Assembly: GCF_000337815.1 (NCBI RefSeq)
Contig: NZ_AOLN01000011.1
Location: forward strand, 310,001-374,000
Direction of reading: 5' to 3'
Source: Haloferax mucosum ATCC BAA-1512
GTDB taxonomy: Archaea; Halobacteriota; Halobacteria; Halobacteriales; Haloferacaceae
Length of the DNA: 64,000 bases
Positions within the stretch are counted from its first letter, which is position 1; every line of letters starts with the position of its first letter. Below the pieces are notes generated by a model. That model had not been told where the DNA came from. It did not search any database and saw nothing but the letters and a program-made list of their open reading frames with translations. The position numbers were made by a program, and so were the translations under genes. Positions 1 through 64,000 of this stretch are shown here, one piece after another.

Positions 1-369
1 CCGACGGTCATCACGTTCCTCGTCGAGGACGCGCTCGCGGCGGACATGATTATCTCCTACCGCATCACCAACTTCTTCTGGCTCGTGTTCTTCACCACGG
101 CCGGAATCGGCCTCCTCGCCGACGTCCCGATTTTGATGGTGCTTCTCAACAGCGAGGGCATCACGTTCGACGTGATGTGGAATCGCTGGCGCGAGATTAC
201 CGTCGTCATCCTCGCGCTCGCGGCGGTGTTCACCCCGGCGAGCATCACGACGATGTTCCTCGTGACGATTCCGCTGATGGTCGCATACGGCGTCGGTCTC
301 GGAGTGCTGTTCGTAATCACGTTCGGCGGGCGTCGGAACCTCGCACCCGCCCGTCGGATACTCGAATAG
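1..369 (+). CDS. tatC: TatC twin-arginine translocase subunit, C-terminal fragment
   Basis: The reading frame is open from base 1, so the gene starts before the window; 122 residues are visible. TatC is the polytopic membrane subunit that recognises twin-arginine signal peptides and exports folded proteins, the main export route in haloarchaea. The visible part has about three hydrophobic segments and TatC-like landmarks: an F-W pair in a helix, a following G..ADVPILM stretch, an R-x-x-R pair before the next helix, and F-T-P-A-S before the last pair of helices. It ends in a short basic tail. Haloarchaea usually carry two TatC paralogues (TatCo and the double-length TatCt); the fragment alone does not tell which this is. 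Confidence 0.85.
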   Translation, partial: PTVITFLVEDALAADMIISYRITNFFWLVFFTTAGIGLLADVPILMVLLNSEGITFDVMWNRWREITVVILALAAVFTPASITTMFLVTIPLMVAYGVGLGVLFVITFGGRRNLAPARRILE

Positions 370-431
370 CCCGCTCCGACCAACCAATCGAGTGACACCG
401 GAGGTATCGGCGCTGAGACCGTTGAAAAGGC

Positions 432-452
432 GTTAAGTATTCTCATGAGAAT
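432..452 (+). promoter_or_regulatory. TATA-like box and 14-bp palindrome, putative autoregulatory operator
   Basis: GTTAAGTATT (432-441) lies about 25 nt before the ATG at 461, the right place for a leaderless promoter. A perfect palindrome, ATTCTCATGAGAAT, covers 439-452, between the TATA box and the start codon. The downstream gene encodes a ribbon-helix-helix protein, a family that binds short palindromes and often represses itself. Autoregulation is inference. Confidence 0.5.
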
Positions 453-460
453 CGCAGAGT

Positions 461-637
461 ATGGCCAAGATAAGTGTCGAGATTCCCGACGAGTTGCTCA
501 CCGACCTCGACGAGCACGTCGGCGACGACAAGAAATTCGTAAACCGGAGCGATGCGGTCCGCGCGTCGATTCGAAAGACGCTGGACATCCTCGACGAAAT
601 CGACGAGCGACACAACCGACTCGACGAAGATGAGTGA
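461..637 (+). CDS. Ribbon-helix-helix (CopG/MetJ-type) DNA-binding protein, 58 aa
   Basis: This short frame starts MAKISVEIPDELLTDLDEHV and continues through a NRSDAVRASIRKTL segment. That is the family layout: a beta strand at about residues 2-8 that lies in the DNA major groove, then two helices, with the N-R-S-x-A-V turn typical of RHH repressors. The tail is strongly acidic. RHH proteins bind DNA as dimers and commonly repress nearby genes. Its last 8 nt overlap the ATG (630) of the transporter gene that follows, so the two are probably translated together. A TATA box and a palindromic site sit just upstream. The start at 461 is the only in-frame ATG that keeps the whole beta strand. Confidence 0.85.
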   Translation: MAKISVEIPDELLTDLDEHVGDDKKFVNRSDAVRASIRKTLDILDEIDERHNRLDEDE

Positions 638-1349
638 CGGGCGGGCGGAGGTCGGTCAAATCACGCTCGTCGGACTGTTCGTCACGGCGCTGACGACCGC
701 ACAGCTGACCGCATCGAAACTGCTGGCCATTCCGCTTCCGTCGTTCATCGGCGAACTGCCGTTCGTCGGCGCGGCGATTCTCATGCCGGGAGCGGCGCTG
801 GCGTACGCGCTCACGTTCTTCGCGTCGGACTGTTACTCCGAACTCTACGGCCGTCGGGCCGCGCAGACGATGGTGAACGTCGGCTTCGCAATGAACTTCG
901 TGCTCCTCGTACTCGTCTGGGGGACCATCGCGGCACCCGCCGCAGACGCCGAATTCGCCGGCAACTTCGCCGAGGTGCTCTCTTCGGGAACGAACATCGT
1001 CGTCGGGAGCCTCTTTGCGTACCTCGTGAGTCAAAACTGGGACGTCATCGTCTTCCACAAAATCCGGGATGCGACCGACGGGTCGCTCCTGTGGCTCCGA
1101 AATATCGCTTCGACGGCGACGAGTCAGGCGTTCGACACGGTCATCTTCGTCGGCGTCGCGTTCTTCGTCGCACCGAAGGTGCTCGGTATCGGGCAGGTGC
1201 TCGAAGGGAACGTACTCGTCGGACTCATCATCGGACAGTACCTCCTAAAACTCCTCATCGCAATCGTCGATACGCCGTTCGTCTACGGAACCGTTGCACT
1301 CCTCGGTGGCAGAGCAGACGCCGCAGACGACGGTTGGGTCGCAGACTGA
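630..1349 (+). CDS. yhhQ: YhhQ/DUF165 family queuosine-precursor (preQ0) transporter
   Basis: The 239-residue membrane protein has about six hydrophobic segments (near residues 10-33, 45-66, 78-102, 120-140, 158-180 and 190-225). The family signature SDCYSELYGRR is at about 66-76, with a conserved S-Q-A-F-D-T at 165-170 and V-D-T-P-F at 213-217. YhhQ proteins import preQ0/preQ1 or queuine; in archaea the likely use is archaeosine in the tRNA D-loop. I chose ATG 630 rather than the longer frame from 552, because upstream codons overlap the RHH gene in another frame and are not hydrophobic. The 8-nt overlap with the RHH gene suggests that it regulates this transporter, though nothing here shows the signal it responds to. 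Confidence 0.85.
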   Translation: MSDGRAEVGQITLVGLFVTALTTAQLTASKLLAIPLPSFIGELPFVGAAILMPGAALAYALTFFASDCYSELYGRRAAQTMVNVGFAMNFVLLVLVWGTIAAPAADAEFAGNFAEVLSSGTNIVVGSLFAYLVSQNWDVIVFHKIRDATDGSLLWLRNIASTATSQAFDTVIFVGVAFFVAPKVLGIGQVLEGNVLVGLIIGQYLLKLLIAIVDTPFVYGTVALLGGRADAADDGWVAD

Positions 1350-1401
1350 GAGACGACGCCGTCGGACGGTTTATCTCTTTTGGTAGCATACCACACATTG
1401 T

Positions 1402-1578
1402 ATGGCTGTCGAGCGTCGCATCCGTCTCACCGAGCGAGACGGCATGGAGATGGGAATCCGCTGTCCGAACTGTGGGACATACACGTCGTTCGGCGACATC
1501 CTTGCGACGGGACACTGTCGCGGCGGTTGGAAAGGGTGTCAGACGGGTCTCCGACTCGACCTCGTGATAGTCGAGTGA
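1402..1578 (+). CDS. Small zinc-finger protein, 58 aa
   Basis: The frame encodes MAVERRIRLTERDGMEMGIR followed by CPNCGTY and later CRGGWKGC. The four cysteines form a C-x2-C ... C-x5-C set consistent with one zinc site (about residues 21, 24, 39 and 45). Haloarchaea encode many such micro-proteins below 70 residues, and few have known roles. The gene follows yhhQ after 52 nt on the same strand; the gap contains a TTTATCTCTTTTGG run that could end yhhQ transcription or act as a weak promoter. No partner can be named. Codon use with G/C third positions fits a real gene. Confidence 0.7.
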   Translation: MAVERRIRLTERDGMEMGIRCPNCGTYTSFGDILATGHCRGGWKGCQTGLRLDLVIVE

Positions 1579-1645
1579 AAAGAGACGGTGTGGCGGCGAA
1601 CGCCCGACCGCTCGGACGCAACGACGAATGGATACTGAGTGGAAC

Positions 1646-2047
1646 TCAGATGGTCGCGTCGGCGTTCGGCGACTCGTTCAGATAGAGGTACGCGGCCGCG
1701 ATAGAGAAGACGGCCTCGCCGCTCTTCGAGAGAACCGCCATGTCGTTGAGCGGGCCGTTCATGACGAAGAACGCGACAATCTGCGCCAGCGCGAACGCGA
1801 TGGCGACGAGATAGAACTCACGCCGCCATAACTTGCTCAGGTAGACGGCGATACCCGCGAGGAAGCCGACACCAGCGAGGACGAACAGAATCGCCTGCGT
1901 CTGGTTGAACCCCATCACCACCGGTGCGAGCGAGAGATGAGCGTACACGGACGCTAACGCACCGAGGATGGCGACGTACGGAACGATACCCGACGGTAAT
2001 CCGGTGAACAGCGATTGTGACTCGGCAGTCGTCGTATCTGCTGACAT
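1646..2047 (-). CDS. Four-helix integral membrane protein, unknown function
   Basis: The 133-residue protein starts MSADTTTAESQSLFTGLPSG and then has four strongly hydrophobic stretches (about residues 22-42, 50-72, 80-98 and 105-122), ending in a short acidic tail. I chose ATG 2047; the frame stays open to 2104, but the extra residues are neither hydrophobic nor conserved in feel. I recognise no catalytic motif or transporter signature. It is a single gene between the convergent zinc micro-protein and RlmE. The upstream sequence contains CCAACAATAATATTTTCC, which supplies a TATA-like element about 30 nt before the start. Confidence 0.7.
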   Translation of the reverse strand: MSADTTTAESQSLFTGLPSGIVPYVAILGALASVYAHLSLAPVVMGFNQTQAILFVLAGVGFLAGIAVYLSKLWRREFYLVAIAFALAQIVAFFVMNGPLNDMAVLSKSGEAVFSIAAAYLYLNESPNADATI

Positions 2048-2157
2048 GAGACTCCCTAGCAGAGTCGTGTCACCCAACAATAATATTTTCCCTGACTTAG
2101 ACACGATTTATGTGGAATTCTACGTCGATGACGCGGGAGCTACCGAGGTCAGCGCGC

Positions 2158-2931
2158 TCAGTCGTCGATTGGTTCGGCGAAGGCGAACCGCGGCTTCACG
2201 TCGGTGATGCGAACAGTCGGCGTGTCGCCAGCCTCCGTGTCAGAAACGAAGACGGTGAAGTCCTCGACTTTGGCGATGCCGTCGCCTTCGCTTCCGACAT
2301 CGACGATTTCGACGTCGAGTTCGTCGCCTACGCGGACCGGAGCGGTGAGGAAGTGCTTGCCGACGAGATACTGCTCGGAGGAACTGTCGCGGGAGGCTTT
2401 CGGTCGAATCGACCGGACGTACTGGAACTCCGGTTCCATGTCGGCGCGGAAGTCCGCGAGGTCCTGTCCGTCGAACACCTTCACGGCGAAATCGCCGCCG
2501 GTGGCGAGGAGTTCCTGTGCGACCTCGAACGCCTGCCGAGCGAGGTAGATAGAGCGAGCGTGGTCGAGCGAGTACTCGCCGGTCATGTTCGGTGCCATGT
2601 CGGAGACGACGGCGTCGGCACCCGCCTCGCCGATACTGGCCGTGAGTCGCTCTTTCGTCTCGTCTTCGGTCATGTCGCCGCGAATCGTCTCGATATTGTG
2701 GTGGTCGAGGTCTCGGATTCGCTGGAGATCGACGCCGACGACCTTGCCGTGGTCGCCGACCCTCTCGGAGGCGACCTGAAGCCACCCACCGGGGGCGGCA
2801 CCGAGGTCAACGACGGTGTTTCCGGGTCCGAACAGCCCAGCGTCCTCGTCGAGTTGCTTCAACTTGTATGCCGAACGAGCGCGGTAGCCCTCCTGTTTGG
2901 CCTTGTTGTAGTAATGGTCCTTGCGCGCCAT
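2158..2931 (-). CDS. rlmE: RlmE/FtsJ-type 23S rRNA 2'-O-ribose methyltransferase with TRAM domain
   Basis: RlmE methylates the 2'-OH of a U in the A-loop of large-subunit rRNA using S-adenosylmethionine. The 257-residue protein has the FtsJ Rossmann fold: SAM motif VVDLGAAPGGW at 40-50 and the K-D-K-E catalytic tetrad at K23, D111 (SDMAPN), K151 and E186. The spacing matches the Escherichia coli enzyme closely. Residues from about 195 to 250 form a TRAM domain (VGDELDVEIVDVGSEGDGIA), an RNA-binding beta barrel that archaeal RlmE has and the bacterial enzyme lacks. I chose ATG 2931 because MARKDHYYNKAK is the conserved N-terminus; the frame extends upstream without homology. Confidence 0.93.
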   Translation of the reverse strand: MARKDHYYNKAKQEGYRARSAYKLKQLDEDAGLFGPGNTVVDLGAAPGGWLQVASERVGDHGKVVGVDLQRIRDLDHHNIETIRGDMTEDETKERLTASIGEAGADAVVSDMAPNMTGEYSLDHARSIYLARQAFEVAQELLATGGDFAVKVFDGQDLADFRADMEPEFQYVRSIRPKASRDSSSEQYLVGKHFLTAPVRVGDELDVEIVDVGSEGDGIAKVEDFTVFVSDTEAGDTPTVRITDVKPRFAFAEPIDD

Positions 2932-3112
2932 GGTTATCTCACTCGGTTGTCCGACACGTTCAGCGTGGAGACGGCCGGCGAATTCGCGTTCATATCGGGT
3001 GTGACGTGGTCGAACCGGAAAGGCACATCGGATACCGTCTGGAAACATCCGGTTCGAGCGCGGGCGCTGTGGCGTGGGCGTCGTCGATGTGGTCAGTGTG
3101 GGGTCGATACGG

Positions 3113-3892
3113 TCAGCGCGGGGTCGATTCCGTCTGCGGTCCGCGAAACGCCGACAGGGAGTCCGCGTCCTCGCCGGCTCTCGAGAGGATAGTCACGATG
3201 TCGTCCGGTTGGATAACCGTGTCTCCGTGAGGGGTGAGTTCGCGGTCGTCGCGCTCGATGGCGATGACGAGCGTCTCTTCGTCAAGAATACCCTGCCCTG
3301 ACGCGGCTTCCAACGTGAGCGTGGCGATAGGAGCGTCGGATTGGACGGTGACCTCGACGACGCTCGCGTCGCCTGTGAGGCTGATGAAGTCGTTCGCTTC
3401 GGGTGCGTGACCACCATCGTCGGGGTCGAATGGCCCGTAGGGAGCGAACAGTTCCTCTTCGAGCAGGTCTTCGTCTTTGATGTGGATGCCGATGTCCGTG
3501 AGCCGCCGCGCGATGCGCCGGAGATCGCTTGTGCTCTCGCCGACGGCGAGGGCGTGAAGGTTGCGACGGCCGGTCATCAGTGTCCGGACGTTGATGACGC
3601 CGGGAATCTCCCGTGCCTCGTGAGCGAGTGCCTCGCGCTCGGTCACGGGAACGTCGCAGAGATAGAGATTGGTGAGCTTGCCGCCGGCCAGTTCGAAGTC
3701 GATCTTCGTGGTGGACCCGCGGATAATTCCGGAGTCTTCGAGCTTGTGAATCCGGTTCCGGATCGTCGCTCCGGAGACACCGGCCTCCGCCGCGAGCGTG
3801 CTGGCGGACATGTTACGCGCATCGTCCATGAGCGCATAGAGGATGCGCCGGTCAATCTCGTCGAGCCGGTGGTCGGTATTTCGATATGGCAT
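3113..3892 (-). CDS. Lrp/AsnC-type regulator with C-terminal TrkA-C (RCK_C) domain
   Basis: The 259-residue protein begins with an AsnC-type winged helix (about residues 8-62: LDEIDRRILYALMDDAR, then SGATIRNRIHKLEDSGII). A ligand-binding region follows at about 65-145, and then a TrkA-C-like domain at about 170-245 (DASVVEVTV, ILDEETLVIAIERDD, GDTVIQPDDIVTIL). TrkA-C domains bind small ligands in K+ channels and transporters, so this looks like a metabolite-sensing transcription factor. It is transcribed away from the amino-acid permease at 4500, which is a plausible target. A TATA-like TTATATGAG lies about 50 nt upstream, and TTTCGAGTTTCGA between them repeats a 6-nt motif. Confidence 0.88.
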   Translation of the reverse strand: MPYRNTDHRLDEIDRRILYALMDDARNMSASTLAAEAGVSGATIRNRIHKLEDSGIIRGSTTKIDFELAGGKLTNLYLCDVPVTEREALAHEAREIPGVINVRTLMTGRRNLHALAVGESTSDLRRIARRLTDIGIHIKDEDLLEEELFAPYGPFDPDDGGHAPEANDFISLTGDASVVEVTVQSDAPIATLTLEAASGQGILDEETLVIAIERDDRELTPHGDTVIQPDDIVTILSRAGEDADSLSAFRGPQTESTPR

Positions 3893-4266
3893 TTTTGGAG
3901 GTTTCGAGTTTCGATTTGCGAAGTTAGATACCCGGTGTACTCATATAACGCTTGTTTGAGAGGCACCGATGTCCGATACGGAACGACTCGTCGAGCGACT
4001 TCGAGCGACAGCGAGACCACGAAACGCGTTCACGACGTGTTGTCCGGCCGGGAATGACCCAGCAGTGCCAAATTCGACGCTGTCGTCCCTAGTAGAGGTT
4101 CCAGCGATACTGAGTCGAGGTGATGGTGTCCGAGTCCACGTTATCCTCTTTTCTCTTTTCTCTTCTCACGCCGTGTAGATTCGATATTAGAAATGAAACC
4201 CGCCTGAATTTCCAAATTTGAAATAAAAAGCATTAGTTTATAGTATTCTACAACCGAATAGCGGCC
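3893..4266. other. 374-bp divergent intergenic region
   Basis: The region separates the Lrp-type regulator (minus) from the 78-aa protein and permease (plus). It holds the minus-strand TATA-like element near 3940-3948, a pyrimidine-rich tract at about 4144-4168, and a clearly A/T-rich stretch at 4175-4255 containing the plus-strand promoter. A frame at 3969-4178 begins like a haloarchaeal protein (MSDTERLVERLRATA) but soon loses protein character. I treat it as non-coding. Confidence 0.6.
4236..4242 (+). promoter_or_regulatory. TATA box of the permease operon
   Basis: GTTTATA sits about 28 nt before the ATG at 4267, inside an A/T-rich block. The spacing predicts a leaderless transcript. AAATTTGAAATAAAAAG just upstream could supply the BRE or regulator sites. 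Confidence 0.6.
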
Positions 4267-4503
4267 ATGAAGAAGACAGATATCGTCGGAACAGTCGTCG
4301 AATCGGCGTTCGGCGCCGACCACACGGCGGCCGCTTTCTGTTCGCACAGCGCCGTCTGTCTCGTTCAGGGCACCGCGAGTGAGACAGCGATGCGTCTCGC
4401 AAGCCAGACCGGCTTCACGGCCGTCTCGACCGCGATACGGAATCGCGGCCGGGAGTTCTCGGCGTTGCGAGTGAAAACAGACAGCACGGAGGTAGGCGGA
4501 TGA
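4267..4503 (+). CDS. 78-aa protein translationally coupled to the amino-acid permease
   Basis: The frame overlaps the permease start by 4 nt (ATGA) and lies directly behind a well-placed TATA box, so it is very likely the first gene of that transcript. The protein starts MKKTDIVGTVVESAFGADHT, has three cysteines of which two lie at C-S-H-S-A-V-C (about residues 26-32), and a basic second half (AIRNRGREF). There is no signal peptide or clear membrane helix. I do not recognise the family. Roles such as permease regulator or small accessory subunit are guesses from position only. Confidence 0.65.
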   Translation: MKKTDIVGTVVESAFGADHTAAAFCSHSAVCLVQGTASETAMRLASQTGFTAVSTAIRNRGREFSALRVKTDSTEVGG

Positions 4504-6743
4504 GCGACGAAGAACTCGCAAAAGACCTCGGTCTCCTGTCGGCGCTGACCATCGGAATCGGGACGATGATCGGTGCGGGTATCTTCGTCTTACCCGGTGC
4601 CGCGGCCAGAGCCGCTGGTCCGGTCGTCGTCGCTTCGTTCGTCGTCGGCGGTCTCATCGCGCTGGTGAACGCGTTGTCGGTCTCCGAGCTCGGAACGGCC
4701 ATGCCAAAAGCCGGTGGTGGCTATTACTACGTCAACCGCGCGCTCGGACCGCTGTTCGGCTCTATCGCGGGTCTCGGTGACTGGATGGGGTTAGCGTTCG
4801 CTTCCGCGTTCTACAGTATCGGCTTCGGGCAGTACCTTGCGACACTGATCCCAATGTCCGGAGTGGCCTTTCTCAACGAGGTGCAGGTCGGTGCGGTCGT
4901 CGCCGGTGCCGTCTTCGTCGGCGTGAATTACATCGGTGCCAAAGAGACCGGCGGCGTGCAGACGGTCATCGTCACCATCTTGCTGATGATTCTCACCCTC
5001 TTTGCCGTGCAGGGCTGGCTCTCGTTCGACGTTGCGACGCTCCTCGGCGACGGTGGTGTCGCGCCGTTCGGGTACGGTGCCATACTGCCGGGGACGGCGC
5101 TCGTGTTCGTCTCGTTTCTCGGCTACGCGAAGATTGCGACCGTCGCCGAGGAGTTGAAAAACCCCGGTCGAAATCTGCCGTTGGCGGTCATCGGGAGCGT
5201 CACCATCGTGACGATTCTCTACGCGATTCTCGTGAGCATCATGCTCGGCGTGGTGCCGTGGCCGGAACTAAACGAGAGCGCACCGCTGACGCAGGCGACG
5301 CGGGTCGCGTTCCCCGGCGGACTCGCCGGTCTCGCCGTCACCGTCGTGACGCTGGGTGCACTGCTTGCGACCGCTTCCAGTGCGAACGCGTCGATTCTGG
5401 CGTCGGCCCGGATTAACTTCGCAATGGGCCGAGATAAAATCGTCACCAACTGGCTCAACAAAATCCACCCGAACTACGCGACCCCCTACCGTTCGATTCT
5501 CGTCACGGGTGTGGTTATCATCCTCTTTATCGCGGCGCTCGGCCGGGACATCGAGGTGCTTGCGAAAGCCGCGACAGCTCTTCATCTCGTCGTCTACGCG
5601 CTTATGAACGCGGCGCTCATCGTCTTCCGGGAGACGGACCCGGAGTACGACCCGGAGTTTACGGTTCCGCTCTACCCGCTCACACCGATCGTCGGTATCG
5701 CGGTGTCGCTTGGTCTGCTGGCGTACGTCGGCAGGGAGGAACTCCTCCTCTCGGGACTGTTCATCGTCGGTGCCGTCGTCTGGTACTTCGCGTATGCACG
5801 CAACCACGTCGATAGACAGGGGTTGCTCGGGCGGTACATCCTCTCCCGGAGCGACGGCTTGCCACCCACGGTCGTCGAAGCGGCGGCGACGGTCGCCCCG
5901 AATGGGACGGGTCGCGTCGATACTGCGCCGACGACGATGGTCGCCGTTTCGAACCCACGAACCGAGCGAGCGCTCGTGACGCTTGCGGCGGCGATTGCGA
6001 AGTCCGACGGCGGACGAGTGGTCGTGACGCACGTCATTCAAGTGCCGGACCAGACCTCCCTTGCGGCCGCCGCCGACCAGCGCGACCGCATCTCACAGAC
6101 GTCCAAACAGCTCATGGCCGACGCGCGAACCGACGCCGAACAGTTGGGCGTGCCGGTTGACACGAAGACGGTTCTCTCTCACGAGGGTCTCGACGAGGTG
6201 TTCGACGTGGCACGCGAACACGGCGTCAACAGGCTCGTGATAGGCCACAGCGGCGCAAAGATCGCTGGCGGGCGTGTCGAAGGCCCGCTGGACGAACTGA
6301 CTCACGACCTCCCGTGTGACGTGCTCGTCCTCGACGGGCAGACGTTCGACCCGAGCGAGATACTGCTCCCGACCGCGGGTGGCTATTCGTCCGGCCTGTC
6401 CGCCGAGGTCGCACGGGCGTTACAAGAGACGACCGACGCCCGCATCTCGGTGCTACACGTCGCCGACGAGGCCACGACCGGCCGTGCATTCCTCGAACAG
6501 TGGGTCGCAGAACACGAACTCGACGGGGTCGAGTTGCTGGTCGAGACGGGTGACGTGGAGACCGCAATCAGAGAGGCGGCGGCAGGCAAGTCGCTCGTCC
6601 TCGTCGGAGCGACGGAGTCTGGTCTGCTGTCACGACTCGTCGGCGGGTCGTTGACGCTATCCGTCCTCAACGACCTCGACACGGACGTGTTGCTGGCCGA
6701 GCGCCCGCGGGAACGGTCGCTTCGTGAGCGACTGTTCGGCTAA
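4500..6743 (+). CDS. APC-superfamily amino-acid permease fused to two UspA domains
   Basis: The 747-residue protein combines an N-terminal APC permease (about residues 1-440, some 12 hydrophobic segments) with two universal-stress-protein domains (about 475-620 and 622-735). The permease opens with IGIGTMIGAGIFVLPG, the substrate-binding loop of APC transporters, and later has GYAKIATVAEELKNPGRNLP, also typical. The UspA domains show the nucleotide-loop pattern G-H-S-G...G-x-V near residue 580 and V-G-A-T-E-S-G near 700. The second copy is less complete. Such fusions are common in haloarchaea and annotated as cationic amino-acid transporters, with the Usp part thought to gate uptake by nucleotide binding; substrate is not decided by the sequence. 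The divergent Lrp-type regulator fits amino-acid control. Confidence 0.9.
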   Translation: MSDEELAKDLGLLSALTIGIGTMIGAGIFVLPGAAARAAGPVVVASFVVGGLIALVNALSVSELGTAMPKAGGGYYYVNRALGPLFGSIAGLGDWMGLAFASAFYSIGFGQYLATLIPMSGVAFLNEVQVGAVVAGAVFVGVNYIGAKETGGVQTVIVTILLMILTLFAVQGWLSFDVATLLGDGGVAPFGYGAILPGTALVFVSFLGYAKIATVAEELKNPGRNLPLAVIGSVTIVTILYAILVSIMLGVVPWPELNESAPLTQATRVAFPGGLAGLAVTVVTLGALLATASSANASILASARINFAMGRDKIVTNWLNKIHPNYATPYRSILVTGVVIILFIAALGRDIEVLAKAATALHLVVYALMNAALIVFRETDPEYDPEFTVPLYPLTPIVGIAVSLGLLAYVGREELLLSGLFIVGAVVWYFAYARNHVDRQGLLGRYILSRSDGLPPTVVEAAATVAPNGTGRVDTAPTTMVAVSNPRTERALVTLAAAIAKSDGGRVVVTHVIQVPDQTSLAAAADQRDRISQTSKQLMADARTDAEQLGVPVDTKTVLSHEGLDEVFDVAREHGVNRLVIGHSGAKIAGGRVEGPLDELTHDLPCDVLVLDGQTFDPSEILLPTAGGYSSGLSAEVARALQETTDARISVLHVADEATTGRAFLEQWVAEHELDGVELLVETGDVETAIREAAAGKSLVLVGATESGLLSRLVGGSLTLSVLNDLDTDVLLAERPRERSLRERLFG

Positions 6744-6838
6744 CCAACGAGCCGAGAGGTCGCTCTCGAAGACTAGTCGGCGGTGGCCGTCGAAAACTCG
6801 GGGGAATACCGCCGTCGGCTTCCTTCGGGTGCGAACTG

Positions 6839-7270
6839 TCAGTCGTCGCCGACGAGTTCGTCGAACAGTGCAGAAACCCGAGCTTCGATGTCATCTCGAA
6901 TCTCTCGAACCGCGTCGAGGTCCTGCCCGTCGGGGTCGTCGAGCGCCCAGTCTCGGGCGTCGCCGCGCCACGTCATCGGACAGATTCCCTCCGCGGAACA
7001 GCCCATCGTGACGACGATATCGACGCCCATGATGTCGTCTTGGCTGATAGCTCGCGGCGTCTCGTCCGCGAGGTCGAAGCCGCGTTCTCCCATCACTTCG
7101 ACTACTTCGTCGTGAACGTGGTCGGCGGGGTCGGTCCCACCGGTTACGACCTCGATGTCGTCGCCGACGCCGCGCGTCGAACGCTCGCGGCGGGCGAACG
7201 CCGTCGCCATCTGGCTTCGGCCGGCGTTTTGGACGCAGACGAACGCGACCCGAGTCGGGTCGTCGCTCAT
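6839..7270 (-). CDS. arsC: Arsenate reductase / low-molecular-weight phosphatase-type ArsC
   Basis: The 143-residue protein has the LMW-phosphatase P-loop C-x5-R (C12 to R18, FVCVQNAGRSQ) and two further cysteines at C91 and C97 in VTMGCSAEGICPM. Thioredoxin-coupled ArsC enzymes use three cysteines in this arrangement to reduce arsenate to arsenite through a disulfide cascade, so arsenate reduction is more likely than tyrosine phosphatase activity. The acid D is in the DWALDDP loop (about 107-113). The gene starts inside the arsR stop (ATGA overlap), forming a two-gene operon. No arsenite pump gene lies next to it within the window. Confidence 0.88.
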   Translation of the reverse strand: MSDDPTRVAFVCVQNAGRSQMATAFARRERSTRGVGDDIEVVTGGTDPADHVHDEVVEVMGERGFDLADETPRAISQDDIMGVDIVVTMGCSAEGICPMTWRGDARDWALDDPDGQDLDAVREIRDDIEARVSALFDELVGDD

Positions 7271-7659
7271 TCGTCGTCACCTCGGTCGGCGTCGAGGGCG
7301 GTGAGAAGCCGTTCTGCGAGCGGTGTCGAGCGGTAGTATCGCCACGTGCCGTCCTTCCGGCGAGTGACGAGACCGGCGTCGGTGAGGTCGGAGAGCGCGT
7401 GGCTCACGGCGCTCTCGCTCACGTCGAGAAGCGGCGTAATCTCGCAGACGCAGAGTTCGTCGGCGGCAGTAAGCAACCGAACGACGCGGTACCGCGTGTC
7501 GTTTCCGAGCGCCTTCATCGCCGCGAGGTCGGCTTCGTATTCGTCCGGAAGGTCCGTTTTCAGTTCCGTGAGCTGAGCTAAACGCGCTTCGACGTCGGCG
7601 TCACAGCACGAACCGACTTCGTCTCGGATGAGGTTTCGGAGCCGCGTGGGAGCAGACAT
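7267..7659 (-). CDS. arsR: ArsR/SmtB-type metalloid-responsive repressor
   Basis: The 130-residue winged-helix protein has the ArsR metal-site motif ELCVCE at 68-73 in the first recognition helix (C70, C72) and an extra C18-C19 pair in an N-terminal extension. The DNA-recognition helix SESAVSHALSDL (81-92) and the wing RRKDGTWRYY (100-109) are clear. By analogy, binding of As(III) or Sb(III) by these cysteines would release DNA. ATG 7659 was chosen over an upstream in-frame ATG at 7677 because it places the start 27 nt from the TATA/operator. It is followed by arsC with a 4-nt overlap. Confidence 0.9.
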   Translation of the reverse strand: MSAPTRLRNLIRDEVGSCCDADVEARLAQLTELKTDLPDEYEADLAAMKALGNDTRYRVVRLLTAADELCVCEITPLLDVSESAVSHALSDLTDAGLVTRRKDGTWRYYRSTPLAERLLTALDADRGDDE

Positions 7660-7669
7660 ATTTGAGTGA

Positions 7670-7691
7670 TTGCGCAACTATTCATATGAAT
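7670..7691 (-). promoter_or_regulatory. Putative ArsR operator overlapping the arsRC promoter
   Basis: A perfect 12-bp palindrome, ATTCATATGAAT, covers 7680-7691, and a second 8-bp palindrome, TTGCGCAA, covers 7670-7677. The first lies 21-32 nt upstream of the arsR ATG, where a leaderless promoter's TATA box is expected, so repressor binding there would block TBP. Confidence 0.55.
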
Positions 7692-7860
7692 CCCGGGTGT
7701 GAAAGCAGAAAATAGATATCGCGTTATAATTCCTCTGGAGAAGATATTACCCACGTGCGGCCGTTCTAGACGGCGAGAGTATGAACGGCGCACGTTCGGC
7801 GACCCGCTCTCACAGCCGAAATCGGCGACCGAGTCAGGGACGAGAGAGTGTGTTCGACAG

Positions 7861-9609
7861 ATGAGTACGACCGGACTCTTCGTCGTGGCGTACTTCGTCT
7901 CCGCGGGGGTCGAACTGTTGCTCGCCGGGACCGCCCTTCGCTACCGTGACTCGGCGGCGACGTGGTGGTTCGTCGTCCTCACCGTTCTCAGCGGTATCTG
8001 GGCATTTTTCACCGGCGTTGCCGTGCTCGGGTTCTCCGCAGAGACGACGACGGCCGCGACAGTGGCCGGTCTCGTAGTGAGTACGATACTCCCCGTCGTG
8101 TGGGCACGTTTCGTCGGCGAGTATCTCGGTCTACGACTCACGCAACGTCCACGAGCCATCGCCGCTCTGTCTGTCGTCCCCGTCGTAACCATCGGCACCA
8201 TCTTGACGAATCCGCTGTTCCAAGCCGCATGGACCGACGCATCCGTCGTCTCTCGGAGCGGTCTCGCCGTTACGACGTTCGCCTTTTCGCCGTGGATATT
8301 CGTCCAGTTCCTCTACACGAATCTCGTCTTTCTCGCCGGTATCGTCGTCATCTTCCGGTCCGTCCGCGATTACGAACACATCTACGAACGGCAGGCGGCC
8401 GCGATGCTCCTCGGAGCGAGTATTCCGCTGGCCGCGGGTTTCGTCTCCTTTACTGACGCCGCGCCCATTGCGGACCTCGACTACATCCCGATGGTGCTCT
8501 GGCTCTCCGGGCTCTGTTTCGCGTACGCGCTCTTCGAGTCGAGGTTCCTCGATATCGACCTCTCTCACCGCCGTATCGGCGAACAGAAGGTTATCGAGGG
8601 GTTCGAAGACGGCGTCGTCGTCGTTGACAAGACGGGACACGTCCTCAGTCTCAACGAACGGGCGGCGACGCTCTTCGACGTCGAGCGACGCGCGGTGTTC
8701 GGCACGCCTATCGAGGAAGTCGTCCCGGACTTTCCGGTGGACGAAGACGGACACGCAAACTACGTTGGGAGCGACGGCCGCCGCTACGACGTCGTCCGTT
8801 CGACGTTCGAAGACCGCCGCGGCAGGCATATCGGGGAGTCGTTCGTCTTCCGTGACGTGACCCTTCGGGAGGTCCAACGACAGCGGCTGGAAGTGTTGAA
8901 TCGCGTCCTCCGGCACAACGTCCGCAACGAGATGAACGTCGTTACCGGCTACGCCGACCTCATCGGAGACGACGCGGCGGCGAGCGACGACACACACGCC
9001 TTTGCGGCGCGCATCCGTGAAGCGGCGACGCGTCTCGTCTCGCTCGGCGAGAAGGCCCGAACCGTAGAGACGGTCTTCACGGAAGACGAAGCGGTCGTCA
9101 CGGACGTCTCGGTTCGGACGGTCGCAGAAGAGACCGCACAGACGATTCTCGCCCGTCACGAGCACGCCAACGTGACAGTGACGGTCTCGCCCGGCATCGA
9201 CATCAAAACCGACAGACAGGTACTCAAATCGGTGCTCGACGAACTCGTCGAAAACGCCATCGTCCACTACAGCGACGGAGACGTACCGCAGGTCGAGATA
9301 CGGGCAGTAATCGACGACTCGGCGGACCACGAGGTGCTCGTCGTCGAAGTCGAAGACGACGGCGACGGAATCCCGGAGATGGAACGGCGCGTCGTTGACA
9401 GCGAGAGCGAAGACGAACTGCGCCACGGAAGCGGCGTGGGTCTGTGGTTGGTCCAGTGGGGAACGATGGTACTCGGCGGTGAGGTCGAATTCGACGACAC
9501 CGATGAGGGAGCACTCGTTCGCCTTCGGATTCCTCGTCGCTCTGTCGCACACACGCGGGGAGGCGTGCGGGAAGAAGATATGGCTGGGTCAAATCAGGAG
9601 TATTTTTAA
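7861..9609 (+). CDS. Membrane sensor histidine kinase with 7TM N-terminus and PAS domain
   Basis: The 582-residue protein has seven hydrophobic segments in residues 5-225 (the 7TM sensor region seen in many haloarchaeal kinases), a PAS-like domain at about 243-335 and a HisKA-like helix RVLRHNVRNEM with the predicted phospho-accepting H352. The ATPase domain shows the N box ELVENAIVHY (about 461-470), DDGDGIP and HGSGVGLWLV. The ligand is unknown, and no response regulator is adjacent, which is usual in haloarchaea. ATG 7861 was chosen because the hydrophobic sensor begins there; the frame extends to 7699 with basic, non-membrane residues. Its 3' end also carries the pcn promoter. A similar kinase lies beyond pcn at 10501. 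Confidence 0.9.
   Translation: MSTTGLFVVAYFVSAGVELLLAGTALRYRDSAATWWFVVLTVLSGIWAFFTGVAVLGFSAETTTAATVAGLVVSTILPVVWARFVGEYLGLRLTQRPRAIAALSVVPVVTIGTILTNPLFQAAWTDASVVSRSGLAVTTFAFSPWIFVQFLYTNLVFLAGIVVIFRSVRDYEHIYERQAAAMLLGASIPLAAGFVSFTDAAPIADLDYIPMVLWLSGLCFAYALFESRFLDIDLSHRRIGEQKVIEGFEDGVVVVDKTGHVLSLNERAATLFDVERRAVFGTPIEEVVPDFPVDEDGHANYVGSDGRRYDVVRSTFEDRRGRHIGESFVFRDVTLREVQRQRLEVLNRVLRHNVRNEMNVVTGYADLIGDDAAASDDTHAFAARIREAATRLVSLGEKARTVETVFTEDEAVVTDVSVRTVAEETAQTILARHEHANVTVTVSPGIDIKTDRQVLKSVLDELVENAIVHYSDGDVPQVEIRAVIDDSADHEVLVVEVEDDGDGIPEMERRVVDSESEDELRHGSGVGLWLVQWGTMVLGGEVEFDDTDEGALVRLRIPRRSVAHTRGGVREEDMAGSNQEYF
9601..9609 (+). promoter_or_regulatory. TATA box of pcn inside the last codons of the kinase gene
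   Basis: TATTTTTAA ends exactly at the kinase stop codon and lies about 29 nt before the pcn ATG (9634). The spacing predicts a leaderless pcn mRNA made independently of kinase transcription. Confidence 0.65.
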
Positions 9610-9633
9610 GACCGCTGTCGTACGACGGCACAT

Positions 9634-10377
9634 ATGTTCAAGGCCATCGTGAGTGCCGCGACGCTCCGGGATGCGCTCGACTCTGTGAGCGTTCTCGTCG
9701 ATGAGTGTAAGATTCGACTCAACGAGGAGAGTCTCTCCATCCGCGCTGTCGATCCCGCGAACGTCGGCATGGTGGACCTCACGCTCGACGCGGCGGCGTT
9801 CGAATCCTACGAGGCTGACGGCGGCGTCATCGGCGTCAACCTCTCTCGTCTCGAAGAGGTCGCCGGGATGGCGGGCTCGGGCGACCTGATTCACCTCACG
9901 CTCGACGAAGAGACGCGAAAGCTCAACATCCGCATCGACGGACTCTCGTACACGCTCGCGCTCATCGACCCCGATTCGATTCGGCAGGAACCGGACATTC
10001 CGGACCTCGACCTGCCCGCGAACATCGTCCTCGAAGGCACCCACCTCGCCCGCGGTATCAAGGCGGCCGACATGGTCTCCGACCACATCCGTCTCCGCGT
10101 CGATAGCACAGAAGAGACGTTCCACGTCGAGGCCGAAGGCGACACCGACGACGTTGACCTGTCGCTTCCACCGGCAGACCTCATCAGCATCGAGGCCGGC
10201 GACGCCGACTCGCTGTTCTCCCTCGACTACCTGAAGGACATGAACAAGGCGATTCCGACCGACGCCGAAGTCACCGTCGAACTCGGCGAAGAGTTCCCGG
10301 TCAAACTTCACTACCAGATTGCGGAAGGACTGGGCAACATCACGTACATGCTCGCCCCGCGCATCCAGAGCGACTAA
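9634..10377 (+). CDS. pcn: DNA polymerase sliding clamp PCNA
   Basis: The 247-residue protein is a full-length archaeal PCNA. It forms a ring-shaped trimer on DNA that tethers DNA polymerases, FEN1 and ligase, and is loaded by RFC, whose small subunit RfcB is encoded at 29620. Diagnostic stretches are the opening [19 protein letters not shown], the central loop around [20 protein letters not shown] (about residues 109-128) that links the two domains, and the end [15 protein letters not shown]. The surface is very acidic, as in other halophile clamps. It has its own promoter, is followed by a 123-nt gap, and lies about 4 kb from the primase subunit priL. Confidence 0.97.
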
Positions 10378-10500
10378 TCGAACGACACGACGCTTCGACT
10401 CTTCTCTCTCCGGGGTGTCCTCACCGGGTTCCGAATAGTTAGCTGAGAGTGACGACGAGCGAGCGCGCCCAGAGATGCGGCGACGACGCGCCGTGCGCGC

Positions 10501-12330
10501 TCACGTATCTGAGACGGACGACGACGCCGACGTCGATTCGGACGCCGATTCTGCTCCCGTCGATTTCCCTTCTGACGTCGAGTCTAGCGCCGATTCCGCC
10601 AGCGTCAAGTCTGGCGCTGATTCCGCTTCTTCCGACTCTGGCACCATCCCGTCGGCTTCGGGCAGACGCCAGTGCGGCAGGCGAACGGTCGCCGTCGTTC
10701 CGTCGTCCACGTCGAACGTGAGTTGGCCGCCGAGCGAATCGACCGTCCAGCGGACCGCCCACAGGCCGAGTCCGCTTCCGTGTTGGAGCGGTGATTCGCT
10801 ACCGTCTTCGACTACCGACCGTTCGTAATCGGGGACGCCCGGCCCGTCGTCCGCGACGCAGACGACGAGGTCCGAATCGACGTCGTAAATCGAGACGCGA
10901 ACTGTCGGGTCGTCACCACCGTGTTCGAGGGCGTTCTCGACGAGTTCGCGGACGAGTAGTTTCGTCGCCTGTTCGCTCCCAGTGACAAAAAGCGAGTCGG
11001 GCGCGTCGATAGTCGCGGTCCCGGCGTCGAAGTCGTCGTGAATCGCCGCGACTGCCGTTCGAACCGTCTCGACCGCGTCGAACCGGCTCCCGCTGTCGAT
11101 ATCGGCCATGACGCGTTCGACCGTGCGCGCCTTCTCGCCGAGCGAGAGCAACTGATTCGAGCGGGTTCGAATCGTGTCGGCCGCGCCTCGATGGGCCGGC
11201 GGGAGGTGGTCGGCGACCATGTCGGCGTAACCGATGACGACCGTCATATCGTTTCGGAGATTGTGCCGGAGCACGCGATTCAGCACTTCGAGTCGTTGGC
11301 GACGGCGGACACGACCCGTCACGTCGGAGACGGTGACGGTGCGCCCGAGACGCCGACCGTGTTGGTCTGTGACCGGCGAGACGGTGACTTCGTACGTCCG
11401 GCGGCGGCGGTCGACGGTCACATCGACAAGTTGGCGGTCGTCGTCGAGCGTGACGCCGGGAAGGACCGACGAAAGCGAATCGAGCGCCACCGCGCTATCG
11501 AGGTCGAGAAGCGACGTCGCGGCCTTGTTGGCATCGACGATTCGGTTCTCGCGGTCGAGGACGAGCACGCCGACGGCAACGTCGTCGATGGCGGCCCGCC
11601 GGCCCAATCGTCCAGTCGCGGGCGAGAGCCCGAACAACTGGAACCGATAGAGCGCGTACCCGAACGTCGCGCCCGTCACCGACAGCGCGACCGGCGTGAA
11701 ATTCACCATTTGGAGCGGGCCGAAACCGAACGTGTGGGCGACGTGGGCGACGGTGGGAGCGACCGAACCGATTGCGAGCGCGACCGCCTGCTCGCGGTAC
11801 CGCGAGAATCGCTCGACTAGCATTTCGACGACGAGGACGAGACCGGTACCGATGATGACGTAGCCGTACACGGCGTGGATTTGGTACCAGAGCTTCGGGT
11901 CGAACTTGACTGTCGCCGCGCCGAAGACCGGGTTGAGACGGTAGTTCGTCCAGAGGAGTTCGTACGTCGGGTTCACAACGAGTGCGCCGACAGTGAGCGT
12001 CGGAAACACGGCTAGCACGGCGATGAGGCGGCGTGTGAGGAGTTCACCGCGGCCGGTGTACGAAAGCGAAAACGCGAACCACGCCGGGGCGATGATAGCC
12101 TGTGCGACCTCGATAGGGAGTTGGTACCAGAACCGAACCGAGAGGTCAAACTCGGTGAGTGCAACCGCGTAGGAGACCGCCCAGAGCGACGCCGAAAACA
12201 GAAGGACTGACAGCGATTTCGAACCGGGTTCGGTCCCCTCACGCCACGCGATAGTGCCGATAGAGCCGGAGACGACCGCCGCGACGAGACAGAGCACGAC
12301 GAGCGGCGAGACAGGGAGAACCGAAAGCAC
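10501..12330 (-). CDS. Membrane sensor histidine kinase, 7TM type, with low-complexity acidic tail
   Basis: The 609-residue kinase is built like the one at 7861: seven hydrophobic segments (residues 5-230), a PAS domain (about 245-335), RRRQRLEVLNRVLRHNLRND with the predicted phospho-accepting H356, then an ATPase domain (ELVENALEHGG, ADDGPGVPDYE, HGSGLGLWAVR). The shared RLEVLNRVLRHN motif marks the two as close relatives. The start is GTG 12330; a TATA-like TTTTATACT lies about 45 nt upstream. The last 50 or so residues after the ATPase fold are a repetitive S/A/E/D/T tail, with no recognisable domain. The signal sensed is unknown. Confidence 0.88.
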   Translation of the reverse strand: MLSVLPVSPLVVLCLVAAVVSGSIGTIAWREGTEPGSKSLSVLLFSASLWAVSYAVALTEFDLSVRFWYQLPIEVAQAIIAPAWFAFSLSYTGRGELLTRRLIAVLAVFPTLTVGALVVNPTYELLWTNYRLNPVFGAATVKFDPKLWYQIHAVYGYVIIGTGLVLVVEMLVERFSRYREQAVALAIGSVAPTVAHVAHTFGFGPLQMVNFTPVALSVTGATFGYALYRFQLFGLSPATGRLGRRAAIDDVAVGVLVLDRENRIVDANKAATSLLDLDSAVALDSLSSVLPGVTLDDDRQLVDVTVDRRRRTYEVTVSPVTDQHGRRLGRTVTVSDVTGRVRRRQRLEVLNRVLRHNLRNDMTVVIGYADMVADHLPPAHRGAADTIRTRSNQLLSLGEKARTVERVMADIDSGSRFDAVETVRTAVAAIHDDFDAGTATIDAPDSLFVTGSEQATKLLVRELVENALEHGGDDPTVRVSIYDVDSDLVVCVADDGPGVPDYERSVVEDGSESPLQHGSGLGLWAVRWTVDSLGGQLTFDVDDGTTATVRLPHWRLPEADGMVPESEEAESAPDLTLAESALDSTSEGKSTGAESASESTSASSSVSDT

Positions 12331-12414
12331 GGATAAACCTCTGACTCGGTCGGCCTAACACTTGCGGGAGCAGTATAAAAGCAGGAGGGCGAGGACGTTC
12401 GGTCTCATCAGGGG

Positions 12415-13761
12415 TCACGTGCCCGGCGTTCGAGCGACCGCCGCGAGCACGAAGACGACCGGGACGACGAGTACCGCGCCGAAGACGAACGGAGACCAGT
12501 ACGCGAGGACGTAGAGCGCCGCCATCGTCGGTGGGCCGACCGTTCGGCCGAGACTCCCGGCACCCTGTGTGACGCCGAAGGCGTTTCCCTGCTGGTCGTC
12601 GGAGGCTGACGTCGAGACGAGTGTCGAAAGCGAGACGTTCAACAGCCCGTTACCGACCGACAACAGCGCACCGACGAGGAGAAGCGCGAGGAGTTCGCGG
12701 GTGAGCCACGTCGGGCCGCCAACCGCCGGGAGGAACTGCCCGATGCCGGGCGAAAACGGGAGCAGTGCGAGAGCGAGCATGAGTCCCAACGCACCCACGA
12801 CCGCCAGTTTCGCCTCCGAGATGCGACGAGCGAGTTGCCCGACGACGACGCCCTGATTCAGCGTGCCGAGAATCCCGATGTAGGTCAGAAACAGCGCCGT
12901 CTCCGTCTCGCCGTAGCCGTAGATATCGGCCGCGAAGGGGATGAACATAACCTGAATCCCAGAGAAGGCGACCGAGACGACGAAGAAAGACACGACGAGT
13001 CCGCGGAGGTCGTCGTCCGCGAGAGCACCGCGGAATTGGGTGACGAGCGTCGTCGCCGACGCCGCAGGACCGCGCTTGCGGTCGGGTTCGCGGAGGAACG
13101 CGCCCGCGAAGCCGAGGCTTACGAGGCTCAAGCCCGCCGCGGTGAAACTCGGAAGCGAAAAGCGCGTCACCGGGACGAACGCGGGGAGTACGTCCCGAGC
13201 GGCTGTGACGACTAGGTCGGAGGCCATCAACCCGCCGATGGCCGGTCCGAAGATGAATCCGAGACTGAACGAGGCACCGATGAGTCCGAGCGCACCCGCA
13301 CGGCGCTCCGGCGGCGTGATATCGGCGATATACGCCTGTGCGGTGGCGATATTTCCACCCATCGCGCCCGCGAGCATCCGCGAGGCGAACAGCGTCCCCA
13401 CCGCGAGAGAGGTCCCGAACAGAACGTCAACCTCGCCCGCGACGCCGAAGACGGTCCACGCGAGGACGCTTCCGAGAAGCGAGAGCATGATGACGGGGCG
13501 ACGGCCGCGCTGGTCAGAGATGCGGCCGAGGATGGGTGCGAAGAGAAACTGCATGATAGAGTACGACGCCGCGAGCAGTCCGATGAAGACGTCGCTGACG
13601 GCGAAGTCCCGGACGTAGAACGGGAGAATCGGGATGACGACGCCGAAACCGAGGAGGTCGATAAAGACGATGGCGACGACGACGGCGAGAGCGCGTCGGG
13701 TTCCGCGCGTCGCGTCCGGCGCGGCGGCGTCACTGACGGTTGCAGTTTCGGGAGTGCTCAC
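12415..13761 (-). CDS. MFS transporter of the TetA-like drug/proton antiporter group
   Basis: The 448-residue protein has about 12 hydrophobic segments. The major-facilitator motif between helices 2 and 3 is present as GRISDQRGRRPVIM (about 79-92), and the antiporter-type motif GFIFGPAIGG lies near residues 170-180. The N-terminal FIDLLGFGVVIPILPFY resembles tetracycline/multidrug efflux proteins. Export of a hydrophobic compound in exchange for protons is the family expectation; the substrate cannot be read. The gene starts with GTG 13761. It stands alone between the kinase and the primase-adjacent zinc protein. Confidence 0.87.
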   Translation of the reverse strand: MSTPETATVSDAAAPDATRGTRRALAVVVAIVFIDLLGFGVVIPILPFYVRDFAVSDVFIGLLAASYSIMQFLFAPILGRISDQRGRRPVIMLSLLGSVLAWTVFGVAGEVDVLFGTSLAVGTLFASRMLAGAMGGNIATAQAYIADITPPERRAGALGLIGASFSLGFIFGPAIGGLMASDLVVTAARDVLPAFVPVTRFSLPSFTAAGLSLVSLGFAGAFLREPDRKRGPAASATTLVTQFRGALADDDLRGLVVSFFVVSVAFSGIQVMFIPFAADIYGYGETETALFLTYIGILGTLNQGVVVGQLARRISEAKLAVVGALGLMLALALLPFSPGIGQFLPAVGGPTWLTRELLALLLVGALLSVGNGLLNVSLSTLVSTSASDDQQGNAFGVTQGAGSLGRTVGPPTMAALYVLAYWSPFVFGAVLVVPVVFVLAAVARTPGT

Positions 13762-13824
13762 GACACATCAAAGGGGCGAAACGTTACTAACCGTTGCGCC
13801 GACCGGAGCGACGAAATTGAGACT

Positions 13825-14418
13825 TCAGGAACGGTAGCGGTCGATGACGCGCTTTGCCGAGATGGCTTTTTCCTTCCATCCGTAGCCCGCGTCGTAGACG
13901 TGGCGCTTTTTTTCGACGAGTTCGGCGGGTGTCGCTTCCTCGAATCCGCCACGGTCCCACGCGCCGGTCTCGCGGAGCCAATTGACGACGTTTTCGCGCG
14001 TCTCAGGCCACGACAGACCAACCATCTCGTACCACGCAATCATGGCGAAGACGGCGTTGTCGTGACAGCCGGGGACGCTTCCGTACTGGTGGAGGGTCCG
14101 CATCGGTTCGTGGGTCGGCTCGGACACCTCCTCTCTGAACTCCTCAGCCGTGAGGAGTCGAAGAACACCCGACTTGGCTTCAGACACCCGTTCGTCGCGT
14201 TTGAGCCGCCCGAGTGCGGCCTGCCGGAGCGGTCCCCACTCGCCGGGACTCTCGCGGCGAAGCGTCTCTTCGTCGCACGGACCGCCGGTGAGAACCGAGA
14301 CGAGGTCGATGTAGGCACGTTCGACCTCGACCCACGGGATTCCCTCGAACTGGCAGTCCGCATCGTGGAGACTGGTCGTCGAGCGGCAATCCGGACACGG
14401 GTAGTCGAAGTGTGGCAC
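13825..14418 (-). CDS. Conserved zinc-knuckle protein divergent from priL
   Basis: The 197-residue protein starts at GTG 14418 (VPHFDYPCPDC). A C-x2-C-x6-H-x3-C set (C8, C11, H18, C22) at the N-terminus is a likely zinc site. The rest is mixed helical and soluble, with conserved-looking YGSVPGCHDNAVFAMIAWY at about 121-139 and a lysine-rich C-terminus (KKRHVYDAGYGWKEKAI). The frame stays open far upstream on the shadow of priL, so the start was set by the zinc motif and the intergenic boundary. It is divergent from the primase large subunit with 123 nt between starts. I do not recognise the family; a replication link rests on position alone. Confidence 0.72.
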   Translation of the reverse strand: MPHFDYPCPDCRSTTSLHDADCQFEGIPWVEVERAYIDLVSVLTGGPCDEETLRRESPGEWGPLRQAALGRLKRDERVSEAKSGVLRLLTAEEFREEVSEPTHEPMRTLHQYGSVPGCHDNAVFAMIAWYEMVGLSWPETRENVVNWLRETGAWDRGGFEEATPAELVEKKRHVYDAGYGWKEKAISAKRVIDRYRS

Positions 14419-14541
14419 GTGAGAGGTTGAGGGAGTAATCCGTAATAGGTAGTGTGATGCGTCGTCGCCGCGAGTGCCATCGCCACGCGCGCCACCGCCG
14501 AATCCGTCGCGTTTATCGGTGGGCACCCGGAACGTGGCGGT

Positions 14542-15648
14542 ATGCGGATGCGCCCGCTCCACGCTCGATACCCGTTTTTCGCCGCGGCCAGACAGGCGGT
14601 CGAATCGGCCGAGGTTGCGATTGCAACGCTCGTCGCCGAGGACGCCCCGGCCGTCGAGCGTGGGGTAGAGCGCGTCGAACGCGCCCTCATGGAGGGCACC
14701 GTCGAAGCCGAAGACCCCTACGCGTGGGACACCGAGTCGGAACTCCTCTCGTATCCGATTTCTCGGATTATCGTCTCGCTCGTCGAGACGCCCGCGGCGG
14801 TGGATAAGTACGCCCGCGCCGAGGCCGACACCGCCTACGAGCACATGGTTGCCGACTTCGAAGCGACCGGGGATGACATCAACAGCGACGCTCGCGCCAG
14901 TCTCGACGACGTGCTCCGCGAGTTCGACCTGGCTGGTTCGGTACGGGCCGAGCGGACCGAAAACGCCCACCGCGCTCCGGAATACTACTGGGTCGATATC
15001 GGTCCCTACCTCACCTACTGCGACACCGACTGGGGAGCGGACTGGCGACTCGTCAATCGCTCGCTCGCCGATGGCGCGGTTCGTGTTGGCAGAAAAGAAC
15101 TCTACAAACTCCTCAGAGAGGCCGTGCGCCGCCGCGTCGCCGAGGGCCTCCCGTTCGCCGTCCGCGGAAGCGACGCGGGCGACCAACTCGCTGACGCGCT
15201 CAAGCCCCACGTCGAACGCCTGCGAAACCTCCTTTCGGACCGCGGCGCGGTCAACGTCGTCTACACGGACACGGTCAGTCCCGACCACTTCCCGCCCTGT
15301 GTCGAATCGCTTCTGTCGCGCACACAGGACGGCGAATCGCTCTCGAACGAAGCCGAATTCTCACTCGCGGCGTTTCTCGTCGGCGTCGGTCTCAGTCCAG
15401 AGGAAGTCGGCGGCGTCGTCGGCGACGCGAGCGCCGAGTCGCTGAAAACGCGGGCGACCGTCCTCGCGGACTCCAGCGGGTCGCAGTACGCGCCGCCGAC
15501 CTGCGAGACGATGCAGGCGTACGACCTCTGTGTGAACCGCGACGACCGTTGTGACACTATTTCTCACCCGATGAAGTACTTCGAGACGGCAACGAGCGGC
15601 GCGGAGTCGACGGCGACAACCGACGAAACACCCGGTAGCGCGGATTGA
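14542..15648 (+). CDS. priL: DNA primase large subunit PriL
   Basis: PriL partners the catalytic subunit PriS to make primers for replication. The 368-residue protein has the N-terminal helical domain (HARYPFFAAARQAVE) and the C-terminal iron-sulfur domain with four cysteines, C253, C321, C330 and C337 (PPTCETMQAYDLC, then DDRC), spaced as in archaeal and eukaryotic PriL, where they hold a 4Fe-4S cluster. The last 25 residues are a disordered S/T/A-rich tail. The start is either ATG 14542 or ATG 14548; MRPLHARYPFF is the conserved beginning, so 14548 is equally possible. priS is not in the window. Confidence 0.93.
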   Translation: MRMRPLHARYPFFAAARQAVESAEVAIATLVAEDAPAVERGVERVERALMEGTVEAEDPYAWDTESELLSYPISRIIVSLVETPAAVDKYARAEADTAYEHMVADFEATGDDINSDARASLDDVLREFDLAGSVRAERTENAHRAPEYYWVDIGPYLTYCDTDWGADWRLVNRSLADGAVRVGRKELYKLLREAVRRRVAEGLPFAVRGSDAGDQLADALKPHVERLRNLLSDRGAVNVVYTDTVSPDHFPPCVESLLSRTQDGESLSNEAEFSLAAFLVGVGLSPEEVGGVVGDASAESLKTRATVLADSSGSQYAPPTCETMQAYDLCVNRDDRCDTISHPMKYFETATSGAESTATTDETPGSAD

Positions 15649-15719
15649 CGTGCGAGCGGAGCGCTGAGGCTGACGAGAAGCACAGATAGCGCGGAGTATC
15701 GTCGAGAACCGGCTACGAA

Positions 15720-15835
15720 TTGCAAGTCGTAAACTGCAGATTACAGGTTGTGAGTTGCGAGGAGTGAGTCGTAAACTGCGGAGTGCGAGTTGCGAGGAGT
15801 GAGTCGTAAACTGCAGATTACGGGTTACGAGGAGC
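15720..15835. repeat. Degenerate direct repeats, about 35-nt period
   Basis: A 28-nt segment (GAGTTGCGAGGAGTGAGTCG continuing TAAACTGC) occurs at 15752-15779 and again, exactly, at 15787-15814. A third, partial copy (AAGTCGTAAACTGCAGATTA) lies at 15724-15743 and matches the segment from 15804 with one change. The array sits between the convergent ends of priL and the 67-aa membrane protein and overlaps the latter's last codons. Confidence 0.8.
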
Positions 15836-16028
15836 GAGACAGCCAGACGCCGATACCTGCCATCACGAGCACGAATGCCGCGATAGCGCCTACGAGTGCG
15901 AGTCCGCCGGTGGCGACGAGACCGCTCTGATTGTAGGTCGAACCGATGCCGACGATGAGGGTGATAAACACCCCGACCGCGACGATGGAGACGGCAATCT
16001 TCCGACGCATCTCCGATTCGATAGCCAT
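15825..16028 (-). CDS. Small two-helix membrane protein, 67 aa
   Basis: The protein begins MAIESEMRRKIAVSIVAVGV and has two hydrophobic helices (about residues 10-28 and 36-60), joined by a short GSTYNQSG loop, ending W-L-S-R-S-S. It has no catalytic motif. I chose ATG 16028; the longer frame from 16091 adds residues that look like out-of-frame sequence. The stop codon lies inside the degenerate repeat array downstream of priL, so the repeats may have reshaped the C-terminus. The function is unknown. Confidence 0.65.
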   Translation of the reverse strand: MAIESEMRRKIAVSIVAVGVFITLIVGIGSTYNQSGLVATGGLALVGAIAAFVLVMAGIGVWLSRSS

Positions 16029-16206
16029 GCGACGACGTATCCGCGGCCATTCTAAAAGGTCTTCGATGGGCGGATGGCCGACGAGAGCCACTCACGCGGC
16101 CGATTTTCCACGCGAAACGAGGGTTTAGGTCGCTTCGGAACCTATCTGTTGGTGACGGAAACTGACCCCAACCAGCCGCTGGTACAGGTCGAATCCCGCA
16201 CCAATC

Positions 16207-16896
16207 ATGACGCACACCGCACACACACCCGCGTCGTCTCCCCGCCCGGTGCGCCGAAAAACTACGTTGTCGCCGGACGGGTTGACCGGTCGCGCACGCC
16301 GCGCCCGCACCGAGCCGATGGCCGTGCGACCGCTCCGAGACGGCCGGTACGTCGTCGAAACCGACGGCGGCACTTACGTGGTCGATGTGGACGCCCGAAC
16401 CTGTACTTGTCCCGACCACGCCATCAGACACGCCCGCTGTAAGCACCTCCGCCGCGTCGCAATCGAAATTACCCGCGGCGAAGTGCCGCCGCCAGGTCGG
16501 CGAAGCGCCACCTGCGCCGTCTGCGGCGACGAGACGTTCGTCCCGATGGACGCACGCGGCCCGCAACTCTGCCGTGACCACGAGCACCATCCCGGCGACC
16601 TCGTCCACGACAGGGAGACCGGAAGCCTGCTCGTCGTCACGCGAGCGATAGAACGCCGCGCGGACGAAACGCCGACCGAGACGGGCACGCTCGTCTCAGA
16701 GTACGAGAGCAACGCCCACTACGGCGACCACGAACCGGTGTTCGAAGCCGTCTACCTCGGGTCGCTTCCGGCGGACGCCGGACTCGCCGACCTCGGTCAC
16801 TTGCGGGCGTACCGCTTCCCAACGTCGCGTCTCAGTCGCGTCGAGCGTGGATTCGTCGGCGCGCGCTCGGTCGGCGAGCCGATAGCGCGCGCCTGA
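16207..16896 (+). CDS. SWIM zinc-finger protein with second zinc ribbon
   Basis: The 229-residue protein contains a SWIM domain at about residues 60-85: C-T-C-P-D-H ... ARCKHLRRV, the C-x-C-xn-C-x-H pattern that binds zinc and contacts DNA or protein. A second cysteine/histidine cluster follows at about 101-128 (ATCAVCGDETF ... CRDHEHH). The first 35 residues are basic and proline-rich, unlike most proteins of this organism, and may be disordered. SWIM proteins are found in recombination complexes (Shu2 type) and in haloarchaeal regulators; a DNA-binding role is likely, the target unknown. It is convergent with hjc, 30 nt away. Confidence 0.82.
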   Translation: MTHTAHTPASSPRPVRRKTTLSPDGLTGRARRARTEPMAVRPLRDGRYVVETDGGTYVVDVDARTCTCPDHAIRHARCKHLRRVAIEITRGEVPPPGRRSATCAVCGDETFVPMDARGPQLCRDHEHHPGDLVHDRETGSLLVVTRAIERRADETPTETGTLVSEYESNAHYGDHEPVFEAVYLGSLPADAGLADLGHLRAYRFPTSRLSRVERGFVGARSVGEPIARA

Positions 16897-16926
16897 ACTC
16901 GCCCGGAGAACGGGGCGTTCGCCGGG

Positions 16927-17349
16927 TTAGTCGTCGCCGAGGCGCGTCTGCTTCGGGCCGCCGGTGAACGACTCGAAATCTTCGCCCTCCGAGAGCGCCG
17001 TCTCCTTTTTGACGCGGTAGTTTCCGCCGTCGGTCACATACAGGTCGCTGGGGTGGAAGAAGTACCAGTCCTCGCGGTCGAATCTGACGGCGATGCGGGC
17101 TTTCGCGCCGAAGTTCTGCGAGAAGTAGATGAGCGCTTCGACCTCTTCGCCGTCGAGATAAATCGGCCGGCCGCTGGAGGCTTTCGCCTCGATTGCGTAG
17201 AACATCTCACCGTTGCCCGCGAGCACGTCGGGGAGTTCGCGCGTCGTCGCGCTCCCGGAGGCGGGCGCGCGCATGACCGCGAACCCGGCCTCGTCGAGTC
17301 TGTTCACGAGTTCGCGCTCGCGTCGGTCTCCCTTTCTGTTCGAAGACAT
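16927..17349 (-). CDS. hjc: Holliday junction resolvase Hjc
   Basis: The 140-residue protein has the archaeal Hjc layout. The N-terminal [18 protein letters not shown] carries the first catalytic glutamate (E11 or E13), LPDVLAG the metal-binding D41, and YAIEAKAS the E-x-K pair E54/K56 of the restriction-endonuclease-like fold. Hjc dimers cut four-way junctions symmetrically during recombination repair. Length is typical. Upstream, in the 134-nt gap before the DUF3800 gene, a GGCGGA-GCAG-TCCGCC hairpin covers 17383-17398. Confidence 0.93.
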
Positions 17350-17483
17350 GGTCGTACGTCAGTAAGTCGCTGTGATAAAATAGGCGGAGCAGTCCGCCAG
17401 TAGAGCGTTCGACTGCGGTTCAAACCAGATGAGATATACTGTCTCGTCCTACAAATTCTGACACAGTAGGTAGACTGGTCCTG

Positions 17484-18182
17484 ATGAGCGAGACACTGTA
17501 CATTTTTGTCGACGAAAGCGGGCAGTACGCGCAGGGGAGCCATTACGTTGTGGCAGGGTGTTGGTGTGTTTCCAGTAGTCGACCGGGTAACGTGTTCCAA
17601 AATGCGGTGAGCCGGTTAGTCGAATCACTTACGACCAGTTACGGATACGGTGGCACGGTTAATGAGCTCAAAGGGACAAGTCTACCAACCGAACATCTTG
17701 GAGAGCTTTTGCGGAACTTAGAACAGTACAGTTACAGCGATGGGACAGTCGGCCATGACGAAACGACGTGGAATCACGCACGACCGTTCGCTTGTACGTA
17801 TCACCATCTTAATCCGACTGTCGGAACCGAATTGCTAGCTGATTATCTCCCGAGACCTGACGCTCCGCAAGCGCTACAAACGCTTGCACTTGCAAAAATC
17901 CTCAACCCGCTCCACCATCGCGCACGAATCGACCTCAGCGGTATCGACACAATACGCTTAGTTCCTGACGCGGAAGTGTGGGATACGCCCGCCTCACGAG
18001 TATCGTCTGCACTACAACAGCATGGTCAACTAGAGATTCCGGATATCGAAGTTAACACGAGAGACAGCGCCAAAACACCCGGGATACAAGTCTCAGATAT
18101 GATGGCATACAGCCTCCGAACAAACTATAAGAGCGGAAACTGCCAGAGTGCGGAAAGGTTTCTCTCCGAGATTCAGTGTTAA
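17484..18182 (+). CDS. DUF3800 family protein, putative RNase H-fold nuclease
   Basis: The 232-residue protein opens with YIFVDESGQYA, placing D10-E11 in the family's first acidic motif, has N-E-L-K-G with E61/K63, and ends with GIQVSDMMAYSL containing D205. These acidic positions match the RNase-H-like active site proposed for DUF3800. Members are often found in mobile or defence regions but their substrate is not established. Codon use is unlike the neighbours, with many A/T third positions (TTA, AAA, GAA, GTT), and local GC is visibly lower, suggesting recent transfer. The gene stands between hjc and two copies of a 51-bp hairpin repeat that begin 15 nt after its stop. A regulatory or RNA partner role for the repeats is speculation. 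Confidence 0.8.
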   Translation: MSETLYIFVDESGQYAQGSHYVVAGCWCVSSSRPGNVFQNAVSRLVESLTTSYGYGGTVNELKGTSLPTEHLGELLRNLEQYSYSDGTVGHDETTWNHARPFACTYHHLNPTVGTELLADYLPRPDAPQALQTLALAKILNPLHHRARIDLSGIDTIRLVPDAEVWDTPASRVSSALQQHGQLEIPDIEVNTRDSAKTPGIQVSDMMAYSLRTNYKSGNCQSAERFLSEIQC

Positions 18183-18197
18183 ACTAAGAAACTCAGT

Positions 18198-18310
18198 GGG
18201 CTGGGAAGTCTCATACCCCTTCACAGAGGGATCATCGTCTTCCCTTCCACTGGTCGGACGGGCTAGGAAGTCTCATACCCCTTCACAGAGGGATCATCGT
18301 CTTCCCTTCC
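18198..18310. repeat. Two 51-bp direct repeats, each an imperfect hairpin
   Basis: Units at 18198-18248 and 18260-18310 are identical except for one base (18203 G versus 18265 A), separated by 11 nt. Inside each unit (G)GGAAG pairs with CTTCC(C), and ATACCCCT pairs imperfectly with AGAGGGAT around a TCAC loop. They lie between the convergent ends of the DUF3800 gene and ahcY. Confidence 0.9.
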
Positions 18311-18389
18311 GTCCTCACGGTTGAGTGTAGCCCAACCAATAACATAAATGTTGTCACAACCACTCAATCGGGGAAGTACCGTGGAAGCG

Positions 18390-19676
18390 CTACGTCCCGT
18401 GGGCCCAGCTACCCATGTATTCGCGCTGTTCGTCGGTCATCGCGTCGAACTCGATGCCCTCGGCTTCGAGCTTGATTTCGGCGACTTCGCGGTCCAGTTC
18501 GTCGGGGACGTTGTGGACGCCGGCGTCGTAGGCGTCGCCGTTTTCGACGAGTTCGCGGACGACGACGGCCTGCACGCCGAACGACTGGTCCATGACCTCG
18601 ACCGGGTGGCCGAGCGCGATGGGCGACGCGAGGTTGACGAGGCGGCCCTCGGCGAGAACGTTGAGGCGGCGGCCGTCTTCCATCTCGTAGGCTTCGACGC
18701 CGTCTCGGGCCTCGTACTCATCGACAGCAAGGTCCGAAAGCGCGTCGAGGTCGATTTCGATGTCGAAGTGGCCGGCGTTGGCGAGGAGCGCGCCGTCTTT
18801 CATCTGCTCGAAGTCCTCGCGGGTGATGACGTCGCGGTTGCCGGTCGTCGTGATGAACACGTCGCCGACCTTCGCGGCTTCCTCCATCGGCATGACCTCG
18901 TAGCCCTCCATGTGGGCTTCGAGTGCGCGGCGGGGGTCAACCTCGGTGACGATGACGTTCGCGTTCTGGCCCGCGGCCTTCTTTGCGACGCCCTTGCCAC
19001 AGTGTCCGTAGCCGCCGACGACGACGTTCTTCCCGGCGTACGAGAGGTTCGTCGTCATGGCAATGGTTGCGAGCGAGGATTCGCCCGTGCCGTGGATGTT
19101 GTCGAAGAGCCGCTTCATCGGCGTGTCGTTGACGGCGAAGACGGGGTACTTGAGTTCGCCGTCTTCGTCCATCGCGCGGAGACGGTGGACACCGGTCGTG
19201 GTCTCTTCGGCCCCGCCGACGATGGTCTCGATGAGTTCCGGGTACTCCTCGTGGATGGTAAAGACCATGTCCATGCCGTCGTCAACCGTGATGGTCGGTT
19301 CGTGGGCGACGACCGCGTCGATAGCCGCGTAGTAGCCGTCGTCATCGACGCCGCGGACGGCGTACGAGGTGATGTCGTCGTTCGCGTCGAGCGCGGCGGA
19401 GACGTCGTTGTGGGTCGAAAGCGGGTTGCACCCGGTGACCGCGACTTCCGCGCCGCCGAGCGCGAGCAGTTCGACGAGATTTGCCGTCTTCGCTTCGACG
19501 TGCATGGCCATGCCGATGACCTCGCCGGCGAACGGCTGGTCGGCTTCGAACTGTTCGCGGAGTTCTCGCAGGATGGGCATGTGCTGGAGCGCCCAGTCCA
19601 TCTTGCGGCGTCCCTCTTTTCGAGCGGCCTCAACGTCGTCGAGGTGCTCGGAGACGGGAGCGTAGTGTTCGCTCAT
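18390..19676 (-). CDS. ahcY: S-adenosylhomocysteine hydrolase (adenosylhomocysteinase)
   Basis: The enzyme splits S-adenosylhomocysteine into homocysteine and adenosine, removing the inhibitor made by every SAM-dependent methyltransferase, several of which are in this window. The 428-residue protein has the NAD-binding motif VGGYGHCGKG (220-229), substrate-site sequences GCNPLSTHNDV (82-92) and VNDTPMKRLFDN (182-193), and C-terminal GHPVEVMDQSF. The start is MSEHYAPVSEHLDD. It is divergent from a winged-helix gene at 19775 and close to an amidohydrolase (20109) that may use the same nucleosides. Length is as in other archaeal enzymes. Confidence 0.96.
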   Translation of the reverse strand: MSEHYAPVSEHLDDVEAARKEGRRKMDWALQHMPILRELREQFEADQPFAGEVIGMAMHVEAKTANLVELLALGGAEVAVTGCNPLSTHNDVSAALDANDDITSYAVRGVDDDGYYAAIDAVVAHEPTITVDDGMDMVFTIHEEYPELIETIVGGAEETTTGVHRLRAMDEDGELKYPVFAVNDTPMKRLFDNIHGTGESSLATIAMTTNLSYAGKNVVVGGYGHCGKGVAKKAAGQNANVIVTEVDPRRALEAHMEGYEVMPMEEAAKVGDVFITTTGNRDVITREDFEQMKDGALLANAGHFDIEIDLDALSDLAVDEYEARDGVEAYEMEDGRRLNVLAEGRLVNLASPIALGHPVEVMDQSFGVQAVVVRELVENGDAYDAGVHNVPDELDREVAEIKLEAEGIEFDAMTDEQREYMGSWAHGT

Positions 19677-19774
19677 ACCCGTGGATTCGAACAGGGGTCC
19701 GAAAACCCTACCGAAGGGAGATTCACCGTGCCCGAATCTACAAGTGTCAACACAGAGATTATCACACGAGCCAA

Positions 19775-20086
19775 ATGCTCATCATAAACGATGGTGAAGC
19801 GGTCGCCGAACAGGAACTGTTCGCCCTGATGAGCGCACCGGCGGTCCCGGATTTGTTGCGTGTGGCCGACGAACCGCTGACGGTCAAAGAGTTGAGTTCC
19901 CGCGCCGACGTGCCGCTTTCGACGGCGTACAGGGAGGTCAAACGGCTTCACGAGGCGGCGCTCCTCGAAAAGTCGATTATGGTTGACCACAGCGACGGCC
20001 GACACGTCTCGCAGTACTGTCGGACGTTCGAACGGATGGAAGTCCGCGTCACGGACGACGGCCTTCGAATCGAGTTAGCCGGGTGA
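19775..20086 (+). CDS. Winged-helix transcriptional regulator, 103 aa
   Basis: The small protein has an ArsR/TrmB-like winged helix: VPDLLRVADEPLTVKELSSR (about 23-42), recognition helix LSTAYREVKRLHEAALLE (about 49-66), and a wing around residues 70-85 (SDGRHVSQY). No ligand domain is present. It sits between ahcY (divergent, 98 nt apart) and the amidohydrolase gene (convergent, 22 nt apart), so control of S-adenosylhomocysteine salvage is plausible but unproven. The intergenic region contains GTGTCAACAC, a near-palindromic candidate site. Confidence 0.8.
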   Translation: MLIINDGEAVAEQELFALMSAPAVPDLLRVADEPLTVKELSSRADVPLSTAYREVKRLHEAALLEKSIMVDHSDGRHVSQYCRTFERMEVRVTDDGLRIELAG

Positions 20087-20108
20087 GAGACACCCGTCGG
20101 TTCGGGCG

Positions 20109-21401
20109 TTAGACGCGTTCGCAGAGCGCGGCGATAGCGTCGCTGGCGCGGTCCATCGCGGCGGATTCGTCGAGCGTCAGGACCTCGCGGTCGCGCATCA
20201 GCACCTGCCCGTCGCAGACGGTGTGTCGGACGTCAGAGCCGCGGGTGGCGTACGCGAGGTGACTCACGAGGTCGTTCGCAGGCGTGAGATGCGGTGCGTC
20301 GAGGTCGATGACGGCGACGTCGGCGACGCCGCCGACTTCGAGCGCGCCACCCGGAAGGTCGATAGCGGCCGCCGACCCGGCGGTCGCCATGTGAACCACG
20401 TCTTCGGCGGCGACGGCGCTCGCGTCGTCGGCCGCGAGTTTGCCGAGCATCGCGGCGTCACGCATCTCGTCGAACATGTCGAGGTCGTTGTTCGAGGCGG
20501 CTCCGTCGGTGCCGAGACCGACCGTGACGCCCGCGTCGAGCATCTTCTGGACGGGTGCCATCCCGGAGGCGAGTTTCATGTTCGACGCGGGGCAGTGGAC
20601 GACGCCCGTTCCGGCGTCGGCGAGAAGCGAAATCTCCTCGTCGTCAACGTGAACGCCGTGAGCGAGGAAGTCGCGCTCCGTGAGCATGCCGAGGTCCTGT
20701 GCGTACGCGAGCGGTCGCTCGCCGCGGTCGTCGACGATGGGTCCGACTTCGTCGGACGTCTCGTTGGCGTGGTAGTGGACCGGAACGTCGGAGTCGTGGG
20801 CTTCGACGGCGGCCTCGCGGAGGTACTCCTCGCCGACCGTCGTCAGCGAGTGCGGCATCACGGCCGTTCGGATGCGACCGTCGGCGGCCCCGTCGAACTC
20901 GCGGGCGACCTCGATGCTCTCTTCGATGTCGTCCCACGCGTCGGCTTCGTCCTTGCCGATGGTGACAGAACCGTGGCCAAGTCGGGCGCGAAGCCCCGAT
21001 TTCTCGACAGCATCGACGATTTCGGGGACGTCGAAGTACATGTCCGCGAACGACGTGGTGCCGGATTTGATCATCTCGACGAGTCCGAGTTCGGCACCGA
21101 CGCGCACGTCTTCGGGTGTGAGCGCGGCCTCTGCGGGCCAGATGTCCTCGCGGAGCCACGTATCGAGCGGTTTGTCGTCGGCGTAGCCGCGGAGGAGCGT
21201 CATCGCCACGTGACAGTGGGCGTTGACCAATCCGGGCGTGACCAGACAGCCTTCGGCGTCGAGCGTCGCGTCCGCATCGGCGTCGAGGCCCGCGCCGATG
21301 TCGAGAATCGTTCCCGCGTCGCGGTCGATGAGCACGTCTGCATCCTCGATCGTCGCGTCGGGGCGAAGGACTTGTCCGCCTGCGATTCGGAGCGTATCCA
21401 T
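20109..21401 (-). CDS. Amidohydrolase: 5'-deoxyadenosine/methylthioadenosine/S-adenosylhomocysteine deaminase
   Basis: The 430-residue protein is an amidohydrolase-superfamily deaminase of the MtaD/DadD type. Metal and substrate motifs are in order: VNAHCHVAMTLLRG (H62, H64), a VHYHANET strand with metal histidine, HGVHVDDEEI, VVHCPASNMKLASG, and GTDGAASNNDLDMFDEMR. Such enzymes deaminate adenosine derivatives from SAM metabolism; methanogen members accept 5'-deoxyadenosine, MTA and SAH. I chose ATG 21401 (MDTLRIAGGQVL) over the 10-residue-longer start because the first beta strand begins there. The nearby ahcY supports a nucleoside-salvage role; exact substrate is open. Confidence 0.88.
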   Translation of the reverse strand: MDTLRIAGGQVLRPDATIEDADVLIDRDAGTILDIGAGLDADADATLDAEGCLVTPGLVNAHCHVAMTLLRGYADDKPLDTWLREDIWPAEAALTPEDVRVGAELGLVEMIKSGTTSFADMYFDVPEIVDAVEKSGLRARLGHGSVTIGKDEADAWDDIEESIEVAREFDGAADGRIRTAVMPHSLTTVGEEYLREAAVEAHDSDVPVHYHANETSDEVGPIVDDRGERPLAYAQDLGMLTERDFLAHGVHVDDEEISLLADAGTGVVHCPASNMKLASGMAPVQKMLDAGVTVGLGTDGAASNNDLDMFDEMRDAAMLGKLAADDASAVAAEDVVHMATAGSAAAIDLPGGALEVGGVADVAVIDLDAPHLTPANDLVSHLAYATRGSDVRHTVCDGQVLMRDREVLTLDESAAMDRASDAIAALCERV

Positions 21402-21560
21402 GTCGCTCGTTCGGTCCGGGGGTGTCGTCAATCCACCGTCTCGCGGTCGCGGTGCGAACGCGCCCGCCGCTTCGAAGCCGAATCAACCGATACTAGTCCG
21501 ATTCCCGAAAATCGAGAACGAGCAAAGGTCCTTAGGTATGGACCCCAATTATGAGGGGAT

Positions 21561-21908
21561 ATGGAGTCCCCGTTGAACCTCGCGCTCGTTCCGGGGCACG
21601 TCCAAGCTGAAAGCCCGTGGATAACCGTCGTCGTCGCCCTCGCGGGCATTTCGTCGGTGGTGCTGGCCGGGCTGGGTGTGGCGGTGTTCTTCCGCCGACG
21701 GACGCGGTCACACTTGCTCATCGCGCTGGCGCTTCTGGCGTTCGCCTCACGGGCCGCCGTCTCGGCGCTCACCTTCGGTGGTATCCTCACGGACTTCGAC
21801 CACCACGTCTTCGAGCATCTCTTGGACTTTGTGATGGCCGGACTCGTCCTCGCGGCCATCTACTACGCCCGGCGTATCGAGCGCGAAACGGGGGTAAACG
21901 AACCATGA
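21561..21908 (+). CDS. Three-helix membrane protein paired with a winged-helix regulator
   Basis: The 115-residue protein has hydrophobic helices at about residues 20-42, 50-70 and 85-103, with basic loops (FRRRTRSH) and a charged C-terminus (RRIERETGVNEP). Its stop overlaps the ATG of the next gene (ATGA), so they are co-expressed. The same kind of pair, a short membrane protein followed by a two-wing HTH protein, recurs in haloarchaea; the function is not known to me. A weak TATA-like CTTAGGTATG lies 20-30 nt upstream. Confidence 0.8.
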   Translation: MESPLNLALVPGHVQAESPWITVVVALAGISSVVLAGLGVAVFFRRRTRSHLLIALALLAFASRAAVSALTFGGILTDFDHHVFEHLLDFVMAGLVLAAIYYARRIERETGVNEP

Positions 21909-22417
21909 GCGAGACACGAATCCGCGTCGCCGACCACATCAAGCACAATCCGGGAGTCCACTTCAACGAGCTCGTCCGCGCGCTCGACCTCGCTCCCGGG
22001 CAGGTACAACACCACGTCCGCAGACTGCTCTCCGACGAGACGGTCCGCCGAACCGAGTTCTACGGACGGACGCACTACTTCCCGCCGGAGTTCGACGACT
22101 GGGAACGCGGCGCGCTCGCACTCGTCCGACGCGAGACCGCCCGCGACATTCTCGGACACCTCCTCGAACACGGCGATGCCCGCCCCGACGACGTCGCCGA
22201 CGCAATCGGCGTCGCCCGGAGCACGCTGGAGTGGCACCTCGACCACCTCATCGAGCGCGACCTCGTGGAAAAAGAACGCGACCTTCACAACCGCGTGACG
22301 CTCGTCCTCACCCACCCTGAGCGGACGACGAAGCTCCTCAACGAAGTGTCACCGTCGCTTCCCGAGCGGTTCGTAGACCGGTTCGACCGACTCATCGACG
22401 CGCTCGTCGAAGGCTAA
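21905..22417 (+). CDS. Double winged-helix regulator coupled to the membrane protein
   Basis: The 170-residue protein contains two winged-helix domains in a row: residues about 5-60 (RVADHIKHNPGVHFNELVRA, then PGQVQHHVRRLLSDETV) and about 75-135 (RRETARDILGHLLEHGDARP, then ARSTLEWHLDHLIERDLVEK), with a helical tail. It has no ligand domain, so membrane recruitment by the upstream protein is a possible control mode (inference). The last codons GAA GGC TAA are the first element of a 7-copy tandem repeat, so the natural C-terminus and stop are part of the expanding unit. Confidence 0.85.
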   Translation: MSETRIRVADHIKHNPGVHFNELVRALDLAPGQVQHHVRRLLSDETVRRTEFYGRTHYFPPEFDDWERGALALVRRETARDILGHLLEHGDARPDDVADAIGVARSTLEWHLDHLIERDLVEKERDLHNRVTLVLTHPERTTKLLNEVSPSLPERFVDRFDRLIDALVEG

Positions 22418-22550
22418 GACAGCCCGCCGAAGGCTAAGACAGCCCGCCGAAGGCTAAGACAGCCCGCCGAAGGCTAAGACAGCCCGCCGAAGGCTAAGAC
22501 AGCCCGCCGAAGGCTAAGACAGCCCGCCGAAGGCTAAGACAGCCCGCCGG
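22411..22550. repeat. Seven tandem copies of a 20-bp unit
   Basis: The unit AGGCTAAGACAGCCCGCCGA is repeated seven times head to tail without variation except at the last base (22550). The first copy includes the stop codon of the winged-helix gene. AGCC-CGCCGA-AGGCT across unit borders can form a small hairpin, so the array could make seven stem-loops between two convergent genes. Confidence 0.97.
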
Positions 22551-22567
22551 TCGCGGGCGGAGCCACC

Positions 22568-23647
22568 TCAGCCTTCGGTTGTGGCCTGTCGCAGTCGGTC
22601 GATTCGAGCGTCGTAATCCGGTTCGAACGAGAGGGCCGACCCACGACTGTGGTCGAGTTCCTCTCGTATCGGCTCTAACGTATCCGCGAGCGTGTCGTGT
22701 CCGACTCGCGCCGCCGCCGCGTCGTCGGCCCGAAGCTTGAGTCGCTTACTCAGCGTGATTCCGACCACAAGTGACAAAACGCCGACGCTGGCGAAGACGA
22801 GAAGGCTGTTTGTCGGTGCGAGTCCGGAGAGCGCGAGGCCGCCGAAGGCGGTAGCCGAGAGCAACTGCATCTCGTACGTGAATCGGTTCGTTCGCTCCGC
22901 TTGGACGGCGAGCACGGCGAGCACGGCGGCGACCGTGTCGTCGTCATAGCGTTCGAGAAACGAGTCGGTCACGAAGAGCGTTTTCCGACCGACCGGGCCG
23001 CGAACGAAGTGGTCCGAGCGATAGCCGTTGCCGTCGAGCAGTCGGGTTCGAACGACCGAGAGACCGACACGCGACTGAAGATTATCGAGTCTCTGTTGTG
23101 CATCCGCGTCCGGTTCAGTCGTCGTCTGCGAGAGACCGACGAGCGGCGTCGAAAAGATGTATCCTGCGGTACCGAGTACCAGAATCGTAAACACGCCATG
23201 CGAGACGCCACTTCTGATTTCGGCCCGGTACAGCGTCACCACGGAGAAGACGAGAACCGCGACGACGAGGTGGTATCGGAACATTATCGCGGCGGCCGTC
23301 CCCGTGCTCATCTCGACACCGCGCACGCGCTTTGCGACCGGGAACGCGCCGAGGTAGGAAACGGTTGCGACGGCCGCGGCACCGACCGCGACGAAGAGCC
23401 ATCCGAGAATCGGCCACGGCCAACCGGTTGGAAGGCCGGCGAGGCTGAGCAGTTCACGGTCTGCATCGAACAGCAAGGTGACGACTGCAAAGAGGGCCGC
23501 GGCAAAGAGCCAGAGACTCCGAATCCGCCGTCTAAGCCGCTGAACCGACCCGTCTCGTTTTTCGAGTCGGCGGGCGCTCAGCCACGACCACCCCGACCCG
23601 AGGAGGGACACGGCGACGAACGCGCCGACGAACGTAACAGGAACCAT
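22568..23647 (-). CDS. Peptidase-M48-like membrane protein lacking the zinc motif
   Basis: The 359-residue protein has four or so N-terminal hydrophobic segments (to about residue 165), a soluble middle and two more helices (264-300). The segment LFVTDSFLERYDDDTVAAVLA (residues 224-244) is typical of M48/HtpX peptidases just before the catalytic helix, but where HExxH should follow the sequence reads V-L-A-V-Q (245-249), then AERTNRFTYEMQ. The downstream region RADDAAAARVGHDTLADTL (about 306-324) resembles the family's E-x-x-x-D zinc-ligand helix, also altered. It therefore looks like an inactive relative, perhaps a structural or regulatory pseudo-protease. It is convergent with the 20-bp repeat array. 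Confidence 0.75.
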   Translation of the reverse strand: MVPVTFVGAFVAVSLLGSGWSWLSARRLEKRDGSVQRLRRRIRSLWLFAAALFAVVTLLFDADRELLSLAGLPTGWPWPILGWLFVAVGAAAVATVSYLGAFPVAKRVRGVEMSTGTAAAIMFRYHLVVAVLVFSVVTLYRAEIRSGVSHGVFTILVLGTAGYIFSTPLVGLSQTTTEPDADAQQRLDNLQSRVGLSVVRTRLLDGNGYRSDHFVRGPVGRKTLFVTDSFLERYDDDTVAAVLAVLAVQAERTNRFTYEMQLLSATAFGGLALSGLAPTNSLLVFASVGVLSLVVGITLSKRLKLRADDAAAARVGHDTLADTLEPIREELDHSRGSALSFEPDYDARIDRLRQATTEG

Positions 23648-23725
23648 GTAAAACTGGACACGTGACCTGTCAAAAATAATTCCGGCTTGCGAAAGTCAAT
23701 TAGCGTCGGGACGAGACGGAACGGT

Positions 23726-24571
23726 ATGCGAATCGCCGTTCCCAACAAGGGCCGCCTGCACGAGCCGACGATAGAGCTTCTGGAACGTGCGGGACTCCAC
23801 CTTGACAACGGTGCCGAGCGGAAACTCTACGCAGGGACCGTCGATCCCGACGTGACCGTGCTCTTCGCTCGCGCCGCCGACATTCCCGAGTACGTCCGCG
23901 ACGGAGCCGCCGAGGTCGGTATCACGGGACTCGACCAAGTCCGCGAGTCGGGCCACAGACTCGCCGAACTGCTCGATTTAGAGTACGGAAACTGCCGACT
24001 CGTCCTCGCCGCCCCGGAAGACGGCGACATCGACTCGCCACAGGACGTGTCAGGGAAAATCGTCGCCACCGAGTTCCCGCACATCGCCCGAAGCTACTTC
24101 GACAGACACGGAATCGACGCCGAAGTCGTCGAGGTTACCGGCGCGACGGAACTGACGCCACACGTCGAGATGGCCGACGCCATCATCGACATCACCTCGA
24201 CCGGAACGACGCTCCGGGTGAATCGCCTCGCAATCGTTGACGAAGTGCTCTCGTCGTCGGTTCGGCTGTTCGCCCGGCCCGAAGTCGTAGACGACCCGAA
24301 GGTGGCCCAACTCGTCATGGCGCTCGAATCTGTCCGGTCCGCGGAGGACAAGCGCTACCTGATGATGAACGCGCCGCGCGACAAACTCGACGAGGTAAAG
24401 GAAGTCATTCCGGGGCTGGGCGGGCCGACCGTGATGGACGTCGCGGGCGACGAAACCGTCGCCGTCCACGCCGTCGTGAACGAACAGGACGTGTTCGAAG
24501 TCGTCAGCGACCTCAAGAACGTCGGTGCGAGCGGCATTCTCGTCACCGAAATCGAGCGGTTAGTCGAGTAG
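23726..24571 (+). CDS. hisG: ATP phosphoribosyltransferase HisG, long form
   Basis: HisG catalyses the first step of histidine synthesis, joining ATP and PRPP. The 281-residue protein starts [20 protein letters not shown], has the [12 protein letters not shown] loop (about residues 70-81) and the PRPP-binding segment [18 protein letters not shown] (about 152-169), and ends in a regulatory ACT-like domain (about 205-281) typical of the long form inhibited by histidine. The ATG at 23726 is used; an upstream in-frame start would add 13 basic residues. Other his genes are not adjacent, as is common in haloarchaea. Confidence 0.95.
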
Positions 24572-24598
24572 CGAAACTGTCGAGCGACCGCGTTTTTC

Positions 24599-25543
24599 TC
24601 ACTCGCGTTTCCAGCGGAGTTCCGGCACCGTCACGCCGGGGTCGAATCGGAGGTTGCCGTAGCGAGCGCGGACGTACCACGCGATAGCCGCCGTGCCGAC
24701 GAGAATCGCGCCGACACCGAGCAGTCCCGCTTCGGGACCGAACGCGCCGCCAGTGATGACGTCCGGCCCGCGTTCGGTCGTCGCCACGACCGACGTGCCG
24801 AAGCTGAGACCGCTGACGGAGAAGCCGAAGACGCCGCCCTGAAAGAAGTTCCACGTGATGTGAAGCCCAATCGGGATTGCGAGGTCGCCCGAGAGCACGT
24901 AGCCGAGACCGAGCATGACGCCCGCGAGCGTGATGCTGAGCGTGCTGGCGAGACTCGAATTCGGATTCGAGAGATGGATGACGCCGAAGACGGCCGCCGA
25001 GACGACCAGCGCGACCGTGGACGCGACTCGAACGTCGAACTTCCAGCGAAGTCCCTCGGAGATATCCGTGAGCACGACGCCCCGAACGAGCAGTTCCTCG
25101 GAGATGCCGACGACGACGAAAAGTGCCAACAGCGACGCGACACCGGAGAGTCGAGCACCGCCGAATCCGACGCTGTCAACGGTAAACCAGCCGGTTGCGA
25201 GTCCGACGAGGAAGATACCACCCATCAGGACCGCGCCGAGAGCGAGTCCGAACCCGAGGTCGAGCATCCAGTCGCGGTCGATGCCGAATCCGAGGTCAGA
25301 GAGCGTTCGTCTGTCGATGTACCGGGCGACGACGAGACCGGCGATGCCGGTTGCGCCGGCGGAGACGACGTTGGTGACGACCGAAGCGACTGGCCGACCG
25401 GAGAGCACGGTCCCGAGCGGTCCGACGACGCCGAACGCGAGGGCCAACACGACCAACACGACGACGATGGGCATGGTGAGCAACCGAAGTGGAGCGGTCG
25501 GGCGACGCTCCGTATCGTTCCAGACGAGTCGGCGGGGGGACAC
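24599..25543 (-). CDS. CPBP (CAAX/Abi-type) intramembrane metalloprotease
   Basis: This polytopic protein has the three CPBP motifs: EE-x3-R as ISEELLVRG, then F-x3-H as FGVIHLS, and H-x2-W-N as HITWNFFQGG. These form the intramembrane zinc site seen in Rce1-like proteases. Substrates are unknown; relatives process prenylated proteins, bacteriocins or regulators. The N-terminus is uncertain: no ATG precedes the conserved-looking RRLVWNDTERRPTAP, so I use GTG 25543 (314 aa); ATG 25474 would start at the first helix. Downstream the stop lies 27 nt from the convergent hisG stop. Confidence 0.82.
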   Translation of the reverse strand: MSPRRLVWNDTERRPTAPLRLLTMPIVVVLVVLALAFGVVGPLGTVLSGRPVASVVTNVVSAGATGIAGLVVARYIDRRTLSDLGFGIDRDWMLDLGFGLALGAVLMGGIFLVGLATGWFTVDSVGFGGARLSGVASLLALFVVVGISEELLVRGVVLTDISEGLRWKFDVRVASTVALVVSAAVFGVIHLSNPNSSLASTLSITLAGVMLGLGYVLSGDLAIPIGLHITWNFFQGGVFGFSVSGLSFGTSVVATTERGPDVITGGAFGPEAGLLGVGAILVGTAAIAWYVRARYGNLRFDPGVTVPELRWKRE

Positions 25544-25641
25544 GCCCGACGGTTCGACGGCCTCGGTGAAGAAAGTACGCGGGACGTGGCGGCGCTCGGG
25601 GTGGCGTTCGAGAAGTGTTCCAAAGAGGCGTTCAGAACGCG

Positions 25642-26022
25642 TTACACCGGCGCGCTCGACAGGATGACGAGGAGACCGAAGAGGACGGTCCCGAGGAGGA
25701 CCGAAACGACGAAGTGAATCCCCACGATGTACGCGGAGAGGCGGTTCGACCGGCCGTAGAGGAATTTGACGAATCCGAAATCGAGCGCGAGCGCGAGGCC
25801 GAGCGCGAGAAACGAGTTCCAACCGAACGTGGTGAAGACGACGGCGATGGCCGCCGGGACCGGGCCGACGGCGAACGCTTTTTTCACCTCGACGTCGCCA
25901 AGGACGTTTCGCGCGGCGATGTGGGCGGTGATAGAGAGAAACAGCGCGAACAGCGCGAAGGTTCCGGCAACGGCCGAGACCGGCGCGCCGGAGGCGGTCG
26001 TCTGCAAGATGAGCGCGTCCAT
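25642..26022 (-). CDS. Membrane protein, 126 aa, unknown function
   Basis: The protein has about four hydrophobic helices (residues 15-37, 48-66, 70-88 and 97-122) with short loops, one of them basic (LYGRSNRLS). It has no signature motif. It precedes the CPBP protease gene on the same strand with a gap of about 100 nt, so co-transcription is possible. Length and composition match small haloarchaeal membrane families of unknown role. Confidence 0.72.
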   Translation of the reverse strand: MDALILQTTASGAPVSAVAGTFALFALFLSITAHIAARNVLGDVEVKKAFAVGPVPAAIAVVFTTFGWNSFLALGLALALDFGFVKFLYGRSNRLSAYIVGIHFVVSVLLGTVLFGLLVILSSAPV

Positions 26023-26148
26023 ACCGGCGGCACGAACGCGACGAACTTAGGTTCGGTCGGTTCGGTGCCGGCGTCCGAGTGCGAGTACACCGGCCAGCAC
26101 ACCGCGAGATGACACGACCGACACCTCGACTGGGAAAACAGCGACCGA

Positions 26149-26718
26149 TTAGAGCGCGCCGGACAACAACCCGAGGTCCGAGAGGCGAGACATGATGACG
26201 TCAACCGCATCCTCGGCGTCCTGCGGCTTTTTTCCACCCGTGATGACGAGCTTCCCCGACCCGAAAAGAAGCGCCACCACGCTCGGTTCGTCGAGCCGAT
26301 AGACCAACCCCGGGAACTGTTCGGGTTCGTACTCGATGTGTTCGAGACCGAGTCCGATAGCGATTGCGTTGAGGTTTAGATTCTCGCCGAGGTCAGCGCT
26401 CGTGACGATGTTTTGGACGGTTATCTCGGGGTCGTCATCGACCGGAATCTGGAGTTCGCGGAGCTTGTCGAAGACGATTTCTAGACTCTCGTGCACGCCG
26501 TCAGTCGATTTCGCCCCCGTACAGACGATTTTTCCGGACCGAAAGATGAGCGCCGCGGACTTCGGGTCCTGCGTCCGATAGACGAGACCGGGAAACTGCT
26601 CGGGGTCGTAATCGGCACCCTCTAAATCCATCGCCACGCTCTGGAGGTCAAGTTCCTGGCCGATTCCCGTGGAGGCGACGACGTTCTCGATGGTGATGGT
26701 GTCCTTGGGGCCGGTCAT
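26149..26718 (-). CDS. tbp: TATA-binding protein TBP
   Basis: TBP binds the TATA box and, with TFB, recruits RNA polymerase. The 189-residue protein shows the two-fold repeat of the saddle fold: FPGLVYRTQDPKSAALIFRS in the first half (about 43-62) and FPGLVYRLDEPSVVALLFGS in the second (about 134-153), each followed by a G-K-(I/L)-V-x-T-G strand. The protein is acidic on its stirrups, as usual in halophiles. Haloarchaea commonly encode several TBP paralogues, so this may be one of a set. Its own promoter carries repeated TATA-like motifs. Confidence 0.95.
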   Translation of the reverse strand: MTGPKDTITIENVVASTGIGQELDLQSVAMDLEGADYDPEQFPGLVYRTQDPKSAALIFRSGKIVCTGAKSTDGVHESLEIVFDKLRELQIPVDDDPEITVQNIVTSADLGENLNLNAIAIGLGLEHIEYEPEQFPGLVYRLDEPSVVALLFGSGKLVITGGKKPQDAEDAVDVIMSRLSDLGLLSGAL

Positions 26719-26723
26719 GTAAC

Positions 26724-26753
26724 GATTTAAAACACGTATTTAAGATTTAAAAA
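26724..26753 (-). promoter_or_regulatory. Repeated TATA-like elements upstream of tbp
   Basis: On the plus strand GATTTAAAA occurs at 26724-26732 and again at 26744-26752, with TATTTAAG between them (about 26738-26744). The distal copy lies 26-35 nt from the tbp start, right for a leaderless promoter; the proximal copy lies within 14 nt of the ATG and would overlap the transcription start. Confidence 0.6.
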
Positions 26754-26776
26754 GATTGGTGCGGTGGGCTGACACG

Positions 26777-27088
26777 TTACGCGCGGCGACGAATAATCTG
26801 GACGTTCCGCGCGGTGACGACCGCTCCGAGAAGTGTCAGTGCCGCGGGAACAGCGAGTCGGGCGAGCGTCGGTTTGAGGACCCAGTAGGTAGCGAAAAAC
26901 AGCGCCACTGAGACGACTTTCAAGACGGCGAACGAACCGGGGCCCGGGTCGCCGCCGGAGATAAGTCGAACGATGGGATTACCCTCCTGAACGCCTGCCA
27001 TCCGCACACCGAGCACGGTTGTCACGTAGTCGCCGAGACCGTATGCGAGCGTCGCCGCACTCCAGAGGATGGCGTCGAGAGAGGCCAT
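26777..27088 (-). CDS. Membrane protein, 103 aa, unknown function
   Basis: The protein has about three hydrophobic segments (residues 6-28, 52-70 and 76-94) and a G-N-P-I-V-R loop between the first two, seen in several small prokaryotic membrane families with a D-x-x-T-T and N-P pattern (YGLGDYVTTVLGVRMAG). It ends basic (IIRRRA). Transcribed toward tbp, it may share its terminator region. No function can be assigned. Confidence 0.7.
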   Translation of the reverse strand: MASLDAILWSAATLAYGLGDYVTTVLGVRMAGVQEGNPIVRLISGGDPGPGSFAVLKVVSVALFFATYWVLKPTLARLAVPAALTLLGAVVTARNVQIIRRRA

Positions 27089-27311
27089 GCGGGTGGATTC
27101 GGACCATCCAATATAAATCTCGCCGTCGGCGAACGGTCAGGGTTTCGTGAACAAGCGTCCAGCGGCCGCCGTTCGAAACCAGCCGTCGAAACGAAGTCCG
27201 GACTCGACCGCGGTCCGGTTCTCTACTTTCTGTTCCTGCATCTGCCCCCACTACCCGCTGACGCCTGCCGACGACCGATACCCTCATTTTCGCGGCCCGT
27301 CAGGTCCGAGC

Positions 27312-28283
27312 GTGTACGGATTGGAACTCGCCGGCGAGGAAGACGCGTTCGCCGCCCGCGAGGCCGAGTCGGCGGCGACGGACGTGACAGTCGTCGCGCC
27401 CGGCCTCGCCACCGCCCGCGGCGTGGACACGGAGCGCGCGAAACATCTCGCGTACACCCGCCGCGTCGTGGAACTTGTCGGGCACTGTGACCCCACTATC
27501 GACGCCGCCCACGCCGTCGTCGAAGCGGCGACCATCGACCGCGAGGGGACCGTCGCGGTCCGCGCCCGCGACGTTCGAAGCCTGACGGACGTAAGCACGA
27601 CCGACGCCGAGCGCCGCATCGGTTCCGCACTCGTTGCCCGCGAATTCGACGTTGACCTCGACGACCCGGACCACGAACTCCGCGTCTATTTCTCCGAAGA
27701 CGCCTGTCTCGTCGGCTGGACAGTCGTCGAAGGCGTCCGCGACTTCGCCGACCGAAAGCCCACGGACCGACCCTTCTTCCAACCGGGGAGCATGGCCCCC
27801 GTCGATGCCCGCGCCTTCGTCAACATGGCCGGCGCGAAACCCGGCGCGCGCATCCTCGACCCGATGTGCGGGACCGGCGGCGTCCTCCTCGAAGCGGGTC
27901 TCGTCGGTGCCGACGTGGTCGGCGTCGATGCCCAATCGAAGATGGCCGCGGGAGCGCGTGTGAACGTCGCTCACTACGTCGGCGACGGCCACGTCGTCCG
28001 CGGCGATGCGACCGCACTGCCGCTCTGTGACGATTCTATCGACGGGGTGGTGTTCGACGCGCCGTACGGCCGGCAATCGAAAATTGCGCGCCACTCGTTA
28101 GCGGAGTTGGTCGGCGGGGCGTTAGCCGAGGTTGGGCGAGTTTCGAGTCGGTGCGTGATGGTCGCCGACCGGTCGTGGACCGAGGAAGCCGAGGACGCTG
28201 GCTGGGAAGTCGAGCAGGTGTTCGAACGACGGGTCCACCGGTCGTTAGTTCGGTACGTGCATCTGTTGCATCGAGAATCCTAA
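27312..28283 (+). CDS. tRNA guanine-10 N2-(di)methyltransferase Trm-G10
   Basis: The 323-residue protein has an N-terminal THUMP-type RNA-binding half (about 1-150) and a C-terminal Rossmann methyltransferase with SAM motif ILDPMCGTGG (181-190) and motif IV DAPYGR (249-254). It fits the archaeal enzyme that methylates G10 of tRNA, a modification that stabilises the D-arm. I start at GTG 27312 (VYGLELAGEEDAF), the conserved N-terminus; the frame is open to 27147 but upstream residues are cysteine- and proline-rich and not family-like. Motif IV is usually (D/N)PPY, here DAPY, which may be normal for haloarchaeal members. Confidence 0.85.
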   Translation: MYGLELAGEEDAFAAREAESAATDVTVVAPGLATARGVDTERAKHLAYTRRVVELVGHCDPTIDAAHAVVEAATIDREGTVAVRARDVRSLTDVSTTDAERRIGSALVAREFDVDLDDPDHELRVYFSEDACLVGWTVVEGVRDFADRKPTDRPFFQPGSMAPVDARAFVNMAGAKPGARILDPMCGTGGVLLEAGLVGADVVGVDAQSKMAAGARVNVAHYVGDGHVVRGDATALPLCDDSIDGVVFDAPYGRQSKIARHSLAELVGGALAEVGRVSSRCVMVADRSWTEEAEDAGWEVEQVFERRVHRSLVRYVHLLHRES

Positions 28284-28363
28284 CTCGTCTCTTCGGAGAC
28301 TGTCCCGCCGAAGTAGGTAGATGGATGACAATGATGAATAGAGGGCTGTAAATAAATCGCGCC

Positions 28364-28534
28364 ATGGCAGACGCTAGTCTCCGGAGACGCCTGGATATCG
28401 CCCTCCTGCTCTTAGCGGCAAACTTCGTTCTCCTGCTCGTAATCGGCTTTCAGGTCGATTTGGAGGCGACGTTCGGCGTGTTAGTGCTCGTCGTCTTGCT
28501 CGGCTACGGCTTTCTCAAGGGGAGCGTAGTGTGA
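28364..28534 (+). CDS. Two-helix membrane micro-protein, 56 aa
   Basis: The frame reads MADASLRRRLDIALLLLAAN and contains two hydrophobic helices (about residues 10-29 and 36-53) around a short acidic turn (QVDLEA). Positive-inside charges (RRR) suggest an N-in topology. ATGAATAG about 27 nt upstream of the ATG could be the TATA element. It ends 16 nt before the convergent gene at 28551. The function is unknown; it is short enough that chance cannot be excluded, but codon use is good. Confidence 0.6.
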   Translation: MADASLRRRLDIALLLLAANFVLLLVIGFQVDLEATFGVLVLVVLLGYGFLKGSVV

Positions 28535-28550
28535 TGGTCGTTTGCCCGTC

Positions 28551-28958
28551 TCAAGGCCCGAAACTCGGTGTTCCGACCTGTTTCCCGCGCCGGTAGAGGT
28601 AGAACGACAACAGCGGCACGGACGCGGCCAGTATCGGTGGGTACACCCCGACCGCGAGATTGGGTAGCCCAAGGAGTCCCCACGCCCAGTTGGGTCGCCA
28701 CAGTGCCTCGCTGTTCCGTAATCCGCGGATGTCCAAAACGAGTGCGACTAACACGACGAGACCGAAGAGAATCGCACCCCACTGCGAGAGGATGGACATG
28801 ACGAAATACAGGAAATAGTCACCCAGGCTGTCGTGTACAAGCGCTCTCGAAAGGGACTGCCGAGACAGTAATTCGAGTATTCCGAAAAGCACCGAAACGG
28901 GGAACAAGGCGACGCCGTACCACCAATTTGGGGACGAAGAATGAGCTGTGGCGGACAT
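28551..28958 (-). CDS. Membrane protein, 135 aa, unknown function
   Basis: The protein starts MSATAHSSSPNWWYGVALFP and has about four hydrophobic stretches (residues 13-30, 45-75 with a kink, 90-110 and 112-126), with an R-N-S-E loop and a basic end (YRRGKQVG). The ATG at 28958 precedes the first helix directly; the much longer open frame to 29213 is the shadow of the decarboxylase gene. GC is slightly lower than in its neighbours. I see no motif that assigns a family. Confidence 0.65.
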   Translation of the reverse strand: MSATAHSSSPNWWYGVALFPVSVLFGILELLSRQSLSRALVHDSLGDYFLYFVMSILSQWGAILFGLVVLVALVLDIRGLRNSEALWRPNWAWGLLGLPNLAVGVYPPILAASVPLLSFYLYRRGKQVGTPSFGP

Positions 28959-29013
28959 GCGAGAACAGACACCGCCACGGTAGAAAGTTGTTGTCAATTG
29001 GGTGTCTTGTTCC

Positions 29014-29619
29014 TCAGTCCCGCCGCGCCAACACTGTCTCGCCCGCCCGCACCGACTCACCTTTCTCGACGACGACATCTTCCGACCCGAACTCGGGCGG
29101 TAACAACACGTCCGCCCGAGAGCCGAAGTCGATGTGTCCGATTTTGTCGCCGCGGGCGAGTTCGTCGCCGGGTGCGACGTAGGGGTGAATCCGGCGGGCG
29201 AATGCGCCGGCAATGAGCGAGAGTTCGTAGGTGTCGTCGTCTGAATCGACGGTGATATCGACGCGCTCGTTCCGGTCTGAATCCTTCGAAAACGCCGGTT
29301 TGTGCGCGCCGGGACGGTGAGTCACGTCGTTGACCGTCCCCGAGACGGGCGCGCGATTGACGTGCACGTCGGTGACGTTCATGAACACGCCCACGCGGAC
29401 GCGACCGTCTTCGACGCGAATAACCGAGACGCGTCCGTCGGCGGGCGAGATAACGCCCGGTTCGTCAGGCGGCGAGCGTTCCGGGTCGCGGAAGAACCAA
29501 AGCACGAACGCGCCGACGCCGAGGAACACTGCGCCTGCGGGCGGGAAGACGAACGCCGAGACTGCCGCGCCGAGGAACGCCGGAAGGGCGAAGCGTCGGT
29601 AGCCGGGAGCGAAGTTCAT
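29014..29619 (-). CDS. asd: Archaetidylserine decarboxylase (phosphatidylserine decarboxylase family)
   Basis: The enzyme converts archaetidylserine to archaetidylethanolamine in membrane lipid synthesis. The 201-residue protein is the short form: two N-terminal hydrophobic segments (about 12-42), then SPADGRVS with D61, DVHVNRAP with H86, and DFGSRADVLLP, in which S167 would become the pyruvoyl cofactor after self-cleavage between G166 and S167. That matches the archaeal/short bacterial decarboxylases rather than the long LGST type. Its ATG follows the rfcB stop with no gap, so the two are co-transcribed. Confidence 0.9.
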   Translation of the reverse strand: MNFAPGYRRFALPAFLGAAVSAFVFPPAGAVFLGVGAFVLWFFRDPERSPPDEPGVISPADGRVSVIRVEDGRVRVGVFMNVTDVHVNRAPVSGTVNDVTHRPGAHKPAFSKDSDRNERVDITVDSDDDTYELSLIAGAFARRIHPYVAPGDELARGDKIGHIDFGSRADVLLPPEFGSEDVVVEKGESVRAGETVLARRD

Positions 29620-30645
29620 TCAGGCCTCACCGCGGACGTCCGCGCCCCAACTCGTGAGGAGGTGGGTGATGTGCAGGCGGTCGTCGATACCGGTCACGAG
29701 GTCTAAATCGACGCCACCGGCGAGTTCGTGTAGGCGGGCGAGTTCGCCGTCGGCGAATCGCTCGGGGGTCGCGTCGGCGACGCGGAGGATATCACGGAGG
29801 AGTTCCTGGCCCTCGTAGCCCTCGTCGTCGAGGAGCGTCGTCAGCGTCTTGCGAGCGTCTTTGATGTCGCCGTCGCGGGCGTTGATGAGGAGCGTCTTCA
29901 GCTCGTCGTCGAAGCCCACGTCGCCGAGGGCGGCGTGAACCGTAGACATAGTCACCCCGTCGGCCTCGGTTGCGGTTCGCTGAGCTGAGAGGACGGCTTT
30001 CCGAACGTTTCCGTTCGACGCGTCAGCGAGGAACTGAAGCCCGGTGTCGTCGTACGCGACGTCTTCGGCGTCAAGGATGTCCGCGAGGAGCGATTCGAGC
30101 GTGTCGTCGTCCGGCGCGGGCATCGGGACGGGGAAACACCGCGAGCGAATCGGCGGGATGAGCTTCGACGGCTGACGCGTGGTGATGACGAACTGCGTCG
30201 TCCGGTGGTGTTGTTCCATCACGCGGCGAAGCGCCTGCTGGAAGTCCTCGCGGATGGCCTCGGCGTTGTCGAGGACGATCGTCTTGTACTCACCCGACAT
30301 CGGGGCGTAGCTCGCGGATTCCTTGAGCACGCGGTTTATCATGTCGCGTTTCGCCATCCGACTGCGGCCGTCGAGGAACTGCTCGAAGCGCGGGTCCTGT
30401 CGAATCTGCTTTTTCGTCTGGTTGAAGAAGTCCGCGACGTTGAGTTCGATGAGGTCGTTTTCGGGGTCGGCGTGGGCCTCCCGTGCGAGTGCGCGCACAG
30501 CGGCGGTCTTGCCGACGCCCGGCGGGCCTTGCACGACGAGATTCATCGGTTCGTCCACGGCGCGTCGAAGGCGTTCGCGGACCTCCGGCTGTGGGAGGTC
30601 GTCGAGTGTCGGCGCGTGCGTCTCGGTCCACAGCGGCGCGTCCAT
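29620..30645 (-). CDS. rfcB: Replication factor C small subunit
   Basis: RFC loads PCNA on primed DNA. The 341-residue AAA+ protein has Walker A GPPGVGKT (40-47), the clamp-loader Walker B region as V-L-D-N-A-E, and the SRC box IPPIRSRCF with the arginine finger, then a helical collar domain. The Walker B tetrad DNAE differs from the D-E-x-D of the main small subunit; haloarchaea have two small subunits, and this resembles the second (RfcB). The start MDAPLWTETHAPTLDDLPQP is typical. The partner clamp is encoded at 9634. It overlaps nothing upstream; tRNase Z is divergent, 125 nt away. Confidence 0.9.
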   Translation of the reverse strand: MDAPLWTETHAPTLDDLPQPEVRERLRRAVDEPMNLVVQGPPGVGKTAAVRALAREAHADPENDLIELNVADFFNQTKKQIRQDPRFEQFLDGRSRMAKRDMINRVLKESASYAPMSGEYKTIVLDNAEAIREDFQQALRRVMEQHHRTTQFVITTRQPSKLIPPIRSRCFPVPMPAPDDDTLESLLADILDAEDVAYDDTGLQFLADASNGNVRKAVLSAQRTATEADGVTMSTVHAALGDVGFDDELKTLLINARDGDIKDARKTLTTLLDDEGYEGQELLRDILRVADATPERFADGELARLHELAGGVDLDLVTGIDDRLHITHLLTSWGADVRGEA

Positions 30646-30770
30646 TGGACTGCCGTAGCAGACGGTCGGGTAAGAATCGGTCGGTCCGTCGCGGTTCCGG
30701 GAGCGTCCAGCGCGTCCGCGTCCGCGGCGGATTCGACGCACGTTTAGTCCCGCCGCCATCATTGTTGGGC

Positions 30771-31706
30771 ATGTCCATGCGCGCGACCTTCCTCGGGACC
30801 GGCGGGGCCGTCCCCACCACGGCGCGTGCGCCGAGCGCGTTCCTCGTGAACCGCGACGGCGAGCGCCTGTTGTTCGATTGCGGGGAGGGCACTCAACGCC
30901 AGATGATGCGGTTCGGAACGGGGTTCGGCATCAGCCACCTCTTCGTCACGCACCTCCACGGCGACCACATTCTCGGCATCCCCGGACTGATTCAGACCCT
31001 CGATTTCAACGAGCGCGACGACGCGCTCGCCATTCACGGTCCGCCGGGGAGCAAACAACACCTCGAAACACTGGTCCACGCCGGTGGCTACCAACCCGGA
31101 TTCCACGTCTCCGTCCACGAAGTCCGGCCCGGTACCGTCGCCTACCGCGACGACGACTACGAAGTTCGCGCGTTCGAGACCGAACACCGAACCTCGTCTA
31201 TCGGCTACGCGCTCGTCGAAGACGACCGACCCGGCAGATTCGACCGCGAGAAGGCCGAATCACTCGGCGTTCCGGTCGGTCCCGCATTCGGTCGCCTCCA
31301 CGCCGGTGAGGACGTGGAACTCGAAGACGGCACCGTCGTCGAGTCCGAACAGGTCGTCGGCGACCCGCGTTCGGGTCGGAAAGTCGTCTACACCGGCGAC
31401 ACGCGCCCGCTCGATTCGACGGTCGAAGTCGCCCGCGACGCCGATTTGCTCGTCCACGACGCGACGTTCACCGACGAGGAAGCCGACAGAGCCAAACAGA
31501 CCGCCCACTCGACCGCACGCGAGGCCGCGCGAGTCGCCCGCGACGCCGACGTTCGACGGTTCGCGCTGACCCACATCTCGGCGCGCTATGCGGCGAATCC
31601 GGACCCGCTTCTCGAACAGGCCCGCGAGGTCTACACCGGCGACGTGTTCGTCGCCGAAGACGGCCAAAAAGTCGAGATTCCGTATCCCGACAGCGACGGC
31701 GAGTAG
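30771..31706 (+). CDS. rnz: tRNase Z (RNase Z), 3' tRNA processing endonuclease
   Basis: tRNase Z cuts 3' trailers from tRNA precursors. The 311-residue metallo-beta-lactamase protein has the zinc motif THLHGDH (H61, H63, D65, H66) after FVNRDGERLLFDCGEGTQRQ-like strands, the flexible-arm region around residues 150-180, VVYTGDTRP with the next metal ligand, and LTHISARY near the C-terminus. Two starts 6 nt apart (30771 and 30777) are possible; MRATFLGTGG is the conserved beginning. Divergent from rfcB. Confidence 0.94.
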   Translation: MSMRATFLGTGGAVPTTARAPSAFLVNRDGERLLFDCGEGTQRQMMRFGTGFGISHLFVTHLHGDHILGIPGLIQTLDFNERDDALAIHGPPGSKQHLETLVHAGGYQPGFHVSVHEVRPGTVAYRDDDYEVRAFETEHRTSSIGYALVEDDRPGRFDREKAESLGVPVGPAFGRLHAGEDVELEDGTVVESEQVVGDPRSGRKVVYTGDTRPLDSTVEVARDADLLVHDATFTDEEADRAKQTAHSTAREAARVARDADVRRFALTHISARYAANPDPLLEQAREVYTGDVFVAEDGQKVEIPYPDSDGE

Positions 31707-31761
31707 TCCGCAGAACGACGCGGACGAGTAGCCCGCAGAAACCGATTTGGGCGCAGTACGC

Positions 31762-31769
31762 TTTTTAGG
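31762..31769 (+). promoter_or_regulatory. TATA box of the PhzF-family gene
   Basis: TTTTTAGG lies about 25 nt upstream of the ATG at 31790, predicting a leaderless transcript separate from rnz. Confidence 0.55.
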
Positions 31770-31789
31770 CTTCCGAGTGCAGAACTTGT

Positions 31790-32674
31790 ATGCCAACGAA
31801 TAACTTTCACATCCTCGACGTGTTCGCGACCGAGAAGTACGCCGGGAACCAACTGGCCGTCTTCGAAGACGCCGACACGCTCTCTGACGACCAGATGGCG
31901 GCGCTCGCAAAGGAGATGAACTACTCCGAGACGACCTTCATCGAAGGCGGAAACCCGGAAGCGGGGTTCGACGTTCGTATCTTCACACCTGCGGGTGAAA
32001 TTCCGTTCGCCGGGCACCCGACACTCGGGACCGCCGCCACTCTCCGAACGCACTTTGACGCCGGAGACGAAATCACACTGAACCTCGGTGTCGGGAAGAT
32101 ACCAGTCGAAGTGCGCAAGGAGGGCGACGACGAGGTGTACTGGATGACCCAGAACGCACCCGAATTCGGCGACGAGTTCGCCCACGAGACGCTGGCAGAC
32201 GTTCTTTCGCTCGACGTTGACGACCTCGACACCGACTGGCCCGTGCAGGCAGTTTCGACCGGGCTCCCGGCACTGATGATTCCCCTCCGCGACCGCGACG
32301 CACTCGGTCGGAGCGAAGTCGACCTGCCCGCGTACCGTGCATTCCTCGACGATGGCGGCCCGGAGAATCTCCTGCCATTCTGCCCGGACCCGCGCGACGA
32401 CGTGAACGACCTCGCGGCGCGGATGTTCGCACCCGGTTACGGCGTCGCCGAAGACCCCGCAACCGGAAGCGCAAACGGCTGTCTCGCGGGCTACCTCGCT
32501 CGGCACGAGTACTTCGGAACGTCGAGTATCGAGGTGACGGTCGAACAGGGGTACGAGATGGGCCGCCCCTCGCATCTCCACCTCGAAGCCAGCGACGAGG
32601 CTGGCGATGCCGGTGAGGTCACTGTTCGTGTCGGTGGTCGCGTCGAGTTCGTCGCAGAAGGAAAGTTGGTCTAA
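31790..32674 (+). CDS. PhzF-family isomerase/epimerase-like protein
   Basis: The 294-residue protein has the duplicated PhzF hotdog-like fold. Landmarks are FHILDVFATEKYAGNQLAVF at the N-terminus, the catalytic glutamate E47 in MNYSETTFI, RIFTPAGEIPFAGHPTLGTA (about 63-82) and EDPATGSANGCLAGYL near residue 225. PhzF isomerises a dihydroanthranilate in phenazine synthesis, but most relatives, including those in archaea, have unknown substrates and no phenazine genes are nearby. The gene has its own TATA box and is convergent with the 114-aa protein that follows. Confidence 0.9.
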   Translation: MPTNNFHILDVFATEKYAGNQLAVFEDADTLSDDQMAALAKEMNYSETTFIEGGNPEAGFDVRIFTPAGEIPFAGHPTLGTAATLRTHFDAGDEITLNLGVGKIPVEVRKEGDDEVYWMTQNAPEFGDEFAHETLADVLSLDVDDLDTDWPVQAVSTGLPALMIPLRDRDALGRSEVDLPAYRAFLDDGGPENLLPFCPDPRDDVNDLAARMFAPGYGVAEDPATGSANGCLAGYLARHEYFGTSSIEVTVEQGYEMGRPSHLHLEASDEAGDAGEVTVRVGGRVEFVAEGKLV

Positions 32675-32701
32675 GAAAACGGGGGGTGGGAGTTGAGCGT
32701 C

Positions 32702-33046
32702 TCAGTCGCGGTGGTCGTCGCAAACCGGGTTTTCACCGTCGTCGAGGAGGACGACGGGAACGCCGAGGACGACCCATTCGCGGACGTATCGTCGGAGCGT
32801 CGTCGCGGGAGACCCACACTCGACGCAGGCGGTGTCCGTCGTGTTCGGCGTCGATTCGAGGATTCGCGTTCGCGGGCCGAACGTCGTCCGCGAGTACGCC
32901 GGCGTCCGGAACAGGAGGATGACGAGTGCGGCGACGACGGCTACACTGACGAGCGGGAGGACGAATCGTCCCGCGCTAGTTCGTGCGAGTGCGCCGACGA
33001 GGACGAACAGCGCGACCACGACCGCGAGTTCCCGGCGAAATCGCAT
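32702..33046 (-). CDS. Membrane protein with C-terminal zinc cluster, coupled to the SPFH protein
   Basis: The 114-residue protein has two hydrophobic helices (about 7-24 and 28-47) and a soluble tail with C-V-E-C (about 74-77) and C108-D-D-H111, a plausible zinc site. Its ATG shares one base with the SPFH stop (TGATG), so translation is coupled. In many genomes SPFH proteins are followed by NfeD membrane partners; this protein could fill that place but does not look like NfeD. The function is unknown. Confidence 0.75.
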   Translation of the reverse strand: MRFRRELAVVVALFVLVGALARTSAGRFVLPLVSVAVVAALVILLFRTPAYSRTTFGPRTRILESTPNTTDTACVECGSPATTLRRYVREWVVLGVPVVLLDDGENPVCDDHRD

Positions 33047-34017
33047 CAGGCTGACGTCGCGTTTCTCGTGCTGTTTGTCGGAGGCGAGTCCGAACTCGAA
33101 TCGGATGCCGACGAGGCGGTCGAAGCCGACCCGTCACTGTCGAGTGAGCGGACGAACTTCGGGTAGCCGCTTTCGCCGACCGGGATGTACACCGTGTCGG
33201 TCTCGTCGAGTTTCTCGATGTACTTCTGGGCGAGCACTTCGTCAGAGAGCGACTCGGCGAGGATTCGGTTGGCGTCGGCCTGTCCCTGTGCCTCGATGCG
33301 TTTGCGCTCCGCTTCGAGTTCCTCGACTGCGAGTTCGTCTTGCTTCTGTTGGCGGCGCTGTTCCGTGATTTCCTTCTTTTCGACCGCCTGTGCGTACTCC
33401 GAGGGGAGTTCGACGTTCCGAACCTGGACGGCTTCGAGGATGAGACCGGCCTTTGCGAATTCCTTGGAGAGTTCCTTTTCGGCGGCGGCTTTCAGTTGCG
33501 TCTGACCCTCGCCGGTGTAGATAACCGTGACCGGGAGGCGGCCGGCCTCGGTCCGGAGCACGGAGCGAATCGACGGCCGAATCAGGCGTTCTTCGGCGCT
33601 GTCGAGCGTCCGGTAGTTGCGGTAGAACTTGACGGCCTGACCGGAATCGACGCGGTATCTGACGGTCACGTCGATATCGGTTCGGAGACCGTCCTGTGTG
33701 AGAACGGTAATCGCGTCGTCACCCTGCTGAGCACCCTCAGTGCTCTTTCCGGACATGGTGTACGACTGCGGGCGAACCGACAGCGAGACGGTGGACTGCG
33801 AGACGGGGTTAATCAGGTGCGCACCGGGCTGGAAGACGGTGTCCGTCGTCGCGCCCCACTTCTTTACGACCTTCACGTTCCCTTCTTCGACTGGTTCCCA
33901 CGCGAGGAGGCCAGCGATGGGAGCGGCGATAAGGAGGAGGGCAACGACACCGATAAGAGCCATCCGCGTCAGTGACCGCGGGGTCATAGATGGCGGGGAG
34001 GGAGTATCAGAGCTCAT
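33046..34017 (-). CDS. SPFH/prohibitin-family membrane protein
   Basis: The 323-residue protein has one N-terminal hydrophobic helix (about 18-42), an SPFH/band-7 domain (about 45-210: GNVKVVKKWGATTDTVFQPG, then RTDIDVTVRYRVDSG), a charged coiled-coil stretch (about 210-262: EKKEITEQRRQQKQDELAVE) and a low-complexity S/T/D tail. Prohibitins and stomatins form membrane microdomain assemblies and regulate proteases or channels. The C-terminal tail is typical of extracellular or disordered haloarchaeal ends. The next gene (114 aa) is translationally coupled. Confidence 0.88.
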   Translation of the reverse strand: MSSDTPSPPSMTPRSLTRMALIGVVALLLIAAPIAGLLAWEPVEEGNVKVVKKWGATTDTVFQPGAHLINPVSQSTVSLSVRPQSYTMSGKSTEGAQQGDDAITVLTQDGLRTDIDVTVRYRVDSGQAVKFYRNYRTLDSAEERLIRPSIRSVLRTEAGRLPVTVIYTGEGQTQLKAAAEKELSKEFAKAGLILEAVQVRNVELPSEYAQAVEKKEITEQRRQQKQDELAVEELEAERKRIEAQGQADANRILAESLSDEVLAQKYIEKLDETDTVYIPVGESGYPKFVRSLDSDGSASTASSASDSSSDSPPTNSTRNATSA

Positions 34018-34156
34018 CGTACCGATTTCAGATACAGATGACTTGTTTGTTTCGTGTCAGTCCAGTCGTAGCGCAGTTCCGCGGTGCGGTGTACTTTCGT
34101 CGGCAAACTCACTGTTCGATTTCGTCCCTCGAAGCGACCCCAAAACCGGCGTGGAG

Positions 34157-34164
34157 TATATATT
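34157..34164 (+). promoter_or_regulatory. TATA box of the DUF460 gene
   Basis: TATATATT lies about 27 nt before GTG 34187, which is the main reason to choose that GTG as a leaderless start. Confidence 0.65.
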
Positions 34165-34186
34165 CGGCGCGTCCCTAGTCGCCGCC

Positions 34187-36250
34187 GTGAACGACCGGAC
34201 GAGTGCGCTCGACTCGGTCGTCTTCGGCGTTGACATCCAGAGCGGCGACATCCGCGGCGATTCGCCGTCGTACGCGCTGGTCGTGTTAGACACCAGAGAC
34301 ACCGAGTCAGACGAGGTCCGAATCGAACGAGACGTTGTCTCCTTCCGAAAGTTACGCCGACTCATCGAGCGCGACGAACCCGCGTTCGTCGCCACCGACA
34401 ACATGTACGAACTGGCGACCGACAAGGACGACCTTGTTCGGTTTCTGCGGTGGCTTCCCCACGAGACGCGCTTGGTGCAGGTGACGGGCGCGGAGCGTCC
34501 CGAACCGCTCTCACGAGTCGCCTCGCGTCACGGTGTCCCCTACGGAAAAGACCCGATGAAAGAGGCCGAGGCGGCCGCTCGCCTCGCGCTCGCCAACGTC
34601 GGCTACGAGGTCGCCGCTTTCGAAAATACGACCACCGTCAAAGTCTCTCGCGGGCGTTCGACCGGGAAAGGCGGCTGGAGTCAAGACCGCTACACGCGCC
34701 GGATTCACGGCTCCGTCAGGCAACAGGCCCGCGAAGTCGAATCCGCGCTCACCGACGCGAATCTCGACTTCGAACAGGACGTGACCGAAAAGTACGGCGG
34801 CTATTCGCAGGCGCTTTTCACCGTCGAGGCGCGCCCGCAAGACATTCCGGTCTCGACGCACCGCTCCGGCGACACCCGAGTCGAAATCGAGCGCGAGCGC
34901 CGCGACGGCATCGAATTCGAACCGCTCGTGAAACGCCGCGACCGGGTCATCGTCGGCATCGACCCCGGCACGACCACCGCCGTCGCCGTCGTCGGCTTCG
35001 ACGGTCGCGTCCTCGACGTGCACTCGACGCGAACCGCGGACACGGCCGCGGTCATCGAATGGCTCATCGAGCGCGGTCGCCCCAGCCTCGTCGCCGCCGA
35101 CGTACACCCGATGCCCGAGACGGTCGAGAAGTTCCGGCGAAGCTTCGACGCCGCCGGGTGGGAACCGCCGTCGGACATCCCGGTAGACGAAAAGCTCCAC
35201 CGGACCCGCGACATCGACTACGAGAACGACCACGAACGCGACGCTCTCGCGGCCGCGCTGTTCGCCTTCGACGACCACGAAGACCAGTTCGAACGCATCT
35301 CGCGGAAAGTTCCGGCCGACGTGGACCGCGAGGAGGTCATCGCCCGCGTGCTCGTAAACGACGAGTCGGTCGAAGCCGTCCTCCGCGACCTCGACGACGA
35401 GGGCGGCGACGAGGGCGACGAATCCGAAGCGGACGCTCACGAATCGTCCGAGCGCACGCCCGAAGAGCGCAAAATCAGCGACCTCAAATCCCGCGTCGAG
35501 CGCCTCGAATCCCACGTTGACGACCTCAAATCGACCATCGAAGCGAAAGACGAGACCATCGAGGAGTACAAAACGGAACTCTCCGAAGCGCGACGCGAAG
35601 AGCGCCGAGAGGCCCGCGAGCGTCGTGAAATCAATCGGCTCGAACGCGAGAACGGTCGTTTAGAGCGCACGGTCGAATCGCTCGAAGCCGAAAACGAAGC
35701 ACTCACCGACAAACTCGACCGCTTGAAGTCGCTGTGGAAACTCGACCACTCGAACTTCGCGGACGTGAACACCGACGGGATTCCCGCGGGCGACGGTGAG
35801 TGGGAAGTCCCCGACGGAGAGAGCGAAGCGAGCGAGTCCAGCAGAAACTTGATGCCGGTCAAGGTCGTCGAGCAGTTCACTAACGGCGCGCTGGACGAAA
35901 CCGTCGAACAGTACGGTATCGCCGCCGGAGACGTCGTCTACCTCCGGGACGCCAGCGGTGCGGGGCGAACGACCGCGGAGCGACTCGCCGAGTTCGACCC
36001 CAAGGTCGTCCTCCGGTCGGGCAACCTCTCGGAAGTCGCCGACGAAGTGCTCTTCGAGGCCGATATCCCGGTCGCTCCCGCTGACGACGTGGCGATTCAG
36101 GAGATAGACGAACTCGCCGTCGCCAGAGAGTCGGACGTCGCCGCCGCGATTGCGGACTGGGAGGACCGAGCCGAAGAACGACAGAAGGAACAACAAAAAG
36201 AGATGGTGGACCAGATTATCTCCGAACATCGCGCCGAGAACCGGCGCTGA
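34187..36250 (+). CDS. DUF460 protein: double RNase H-like nuclease fold with coiled coil
   Basis: The 687-residue protein starts at GTG 34187. An N-terminal RNase H-like segment opens with VVFGVDIQSGDIRG (about 11-24). A second RuvC/YqgF-type domain begins VIVGIDPGTTTAVAVV with D259 and continues to D-x-x-E/D-rich segments ending in HERDALAAALFAF (about 357-369). Residues about 435-520 form a long charged coiled coil, and a small C-terminal domain (about 555-650) follows. DUF460 is an archaea-wide family annotated as predicted nuclease; its role is not known to me, though a resolvase-like or RNA-processing activity fits the fold. Confidence 0.87.
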   Translation: MNDRTSALDSVVFGVDIQSGDIRGDSPSYALVVLDTRDTESDEVRIERDVVSFRKLRRLIERDEPAFVATDNMYELATDKDDLVRFLRWLPHETRLVQVTGAERPEPLSRVASRHGVPYGKDPMKEAEAAARLALANVGYEVAAFENTTTVKVSRGRSTGKGGWSQDRYTRRIHGSVRQQAREVESALTDANLDFEQDVTEKYGGYSQALFTVEARPQDIPVSTHRSGDTRVEIERERRDGIEFEPLVKRRDRVIVGIDPGTTTAVAVVGFDGRVLDVHSTRTADTAAVIEWLIERGRPSLVAADVHPMPETVEKFRRSFDAAGWEPPSDIPVDEKLHRTRDIDYENDHERDALAAALFAFDDHEDQFERISRKVPADVDREEVIARVLVNDESVEAVLRDLDDEGGDEGDESEADAHESSERTPEERKISDLKSRVERLESHVDDLKSTIEAKDETIEEYKTELSEARREERREARERREINRLERENGRLERTVESLEAENEALTDKLDRLKSLWKLDHSNFADVNTDGIPAGDGEWEVPDGESEASESSRNLMPVKVVEQFTNGALDETVEQYGIAAGDVVYLRDASGAGRTTAERLAEFDPKVVLRSGNLSEVADEVLFEADIPVAPADDVAIQEIDELAVARESDVAAAIADWEDRAEERQKEQQKEMVDQIISEHRAENRR

Positions 36251-36339
36251 CAGGGTTATGATGGTCGTTGAGAATTCCCAGGTGTGATTGTCTGTGCTGA
36301 GTACCCGACGCGATAGACCACTGTGAGAGTCCACAGGTC

Positions 36340-36633
36340 TCACTCGTCTTCTCGGGGAATCTCCTTGAGATACCGTCGCGTCTGTTCGATACACACGGGC
36401 ACGATATCGTCGCCCAGATAGAACAGACTGGTCAACGCGATTCCGCCGGAGAGGAGCACGATAACGTTGTCCAAATACACTCCCCGACTCGCCGCCGAAA
36501 CGAGATACAACAACGTAGCGAACAGGAACACGACGGTCATGAGCCACCGCCGTATCGACCGCAGAAGTTCGTCGGAAGCCACCGACAGACGAACTCGTGT
36601 CAGAGGCGTGTTAAGCTGTTCGTTAGCAGTCAT
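36340..36633 (-). CDS. Two-helix membrane protein, 97 aa
   Basis: The protein starts MTANEQLNTPLTRVRLSVAS, with hydrophobic helices at about residues 29-48 and 53-73, and a hydrophilic C-terminus (CIEQTRRYLKEIPREDE). It has no family motif. It is 34 nt upstream of the stop side of another small membrane gene on the same strand; the two may share a transcript. Base composition is slightly lower in GC than the flanking DUF460 and tyrS genes. Confidence 0.65.
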   Translation of the reverse strand: MTANEQLNTPLTRVRLSVASDELLRSIRRWLMTVVFLFATLLYLVSAASRGVYLDNVIVLLSGGIALTSLFYLGDDIVPVCIEQTRRYLKEIPREDE

Positions 36634-36667
36634 CTGGACCCGGACTGCTTCCCGACGGCGATGACCC

Positions 36668-36979
36668 TCAGTTTCCGCTCGTGTCGTCGCCGGTCAGCGC
36701 AATCACGGCGAAGTACGTCGCCGCGCCGAGAAGCGGCACGAAAAAAGCGAGCGCCGCCCAGAACGTCGCGTTCCGCTCTTTGAACGTCGCATCCTTGTGG
36801 ACGCGATAGGGAAGGTAGATGTGGAACGCGAGGAAGTAGAGGGCGAAGCCGAGGATGTACGGAAGGAGGTCGCCGCCGCGAACCGAGGCCCACATGGCCG
36901 CCAGTAGGCCGAAGACGGCGAGGATGAGCGCGGCGAAGATGAGTATCGGTGCGCGGGTTCGGGTTCCGGAGTCGGACAT
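36668..36979 (-). CDS. Three-helix membrane protein, 103 aa
   Basis: The protein begins MSDSGTRTRAPILIFAALIL and has hydrophobic helices at about 10-31, 36-54 and 71-94, with a basic loop YRVHKDATFKERN between the last two. A codon earlier is an in-frame GTG, but ATG 36979 is preferred. It is divergent from tyrS (90 nt between starts) and precedes the 97-aa membrane gene. No function can be proposed. Confidence 0.68.
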   Translation of the reverse strand: MSDSGTRTRAPILIFAALILAVFGLLAAMWASVRGGDLLPYILGFALYFLAFHIYLPYRVHKDATFKERNATFWAALAFFVPLLGAATYFAVIALTGDDTSGN

Positions 36980-37036
36980 CACCCGGAGTTAGGACCGCGG
37001 CCTGTTGTCCGTTTCGACACCGAGAGGCGTTCCAGA

Positions 37037-37046
37037 AGTAATATCC
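37037..37046 (+). promoter_or_regulatory. TATA box of tyrS
   Basis: AGTAATATCC is centred about 28 nt upstream of the tyrS ATG (37070), consistent with a leaderless mRNA. Confidence 0.55.
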
Positions 37047-37069
37047 CACATCCCCGTCACCCGATACGT

Positions 37070-38053
37070 ATGGACGCATACGACCTGATCACTCGGAACG
37101 CCTCCGAAGTGGTCACGGAGGACGAAGTGCGCGCGCTGGCCGACGACTCTGAGGGCAAGCGAGCGTACGTGGGTTACGAGCCCTCCGGTGTCCTCCACAT
37201 CGGTCACATGCTCACCGCCAACAAGCTCATCGACCTCCAAGCGGCGGGCTTCAAGGTAGTCGTACTTCTCGCTGACGTACACGCCTACCTCAACGGCAAG
37301 GGCACTTTCGAGGAGATTCGCCAGACGGCCGAGCGGATGAAAGAACAGTTCATCGCCTACGGTCTCGACGAGAGTCAAACCGAGTTCGTCCTCGGGTCGG
37401 AGTTCCAACTCGACGAGAGCTACGTGCTCGACCTGCACGCCCTCGAACTGGAGACGACGCTCTCGCGCGCCGAGCGCGCCATGGCCGAAATCAAAAGCGG
37501 CGACAGCGTCACCGTCGCACAGGCGGTCTACCCCATCATGCAGGCGCTCGACATCGTCTACCTCGACGTGGACCTCGCCATCGGCGGGATGGAACAGCGC
37601 AAGGTTCACATGCTCGCCCGCGACACGCTTCCGAGCATCAACGAGGACGCCCCGACCTGTCTGCACACGCCGCTCATCGCCGACTTGGGAAGTGGCATCG
37701 GCAAGATGTCGTCGTCGAAGGGCGTCACCATCTCGATGGAAGACTCGACCGAAGACATCGAGGACAAGGTCAACGGCGCATTCTGCCCGCCGACGGCCGA
37801 CCCCGAACCGACCGACGACGGCGAAGAGCGTGAAAATCCGGTTCTCCAAATCTTCGAGTACCACGTCTTCCCGCGCTTCGAGCGCGTCGTGGTCGAGCGC
37901 CCCGATCAGTACGGCGGGAACCTCGAATACGACGACTACGAGTCGCTGGAGGCGGACCTCGAATCCGGCGAACTCCACCCGGCCGACGCGAAGGGCGCGC
38001 TCGCCGACTACCTCGACGAACTCATCGCGCCCGGCCGCGAGAAGATACAGTAA
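37070..38053 (+). CDS. tyrS: Tyrosyl-tRNA synthetase
   Basis: The 327-residue class I synthetase is of the archaeal/eukaryotic type, without the bacterial S4 tail. The HIGH signature is VLHIGHM (H43-H46), KMSKS is present as KMSSSKG (about 217-223), and the tyrosine-binding Y-x-G (YVGYEPSG) and DLH segments are in place. It charges tRNA-Tyr, recognising the C1-G72 pair in archaea. It has its own promoter, and the 59-aa membrane gene is convergent 39 nt downstream. Confidence 0.96.
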   Translation: MDAYDLITRNASEVVTEDEVRALADDSEGKRAYVGYEPSGVLHIGHMLTANKLIDLQAAGFKVVVLLADVHAYLNGKGTFEEIRQTAERMKEQFIAYGLDESQTEFVLGSEFQLDESYVLDLHALELETTLSRAERAMAEIKSGDSVTVAQAVYPIMQALDIVYLDVDLAIGGMEQRKVHMLARDTLPSINEDAPTCLHTPLIADLGSGIGKMSSSKGVTISMEDSTEDIEDKVNGAFCPPTADPEPTDDGEERENPVLQIFEYHVFPRFERVVVERPDQYGGNLEYDDYESLEADLESGELHPADAKGALADYLDELIAPGREKIQ

Positions 38054-38092
38054 TCCGGCTGTGTTCCGGACCGTTCGATAGCCTGACCGCGC

Positions 38093-38272
38093 TCAAGCCA
38101 TCCCGAACATTTTCATGACGCCTTCGGCGAGACCGCTGGCGACGAGACCCATCCCCGCGACGACAAATGCGAGACCGGCCGCGACGATTGGCGCTTTGAC
38201 GGCGACGATGCCGATTCCAGCGAGCAGACAGACGACTCCAACGATACCCTTCGTTCCAAGTTTATCAAGCAT
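38093..38272 (-). CDS. Small hydrophobic membrane protein, 59 aa
   Basis: The frame encodes [20 protein letters not shown], followed by a second hydrophobic helix (about 27-47) and an amphipathic methionine-rich end (GVMKMFGMA). Glycine-rich helices with small residues suggest a tightly packed hairpin. The much longer open frame upstream is the shadow of eif1a and rio1. It is divergent from eif1a (105 nt). Small proteins of this look are conserved in haloarchaea without known role. Confidence 0.7.
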
Positions 38273-38347
38273 ATCACGACGGCGTGCAGGGAGTACCCTA
38301 AACGCGTCGCTTGTACCGACGGTTCGCGCCGGACAAACGTCGGCGGG

Positions 38348-38353
38348 TTTAAA
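38348..38353 (+). promoter_or_regulatory. TATA box of eif1a
   Basis: TTTAAA lies 25-30 nt upstream of the ATG at 38378, matching leaderless spacing. Confidence 0.6.
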
Positions 38354-38377
38354 CATGACGCCATCAAACGCTCGCGC

Positions 38378-38668
38378 ATGAGCGACGACGAGAACGAGCG
38401 CCGCCGAGACCTCCGAATGCCGAACGACGACGAAGTGTTCGCCGTCGTGACGAACATGCTCGGTGCCAATCGTATCCGCGTCCGCTGTGCCGACGGCGTC
38501 GAGCGGACCGCTCGCATTCCCGGTCGAATGCAAAAACGCATCTGGATTCGAGAAGACGACGTAGTCCTCGTCGAGCCGTGGGACTGGCAAGACGAGAAAG
38601 CCGACGTGACGTGGCGTTACGAGAAGTCCGAAGCCGACCAACTTCGCCGCGAAGGCCACATCCAGTAA
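38378..38668 (+). CDS. eif1a: Translation initiation factor aIF1A
   Basis: The 96-residue protein is the archaeal IF1/eIF1A OB-fold factor that binds the small-subunit A site during initiation. Core sequences are [20 protein letters not shown] (about 18-37), [19 protein letters not shown] (about 44-62), and [19 protein letters not shown]. Length and the acidic N-terminus are normal. It heads a run of translation and ribosome-biogenesis genes on the plus strand (Rio1, KH protein). Confidence 0.95.
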
Positions 38669-38836
38669 CGAGTCGAGTCCGAGCGCGCCAGCTGTGGGCC
38701 GCGCCAGGTCGCACCGACGGTCCGGTGGACGCACCGACAGCGTTCCGAACCCAAGTGAACAGGACGCCAACCGCCGACGAACGCGCGAAGACAGCACCTG
38801 TGTCCTTTTCAGCTCGCCTCTCGTAGCTGTAGTCCA

Positions 38837-39691
38837 ATGAGTGACGAGTTCGGCATGGTCGAACCTCAAGAGGGTGAGGCGTTCGGCGACGAGTGGGAGG
38901 AGATAGACGTCTCCGACGACGAAGCAGACCGCATCGCACGTCGCAAGGACCGCGATTTCGACGAGTTCAGAATTCGGTTGAAAGACGCCGACCAGTTCAA
39001 AGTCGAACAGTCGGTATTCGACGACGCGACCTTCGCCGCCATCTACAAACTGGTTCAAGACGGCTACATCGACGCGTTCGGCGGGCCGATTTCGACCGGG
39101 AAAGAGGCGAACGTCTTCGAAGCACTCGGCGGCGAAGAAGACGACGTCGCCGTCAAAATCTACCGTATCAACGCCTCTGACTTCCGCCACATGCGCGACT
39201 ACCTCGAAGGCGACCCGCGATTCGAAAATATCGGCCACGACAAAGGGCAAGTCGTTCGCGCGTGGGTCAGAAAGGAGTTCGCCAACCTCGAACGTGCCCA
39301 ACGCGCCGGTGTCCGGGTTCCGAAACCAATCGCCGTCCAGCGGAACGTCCTCGTGATGGAACTCGTCGGCTTGGTCGAAGACCGGGCACGTCGCCTCTCC
39401 GAAGTAAACGTCGAGAACCCGCAGACAGCCTACGAAGTCGTCCGTGAGTACATGCGTCGCCTTCACCGTGCCGGTCTCGTCCACGGCGACCTCTCCGAGT
39501 ACAATCTCATCATCCACGAGGGCGAACTCGTCGTCATCGACCTCGGACAGGCAGTCACGGTCCATCACCCGAACGCCGAGGAGTTCCTCCGGCGTGACTG
39601 CCACAACGTGGCTAACTTCTTCCGCCGACAGGGTGCCGACGCCGATGGCGACTCGCTGTACGAGTTCGTCACGGCCGACGAGGACGAATAA
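38837..39691 (+). CDS. rio1: Rio1-type atypical serine kinase
   Basis: Rio1 is an ATPase/kinase that acts in the last steps of small-subunit maturation. The 284-residue protein has an acidic N-terminal extension (to about 55), the ATP-binding loop STGKEANVF (about 88-96), A-V-K-I lysine, the catalytic loop VHGDLSEYN and the metal-binding IDLGQAV. It lacks an activation segment, as Rio proteins do. The gene lies between eif1a and the KH-domain gene, an arrangement widely conserved in archaea. Confidence 0.95.
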   Translation: MSDEFGMVEPQEGEAFGDEWEEIDVSDDEADRIARRKDRDFDEFRIRLKDADQFKVEQSVFDDATFAAIYKLVQDGYIDAFGGPISTGKEANVFEALGGEEDDVAVKIYRINASDFRHMRDYLEGDPRFENIGHDKGQVVRAWVRKEFANLERAQRAGVRVPKPIAVQRNVLVMELVGLVEDRARRLSEVNVENPQTAYEVVREYMRRLHRAGLVHGDLSEYNLIIHEGELVVIDLGQAVTVHHPNAEEFLRRDCHNVANFFRRQGADADGDSLYEFVTADEDE

Positions 39692-39774
39692 CCGACTGCG
39701 GCGACGTATGCGACTAAGACACGTGGGTCGCGGCCGAGCGAACGCTTAAACCGTTCGGCCGGATACCCAGTGAT

Positions 39775-40317
39775 ATGCAGCACGTCAAGGTGCCGCAGGA
39801 CCGTATCGGTGTTCTCATCGGCGAAGGTGGCTCGACGCTCCGCGAAATCGAGAGTCGTGCGGAAGTCCGACTCGACGTCGATTCCGAAAACGGCAGTGTC
39901 GCCATCGACAGCGTCGGCGACCCCGTTCTCGGAATGGTCGCTCCCGACGTCGTTCGGGCTGTCGGCCGCGGCTTCGCCCCAGAGGACGCGATGGCGCTCC
40001 TCGACGACGACATGATGATGTTCGAACTCATCGAAATCGACCGACATACTCGAAATAAAAACGACATGCGGCGGCAGAAGGGCCGACTCATCGGCGAGAA
40101 CGGTCGCACCCGCGAACTCATGGAAGAGTTGACCGGCGCGGACGTTGTCATCTACGGTTCGACGCTCGGCATCATCGGCCAGCCCGAAGAGGTCGAAGTC
40201 GTCCGTCGCGCCGTCGATATGATTCTCGACGGTGCCCCCCACGGCGCGGTGTACTCGTACCTCGAACGCAAGCACAACGACCTAACGCGCGGTTTCAACG
40301 TCAAGCAGAACGACTGA
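39775..40317 (+). CDS. KH-domain ribosome-biogenesis protein (Pno1/Dim2-like)
   Basis: The 180-residue protein contains two KH domains. The first has the GxxG loop I-G-E-G-G-S-T near residues 14-20, the second I-G-E-N-G-R-T near 103-110, followed by LMEELTGADVVIYG. Its C-terminus ends YSYLERKHNDLTRGFNVKQN, typical of the archaeal Pno1/Dim2 family. Homologues bind the 3' end of pre-16S rRNA and work with Rio1 and Nob1. Its position directly after rio1 supports this. Confidence 0.92.
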   Translation: MQHVKVPQDRIGVLIGEGGSTLREIESRAEVRLDVDSENGSVAIDSVGDPVLGMVAPDVVRAVGRGFAPEDAMALLDDDMMMFELIEIDRHTRNKNDMRRQKGRLIGENGRTRELMEELTGADVVIYGSTLGIIGQPEEVEVVRRAVDMILDGAPHGAVYSYLERKHNDLTRGFNVKQND

Positions 40318-40401
40318 ACTGAGACGCCACCGTCACGAAGACCGTCGCCGACGCGGCACCGGCCCCGTACCGTCTTTCTTTCGCACCCCGTACGGAGAGT
40401 C

Positions 40402-40844
40402 GTGACGACGACTTTCGAGATGGAACACGGGCGGGCCGTGCCAGCCGTCACCGCCGACGAGATGCGCGATGTGGACCGAGTCGCGGTCGAGACCGTCGGT
40501 CTCGGACTCCTTCAGATGATGGAACACGGGCGGGCGGACGCTCGCGGAAGTCGCCCGCGAAGCGGCGGCTCTCACCGAGACATCGGAAGCCACCGCGGAG
40601 ACGGGCGACGACAAAAACACCGAGAGCACCAAAACCGTCGAACGCGGCCGTGGGTCCTAACACGACGCTGACACTGGCGCTCCCGAAGACCGGGAGAGTC
40701 TGCCCGGAAGCGACGGTAGGTGACTTGTGTCTCGCCGACATCGGGATTCCGCGTGGCGTGTACGACCATCTCGGAATCGACTACACCGACCCGTTTGACG
40801 GGGCGCGTCTGGTGCGGTTGAACGCCGTTAATAAACGCGGCTAA
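40402..40844 (+). pseudogene. Decayed NAD(P)HX epimerase (NnrE/YjeF N-terminal domain)
   Basis: The frame begins at GTG 40402 with a convincing NnrE start (VPAVTADEMRDVDRVAVETV, then GLGLLQMMEHGRA), where intact genes read M-M-E-N-A-G-R. A frameshift follows; the sequence goes on in frame +1 (TLAEVAREAAAL) and soon stops. From about 40650 a third frame encodes the end of the same domain (TLTLALPKTG, LADIGIPRGVYDHLGIDY, then DPF). The whole middle, including the NAD(P)HX-binding G-x-G-N-N-G-G-D region, is missing. At 443 bp the remnant is well short of the roughly 700 bp of one domain. An 18-bp direct repeat (40419-40436 and 40518-40535) touches the frameshift. Confidence 0.85.
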
Positions 40845-40911
40845 CCGCCCGCCAACGCCGGGTCTGTACCCCGACACTGTGATGCGTTTTAGCATACCAT
40901 TAAGCGCAATG

Positions 40912-40920
40912 TTTTTATAG
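40912..40920 (+). promoter_or_regulatory. TATA box of the thermosome gene
   Basis: TTTTTATAG is centred 24 nt before ATG 40940 and 30 nt before the in-frame ATG 40946, so either could be a leaderless start. Heat-shock control of the Haloferax volcanii cct1 gene by elements next to its TATA box is established; whether the same elements occur here was not tested. Confidence 0.65.
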
Positions 40921-40939
40921 AATCACAAACAATCAAGCG

Positions 40940-42628
<1,689 letters not shown>

Positions 42629-42743
42629 GCGCTCCCGGATAGGACACATACACCCACCACCTGACTCGCGCATCGACTCGAATCGTCGGCCCGATTCAGA
42701 ACCGTATTTTTCTTGGACTCACCGGTGAGCGACTGCGCCGGAG

Positions 42744-43067
42744 TTACTGAACCGAGACCGCGAGTACTCCACAGACCGCCTCTACTCGGACGGTTGGCTG
42801 TCGATATGGTGAACCACGCTCGGTGAGATGTTCGACAACAAATAACGGCGCGAGGAGTAGCGTGAGTGCCGACAGAAGCGGGTCAACAGCCACGGGAACA
42901 GCCTGGGTGAAGCCGAAGTAAGAAGCCAATAAGAGAACACCCACGATGAGACTCGCCCCGTGAAAGACGGTGTTCAACCACTCCTCGTTGGCAAAACTGA
43001 ACACCAGATTGTACGCGAGGACCACGAAAATCAGCGTCGCCGCGAGGAGACCAACGATATCCCTCAT
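42744..43067 (-). CDS. Membrane protein, 107 aa
   Basis: The protein starts MRDIVGLLAATLIFVVLAYN and has about three hydrophobic segments (residues 4-25, 35-50 and 60-78), then a soluble tail. It has no signature motif. It lies on the minus strand between the thermosome gene (convergent) and the tRNA-Arg hairpin. The function is unknown. Confidence 0.65.
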   Translation of the reverse strand: MRDIVGLLAATLIFVVLAYNLVFSFANEEWLNTVFHGASLIVGVLLLASYFGFTQAVPVAVDPLLSALTLLLAPLFVVEHLTERGSPYRQPTVRVEAVCGVLAVSVQ

Positions 43068-43146
43068 ATCTGAAGGAGTTCTCCCGAGGCGATGGAATAT
43101 TGTTTACGCCTCGCTGTCGCTCGGCAGACTAACACAAACACAAAAA

Positions 43147-43191
43147 GCGCGACTGACTCCCGCGAGCGAAGCGAGTGGGAGTCAGTCGCGC
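43147..43191. repeat. Perfect 15-bp inverted repeat downstream of tRNA-Arg
   Basis: GCGCGACTGACTCCC (43147-43161) and GGGAGTCAGTCGCGC (43177-43191) are exact reverse complements around a 15-nt loop. On the minus strand it lies 25 nt after the tRNA 3' end. It may be a terminator, but archaeal termination usually needs only T-runs, so a mobile or regulatory origin is possible. Confidence 0.9.
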
Positions 43192-43216
43192 CCGCGAAGG
43201 AGCAACGCGACTGAGC

Positions 43217-43289
43217 GGGCGCGACGGGATTCGAACCCGCGGCCATCGGATTAGAAGTCCGACGCTCTGTCCAACTGAGCTACGCGCCC
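43217..43289 (-). tRNA. tRNA-Arg (anticodon TCT)
   Basis: The 73-nt minus-strand sequence folds as a cloverleaf: acceptor GGGCGCG/CGCGCCC, D-stem GCTC/GAGC, anticodon stem TCGGA/TCCGA with loop CTTCTAA (anticodon TCT, reading AGA and probably AGG), and T-arm with loop TTCGAAT. No intron and no encoded CCA are seen. A TTTTTC tract about 25 nt upstream may belong to the promoter. Confidence 0.95.
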
Positions 43290-43332
43290 TCGACTCCCAC
43301 AAATCGGCCCTGCAAGAAAAACGAATCGGGTT

Positions 43333-43710
43333 CTATCCGTCAAACCGATACAACGACGTGACCGCGGGCAACCGGTTGAGCATCCAAATGCCGACCGGGA
43401 GTCCGATAATCGTGAGCGTGAACACGACCGCGACGTTCGCCCACAGCCAACCGAGCCACCAGCCGATACACACGAAATAGACAGCGCGAACGAAGAGCGA
43501 CCGCTGACCCTCGGTGCTCTCGTCCTCGAACTGATAGAGAGGCTCTTTGAGCGACAACACGGTCGGAACGAGGTTGATGAGCGAGATACCGAGCGGGATG
43601 CCGATGACCGTTGCGTTCAGGAGCCACGCGATGTTGACGATAGCCGGGGTGGCCCACCAACCGACGAACACGAACCAGAGCGCACGGACGATGAGGGAGC
43701 GTTGTCGCAT
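43333..43710 (-). CDS. YccF-domain membrane protein
   Basis: The 125-residue protein has two YccF-type repeats. Each contains an F-V-x-x-G-W-W segment followed by a N-x-x-W/V helix and I-G-I/L-P-x-G (residues about 14-40 and 81-107). YccF proteins are small inner-membrane proteins of unknown function, often involved by annotation in ion homeostasis without proof. ATG 43710 starts the first repeat directly. The much longer frame above it is the shadow of the UPF0200 gene. The tRNA-Arg gene lies 43 nt downstream on the same strand. Confidence 0.85.
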   Translation of the reverse strand: MRQRSLIVRALWFVFVGWWATPAIVNIAWLLNATVIGIPLGISLINLVPTVLSLKEPLYQFEDESTEGQRSLFVRAVYFVCIGWWLGWLWANVAVVFTLTIIGLPVGIWMLNRLPAVTSLYRFDG

Positions 43711-43815
43711 ACGACACCTACGGAGCGAGAACCGAAAAGCGACGGGGCAAACAGTGGTTCGAAGACCGCCGCGGCGACGAGGTAGTTCGGCCGCCCGGAG
43801 CGACGTGAAGGGAGG

Positions 43816-43822
43816 GTTTAAC
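43816..43822 (+). promoter_or_regulatory. TATA box of the UPF0200/UPF0201 operon
   Basis: GTTTAAC is centred about 28 nt upstream of ATG 43847, matching leaderless spacing. Confidence 0.55.
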
Positions 43823-43846
43823 AGCGCCAACGCGGTATCACCGGCT

Positions 43847-44416
43847 ATGAGAGTCATCGGGACGGTCGGTTTGCCCGGAAGCGGGAAGGGTGAACTGGCC
43901 GACGTCGCCCGCGAAGCAGGCATCCCCGTCGTGACGATGGGCGACATCATCCGCGAGGAGTGTCGCCGCCGCGGTCTCGACCCGGCGACGGACCACGGGA
44001 AGATAGCGAAAGCCCTCCGCGAGGAAGACGGCGACGACGCCATCGCCGCGCGCTCACTGCCGGTCATCGAAGGCCACCTCGAATCGAACGACGTGGTGCT
44101 CGTCGATGGGCTTCGCTCGGGCGTGGAACTCGACCGCTTCCGCGAGGCCTTCGGCGACGAGTTCGTCCTCGTGAGCGTCGAAGCGCCGTTCGAGACGCGC
44201 GCAGAGCGCCTGCTCGACCGCGACCGCGACGCGAGCGACACGGACGTCGAGGCGCTAAAAAAGCGCGAAGCACGCGAACTCGACTTCGGGATGGGCGAAG
44301 CGATGGACCGCGCCGACGTGGTCATCGAGAACACCGACACGCTGGAGGCGTACCGCGAGCAAATTACCCTCCTGTTCGAAGACGGTCCGGAGGCCGTCAC
44401 GGAGGCCGAAGCATGA
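43847..44416 (+). CDS. UPF0200 P-loop kinase-like protein
   Basis: The 189-residue protein opens MRVIGTVGLPGSGKGELADV with a P-loop G-L-P-G-S-G-K-G, as in nucleotide kinases (adenylate, cytidylate, dephospho-CoA kinases). GDIIREECRRRGL corresponds to the NMP-binding region, VVLVDGLRSGVELD (about 84-97) to Walker B, and RLLDRDR to the lid. The substrate is not established for this archaeal family. It overlaps the next gene by 4 nt (ATGA), so it forms a coupled pair with the UPF0201 RNA-binding protein. Confidence 0.88.
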   Translation: MRVIGTVGLPGSGKGELADVAREAGIPVVTMGDIIREECRRRGLDPATDHGKIAKALREEDGDDAIAARSLPVIEGHLESNDVVLVDGLRSGVELDRFREAFGDEFVLVSVEAPFETRAERLLDRDRDASDTDVEALKKREARELDFGMGEAMDRADVVIENTDTLEAYREQITLLFEDGPEAVTEAEA

Positions 44417-44829
44417 TTTACAGTGTTGACGTTCGCATCGAAGTGCCTGTCCGCGACACCGAAGTGACAGACCGCGTCGGCGACGCCGTCAAGAACCTCT
44501 TTCCCGGCACCGAACTCACGCACGAACCGGGAGCACTCGTCGGCGAGACCCACGAGTTAGAGCGGTTTTCGGAGCGGTTGCACGAACAGACCATCCTCGA
44601 CACGGCCCGCCGCGAGTTCGCAAAGCGAAAAGACGACGACGGCTTCTCGTTCGCGCTGAAAAAGCAGGCCGCCTTCAAAGGTGTCGTCAACTTCGCGGTC
44701 GGCAACCCCGACGAACTCGGCGACATCGAGGTGCACGTGACCGTCGGCGACCCGACGGTAGACGAACTCATCAACTACATCGCGCCGCCGACGGAAGACG
44801 GGCGGCCAATCGACCCTGACGAGCGATAA
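44413..44829 (+). CDS. UPF0201 RNA-binding domain protein
   Basis: The 138-residue protein begins MIYSVDVRIEVPVRDTEVTD and shows alternating strands and helices with FPGTELTHEPGALVGETHEL in the middle and ALKKQAAFKGVVNFA later (about 87-101). The family (COG1325) is archaeal and described as a predicted RNA-binding or exosome-linked protein, not biochemically defined. The start overlaps the UPF0200 stop by 4 nt. It ends 26 nt before a convergent gene. Confidence 0.87.
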   Translation: MIYSVDVRIEVPVRDTEVTDRVGDAVKNLFPGTELTHEPGALVGETHELERFSERLHEQTILDTARREFAKRKDDDGFSFALKKQAAFKGVVNFAVGNPDELGDIEVHVTVGDPTVDELINYIAPPTEDGRPIDPDER

Positions 44830-44855
44830 GACGAGTAAAGCTCGTTTTCGAACGG

Positions 44856-45857
44856 TTACGCAACCAACACCGCCACCGCGATAGCGATGAAGACGACTTT
44901 CAGTGCCGTGTTGACGGCGATTACTTTGGACCCGAACTCGGGTCCCCAGATGCCGTACTGGAAGGGAATCGACCGCTTGAACGTCGAGACGGCAAAGGAG
45001 ATGATACCGCCGATGAGCATCGTCGCCACGGCTTGCTTCGGCGAGAACGTCTCGCCGATAGCCGGCGCGATGGCCGCCGCGCCGGTTGTCGTGTCGAACG
45101 CGAAGGCGACGACGACCGGGACCGCGGCCCCCGGGAGTCCGACGAGAGTCGTCAGCGGTTCGGCGAGCGTCGTGAACGATTCGAGGTCGGTCGTCCGGAG
45201 GACGAGCGTGATAGCCACGTAGACGACGGCGAGTCGCGGGACGATGCGCCGGAGCTTGTTCCACGTACTCCGGGCGGCAGATTCGACGTTCGTCCGAAGC
45301 GAATCGTCGTCGGAGTCGAAAGCGGCGTCGGCCGGTGGGGTGCCGGACCCGTCGGTCTCGGTGACCGGTGTGGAGTCGGATGCGACTGCGGTTTTTCGGC
45401 TCGAAAGGAGCACTGCCCCGGCGACGACGCCCGTGAGGGTGATTGCGAGCGCGATGGCCGCTCGCGCGCCGACGTACATGAACCCGACTTCGCGGCCGAG
45501 GATGGGGATGAGAACCGGCCAGTAGAACGTGAAGATGTGCTGGACGAAGCCGAAAAAGGTGTTGATGGTGACGGCGACGAGGGTCGCTCGGTCGTCGAGA
45601 ACGCCGGAGTCGCGGAATTCGGCGAGCATCCCGTAGCCCGCGGTCGTCGATGCGGCGGTCGTGACGATGGCCGTTCCGACCTCGTCGGGGAGGTTCGCGG
45701 GACCGGTCAGATACCGCGAGAGACCGGCGATTCGCTCGACGAGACCGAACGCGACGACGAGGTTCGCGGCGAAGACGCCGACTGCGATGTACGCGGCGAT
45801 GCGCGCGACTCGCGGGAGGACCTCGAAGAGTACCGGAAGGATTGCCGACAACTGCAC
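44856..45857 (-). CDS. Gate/nucleoside-recognition-domain membrane protein
   Basis: The 333-residue membrane protein has about eight hydrophobic helices in two halves separated by an acidic, disordered segment (about 165-205). Each half contains a Gate-like pattern: TTAASTTAGYGMLAEF in the first and FAFDTTTGAAAIAPAIG in the second. These domains are found in nucleoside transporters, spore maturation proteins and ferrous-iron permease FeoB. The substrate cannot be read. The start is GTG 45857. It follows two MgtE-like genes on the same strand (69 nt gap), which hints at a metal-ion context. Confidence 0.82.
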   Translation of the reverse strand: MQLSAILPVLFEVLPRVARIAAYIAVGVFAANLVVAFGLVERIAGLSRYLTGPANLPDEVGTAIVTTAASTTAGYGMLAEFRDSGVLDDRATLVAVTINTFFGFVQHIFTFYWPVLIPILGREVGFMYVGARAAIALAITLTGVVAGAVLLSSRKTAVASDSTPVTETDGSGTPPADAAFDSDDDSLRTNVESAARSTWNKLRRIVPRLAVVYVAITLVLRTTDLESFTTLAEPLTTLVGLPGAAVPVVVAFAFDTTTGAAAIAPAIGETFSPKQAVATMLIGGIISFAVSTFKRSIPFQYGIWGPEFGSKVIAVNTALKVVFIAIAVAVLVA

Positions 45858-45925
45858 GCAGGAGGGTCTGGTCCGAGCGGACTAATCGGCGTCGGTCACT
45901 CCCGCGCCGCCGGAATCGAGCGACG

Positions 45926-46486
45926 CTAAACCAACAACTGCGCCACGACGAACAGGACGACGACCCCCAACACGTCGCAGACGTTGGTGACGACGGGAAT
46001 CACCACGTCGTCTGGGTCGAGTCCGAACCGGTAGGCGACGTAAGTCGCGGTGAACGTCACCAACACGGCCAAGACAGCGAGCGAGATGCCGCTGGAGAGC
46101 GCGACCACGACGACCGTCCAGAACGTCAACGCGGGGTCGCTGGAGACGACGAGCGTTGCGAGCCACGCTCCGGCACCGATGACCGGGAAGACGGTGATGG
46201 CGAGCGCGAGCGTTGCGATTGCGTTTCCGGTGAGTTCGTCGTCGGCGGGAGAAAACGAGAGCGTCCCGAGGTGAAACGACGTGGAGAGCCGGGCCGCGAG
46301 TACGCTTCCGAGGTTGCCAGCCGTCCCGATAGTGACCGGCACGAGCACGAGAAGCGAGGGATATTGGAGCAACTGCGCCTCGAAACTTCCGAGGACGAGA
46401 CCGCTTCCGAGTTCGACGAGCGTGAGTACGAGCAAGACGGGGAGCATCGCGCGAGTGATGTCGCGGACCGTCCACTCGGTCGGCAC
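45926..46486 (-). CDS. MgtE-type divalent cation transporter membrane domain, second of two
   Basis: The 186-residue protein consists only of the five-helix MgtE/SLC41 membrane domain. The TIGTAGNLGSVLAARLST stretch (about 52-69) is the family's P-x-x-x-x-x-G-N-x-G-x-Q/L-like helix, and DPDDVVIPVVTNVCDVLGVV (about 156-175) matches the metal-site D-P-D-x-x-x-x-P motif. Bacterial MgtE has extra N and CBS domains for Mg2+ sensing; they are absent here. Its GTG start (46486) directly follows the stop of the first copy with no gap, suggesting that the two act as a heterodimer. Confidence 0.87.
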   Translation of the reverse strand: MPTEWTVRDITRAMLPVLLVLTLVELGSGLVLGSFEAQLLQYPSLLVLVPVTIGTAGNLGSVLAARLSTSFHLGTLSFSPADDELTGNAIATLALAITVFPVIGAGAWLATLVVSSDPALTFWTVVVVALSSGISLAVLAVLVTFTATYVAYRFGLDPDDVVIPVVTNVCDVLGVVVLFVVAQLLV

Positions 46487-47068
46487 TCAGAACACCCCCG
46501 CGAGCGCGAGGACGGTCCTGACGGCGACGAGCAAAAAGAGGATGCCGAACACGTCACCGGTCGTCGTCACGACGGGACCGACGATTGTGTCCGGATTTCG
46601 GCCCCGGCGGTACCCGGCGAAGACGACGGTGACGACGACGACAGTAAGCACGATACCCGAGAGCAGTCCGGCGATGATTGCGATGCCGACGAGAACCGGA
46701 AGCGGCGCGACCGCACTGCCGAGGAGCGTCAGGAGGAAAAACGCCACCACGGCGGCGAACGTGCTTGTCAGCACACCGTTTGCGAGTGCGGCCGTCGCGG
46801 CGGCACGGAGTCGTTCGTCGCCGCTGGTCACGTGCGGTTCGACGAGTCCCTGATGGAGACCGGTGGCGATGCGAGCGCCGAGCGAGCCGTAGACGTTGCC
46901 ACGGGTGGCGAGAAGCGCAGGGACGAGCACGAGCAAGCCCGGAACTGCCCGGAGTTCGGCGCGCATGCCGCTGAGGACGACCCCGGCGATGAGACCACCG
47001 ACGAGACTCGCAGCGAGCGCAGGCAAGGCTTCCTTGTAGGCCTCGACCGCCACGTCGCGCACCGTCAT
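46487..47068 (-). CDS. MgtE-type divalent cation transporter membrane domain, first of two
   Basis: The 193-residue protein has the same fold: ALLATRGNVYGSLGARIATG (about 51-70) and RNPDTIVGPVVTTTGDVFGI (about 156-175), the conserved N-P-D-T-I-V-G-P metal-site motif. It has five hydrophobic helices and no cytosolic domain. Mg2+ or a similar divalent ion is the expected substrate. Its ATG is 47068; the SRP54 gene ends 148 nt upstream on the same strand. Confidence 0.88.
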   Translation of the reverse strand: MTVRDVAVEAYKEALPALAASLVGGLIAGVVLSGMRAELRAVPGLLVLVPALLATRGNVYGSLGARIATGLHQGLVEPHVTSGDERLRAAATAALANGVLTSTFAAVVAFFLLTLLGSAVAPLPVLVGIAIIAGLLSGIVLTVVVVTVVFAGYRRGRNPDTIVGPVVTTTGDVFGILFLLVAVRTVLALAGVF

Positions 47069-47215
47069 TGTGGGGTGCGACGGCCTCGAACGTTAAAAGT
47101 CGGGGGTATCGAGCACGTCTGACTGACGTGGCGTCGGTCGGTTGCGGTATCGAAGTCGAGACGGAAAACGAGCGGGGACGAAGCAGGGTTGCTCAGACGA
47201 GACCAACAGAACGGC

Positions 47216-48619
<1,404 letters not shown>

Positions 48620-48701
48620 CTACGCCGTCGCGTCGGTAAAGGCTTTATCCGTCGCGTCCGCGGGCGAACATCTATCGGCCGCGCCGGCGACGTTGCTGAC
48701 G

Positions 48702-49691
48702 ATGCCCAAAATCCTCGTGCTCGACCAGCCCGCCCACGGTATCCCCACCGAGGAGTACATCGATGCGCTCCGCGAACGGCTTCCCGACGCGACCATCGTC
48801 CACCCGAAGACGACCGACGAGACCCTCGACGCGGCCGGCGACGCCGATATCATCACCGGGACGTACCTCTCCGACGACGTGCTCGCCGCCGCCGACAACC
48901 TCCGGCTATTCGCCGGTGCGGCCGCTGGCTACGACCACCTGCCGATGGAGACCCTCCGCGAGCGGAACATCGCGCTCACGAACGCCTCCGGCGTCCACGG
49001 TCCCAACGTCGCCGAACACGTCATCGGTTGGCTCCTGTTGATTACCCGCCGCCTCGACGAGGGAATCCGCCGCCAAGAGCGCCGCGAATGGCGGTCGTTT
49101 CAGGCGATGGGCGAACTCAACGGGGCAACCGTCACCGTCGTCGGTCTCGGCGCAATCGGGCAGGCCGTCGTCGAACGCCTCGACCCCTTCGGCGTCGAGA
49201 CCGTCGGTGTTCGATACACGCCCGAAAAGGGCGGTCCGACCGACCGCGTGCTCGGCTTCGACGAACTCGAATCCGCCCTCGTGGAGACGGACTATCTCGT
49301 TCTCGCGTGTCCGCTGACCGACGACACGCGACGACTCATCGACGGAAACGCGTTCGACGCCCTGCCGGACCACGCCGTCCTCGTGAACGTCGCCCGCGGT
49401 GGTGTCGTCGATACCGACGCACTCGTCACGACGGTCCAACGCGGGCGGATTCGGGCGGCCGCACTCGACGTGACAGACCCGGAACCACTCCCGAAGGACC
49501 ACCCGCTTTGGAACTTCGAGAACGTATTCATCACACCCCACATCGCGGGTCACACGCCGCAGTACTTCACCCGGCTGGCAGAGATTCTCGCGGAGAACGT
49601 CGAACTGCTGGCAGACCGCGAGAGTGCCGACGCGACGCTCCGGAACCAAATCCTTCCCGAAACCCCACGTACTTCATCCGGAACGCGCTAG
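48702..49691 (+). CDS. D-2-hydroxyacid dehydrogenase family protein
   Basis: The 329-residue protein has the D-isomer-specific NAD(P)-dependent dehydrogenase fold. The nucleotide motif is VVGLGAIGQAVVERL (G-x-G-x-x-G, about 146-160), and the catalytic R-E-H set appears as VNVARGGVVDTDAL (R), DPEPLPKDHPLW (E) and TPHIAGHT (H). Haloarchaeal D-2-hydroxyacid dehydrogenases reduce short 2-ketoacids with NADPH or NADH; the substrate is not set by the sequence. I start at ATG 48702 (MPKILVLDQPAHG); upstream frame is the shadow of srp54. Confidence 0.9.
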   Translation: MPKILVLDQPAHGIPTEEYIDALRERLPDATIVHPKTTDETLDAAGDADIITGTYLSDDVLAAADNLRLFAGAAAGYDHLPMETLRERNIALTNASGVHGPNVAEHVIGWLLLITRRLDEGIRRQERREWRSFQAMGELNGATVTVVGLGAIGQAVVERLDPFGVETVGVRYTPEKGGPTDRVLGFDELESALVETDYLVLACPLTDDTRRLIDGNAFDALPDHAVLVNVARGGVVDTDALVTTVQRGRIRAAALDVTDPEPLPKDHPLWNFENVFITPHIAGHTPQYFTRLAEILAENVELLADRESADATLRNQILPETPRTSSGTR

Positions 49692-49700
49692 TCAGAACTC

Positions 49701-50318
49701 ATGACTGGCGTCGTGTTTGGCCTGCAACCGGCAACCATGGTCGCCTTCTGCGCCGCGTCTATCGCGCTCATTCTCACGCCCGGCCCAGATACGGTGTACG
49801 TCCTCGCTCGGGGGGTACAAGGCAGAAGTTCGGGGATTCGATCGGCGCTCGGCATCGCCACCGGCGTCTTGCTCCATACCGCCGCGGCGACGCTCGGGTT
49901 GGCGGCACTGCTTAGAGCCGCGCCGATTGCGTATCGCGCCGTGAAATACGTCGGTGCGCTATATCTCGTCTATCTCGGCATCAACGCCATCCGAAACCGC
50001 GAGTTCGACCCGCAGGTGGAGACGAATTCGGGCGGGAGTTTTCGCCGCGGCGTCTTGGTGAACGCGCTCAACCCGAAGGTCGCGCTGTTCTTCCTCGCGT
50101 TTCTCCCCAACTTCGCCGGCACGGGAGCGGGCGCGGACAGCAGGATAGCGCTTCTCGGCGCGACGTACGCGGTTCTCACGGCCGTCTATCTCTGTCTCGT
50201 CGCGCTCGTCTCGGAGCGGGCGGGGAAAGCACTCGAATCGCCGCGGGTCACGTCACGTCTCAATTGGGTTGGCGGCGGTGTGATGGTTGCACTCGGCGTC
50301 GGTCTCGCGGTCGAGTAG
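49701..50318 (+). CDS. LysE/RhtB-family amino-acid exporter
   Basis: The 205-residue protein has six hydrophobic helices. The family signature A-L-I-L-T-P-G-P-D-T-V-Y at about residues 21-33 and the VNALNPKVALFFLAFLP motif (about 118-134) are both clear. LysE/RhtB proteins export amino acids or similar metabolites. The gene begins 9 nt after the dehydrogenase stop, so the two may be one operon. The next gene, the giant surface protein, has its own upstream region. Confidence 0.9.
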   Translation: MTGVVFGLQPATMVAFCAASIALILTPGPDTVYVLARGVQGRSSGIRSALGIATGVLLHTAAATLGLAALLRAAPIAYRAVKYVGALYLVYLGINAIRNREFDPQVETNSGGSFRRGVLVNALNPKVALFFLAFLPNFAGTGAGADSRIALLGATYAVLTAVYLCLVALVSERAGKALESPRVTSRLNWVGGGVMVALGVGLAVE

Positions 50319-50404
50319 CTTCGCACGCCGGGGATTGACATCGTACCCGAGGTGCAAATTACAATTTTGATAATTACGACCGTGCCCTTATCAGCCACAG
50401 CTTC

Positions 50405-53400
50405 ATGTCGGATAATACACGTACGCACACGGACGAGTCGAGTCATTCGGACATTCAATTTCAATATCAAAATAGATTCGTGGACAAGAACGCTCGTAAT
50501 ACGCTCAAGCTCTTTTTCGTCGGTGTCGTGGTTCTCTCCACGATGGTCGTCGCGCCGGCCGCGACGACAGATATCGGCTTCGGGGCGGGTGTCGTGTCCG
50601 CGGCGTCCGCGCCGACCATCTCGGACTTCACCGTCGAAAGTAAATCCGGCCGCACCGTCGAGTTCAGTTTCACCTCCTCGAAGGAGTTAGAGGACATCAA
50701 CGTCGCGTTCTACAACGCCTCGCTGAATCCGACGACAGAAGAGAAGTTCATCGACTACGCGATTACTGATTCCATATTTTCGACCGGGGACACCTCTGCT
50801 CCGTACCGGTACACGGCGACCTACACGGCGTCAGCAGACAGCACCTACACCGCCGAACTGCTCGTCGCCAAGGGCCAAGACGGAAACAACGGCGCGAGCG
50901 GCGAAGAACGAACTGTCATCGTCGATTCCGGGCCGCCGTTAGTTTCGAACCTTGCTGTCACCGACGACGCCGACGGCAACGGCTACGTCACGGCTGGTGA
51001 CGATGTCACGGTCAGCGCGACTGTCGTCGAAAACACGACGAGCATCGACTCGGTGACGGCCAATCTCAGCGCGTTCGGTGCAGACGCCGCCGAACCACTC
51101 AGTCATACGGGCGGCGACACCTACGAGACGACAATCACCGTCGGTTCGGGTGAGACGCCGACCGAAGGCAACCACTCGGTGACGCTCACCGCGACCGACA
51201 CCGACGGCACAGGAAACGAAGGGAACACGACGAGCGCGACGACGCTGACCATCGACACCTCGACGCCGTCGGTCTCGAACGTGCAGTTCACCGGGAGCGC
51301 GGTCCAAGACGACGTGCTCAACGACGGCGACACGTTCGGCATCGAAGCCGCCATCACCGACGGCCCGGCGGGACCGACTCTCGACGGGTCGAAACTCACG
51401 GCCGACCTCTCGGCGTTCGGTGCCGGTTCTGCCGTCGTCCTCACGAAAGACACCGGAAACATCTACACCGCGACGGCAACTACCGACGGCGCGGCGGCCG
51501 CACCTGACGGCTACTACAACGCGACCGTCACCGCGGTCGATTTCGCCGGGCAGTCGGCGTCGAACGAAAGCGCGGCGGTCGCAATCAGCGCCCCGCCGGA
51601 CATCACGTCCTACGCCGTCACCAACCCAAGCGGCCAGAATCTCACCGTCAGTTTCGACTCCTCGGAGACGCTGGCCGACATCGAGGTGTCCGTCAGCGGC
51701 CCGAGTACGACGACGCTGACAGCGTCCGATTTCGCCGAATCCGGCGGCACCTACACGGCGACGTGGAACACGACCACCGAGGGAGATTTCACCGCCGACC
51801 TGCTCGTCGCAAACGACTCAACCGGCCAGAACGGCGCGGGCGGACGGTCGGGAGCCACGACGGTAGACACCATCTCGCCGTCGATGTCGAACGCGACGCT
51901 ACTCGACGCGGCCGACGGCGACAGCGTTCTCGCCGACGGTGACGACTTCCGTCTCGACGTGAACGTCTCGGATGCGACGAGCGATATCGCCAGCGTCACC
52001 TTCGACGGGCGAGAGTTCGGCTGGGGGCACCTCGGCGAAAGCGAGACGCTGACCGACGGCGACGCCGACGGCGTGTACGACGCGACGGCGACGGTGAAAG
52101 CCACGAACGCGGCCTCGGACGGAAGCTATTCCGTACAACTCACCGCCACCGACGCCGAAGGCAACGTCGAATCCGTGACGACCGAGACGCTCGTTCTCGA
52201 CACGACGGACCCGACGCTCTCTGACCTCTCGATAACGGACGCGACTGACGGCGACGGCATCGTCGAAGACGGTGACCAAATCGAGATTCGTGCGAACAGC
52301 ACCGACGCGACGAGCGGCGTCGTGAACGTCACGGCCGACGCCTCCGCGTTCGGCGCGGGACCAGCCGTGAAACTCACCGACAGCGGCGGTGGCACCTACA
52401 CCGGGACCGTCACCGTCGACGAAGCGGATTCCTCCGGCGAGGGCGACTACGGCGTTACGGTGACAGCGACCGACGACGGCGACAACGAACGCACGGATTC
52501 GACGGGGACGCTCGCGCTGAACACCGCGCCGCCGACCATCACGAATCCGACGGTGACCGACGCGACCAACGGAGACGGCGTCGTCGCCGACACGGATTCG
52601 ATAACCGTCTCGGCGACCGTCACCGACACCGTTACCATCTCGTCCATCACCGCGAATCTCTCCGCGTTCGGCGCTGGGTCGGCGGTCTCTCTCACCGACG
52701 GCAACGGCGACGACACCTACGACGCGACCGTCACCGTCGATGACGCGACCGCCGACCCCGACGGAGACCACTCCGTCGAACTCACCGCGACAGACGAAAA
52801 AAGCAAGATTTCGACCGCGACGACGCCGACCCTGACGCTCGATACGACCGCGCCGAGCGTGGCGGAGGCGACGCTCTCGGACGACGGCGACCGTCTCGTG
52901 ACCGACGGCGACAGCGTGACCGTCTCGGCGACCGTCACCGACGCGACCACGGCCGGTTCCGTCACGGCCGACCTCTCGGCGTTCGGCGCTGGGTCGGCGG
53001 TCTCTCTCACCGACGGCAACGGCGACGACACCTACGACGCGACCGTCACCGTCGATGGCGCGACCGCCGACCCCGACGGCAACTACTCCGTCGAAATCGT
53101 CGCGGCCGACGCTCATGGGACCGACGTGACAACCGCGACGGGCGAACTCACCCTCGATTCGACTCCACCCGCGTCGTTCTCGCCGAGCGCGGAAGACGCG
53201 ACGAACGGCGACGGCGTGGTCGGCGACGGCGAGTCGATTCGCGTCACTGCGACCGTCTCCGACGCGACGAGCGGTGTCGTGAACGTCACGGTGAATCTCT
53301 CCGCGTTCGGCGCTGGCGTCGTCGAACTCCCGCACGACACGGGAAGTACCTACACCGCGACGGCAACCGTCTCCGACGCGACCGCTGGTCTCGACGGGAA

Positions 53401-56400
53401 TCACACGGTCGTCGTCACCGCGACCGACGCGGCCGGAAACGACCGAAACCAGTCCGCTGGCGAACTCACGCTCGACACCGACGCGCCCGTACTCGACGAC
53501 GCGGAACTGACCGATGCGACCGACGGAAACGGCGTCGTCGCCGACGCGGACGCGCTGACCATCTCGGCGAACGTGACCGACGCGACGACGGTTCGGAACG
53601 TGACGGTCGATGCGTCCGCGTTCGGCGCGGGCGACGTCACCCTGACGAACAGCGGCAGTGACCGCTACGACGCGACTATCAGCGTCGATGGCGGAAACGC
53701 GACGCTCGGCGCGCACTCGCTCACAATCGTCGCCGAAGACGCACAGGGAAGAACCCAGACGGCAGGGACCGGAAGTGTGACCGTTGACACCGCGGCACCG
53801 ACTATCTCGGACGTGAGCGTCGGTGACGACGGCGACAGAATCGTCGGCGACGGCGACGACATCACGGTGACAGCGACCGTCTCGGACGGCGAAAGTAGTA
53901 TCGAGACCGTAACGGCCGACTTGACCGAGTTCGGTCTCGGCTCAGGAGTCGCACTCGGACACGCGTCGGGCAACACCTACGAGACGACGGTCCCAGTCGA
54001 TGACTCGGCCGCCGACCCCGACGGCAACTACAGTATCACAGTCACCGTGGCCGACGCCGGGTTCAACACCGAAACCGGTACGACCGACCCGCTGACGCTC
54101 GATACGACCGCACCGACACTCTCGAACGACGCTGTCACCGATTCGACCGACGCAAACGGGGCCGTCGATGGCGGCGACGAACTCACGCTCGACGTGACGG
54201 TCGCCGACAACACGACTGTCGCAACCGTCACCGCGGATGTCTCCGCGTTCGGTGCCGGGTCGGCGGTGCCACTCTCCGATGGCGACGGCGACGGCACATA
54301 CGACGCGACAGTCACGGTCTCGGAGGCGGGAACGTCCGACGGGGCACACGACGTCACCTTCACCGCGGTCGATGCGGCCGACAACGAGGGGATGACGACG
54401 GTCGGCGGACCGACTCTCGACAGCGCATCCCCGTCGCTGTCGAATCCTACGCTCACGGACGCAACTGACGGCGACGGCGTCGCTGCGAACGGGAGCGACC
54501 TCACCGTCTCGGTCGAAGCGACCGACCTCACAGGCGTCGAGTCGGTCGTCGCCGACGCGTCCGCCTTCGGCGCGGGGTCGGCAGTCACGCTCTCTGACGC
54601 CGACGGCGACGATATCTACGACGCGACCGTCACCGTCGATGACACCGGGACCGCGGCGGACGGTGCCCGCGGCATCACGATTCAAGCGACCGACGGACAG
54701 GGGAACGCACAGACCGTCAGCACGCCGCAACTGACGCTCGACACGACCGCCCCGTCGCTCTCGAACGTCACACTCACTGATACGACCGACGGCGACGGCA
54801 CCGTAAGCGACGGTGACGTGCTCGTCGTCTCCGTGGACGCCGCCGACGCGACGACAGCAGTCGCGGCGGTCCTCGCCGACGCGTCCGCCTTCGGCGCGGG
54901 GTCGGCCGTGAAACTCACCGACGGCGACGGTGACGGGACCTACGAATCGACGCTCGTCGTCGACGAAAGCGGCGTCCCGGCTGACGGTGACCGCGCCGTC
55001 AGCGTCACCGCGAACGACACCGGCGGAACCGCACAGACCGCGGCGACCGGCACGGTCACGCTCGATACGGCGCCGCCGGCGATGAGCGGTCTCTCGCTCA
55101 CCGACGCGACCGACGGCGACGGCACTGTCGGCGTCGGCGACTCGGTGACAGTCAGCATCACCGTCACAGACGCGACGACCGCGGTCGAGTCGGTGACGGC
55201 GTATCTCTCCGACCTCGGCGTCGGGTCGCCTGTCGAACTGACCGACGGCAACGGCGACGACACCTACGAAGCCACCGTCGCGGTCGGCTCCGGCGCGTCC
55301 GGCGGCACGCAGTCCGCGACGTTCGTCGTCGAAGACACGGTCGGAAACGACGACAGCGGGACGACGGCACCGCTCACCGTGAGCGCTACCGGTCCCGTCG
55401 TGACGAACGCGACGCTGACCGATGCGACCGACGGCGACGGCGCGGTCGATGACGGCGACGTGCTCGAAATCAGCGCGAACGTGACCGACGATACCGGCGT
55501 GACGGCTGTCACCGCAGATGCGACATCGTTCGGCGCGGGAGCGGCCGTCGCGCTGACCGACGGGGACGGCGACGACATCTACGACGCGAACGTCACCGTT
55601 GACGGCGCGGCCGCCGACGACGACGGCGACTACGACGTCGAACTCGTCGCAACCGACACCGAGGGCACCGACCAACACGAGTGGACGAACACGCTCGCGT
55701 TGAACACGCCACCGGACGTGTCGAAGTTCACGGTCGAAAATCCGACGGGAGAGACGGTTCGAGTGAGTTTCAGCGCCTCCGAAGCGCTGACGAACATCAC
55801 GGTGACCGTCTCCGGCGCGGAGTCGGCGACGCTCTCGACAGACGCGTTCACGGCAGTCGGGTCCGGCTACGTCGCAACGTTCGAGCCGAGTGCAAGCGGT
55901 ACCGTGACCGCGACGCTCTCGGCGGCGACCGACGCGACCGGCAAAGACGGCGCGAGCGGACAGTCCGATAGTATCTCAATCCAAGTGGACGACAGCGACG
56001 ACAGCGACGACGGCGGAAGCGGCGGTGCAGGCGGTTCCGGCGGCGGTTCGTCCGGCGGTGGGTCATCGGACGGCGGAGACAGCAGTCAAAGCGGAGGTGG
56101 CTCGAACGACGACGGGGACGGTCGCTCGCGTCCCGACACCGTCGTTCGCGTCGAAGACGACGAGACCAACGAGAACGTGACGAACGTCTCAGTCGGGAAT
56201 CCCGCACGAGACAAGCCGGTCGCGGTCGATTTCGACGGCCGTGTCGAAACCGGCGGGATGAATCTGACGCGACTCACAGTGACGACGAACCGCGCGTCCA
56301 ACTACTCCCTCGCCGTCGCGGGCGACGCACCGCTTCTCGACACGTCGGTCTCGGAGACGACAGTCGATGTGACGACGTCGAACAGAACGGCCTCGCCAGC

Positions 56401-57178
56401 CGAAGATGACGCCGACGAGGCTAACGACTCTGGCGAGGCGAACGATGGCCCGACGACCCGGTTCGATGGCGTCGTCCTCGGGTCGCTCCGAGTTGACCAC
56501 GAAATCGACGATTCGACCATCGACGCGGCCGCCTTCACGGTTGCCGTCGATGCCGACCGACTCGCTCGGCTCGGTGTCGAGGCGGACGAACTCTCTTTGT
56601 ACCGGTTCCACGGCGACGCGTGGAATCGCGTCGAGACGACTGTCGAAACGCGAGACAACGGAACGCACAGGCTCCGAGCGAACTCGCCCGGTCTCTCCCG
56701 GTTCGTCGTCGGCGTCGAATCGGGCGACTTGCTCTCCGTGGAGGGTGCGACCCTCTCCCGGCCGAGCGTACCTGCTGGACAGTCGCTTACGGTGACGGCC
56801 GAACTCACTAATCCCCGCGGCTTCGGCGTGAAAAAGACCGTCGCGGTGACGGCAAACGGGACCGTCGTCGGGTCGCGCGACGTGACTCTCGGCGCGGGCG
56901 AGCGGGCGGTCGTCGCGCTCGACGTCGAACTGGAACGCGGCGGCGTGACGAACGTGTCGGTCGATGGCGTGTCGGCCGGGACCGTGACCGCCCGGACTGA
57001 CGAGACGCCCACGCCGGAGGCGACGACGACCGAGAAGGACGACGAGACGACACCGCCCACGGAAGCGACCACCGAGCGGTCGACGACGACCGAGACGCCC
57101 GGATTCGGCGCTGTCGTCGCAGTCGTCGCAGTCGGTATCGTCGCGCTCGTTCGAGGTCGGCGACGTCGGCGGAAGTGA
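50405..57178 (+). CDS. Giant secreted repeat protein with PGF-CTERM sorting tail (2257 aa)
   Basis: The N-terminus has a long n-region and a hydrophobic helix (about 33-53) that looks like a signal peptide. Fourteen Ig-like modules of about 104-115 residues follow, each with a (S/A)D-A-T-D-G-D-G-x-V motif and a core S-A-F-G-A-G. Three copies of a different module (near residues 75-180, 398-495 and 1772-1862) interrupt them. A Gly/Ser linker (about 1870-1905), a PGF-pre-PGF-type domain, a CARDB-like domain, a T/E-rich stalk and T2231-PGF plus a hydrophobic helix and RRRRRK end the protein. PGF-CTERM proteins are cut and lipid-anchored by archaeosortase A. Many N-x-S/T sites suggest glycosylation. 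An adhesin or cell-surface structural role is inferred. Confidence 0.9.
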   Translation: MSDNTRTHTDESSHSDIQFQYQNRFVDKNARNTLKLFFVGVVVLSTMVVAPAATTDIGFGAGVVSAASAPTISDFTVESKSGRTVEFSFTSSKELEDINVAFYNASLNPTTEEKFIDYAITDSIFSTGDTSAPYRYTATYTASADSTYTAELLVAKGQDGNNGASGEERTVIVDSGPPLVSNLAVTDDADGNGYVTAGDDVTVSATVVENTTSIDSVTANLSAFGADAAEPLSHTGGDTYETTITVGSGETPTEGNHSVTLTATDTDGTGNEGNTTSATTLTIDTSTPSVSNVQFTGSAVQDDVLNDGDTFGIEAAITDGPAGPTLDGSKLTADLSAFGAGSAVVLTKDTGNIYTATATTDGAAAAPDGYYNATVTAVDFAGQSASNESAAVAISAPPDITSYAVTNPSGQNLTVSFDSSETLADIEVSVSGPSTTTLTASDFAESGGTYTATWNTTTEGDFTADLLVANDSTGQNGAGGRSGATTVDTISPSMSNATLLDAADGDSVLADGDDFRLDVNVSDATSDIASVTFDGREFGWGHLGESETLTDGDADGVYDATATVKATNAASDGSYSVQLTATDAEGNVESVTTETLVLDTTDPTLSDLSITDATDGDGIVEDGDQIEIRANSTDATSGVVNVTADASAFGAGPAVKLTDSGGGTYTGTVTVDEADSSGEGDYGVTVTATDDGDNERTDSTGTLALNTAPPTITNPTVTDATNGDGVVADTDSITVSATVTDTVTISSITANLSAFGAGSAVSLTDGNGDDTYDATVTVDDATADPDGDHSVELTATDEKSKISTATTPTLTLDTTAPSVAEATLSDDGDRLVTDGDSVTVSATVTDATTAGSVTADLSAFGAGSAVSLTDGNGDDTYDATVTVDGATADPDGNYSVEIVAADAHGTDVTTATGELTLDSTPPASFSPSAEDATNGDGVVGDGESIRVTATVSDATSGVVNVTVNLSAFGAGVVELPHDTGSTYTATATVSDATAGLDGNHTVVVTATDAAGNDRNQSAGELTLDTDAPVLDDAELTDATDGNGVVADADALTISANVTDATTVRNVTVDASAFGAGDVTLTNSGSDRYDATISVDGGNATLGAHSLTIVAEDAQGRTQTAGTGSVTVDTAAPTISDVSVGDDGDRIVGDGDDITVTATVSDGESSIETVTADLTEFGLGSGVALGHASGNTYETTVPVDDSAADPDGNYSITVTVADAGFNTETGTTDPLTLDTTAPTLSNDAVTDSTDANGAVDGGDELTLDVTVADNTTVATVTADVSAFGAGSAVPLSDGDGDGTYDATVTVSEAGTSDGAHDVTFTAVDAADNEGMTTVGGPTLDSASPSLSNPTLTDATDGDGVAANGSDLTVSVEATDLTGVESVVADASAFGAGSAVTLSDADGDDIYDATVTVDDTGTAADGARGITIQATDGQGNAQTVSTPQLTLDTTAPSLSNVTLTDTTDGDGTVSDGDVLVVSVDAADATTAVAAVLADASAFGAGSAVKLTDGDGDGTYESTLVVDESGVPADGDRAVSVTANDTGGTAQTAATGTVTLDTAPPAMSGLSLTDATDGDGTVGVGDSVTVSITVTDATTAVESVTAYLSDLGVGSPVELTDGNGDDTYEATVAVGSGASGGTQSATFVVEDTVGNDDSGTTAPLTVSATGPVVTNATLTDATDGDGAVDDGDVLEISANVTDDTGVTAVTADATSFGAGAAVALTDGDGDDIYDANVTVDGAAADDDGDYDVELVATDTEGTDQHEWTNTLALNTPPDVSKFTVENPTGETVRVSFSASEALTNITVTVSGAESATLSTDAFTAVGSGYVATFEPSASGTVTATLSAATDATGKDGASGQSDSISIQVDDSDDSDDGGSGGAGGSGGGSSGGGSSDGGDSSQSGGGSNDDGDGRSRPDTVVRVEDDETNENVTNVSVGNPARDKPVAVDFDGRVETGGMNLTRLTVTTNRASNYSLAVAGDAPLLDTSVSETTVDVTTSNRTASPAEDDADEANDSGEANDGPTTRFDGVVLGSLRVDHEIDDSTIDAAAFTVAVDADRLARLGVEADELSLYRFHGDAWNRVETTVETRDNGTHRLRANSPGLSRFVVGVESGDLLSVEGATLSRPSVPAGQSLTVTAELTNPRGFGVKKTVAVTANGTVVGSRDVTLGAGERAVVALDVELERGGVTNVSVDGVSAGTVTARTDETPTPEATTTEKDDETTPPTEATTERSTTTETPGFGAVVAVVAVGIVALVRGRRRRRK

Positions 57179-57224
57179 CGCGGACGCGACTGAGACGACG
57201 CTGGCGCGACGTTCTGTCGGAGCG

Positions 57225-57304
57225 ATAGTAGCGTTTGCAAGTCATTGCACACTCGATAGACCGCTGTCGTTCGATCGGCTGTCAGCAGTTGCAAACGCTA
57301 CTAT
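57225..57304. repeat. 80-bp element with perfect 16-bp terminal inverted repeats
   Basis: ATAGTAGCGTTTGCAA (57225-57240) and TTGCAAACGCTACTAT (57289-57304) are exact reverse complements 48 nt apart. The element has no coding potential. It lies between the convergent giant protein gene and ftsY and could be a MITE-like remnant or a terminator. Confidence 0.9.
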
Positions 57305-57384
57305 AGTAGACTGATGTCAGTGTTGCAACGCGCAAAAATGAGACGACAGACGGCCGACGGACCGTCGTGTTCGGTCCCGAGCGG

Positions 57385-58776
57385 TTACTCCTCGTCTCCG
57401 AGAAGTCGTTCGACCATCGCTTCGGGGTCGAACCGTTCGATGTGGTCGTAGCCCTGTCCGACGCCGAGGAACAGGATTGGTTTCCCCGTGACGTACGCGA
57501 TAGAGATGGCCGCGCCGCCGTTGGAGTCGGCGTCGGCCTTCGTGAGAATCGCGCCGTCGATTGCGGCCGCGTCGTTGAACTGGCGAGCGCGTTCGACCGC
57601 GTCCTGTCCGGCGACGGCCTCGTCTACGAAGATGGTGAGGTCCGGGCCGACGACGCGGTCGATTTTCTCCAACTGCGCCATGAGGTCGTTGGAGGTGTGA
57701 AGACGACCGGCCGTGTCGCCGAGCACGATGTCGATGTCGTGCGCCTCGGCGTATTCGACGGCGTCGTAGATGACCGCCGCCGGGTCGCCACCCTGCTCGT
57801 GGGCGATGAGTTTCTTGTCGAGCGCGTCCGCGTGCTCACGAATCTGCTCGTTCGCACCGGCGCGGTAGGTGTCGCCGTTGGCGAGCACCGTCGAGTAGCC
57901 CTGTTTCTCGAAGTAGCGAGCGAGCTTGGCGATGGTCGTCGTCTTCCCGACGCCGTTGATACCGGTGAAGATGAGCGTGACCGGTTTGTCCGCCTCGGCG
58001 ATGCGCTGGTCGAAGTCGAACTGGCCGACGCTGATGACTTCGTAAAGTGCGTCGTGAAGCGCCTCGGAGACGAGCTGGCCCGTACTCTGGACCTGCTTTC
58101 GCGTCTCGCCGATGAGTTTCCCGCGGATGGTGTCGAGAATCTCCTCTGCGACCTGCATCTCCACGTCGCTCTGGAGGAGCGCCATTTCGAGTTCCCACAG
58201 GGGGTCTTCGAGGTCTTCTTCCTCGATGACGACTTTCCCGGTAGCAAACGCGGCGGCGCGCTTCAATCGGCTCGCACTGGACGAATCGTCTTCGTCCTCG
58301 TTCGACAGCGCCGCTTTCGCGGCGTCGGAGGCGAGCGACTCCGGAATGTCGTCGCCGTCAGCGTCGCGTTCGGCCTCGCGTTCGGCGGCCGCCGACGCAG
58401 GTTCCGACGCCGATTCGGGTTGGGATGCCGTCTCGGTCGCCGGACTGTCGGTCGATGCAGTCGCCGACTCGGTTCCGGTTTCGGCTCCCGTCCCATCGTC
58501 GGTGTCAACCGCGGCGTCAGCCTCGGCCGTCTCCGTGGTGGGTTCGGCTGGCTGTGTCTCGGCGTCGGTCTCGACAGCAACCGAGTCAGTCGCCGTGGGG
58601 GTCGTCTCGGTGGATTCGGCATCGACCGCGTCGGTGTCGGCGGTCGTCGCCGCATCGGGAGCGTCCGCTTCCGCGTCGGCGTCAGCGTCCTCAGCGGCCG
58701 CTTCTGCCTTCTCTTCGGCGGTATCTTCGACGTCTTTCCGGAAGCGGTTGAGTTTCTTCTTCAGTCCGTCGAACAT
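57385..58776 (-). CDS. ftsY: SRP receptor FtsY
   Basis: FtsY receives the SRP-ribosome complex at the membrane through paired GTPase domains. The 463-residue protein has a short basic start (MFDGLKKKLNRFRKD), a long acidic A domain of E/A/D/T repeats (about 18-165), then the NG domain with GINGVGKTTTIAKL (about 271-284), DTAGRLHTSNDL and TKADADSNGGAA. The acidic linker is longer than in non-halophiles. It is the last gene of the L39e to FtsY cluster; pfdA ends 21 nt upstream of it. Confidence 0.96.
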   Translation of the reverse strand: MFDGLKKKLNRFRKDVEDTAEEKAEAAAEDADADAEADAPDAATTADTDAVDAESTETTPTATDSVAVETDAETQPAEPTTETAEADAAVDTDDGTGAETGTESATASTDSPATETASQPESASEPASAAAEREAERDADGDDIPESLASDAAKAALSNEDEDDSSSASRLKRAAAFATGKVVIEEEDLEDPLWELEMALLQSDVEMQVAEEILDTIRGKLIGETRKQVQSTGQLVSEALHDALYEVISVGQFDFDQRIAEADKPVTLIFTGINGVGKTTTIAKLARYFEKQGYSTVLANGDTYRAGANEQIREHADALDKKLIAHEQGGDPAAVIYDAVEYAEAHDIDIVLGDTAGRLHTSNDLMAQLEKIDRVVGPDLTIFVDEAVAGQDAVERARQFNDAAAIDGAILTKADADSNGGAAISIAYVTGKPILFLGVGQGYDHIERFDPEAMVERLLGDEE

Positions 58777-58797
58777 CTGAATAGTGAGGTAGTGAGG

Positions 58798-59274
58798 TTA
58801 CTCGTCGTCGCCGTCGTCGCCTTCGCCCTGCATCTGTTGCATCTGTTGCATCTGCTGTTGCTGCATCTGCTGTTGGGCCTGCATCGCCTGCTGTTCGATT
58901 TCGTCGCTTTCCTCTTCGAGGTCCTCGATCTGTCCGCGGATGCTGGCGATTTCCTCGTCGAGCATGTCCTGCTTGCGGTGCAGGGATTCGATAGCGGTCG
59001 TCTGGTCCTGTTCGGCCGCGTAGTTGGCACCGAGCGAGACGATAATTTCGTCGATGTCCTGTACTTCGGCGCGGAGGTACGCGTCACCGCCGAGCGGGAC
59101 CTGCACGGTCGAACCGGTTTCGAGCGTCTCGATGGCTTCGACTGCCTCGTCGATTTCGGCCTTCTCGTCGTTGAGGTCCGAAACCTCAGCTTTGAGGGAT
59201 TCGATCTCCTCGTCGAGAGCCTGCAGTTCCTGGGAGAGCTGTTGGAGTTGCTGCTGACCGCCACCACCCATCAT
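58798..59274 (-). CDS. pfdA: Prefoldin subunit alpha
   Basis: Prefoldin passes unfolded proteins to the thermosome (40940). The 158-residue protein is two long coiled-coil helices around a beta-hairpin region (about 54-90: [20 protein letters not shown]), with a C-terminal Q/M-rich tail ([10 protein letters not shown]) then acidic. The Q/M repeat is unusual in being very long. Its start lies inside the LX stop (ATGA overlap); an ATG 3 nt later is also possible. The place between LX and FtsY is conserved in archaea. Confidence 0.93.
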
Positions 59275-59447
59275 GCCGCGGACACCTCAGTGAGTTCGAC
59301 CTTCGTGCGCTTGATTCCGTGTTCGCTTCCGATAAGCGAGTACGCGTGTTCTTCTGCGACGTTCTCGTTCGGCGCTTCAACGGTCTTCGTGAACTCGTGG
59401 ACCACACCACGGCTCGTGAAGGTACCCGCAATAATGAACTGGCTCAT
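59271..59447 (-). CDS. rpl20e: 50S ribosomal protein L18Ae/LX
   Basis: The 58-residue protein reads [20 protein letters not shown] and ends with a [10 protein letters not shown] strand. It matches archaeal LX (L18ae/L20e), a small ribosomal protein of the large subunit. The gene is too short to be found by ORF length alone. It lies between eif6 and pfdA on the same strand, as in most archaea, and overlaps pfdA by 4 nt. Confidence 0.93.
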
Positions 59448-59528
59448 GCACGTCGGTCTGGTGGCAAGCGGGAAGAGTCTTCCTACTCGGAGCGAAAAGA
59501 AACCGCGAAACGGGCGGACGCGAGGCCC

Positions 59529-60194
59529 TCAGTCGATGTAGTCGAGGGCGTCTTCGATGCGACCCAGTTCCGGGCCGGTCGTGTCGTCGCCGACGATGTA
59601 GCTCTCGTCGGTGGCGACGAGGCCGGAGCCGACGAGCGGTCCGCCGTAGTTGATAGTGCCGATGTCGGCGCGAACGTCGAGAAGCGCTTCGATAGCTTCG
59701 AGTTCGGGTTCGCGCGATTTCGGATGGCAGAGGACGCCACGGTTGTTGGCGACGGCCGCCATCCCGACGGTTCGAACGTCGGCGAGGTCGCCGCGTTCGA
59801 CGGGCACGTCGAGTGCGTCTTCGACGGCTTCAACGGCGTCGTCGGAGAGGTCCGCGTGGACGTACGCGCCGTAGTCGTTCGCAAGAACGACGTTTCCGGC
59901 GGCGTTGATACGCCCGGGAAGCTCGTAGACGGGGAGGTCTACGGTGTCTTCGATGGCCTCCTTTTCGCGGGTCGTCGCGCGACTCGAAACGAGAAGACCG
60001 TTCTCGTTACCGGTCGCTAGCGCACCGACAGTGCCAGACCCGCCGATAGTCGTCTGGACCGCTGGCACGTCGAGTTCTGCGGTCATCTGCTCGACGAGCG
60101 AGTCGTCGGCATCCGGGCGAACGAGAAGCACGTCGTCGGTAGCCCGAGCGAAGACGCCGATGTAGGACGAACCGGCGAAGGAGGCGCGGAGCAC
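59529..60194 (-). CDS. eif6: Translation factor aIF6
   Basis: aIF6 binds the large ribosomal subunit and keeps it from joining the small one. The 221-residue protein has the five-fold pseudo-symmetric pentein fold: recurring strands such as [42 protein letters not shown] and [14 protein letters not shown] mark each unit. The start is GTG 60194 ([13 protein letters not shown]), 3 nt after the L31e stop. Confidence 0.95.
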
Positions 60195-60197
60195 TGT

Positions 60198-60476
60198 TTA
60201 CTCGGCCGGTTCGGCTTCGACGATCGACTCGCCGTCCTCGTCGAATCGAGCGGCGCGAACGCGGAACTTGCTCGGCGGGCTCTGCCGACCGTGCGCCCAG
60301 ATGTCCTCGTTGATCTGAGAGTCGAGACGCACGTTGTCGGCTTCGACCTTGAAGTGCTTGGCGAGGTGTTCGCGGATGAGCTTCATGGCGCGACCTGCGC
60401 GCTCGTGGGACGGCACTGCTTTCACGTCTCGGAGCGGGACGGTGACGACGCGCTCCTCGAAGTCGTTTGCGCTCAT
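60198..60476 (-). CDS. rpl31e: 50S ribosomal protein L31e
   Basis: The 92-residue protein matches L31e: RVVTVPLRDVKAVPSHERAG (about 9-28), RAMKLIREHLAKHFKVE and SPPSKFRVRAARFDEDGE. It sits near the exit of the ribosomal tunnel. It begins 3 nt after the L39e stop and ends 3 nt before eif6, in the conserved archaeal order. Confidence 0.96.
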   Translation of the reverse strand: MSANDFEERVVTVPLRDVKAVPSHERAGRAMKLIREHLAKHFKVEADNVRLDSQINEDIWAHGRQSPPSKFRVRAARFDEDGESIVEAEPAE

Positions 60477-60479
60477 TGC

Positions 60480-60632
60480 TTACTCGTCCGTGTTGCTCCG
60501 CCGCCAGTTGCGACGCTTGGGGTTTCGGGAAACTTCCATGTCGGTCTTGAGCATGACCCACGCGGGGACACGACTGTTCTGGCGTTCGAGCTTCGCCAGA
60601 CGCTTCTTCTTAGCCTTCGACTTCTTACCCAT
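60480..60632 (-). CDS. rpl39e: 50S ribosomal protein L39e
   Basis: The 50-residue protein begins [20 protein letters not shown] and continues through VPAWVM and [15 protein letters not shown]. It is a complete L39e, a basic protein of the exit tunnel. It is too short to appear among longer ORFs. It is the first gene of the cluster that continues with L31e, aIF6, LX, prefoldin alpha and FtsY. Confidence 0.95.
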
Positions 60633-60657
60633 AGTGGGCTACACTTTCCATCCTCCG

Positions 60658-60667
60658 CATAAAATCT
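60658..60667 (-). promoter_or_regulatory. TATA box of the rpl39e cluster
   Basis: On the minus strand GATTTTATGC lies about 30 nt upstream of the L39e ATG (60632). It is the likely promoter of the whole ribosomal/targeting cluster. Confidence 0.6.
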
Positions 60668-60845
60668 TGTTCCTTCGCGTTTTAGCAGTGTGAGATGCGC
60701 CCGCACGTTGGGGTGCGGTCCGATTGACATCCGAACCGAAGCGCCGGGGTTCGAAGAACGGAACATTCCGGGCACAGCCGCCGGTTCCGGCACGATACAA
60801 CCCAACCGACCCATTCAGTACCGTCGGCGAGAAATCCCATGACGA

Positions 60846-61787
60846 ATGAGTCGGGGCCGTACACTCGCCGTCTTCGTGGCGCTTTCCGCGGTTTGGGGGA
60901 GCGCCTTTCTCGCCACCGATATCGCCCTCGAAACGGTTCCGCCGGCGTTTCTCGGAGCCGTTCGGTTCGACGTTGCGGCCCTCTTACTGTTCGCGCTCAC
61001 CGTCGTCCGCGGCGACCGGTTCGTCCCCGCCGGACGAAACGAGTGGCGACCGATTCTCGCCGGTGGCGTGTTCAGCATCGGCGCACACCACGCGCTCTTG
61101 TTCTCCGGGCAGGTCTACATCCCCGGGTCCGTGGCGTCAGTTCTCCTCGGCATCATCCCGCTCGCAACGCCGACGCTCACTCGACTGACGGCGACACAGG
61201 AGCAACTCTCTCCGCTCAAGGCGACAGGGCTAGTACTCGGGTTCCTCGGCCTCGTCGTCATCGCCAACCCAGACCCCGAAAACCTGTTCTCGTCGAACCT
61301 CGTCGGCGCGGTGTTGGTGTTCGGGTCGGCAATCGCATTCGCGCTCGGCGCGGTCCTCACCCACGACAGCGAGACGGACATGTCGTTGCTTTCCGTTCAA
61401 GCGTGGATGATGCTCATCGGTGCTGTGACGCTCCACGTGACGAGTATCGCGCTCCCGTGGGAGTCCGCCGCGACCGCAGTCTGGAACACGCACGCGCTGG
61501 TCGCCACGGGCTATCTCGCAGTCATCGCCGGCGCGGGCGGCTTCCTCCTGTACTTCTGGCTTCTCGACCGAATCGGCCCAATCGAGGTGAGCATTCTGGA
61601 GTACGTCATTCCGCTTTTCGCCGCGCTCGCGGAGTGGGTCGTCGTCGAGCGAGCGCCGACGCGGACGACTGTCGCCGGGTTCGTCCTCATCTTCGTCGGG
61701 TTCGTCCTGTTCAAACGAGAGGCGATTCGCGGCGAGCTTCGGCGCGTCATCGACCGTCGAAGGCGGCGTGAACCGACGGACGACTGA
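60846..61787 (+). CDS. EamA/DMT-superfamily transporter
   Basis: The 313-residue protein has ten hydrophobic segments in two EamA repeats. The first repeat opens FVALSAVWGSAFLATDIALE, a typical DMT start, and the second ends VSILEYVIPLFAALAEWVVV, the family's G/S-x-L-x-x-x-x-P motif. These proteins export amino acids, sugars or drugs; the substrate is not predictable. The C-terminus is very basic (RRVIDRRRRREP). The start ATG 60846 lies near a possible divergent micro-ORF. Confidence 0.88.
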   Translation: MSRGRTLAVFVALSAVWGSAFLATDIALETVPPAFLGAVRFDVAALLLFALTVVRGDRFVPAGRNEWRPILAGGVFSIGAHHALLFSGQVYIPGSVASVLLGIIPLATPTLTRLTATQEQLSPLKATGLVLGFLGLVVIANPDPENLFSSNLVGAVLVFGSAIAFALGAVLTHDSETDMSLLSVQAWMMLIGAVTLHVTSIALPWESAATAVWNTHALVATGYLAVIAGAGGFLLYFWLLDRIGPIEVSILEYVIPLFAALAEWVVVERAPTRTTVAGFVLIFVGFVLFKREAIRGELRRVIDRRRRREPTDD

Positions 61788-61869
61788 TGCACCGAGGAGA
61801 AAGCGGAGACGAGAACGTCGAACAGAAGACAAAACACCGAACAGGAGACAGGAACGCCGAATCCGCCAC

Positions 61870-62424
61870 TTACAGCGAAAACCGCGTGACAGTCTCGTAG
61901 TCGGGACCGGCGGAACCGAGTTCGCTCTTTTTCAGTCGGACTTCCGGGACGCGGAACGTCCCAATCGTCGGCGATTCCCGCTCGACGACCCGTCTCACGT
62001 GATCTTTTCCGCGGGCATCGTCCAGTCGAGCGAGCGTGACGTGAGGCGAAAACTCGTGGGCTTCGGCGTCGAAGCCGAGAGCCGTCGTCTCGCGTTCGAG
62101 CGCCTCGTGAAGCCGCGTCATCTCGGGTGCACCGTCGGTGACACCGGCCCAGACGACCCGTATGTAGTCGAGCGAGGGGAAGACGCCGAGTCCGCTGACT
62201 TCGGCCTCGAATGGCTCGACATCGGCCGCTTCGATGGCGTCTTCGACCGCGTTTTCGACCGTATCGAGTCGGTCCGTCGGCGTCTCACCGAGGAATTTCA
62301 GCGTGACGTGCGCCTGTTCGGAGTCGGTCAACCGGAGGCTTTCGGCGTCTGAGAGCAGTTCCTGCACTTCGGCGACGCCCTCCGAGAGCGACGGCGGAAG
62401 GTCGATTGCGAGGAACAATCGCAT
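61870..62424 (-). CDS. thpR: RNA 2',3'-cyclic phosphodiesterase ThpR (2H family)
   Basis: The 184-residue protein has the two H-x-T motifs of the 2H phosphoesterases: AHVTLKFLG (H39, T41) and SPHVTLARLD (H128, T130). ThpR opens 2',3'-cyclic phosphates to 2'-phosphates and was first described as 2'-5' RNA ligase, probably acting in tRNA splicing or RNA repair. Length is typical. It lies on the minus strand, separated from the histidine phosphatase pair by 6 nt or so. Confidence 0.92.
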   Translation of the reverse strand: MRLFLAIDLPPSLSEGVAEVQELLSDAESLRLTDSEQAHVTLKFLGETPTDRLDTVENAVEDAIEAADVEPFEAEVSGLGVFPSLDYIRVVWAGVTDGAPEMTRLHEALERETTALGFDAEAHEFSPHVTLARLDDARGKDHVRRVVERESPTIGTFRVPEVRLKKSELGSAGPDYETVTRFSL

Positions 62425-62430
62425 GAGAGA

Positions 62431-62577
62431 CTAGTCGGTCGAATCGAACTTAACTGTCTCCCGGCGACAGAGACGCATCGTCTGTTGGCGTCGCCAGCGA
62501 CCGTCGGTATCTATCGGGAGGACCGTCAGCAGTCGAAAGCGTCGCTCGTCGAAGTCGTTTCCCGTAAAAATCATCAT
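62431..62577 (-). CDS. Candidate micro-protein of 48 aa coupled to the histidine phosphatase
   Basis: The frame encodes MMIFTGNDFDERRFRLLTVL and ends RRETVKFDSTD. It starts inside the stop of the upstream phosphatase (ATGA overlap) and ends 6 nt before thpR, filling the gap exactly; this tight packing is the main evidence. The protein is charged, with no cysteines other than one in RLCRRE, and no recognisable motif. It could be a genuine small gene or the tail of noncoding spacer. Confidence 0.4.
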   Translation of the reverse strand: MMIFTGNDFDERRFRLLTVLPIDTDGRWRRQQTMRLCRRETVKFDSTD

Positions 62578-63215
62578 CCCTCGAAGTCGTCCGCACCGCC
62601 GCGTTCGGTGGTCGGGCCGTGGTCGAGGACAGCCGCCCGTTCGTCCGGCGGGACCCACGTCCGGACGAGACTGGCGAGCGCGTCGCCGACGAAGGTCGCT
62701 TCGTACACGTCGGGCATGGACAGACCGGTCCAGAACTCGTAGCCGTATCGTGGGTCGTAGGCGTTGAACACGAGCGCCATGAGCGTTCCGTGGGTGCCGA
62801 CGACGACGTGGCGACCGGGGTAGGCCTCGACGAGTCGGTCTACGGCGGCCACGCCGCGGGCTTGGGCTTCGGCGTGTGATTCGCCACCGGGATGGGACGC
62901 CGTGGGGTCCGCCCACAACTCCTCGACGGCCGCGTCGAAGTCCTCGACGTGTCGGCCCGCGAGTTCGCGTTCACGAAGGTCCTCATCAACGACCAGCGGT
63001 ACGTCGGCGGCGTCGGAGACGCCCGTTACGGTCGCTCGGGCGCGTTCGTACGGACTCGTGGCGACGATATCGGCGACATCGGCGAGGTGGGCAGTCACGC
63101 GTGCGGCGTCGCGGCGACCTCGACGGGAAAGCCCGCGGCTCCGTTCGGCATCGGGTATGTACGGCGAGTGGGCGTGCCGGACGAACGAAACTACGGTCAT
63201 CGAGGGCGCAGTCAT
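62574..63215 (-). CDS. Histidine phosphatase superfamily protein
   Basis: The 213-residue protein carries the R-H-G-type motif as SFVRHAHSP (R13, H14), the second arginine in SPYERARAT, the acidic E-R-E-L-A-G loop (about 103-108) and a second histidine in VVGTHGTLMAL. These are the phosphoglycerate-mutase-like phosphatase residues. The G after the first histidine is A here, an accepted variation. The substrate is unknown. ATG 63200 (MTVVSFVRH) is an alternative start. It is divergent from the TPR gene. Confidence 0.88.
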   Translation of the reverse strand: MTAPSMTVVSFVRHAHSPYIPDAERSRGLSRRGRRDAARVTAHLADVADIVATSPYERARATVTGVSDAADVPLVVDEDLRERELAGRHVEDFDAAVEELWADPTASHPGGESHAEAQARGVAAVDRLVEAYPGRHVVVGTHGTLMALVFNAYDPRYGYEFWTGLSMPDVYEATFVGDALASLVRTWVPPDERAAVLDHGPTTERGGADDFEG

Positions 63216-63274
63216 TCGCAGACGGTCACCTCTGCGAGGCTAAAAAGCGGTCGGTGTCGCCGCTCTGACGTAGC

Positions 63275-63280
63275 GTTTAA
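63275..63280 (+). promoter_or_regulatory. TATA box of the TPR-protein gene
   Basis: GTTTAACC around 63275-63282 lies about 29 nt upstream of ATG 63307, matching leaderless spacing. Confidence 0.55.
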
Positions 63281-63306
63281 CCGCCGTGACACCCAAACCC
63301 GGCTAT

Positions 63307-64000
63307 ATGACCGACGACGGCAACCGACCCCACCAATTCTCGGAAGGCCAGGGGTTCGACGAGGACTACTCTGATTTCTCGCTCGACCCGCCGGAGCTTT
63401 CGGTGGACCCGACGAAGGTCGATCCGGTCGATTCACGCGTCCTCACCGACATCCTCGACGAGCGTAACATCGACCCCGAGGACGTCGATGTGGAGCAACT
63501 GCTCGACGTCGGCCTCTCGTATATGCAGATCAATCGCTTCGAGGAAGCCACCGAAGCGTTCGAGCGCACCGCTCGATTCGCGGACGACGGCTCCCCGCTC
63601 GCACAGGAGGCGTGGGCGAACAAGGGCGCGGCACACGCGCAACTCGAAGAGTGGGACGAGGCAATCGGGTCGTACTACGAAGCGCTCGACATCGACGACG
63701 ACGGCGAACACGCCGCGACGGCTCACACGAACCTCGCGTACGCGCTGTGGGAGTCCGGCCAGACCGCCGACGCATTAGACCACGCAGAGCGCGCCGTCGA
63801 ACTCGACCCGCGCTTCCCGCAGGCGTGGTACAATCGCGGCTTTTTCCTCCACGAGCGAGGGCTGAACGAAGACGCCGTCAACGCCTTCGACAACGCGATT
63901 CGTCTCGGAATGCGCAACCCGACGGTCCACGAGGAGAAGGCGCGCGCACTCGAAGAACTCGGCCGCGAGGAAGAAGCAGAACAGGCACAAAAGCAGGCTG
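63307..64000 (+). CDS. Tetratricopeptide-repeat protein, truncated by the window end
   Basis: The open frame from ATG 63307 runs to the end of the window with no stop; 231 residues are visible. After an acidic N-terminal region (MTDDGNRPHQFSEGQGFDED, to about residue 60), TPR-like helix pairs follow: about 62-90 (LLDVGLSYMQINRFEEATEA), 98-131 (AWANKGAAHAQLEEWDEAIG), 138-171 (TNLAYALWESGQTADALDHA) and 174-205 (AWYNRGFFLHERGLNEDAVN). TPR domains scaffold protein complexes; no enzyme domain is visible. The last residues (EELGREEEAEQAQKQA) begin a charged helix. Confidence 0.88.
   Translation, partial: MTDDGNRPHQFSEGQGFDEDYSDFSLDPPELSVDPTKVDPVDSRVLTDILDERNIDPEDVDVEQLLDVGLSYMQINRFEEATEAFERTARFADDGSPLAQEAWANKGAAHAQLEEWDEAIGSYYEALDIDDDGEHAATAHTNLAYALWESGQTADALDHAERAVELDPRFPQAWYNRGFFLHERGLNEDAVNAFDNAIRLGMRNPTVHEEKARALEELGREEEAEQAQKQA

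Follow-up and report, generated by a model that had tools for sequence, protein, structure and literature searches.

Tandem repeats that run over the end of a coding region have a precedent in Yersinia pestis, in which 10 of the 88 VNTR loci extend over a stop codon, most VNTR motifs measure 7-21 bp and the periods of VNTRs located inside open reading frames are divisible by 3 (PMC3689786). In Mycobacterium tuberculosis, the ETR-F locus (VNTR3239), located between rnc and fpg1, consists of lineage-specific exact repeats, the length of which correlates with expression (PMC2734929). For the haloarchaea, nothing specific on VNTRs was found in the literature. The intergenic transcription terminators of Haloferax volcanii have been described as T stretches, with a hairpin motif that terminates about 59% of transcription and an AGATC motif that acts in coding regions (PMC7237163).

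The locus reported here lies in a window of 64,000 nucleotides (the whole stretch of DNA analyzed) from Haloferax mucosum and places a perfect tandem array between two convergent genes (Table 1). Very probably, this array is a young non-coding minisatellite, and a presumptive VNTR, that overlaps a stop codon, which would make it a known kind of locus. Period-20 identity extends over 142 bp with zero mismatches, and TRF reports 100% matches and a score of 284. The seven perfect 20-bp repeats of the original prediction are indeed present: read from 22408, the array consists of seven perfect copies and then 2 bp (CG) of an eighth, whereas in the phase that starts at 22411 copies 1-6 are identical and the last base of copy 7 (22531-22550) changes from A to G. 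This change is simply the end of the periodic run, and AGGCTAAGACAGCCCGCCGA is the CGAAGGCTAAGACAGCCCGC unit read in a different phase.

Table 1. Coordinates of the array and of neighboring features in the window
Feature	Start	End	Strand	Description
170-aa regulator gene	21905	22417	+	Pfam HTH_HVO_0163_N, winged-helix domains
Perfect period-20 array	22408	22549	.	Unit CGAAGGCTAAGACAGCCCGC, 7.1 copies
Imperfect palindrome	22529	22578	-	Arms: end of copy 6 plus copy 7; end of convergent gene
Convergent gene, 359-aa predicted protein	22568	23647	-	No known family; TGA stop at 22568-22570

The seven-copy array is not a product of chance. Its head-to-tail 20-bp unit falls among those of minisatellites and tandem repeats (about 10-60 bp), and the local, non-dispersed origin of a minisatellite is apparent in that the unit occupies a single locus and the spacers of relatives are of single-copy size. 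A search of the organism's own genome (3.37 Mb, 20 contigs) allowing up to 3 mismatches returned these seven places only. MIRU-like dispersed repeats, on the other hand, occupy many genomic loci, and a mobile or dispersed repeat was discarded as a reading because the unit is confined to one locus; a coding repeat was likewise discarded because no open frame spans the array. Viral contigs yielded no exact match to a dimer of the unit, and a blastn search of plasmids with positions 22380-22600 was likewise negative. In a repeat census covering 854 kb, about a quarter of the genome and slightly redundant where stretches overlap, no other array of 3 or more copies and at least 95% matches escapes being crossed by an open frame. 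The copy number might still be an artefact of assembly, the real one being other than seven, or even one, in that the genome is a draft of 20 contigs and tandem arrays are often mis-sized. Short-read assemblers, however, usually collapse exact repeats and rarely invent them, an array of 142 bp fits within long short reads, and this one sits well inside a 562-kb contig; we regard such an artefact as very unlikely.

The plus-strand gene of the pair encodes a DNA-binding regulator with a second winged-helix domain besides HTH_HVO_0163_N. As anticipated from the initial reading, the unit carries the end of this coding region, and copy 1 holds the final codons of the regulator (GAA GGC TAA), with the in-frame TAA at 22415-22417. 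The protein encoded by the convergent gene matches no family in Pfam or NCBIfam. Its orthologues occur in seven of 14 other Haloferax genomes, with 56-61% identity in those aligned, and where the spacers of genomes devoid of it were read, hisG mostly follows directly after the regulator. The gene is patchily distributed at a fixed site, between the HTH regulator and hisG, in roughly half of the Haloferax genomes searched. Both genes flanking the array in H. mucosum are intact, and both proteins appear unharmed. As in the stop-codon VNTRs of Y. pestis, a short unit includes the 3' end of an open reading frame together with its stop codon, and the extra copies lie outside the protein. Unlike the Y. 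pestis loci, for which copy-number variation among strains was measured, the array is here described in one genome, and an archaeal one.

Comparison with Haloferax relatives, which include H. prahovense, H. gibbonsii and H. denitrificans, points to a single-copy ancestor. In six of them bearing the same gene pair (H. prahovense, H. marisrubri, H. massiliensis, H. sulfurifontis, H. denitrificans and strain Q22), the stop-to-stop gap measures 21, 21, 24, 24, 24 or 32 nt. The gap here is 150 nt; six units account for all but 30 nt of it, a remainder inside the range of the relatives (21-32 nt). On these grounds the spacer of the ancestor was almost certainly of single-copy size and has since grown by six units in this lineage, in agreement with the original suggestion that six further copies fill the space between the convergent genes. 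The proposed recency of the expansion is likewise supported on the scale of the genus, because the copies are identical, the unit (at up to 2 mismatches) is absent from all 14 genomes of other Haloferax species searched and the orthologous spacers are short. The situation recalls ETR-F, in which exact direct repeats found in one lineage also inflate an intergenic gap (1-6 bp in the ETR-F relatives listed). ETR-F nevertheless differs in lying between co-oriented genes and upstream of a start codon, and in being built of compound units, whereas the genes here are convergent; moreover, its repeat length correlates with expression.

A plausible course of events would start from an ancestor whose two stop codons stood about 30 nt apart, an ordinary spacing. 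There, the 20 bp that hold the final codons and the stop of the regulator may have become duplicated through slippage at a CG microhomology of 2 bp, perhaps with the help of the neighboring palindrome. Subsequent growth to seven copies might have proceeded by replication slippage or unequal recombination. The run length (142 bp, or 7 x 20 + 2 bp) places the CG microhomology at unit boundaries, which matches what would be expected of a duplication made by slippage. The added copies would fall in the 3' untranslated region while copy 1 retains the original frame through TAA, and selection would tolerate a 20-bp unit, in spite of its not being a multiple of 3, with neither protein altered. A period of this kind appears to cost nothing because the array sits just outside the protein, copy 1 keeping the frame up to its TAA. 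We infer from these features the slippage mechanism, its timing, the near-neutrality of the array and its copy-number variation between isolates. Taken as a whole, the locus looks like the outcome of an ordinary recent copying slip. It offers a clean example, the comparison with relatives recovering the single-copy ancestor, of harmless expansion starting at a stop codon in spite of a unit length not divisible by 3. Strains of this Haloferax species might also be told apart by the array, should its copy number vary.

Since each unit carries a stop on both strands, TAA recurs every 20 bp on the plus strand and TAG every 20 bp on the minus strand, and, 20 leaving a remainder of 2 when divided by 3, every frame of both strands contains stops. 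It could be argued that the array is a translational fail-safe, catching ribosomes that read through or have shifted frame. Any unit with one stop and a length not divisible by 3 has this property automatically, however, and the spacers read in relatives are all free of such tandem stops; such a role seems extremely improbable.

The original prediction also held that each unit can form a short hairpin and that the array may act as a serial terminator. A serial or bidirectional transcription terminator or insulator, in which repeated hairpins would block read-through and antisense transcription, is in keeping with the convergence of the genes and with the 59% termination obtained with a single hairpin motif in an H. 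volcanii reporter (PMC7237163). The hairpin of the unit does exist, but its stem is just 4 bp long (GGCT/AGCC) and uninformative, because, among control sequences treated as tandem units, one arises by chance in 16% of the shuffled units and in 31% of the 20-mers drawn at random from the window. When the 186-nt region is compared with dinucleotide shuffles, the z-scores are -2.12 on the plus strand and -3.66 on the minus strand, although seven identical copies of any weakly self-complementary unit would push fold stability in this same direction. More favorable to termination is the long stem that copy 7 forms with the right flank in minus-strand RNA, which gives a z of -1.83 in its single-copy form (14 of 300 shuffles being as good); the plus-strand single-copy fold reaches only -0.83. 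The palindrome in this segment spans the stop codon of the convergent gene and pairs better in minus-strand RNA, through G-U pairs, than in plus-strand RNA, where A-C mismatches arise.

The site resembles the intergenic terminators of H. volcanii in lying downstream of stop codons and in containing one hairpin-forming segment, and it departs from them in its short per-unit stems and in lacking a T stretch. A Haloferax terminator of the hairpin type would carry a stable hairpin just upstream of a mapped 3' end, and copy 7 with its flank is predicted to fold into a hairpin on the minus strand. On the plus strand, positions 22400 to 22980 are free of T runs of four or longer, the first being found at 22981, which leaves the sense side devoid of such a tract for about 400 nt, and the nearest on the minus strand (22269-22273) lies inside the regulator gene, some 300 nt beyond the convergent stop. 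Moreover, the AGATC motif is absent from the array region, Rfam yields no match at E<=1 over 21500-24000 and the six orthologous spacers, with z from -1.02 to +1.59, reveal no conserved structure. A scan for sigma-70 and intrinsic terminator patterns, which are bacterial in type and of limited use in an archaeon, returned nothing at the array. The modeled hairpin that copy 7 makes with the right flank, itself stronger in the RNA of the convergent gene, may cause leaky or weak termination, but such termination would already exist with one copy and therefore does not explain the array. Serial termination is unlikely on this evidence.

Some features run counter to a neutral minisatellite. Identical copies would be equally expected under active homogenization or selection, and a role is slightly hinted at by the unit's carrying one arm of the palindrome that extends over the stop codon of the facing gene. 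The array might also be a 3'-end element under selection, tunable through its copy number, in which added units alter antisense overlap, termination or the stability of RNA 3' ends. Were this true, it would constitute an archaeal VNTR that tunes the convergent expression of a regulator gene and its neighbor, but we consider it a very slim prospect.

The interpretation of the array as a young minisatellite is supported by other near-perfect arrays of the same genome, which lie inside genes and have periods of 27 bp (5.5 copies), 15 bp (7.3 copies) and 54 bp (2.7 copies), all divisible by 3, as in the in-ORF VNTRs of Y. pestis. Two of these, the 27-bp and 15-bp arrays, also attain at least 3 copies and at least 95% matches, and both are in frame. 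Given that all in-gene periods are multiples of 3, expansion would be general in this genome, and a reading-frame filter would set where a 20-bp unit survives. The 27-bp array (L108:14383-14530, G000:C18) encodes TDSTKTPGA repeats close to the C-terminal end of a putative membrane protein (ORF 13853-14581) and is probably another young expansion. The 15-bp array (L097:18386-18494, G000:C11) encodes (EKTKR)n within an 858-aa ORF, a predicted DEAD/H-type helicase whose family was judged by reading the sequence and not from a search. The 54-bp array (L088:6821-6968, G000:C11), with 98% identity, is found in a Glu/Pro-rich open frame of 978 codons.

Follow-up and report, generated by a model that had tools for sequence, protein, structure and literature searches.

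At the locus examined here, one very long gene lies between a gene for a LysE-family transporter and ftsY. Its open reading frame (50405–57178, + strand) is open over 2257 codons and is the longest in the window (the whole 64-kb stretch of Haloferax mucosum DNA that was analysed), in which the second-longest frame encodes 836 aa; the preliminary description, which had singled out this protein as by far the largest, in a single open frame, was right on both points. The length of 2257 aa given there is probably too great, since we consider GTG 50480 the likelier start codon (2232 aa) rather than ATG 50405: in both Haloferax orthologues the frame is interrupted by a stop just upstream of this GTG, with no other start codon between. 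The product is predicted to be secreted, acidic and about 217 kDa in size, and N-glycosylation sequons number 41 in the mature protein, whose pI is about 4.05. The GC-rich region around the gene also holds long spurious antisense ORFs.

Of the modules listed below, the A modules were each scored with leave-one-out profiles, and B1, B2 and B3 were aligned together.

49701–50318 (+), LysE-family transporter gene (LysE Pfam E 9e-35), an allele that travels with the giant gene
50480–50605 (+), probable GTG start and Sec-type signal region (MDKNARNTLKLFFVGVVVLSTMVVAPAATT...), with the upstream frame interrupted in both orthologues and a basic n-region and hydrophobic stretch read from the sequence
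50606–50929 (+), module B1, aligned with B2 and B3; B-profile matches in relatives
50930–51259 (+), module A1
51260–51592 (+), module A2; its end, AISA, lacks the C-terminal Asp belonging to the putative cation site
51593–51871 (+), module B2, from the B alignment and B profile
51872–52204 (+), module A3
52205–52525 (+), module A4
52526–52846 (+), module A5, first half of the AlphaFold (AF2) model, which also supports it
52847–53161 (+), module A6, second half of the same model, which also supports it
53162–53479 (+), module A7
53480–53791 (+), module A8
53792–54106 (+), module A9
54107–54424 (+), module A10
54425–54745 (+), module A11
54746–55069 (+), module A12
55070–55387 (+), module A13; ends TVSA, with no Asp
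55388–55708 (+), module A14; missing in both Haloferax orthologues
55709–55987 (+), module B3, from the B alignment; missing in both Haloferax orthologues, at the same place in other-genus relatives
55988–56122 (+), Gly/Ser/Asp-rich flexible linker, from composition; poorly conserved among orthologues
56123–56728 (+), PGF-pre-PGF domain region (TIGR04213, 30.5 bits, cut-off 28)
56729–56992 (+), CARDB/Ig-like-type membrane-proximal domain, from sub-threshold Pfam matches only; conserved in orthologues (dN/dS 0.20)
56993–57088 (+), Thr-rich stalk, from composition; variable in length and sequence
57089–57178 (+), tripartite PGF-CTERM anchor, made up of the PGF motif, a hydrophobic helix and the basic cluster RGRRRRRK, then the stop (TIGR04126, 28.8 bits against 24.5)

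Module array and membrane anchor

The array consists of 14 Ig-like A modules (104–111 aa) and three B modules, 17 in all, in the order B-AA-B-A12-B, followed by the Gly/Asp linker, the PGF-pre-PGF domain, the CARDB-like domain, the Thr-rich stalk and the PGF-CTERM. In leave-one-out profiles every A module scores 65–134 bits, while none of 200 shuffles exceeds 10.8 bits. The 14 anchor motifs reported earlier were all recovered (51068–55523), about 6 nt or less from where they had been placed, with spacings of 342, 600, 333, 318, 315, 324, 315, 309, 318, 318, 324, 324 and 315 nt; the regular period is indeed broken where another module sits, the 600-nt gap being the insertion of B2. The preliminary count of 14 Ig-like modules and a second module type holds, except that the second type is present three times, at the first, fourth and last positions of the array, and not once. 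Pfam Ig-like families match some of the A modules (DUF4625, E 1.5e-11; Big_3_3, E 7e-7; Big_13), but their coverage of the array is partial and patchy, and the B modules have no match above cut-off, B3 showing only a weak one to Big_12 (E 7e-5).

The assignment as a PGF-CTERM protein is borne out by the TIGR04126 score, above the curated cut-off, and by an archaeosortase A (ArtA) gene in the genome (TIGR04125, 344 bits against 75), and the giant protein is accordingly a predicted substrate for ArtA-dependent anchoring. The PGF-pre-PGF domain, which the preliminary description lacked, also scores above cut-off in relatives and is shared with the PGF-pre-PGF proteins of haloarchaea; in the giant protein, however, this domain forms only the base, and the B-AA-B-A(n)-B array gives it an architecture of its own. 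A literature search on PGF-pre-PGF proteins and haloarchaeal giant Ig proteins found no paper on the present family.

Fold of the A modules and a putative interdomain cation site

The AF2 model of A5–A6 reached a pLDDT of 95.3, in keeping with the Ig-like character first proposed, and its best fold match in the PDB is the Salmonella enterica giant adhesin SiiE (2YN5, E 1.6e-7), which is also the best PDB sequence match of the A profile (2YN3, E 1.6e-6). The two proteins have in common tandem Ig-like (BIg) modules of similar length. SiiE has 53 domains and type I secretion, whereas the Haloferax protein has 17 modules, a Sec-type signal and an ArtA anchor; because of this N-terminal signal and the C-terminal PGF anchor, a dedicated type I secretion route for the latter appears unlikely. 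One extender structure of RTX adhesins, 6xi3, is also among the fold matches of the model. Such extenders (MpIBP/MpAFP region II, MhLap, AhLap) are tandem beta-sandwich repeats stiffened by interdomain Ca2+ (PMC7493085), but they are bacterial, type I secreted and different in repeat sequence. For the N-terminal B-A-A-B segment, models of two sequences were of low confidence (pLDDT 60) and were left unused, so that evidence for an Ig fold in the B modules is weak; no ligand-binding domain was recognised at the N-terminal end.

Haloarchaeal surface proteins are, as far as we know, all rich in Asp. Asp by itself is therefore weak evidence for a cation site, and position-specific conservation is the stronger point. 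In the type I sites of SiiE, the Ca2+ ligands come from two domains, D117 from domain n-1 and both D43 and D97 from domain n (PMC5466336). The A-module counterparts are D107, D34 and D91, which are Asp in 91%, 92% and 100% of family modules, respectively; D91 and D107 were matched directly, aligning in the profile alignment with the Asp residues of the SiiE motifs S-D-A-A-G-N and V-T-I-D-S, and D34 was matched by spacing only. By this sequence pattern, the three-Asp interdomain arrangement resembles that of SiiE. The full triad occurs at 11 of the 14 A interfaces and is incomplete at three; the Asp-free C-terminal end of A13 is a possible hinge. The A modules additionally carry a conserved Asp-rich loop (D12, D15–D24), which could at most tentatively be likened to the SiiE-specific type II intradomain site (D16/D24).

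Distribution and evolution of the locus

In an initial scan no close relatives with the full protein turned up, and relatives were found with a module profile, which replaced whole-protein searches. The gene is present in three of 15 Haloferax genomes, Haloferax elongans being among the carriers, always between LysE and ftsY, and in the remaining 12 these two genes almost abut. LysE varies along with it, the DNA of the window's copy being 82–83% identical to that of the other carriers versus 66–71% to that of non-carriers. Within Haloferax the gene is accessory, occupying this fixed site in a minority of species together with a LysE allele that differs from that of the others. The survey for module-number variation suggested at the outset did reveal such variation: the other two carrier species have 13 A and 2 B modules versus 14 A and 3 B here, and the B-AA-B...B frame recurs in relatives from three other genera, there enclosing 7 or 13 central A modules. 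A constant frame with a variable middle, B-AA-B-A(7, 12 or 13)-B, thus extends over four genera.

Pairs of Haloferax species gave dN/dS values of 0.28 and 0.19, indicating purifying selection. Concerted evolution of the whole array is rejected, as A1–A13 cluster by position across species in 13 well-supported clades. Homogenisation is suggested only for a local tract, A5/A6, in the window genome. Monophyly of the three carriers is not favoured by the flank tree, yet is not rejected (p-AU 0.066); transfer and differential loss are therefore both compatible with it. A phage or provirus origin was discarded, since searching phage records with the whole protein by tblastn yielded a single weak match (a Salmonella record) and the flanks are core genes, and plasmid relatives were likewise dismissed, with partial matches only at <60% identity.

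A long surface rod and competing explanations

Taken together, the modules, their spacing and the interdomain cation-site signature lend good support to a long surface rod. The fibre or adhesin that the preliminary description proposed goes further: the adhesive role is inferred, and assembly of single molecules into a fibre would be conjecture. Our preferred reading, held with moderate confidence, is that the giant protein is an ArtA-lipidated, cation-stiffened rod of about 55–70 nm, probably serving cell–cell or surface adhesion. In SiiE, 53 domains make up a length of 175 nm (PMC6272769, PMC5466336), or about 3.3 nm per domain, so that 17 modules would span about 56 nm, and at most some 70 nm if each took up 4 nm. 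Archaeosortase A would anchor the secreted protein in the membrane, and its 17 Ig-like modules would project as a stiff rod through the S-layer and past it. On the SiiE pattern, a divalent cation (Ca2+ or Mg2+) would presumably brace each A–A junction, with one module contributing its last Asp and the following module two Asp as ligands. More tentatively, the B-A-A-B segment at the distal end, which is constant, may be the contact region, the A array may set the reach, and adhesion between cells or of cells to surfaces may be the function. The protein looks like an archaeal counterpart of the bacterial giant adhesins. The Asp signature makes the cation-stiffened-rod hypothesis, known from those adhesins, testable in an archaeon of Ca2+/Mg2+-rich brine with archaeosortase anchoring. 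To our knowledge, haloarchaeal non-pilus adhesins are little characterised, and the gene offers a concrete candidate in cultivable Haloferax, with natural presence or absence at one locus and length variants.

Haloarchaeal S-layer proteins, too, are built as arrays of Ig-like domains, contain cations and are anchored by ArtA (PMC8640222), and the ArtA-dependent S-layer glycoproteins (csg; NF041335, TIGR04216) resemble the giant protein in their Ig-like arrays, Thr-rich spacer and PGF-CTERM; the giant protein differs in being much longer and in its modules and signal peptide. Over its length it matches no S-layer family, TIGR04216 matching the C-terminal end only and far below cut-off (24.3 bits against 400). 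Because a true full-length S-layer glycoprotein is encoded elsewhere in the genome (NF041335, 1547.6 bits against 1100), the giant protein is not the S-layer protein. Rather than an adhesin, it could be an auxiliary part of the envelope, for example a minor partner or spacer of the S-layer that stiffens or spaces the envelope, or a glycan shield against viruses and other cells. The 41 sequons and the low pI fit such a part, but the array has 17 modules against six in csg, the genome already holds the bona fide S-layer glycoprotein and also a paralogue (708 bits), and the gene is accessory in Haloferax; we regard this role as unlikely.

We give still less credence to a role in biological conflict, in which the protein would act as a receptor or in recognition, whether as a virus receptor, a self/non-self mating marker or a decoy. 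This role would explain the patchy presence at one site and the co-varying LysE allele, and hypervariable Ig-domain proteins are described in Thermococcales, another archaeal group (PMC8416519). In the three Haloferax species, however, the modules are one-to-one orthologous and under purifying selection, with none hypervariable, and neither a toxin nor a downstream effector domain was seen. Returning to the cation-stiffened rod, a bolder version, on which we would place little weight, posits a haloarchaeal rod family, B-AA-B-A(n)-B, in which the ends stay constant and the middle is adjustable, so that reach would be set by the number of cation-clamped modules; Haloferax species would exchange the gene and its linked LysE allele as a surface haplotype determining which cells adhere or mate. 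Finally, the repetitive, low-complexity composition and the spurious antisense ORFs might suggest a decaying or non-expressed repeat gene surviving by chance in GC-rich DNA, but a frame open over more than 2200 codons, the low dN/dS values and the retention of the PGF-CTERM and the cation-site positions make this highly improbable.

Module architecture of the giant protein

The preliminary description had singled out the product of one open frame as the largest protein of the window, and an ORF scan agrees: the frame at 50405–57178 (+), with 2257 codons, is the longest present. In both Haloferax orthologues (loci L047 and L048), an in-frame TGA lies just ahead of the segment matching residues 18–26, and translation can next begin only at the GTG corresponding to 50480, which argues for a giant protein that begins there and is probably 2232 aa long. 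The N-terminus comprises a short basic start followed by a hydrophobic signal stretch, and the mature protein, as computed from sequence, has a mass of ~217 kDa and a pI of ~4.05, lacks Cys, and contains 41 sequons. Purifying selection acts on the gene, with dN/dS of 0.28 for the window genome versus others and 0.19 between the two other Haloferax carriers, G009 and G010 (Haloferax elongans ATCC BAA-1513).

All 14 anchor motifs proposed for the Ig-like (A) modules were present near their expected positions, and their regular period was borne out, with a spacing of 309–342 nt save for one 600-nt gap holding a different module. That second type, here termed B, does exist as described, but it occurs three times, at array positions 1, 4, and 17, for an overall order of B-AA-B-A12-B. 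C-terminal to the array follow, in order, a Gly/Asp linker, a PGF-pre-PGF domain, a CARDB-like domain, a Thr-rich stalk, and PGF-CTERM. The 14 A modules (104–111 aa each) share invariant P3, G50, L57, Y65, G80, and D90 in module A1 numbering, where D90 corresponds to D91 in the columns of the A profile. Leave-one-out profiles built from the other 13 modules detected each A module at 65–134 bits, compared to ≤10.8 bits for shuffled controls (200 per module). Over 154 nt within 52643–53111, A5 and A6 are 90% identical, far above other module pairs; recent local gene conversion is possible.

A predicted cation clamp between modules

An AlphaFold2 model of A5–A6, from a window-derived input alignment of 12 rows, comprises two beta sandwiches (pLDDT 95.3, pTM 0.78). 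The top solved structure in a fold search was 2yn5 of SiiE, the Salmonella enterica giant adhesin (E 1.6e-7), and the RTX-adhesin extender 6xi3 was also matched; numerous other Ig folds scored close to 2yn5, so the fold search by itself is not specific for SiiE. The top PDB sequence match of the A-module profile was likewise SiiE (2yn3, E 1.6e-6). In its type I Ca2+ sites, SiiE combines D117 of domain n–1 with two residues of domain n, D43 and D97 (PMC5466336). D91 and D107 of the A profile align on SiiE Asp at matching motifs, and D34 was assigned as the third counterpart by spacing (34-91-107 in the A module versus 43-97-117 in SiiE). Across 90 modules from seven proteins and four genera, Asp occurs at D34, D91, and D107 in 92%, 100%, and 91% of the modules covering each position. 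The full triad is found at 11 of the 14 A interfaces of the giant protein, the exceptions being a single-position Glu at the A1 interface and Asn at the A5 interface, and Ser at the A13–A14 junction. We infer that a cation is bound at these interfaces, which could be Mg2+.

Locus and relatives

The giant gene sits between LysE and ftsY in the window genome, G009, and G010; the two flanking genes nearly abut in 12 other Haloferax genomes. The window LysE allele (49701–50318) shares 82–83% DNA identity with those of other carriers versus 66–71% with non-carriers, a division that the neighbouring genes on both sides lack. Such a distinct carrier allele would fit exchange of LysE and the giant gene as a single block. 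A flank tree does not unite the three carriers, with a single carrier clade not rejected (p-AU 0.066). The interval from the giant gene to ftsY holds one further element:

57225–57305, no strand assigned: palindromic element, 81 bp (TAGTAGCGTTTGCAA...TTGCAAACGCTACTA)

Similar stretches occur at ~8 places in the window genome, a search of 39 genomes located them in 11, and the element is not present at the same site in G009 or G010; it is probably a small MITE-like repeat.

Within the window genome, the A module occurs solely in the giant protein, with matches in 8 of 59 genomes in a first search and in 26 of 170 of the family in a wider one. A survey revealed the anticipated variation in module number: 14 A and 3 B modules here, and 13 A and 2 B in the two Haloferax orthologues, which are without A14 and B3. 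Relatives in three other genera have the order B-AA-B-A7-B (genomes G068 and G077) or B-AA-B-A13-B (G023, G187, and G188), and because they keep the last B, A14-B3 was most likely lost in the orthologues. Modules A1–A13 each group with their counterparts within Haloferax; when genera are compared, no resolved grouping emerges for most of the middle modules. A 25-aa duplication in A5 of G010, with one ambiguous residue, is probably an assembly gap. Our literature search found no paper describing a B-AA-B-A(n)-B giant-protein family.

PGF-CTERM was not matched in g10 members or G068, and the G077 match fell below the cut-off. Four other-genus loci (L107, L049, L110, and L111) keep PGF-pre-PGF with no PGF-CTERM match, which suggests that the anchoring tail was exchanged. 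G009 and G010 also each encode a separate surface protein (L051 and L052; ~1560–1580 aa) that carries one A module and has a PGF-like tail.

Anchoring and proposed function

Both PGF-CTERM and PGF-pre-PGF of the giant protein score above NCBIfam cut-offs, upholding its proposed PGF-CTERM assignment. The window genome encodes archaeosortase A (ArtA; 344 bits) and 10 PGF-CTERM proteins; ArtA substrates in H. volcanii undergo C-terminal processing and lipid anchoring (PMC7157517). Because SiiE is 175 nm long with 53 domains (PMC6272769, PMC5466336), the 17 modules are predicted to reach ~56 nm, or up to ~70 nm at 4 nm per module. A long rod with a predicted lipid anchor, a cation-clamp signature, and a constant distal end would fit an adhesin whose stalk is adjustable, along the lines argued for RTX adhesins (PMC7493085); the binding step of the giant protein is our inference. 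In rival readings, it would instead serve as a spacer or glycan shield in the envelope, or as a recognition molecule. The giant protein is not the S-layer glycoprotein: its TIGR04216 match covers the C-terminal end only (24.3 bits versus a cut-off of 400), and NF041335 instead identifies a separate gene, L125 (window genome, C18:439500-445500; 1547.6 bits versus a cut-off of 1100), as the true one. A paralogue of the latter scores 708 bits in the same genome, and artA directly adjoins L125.
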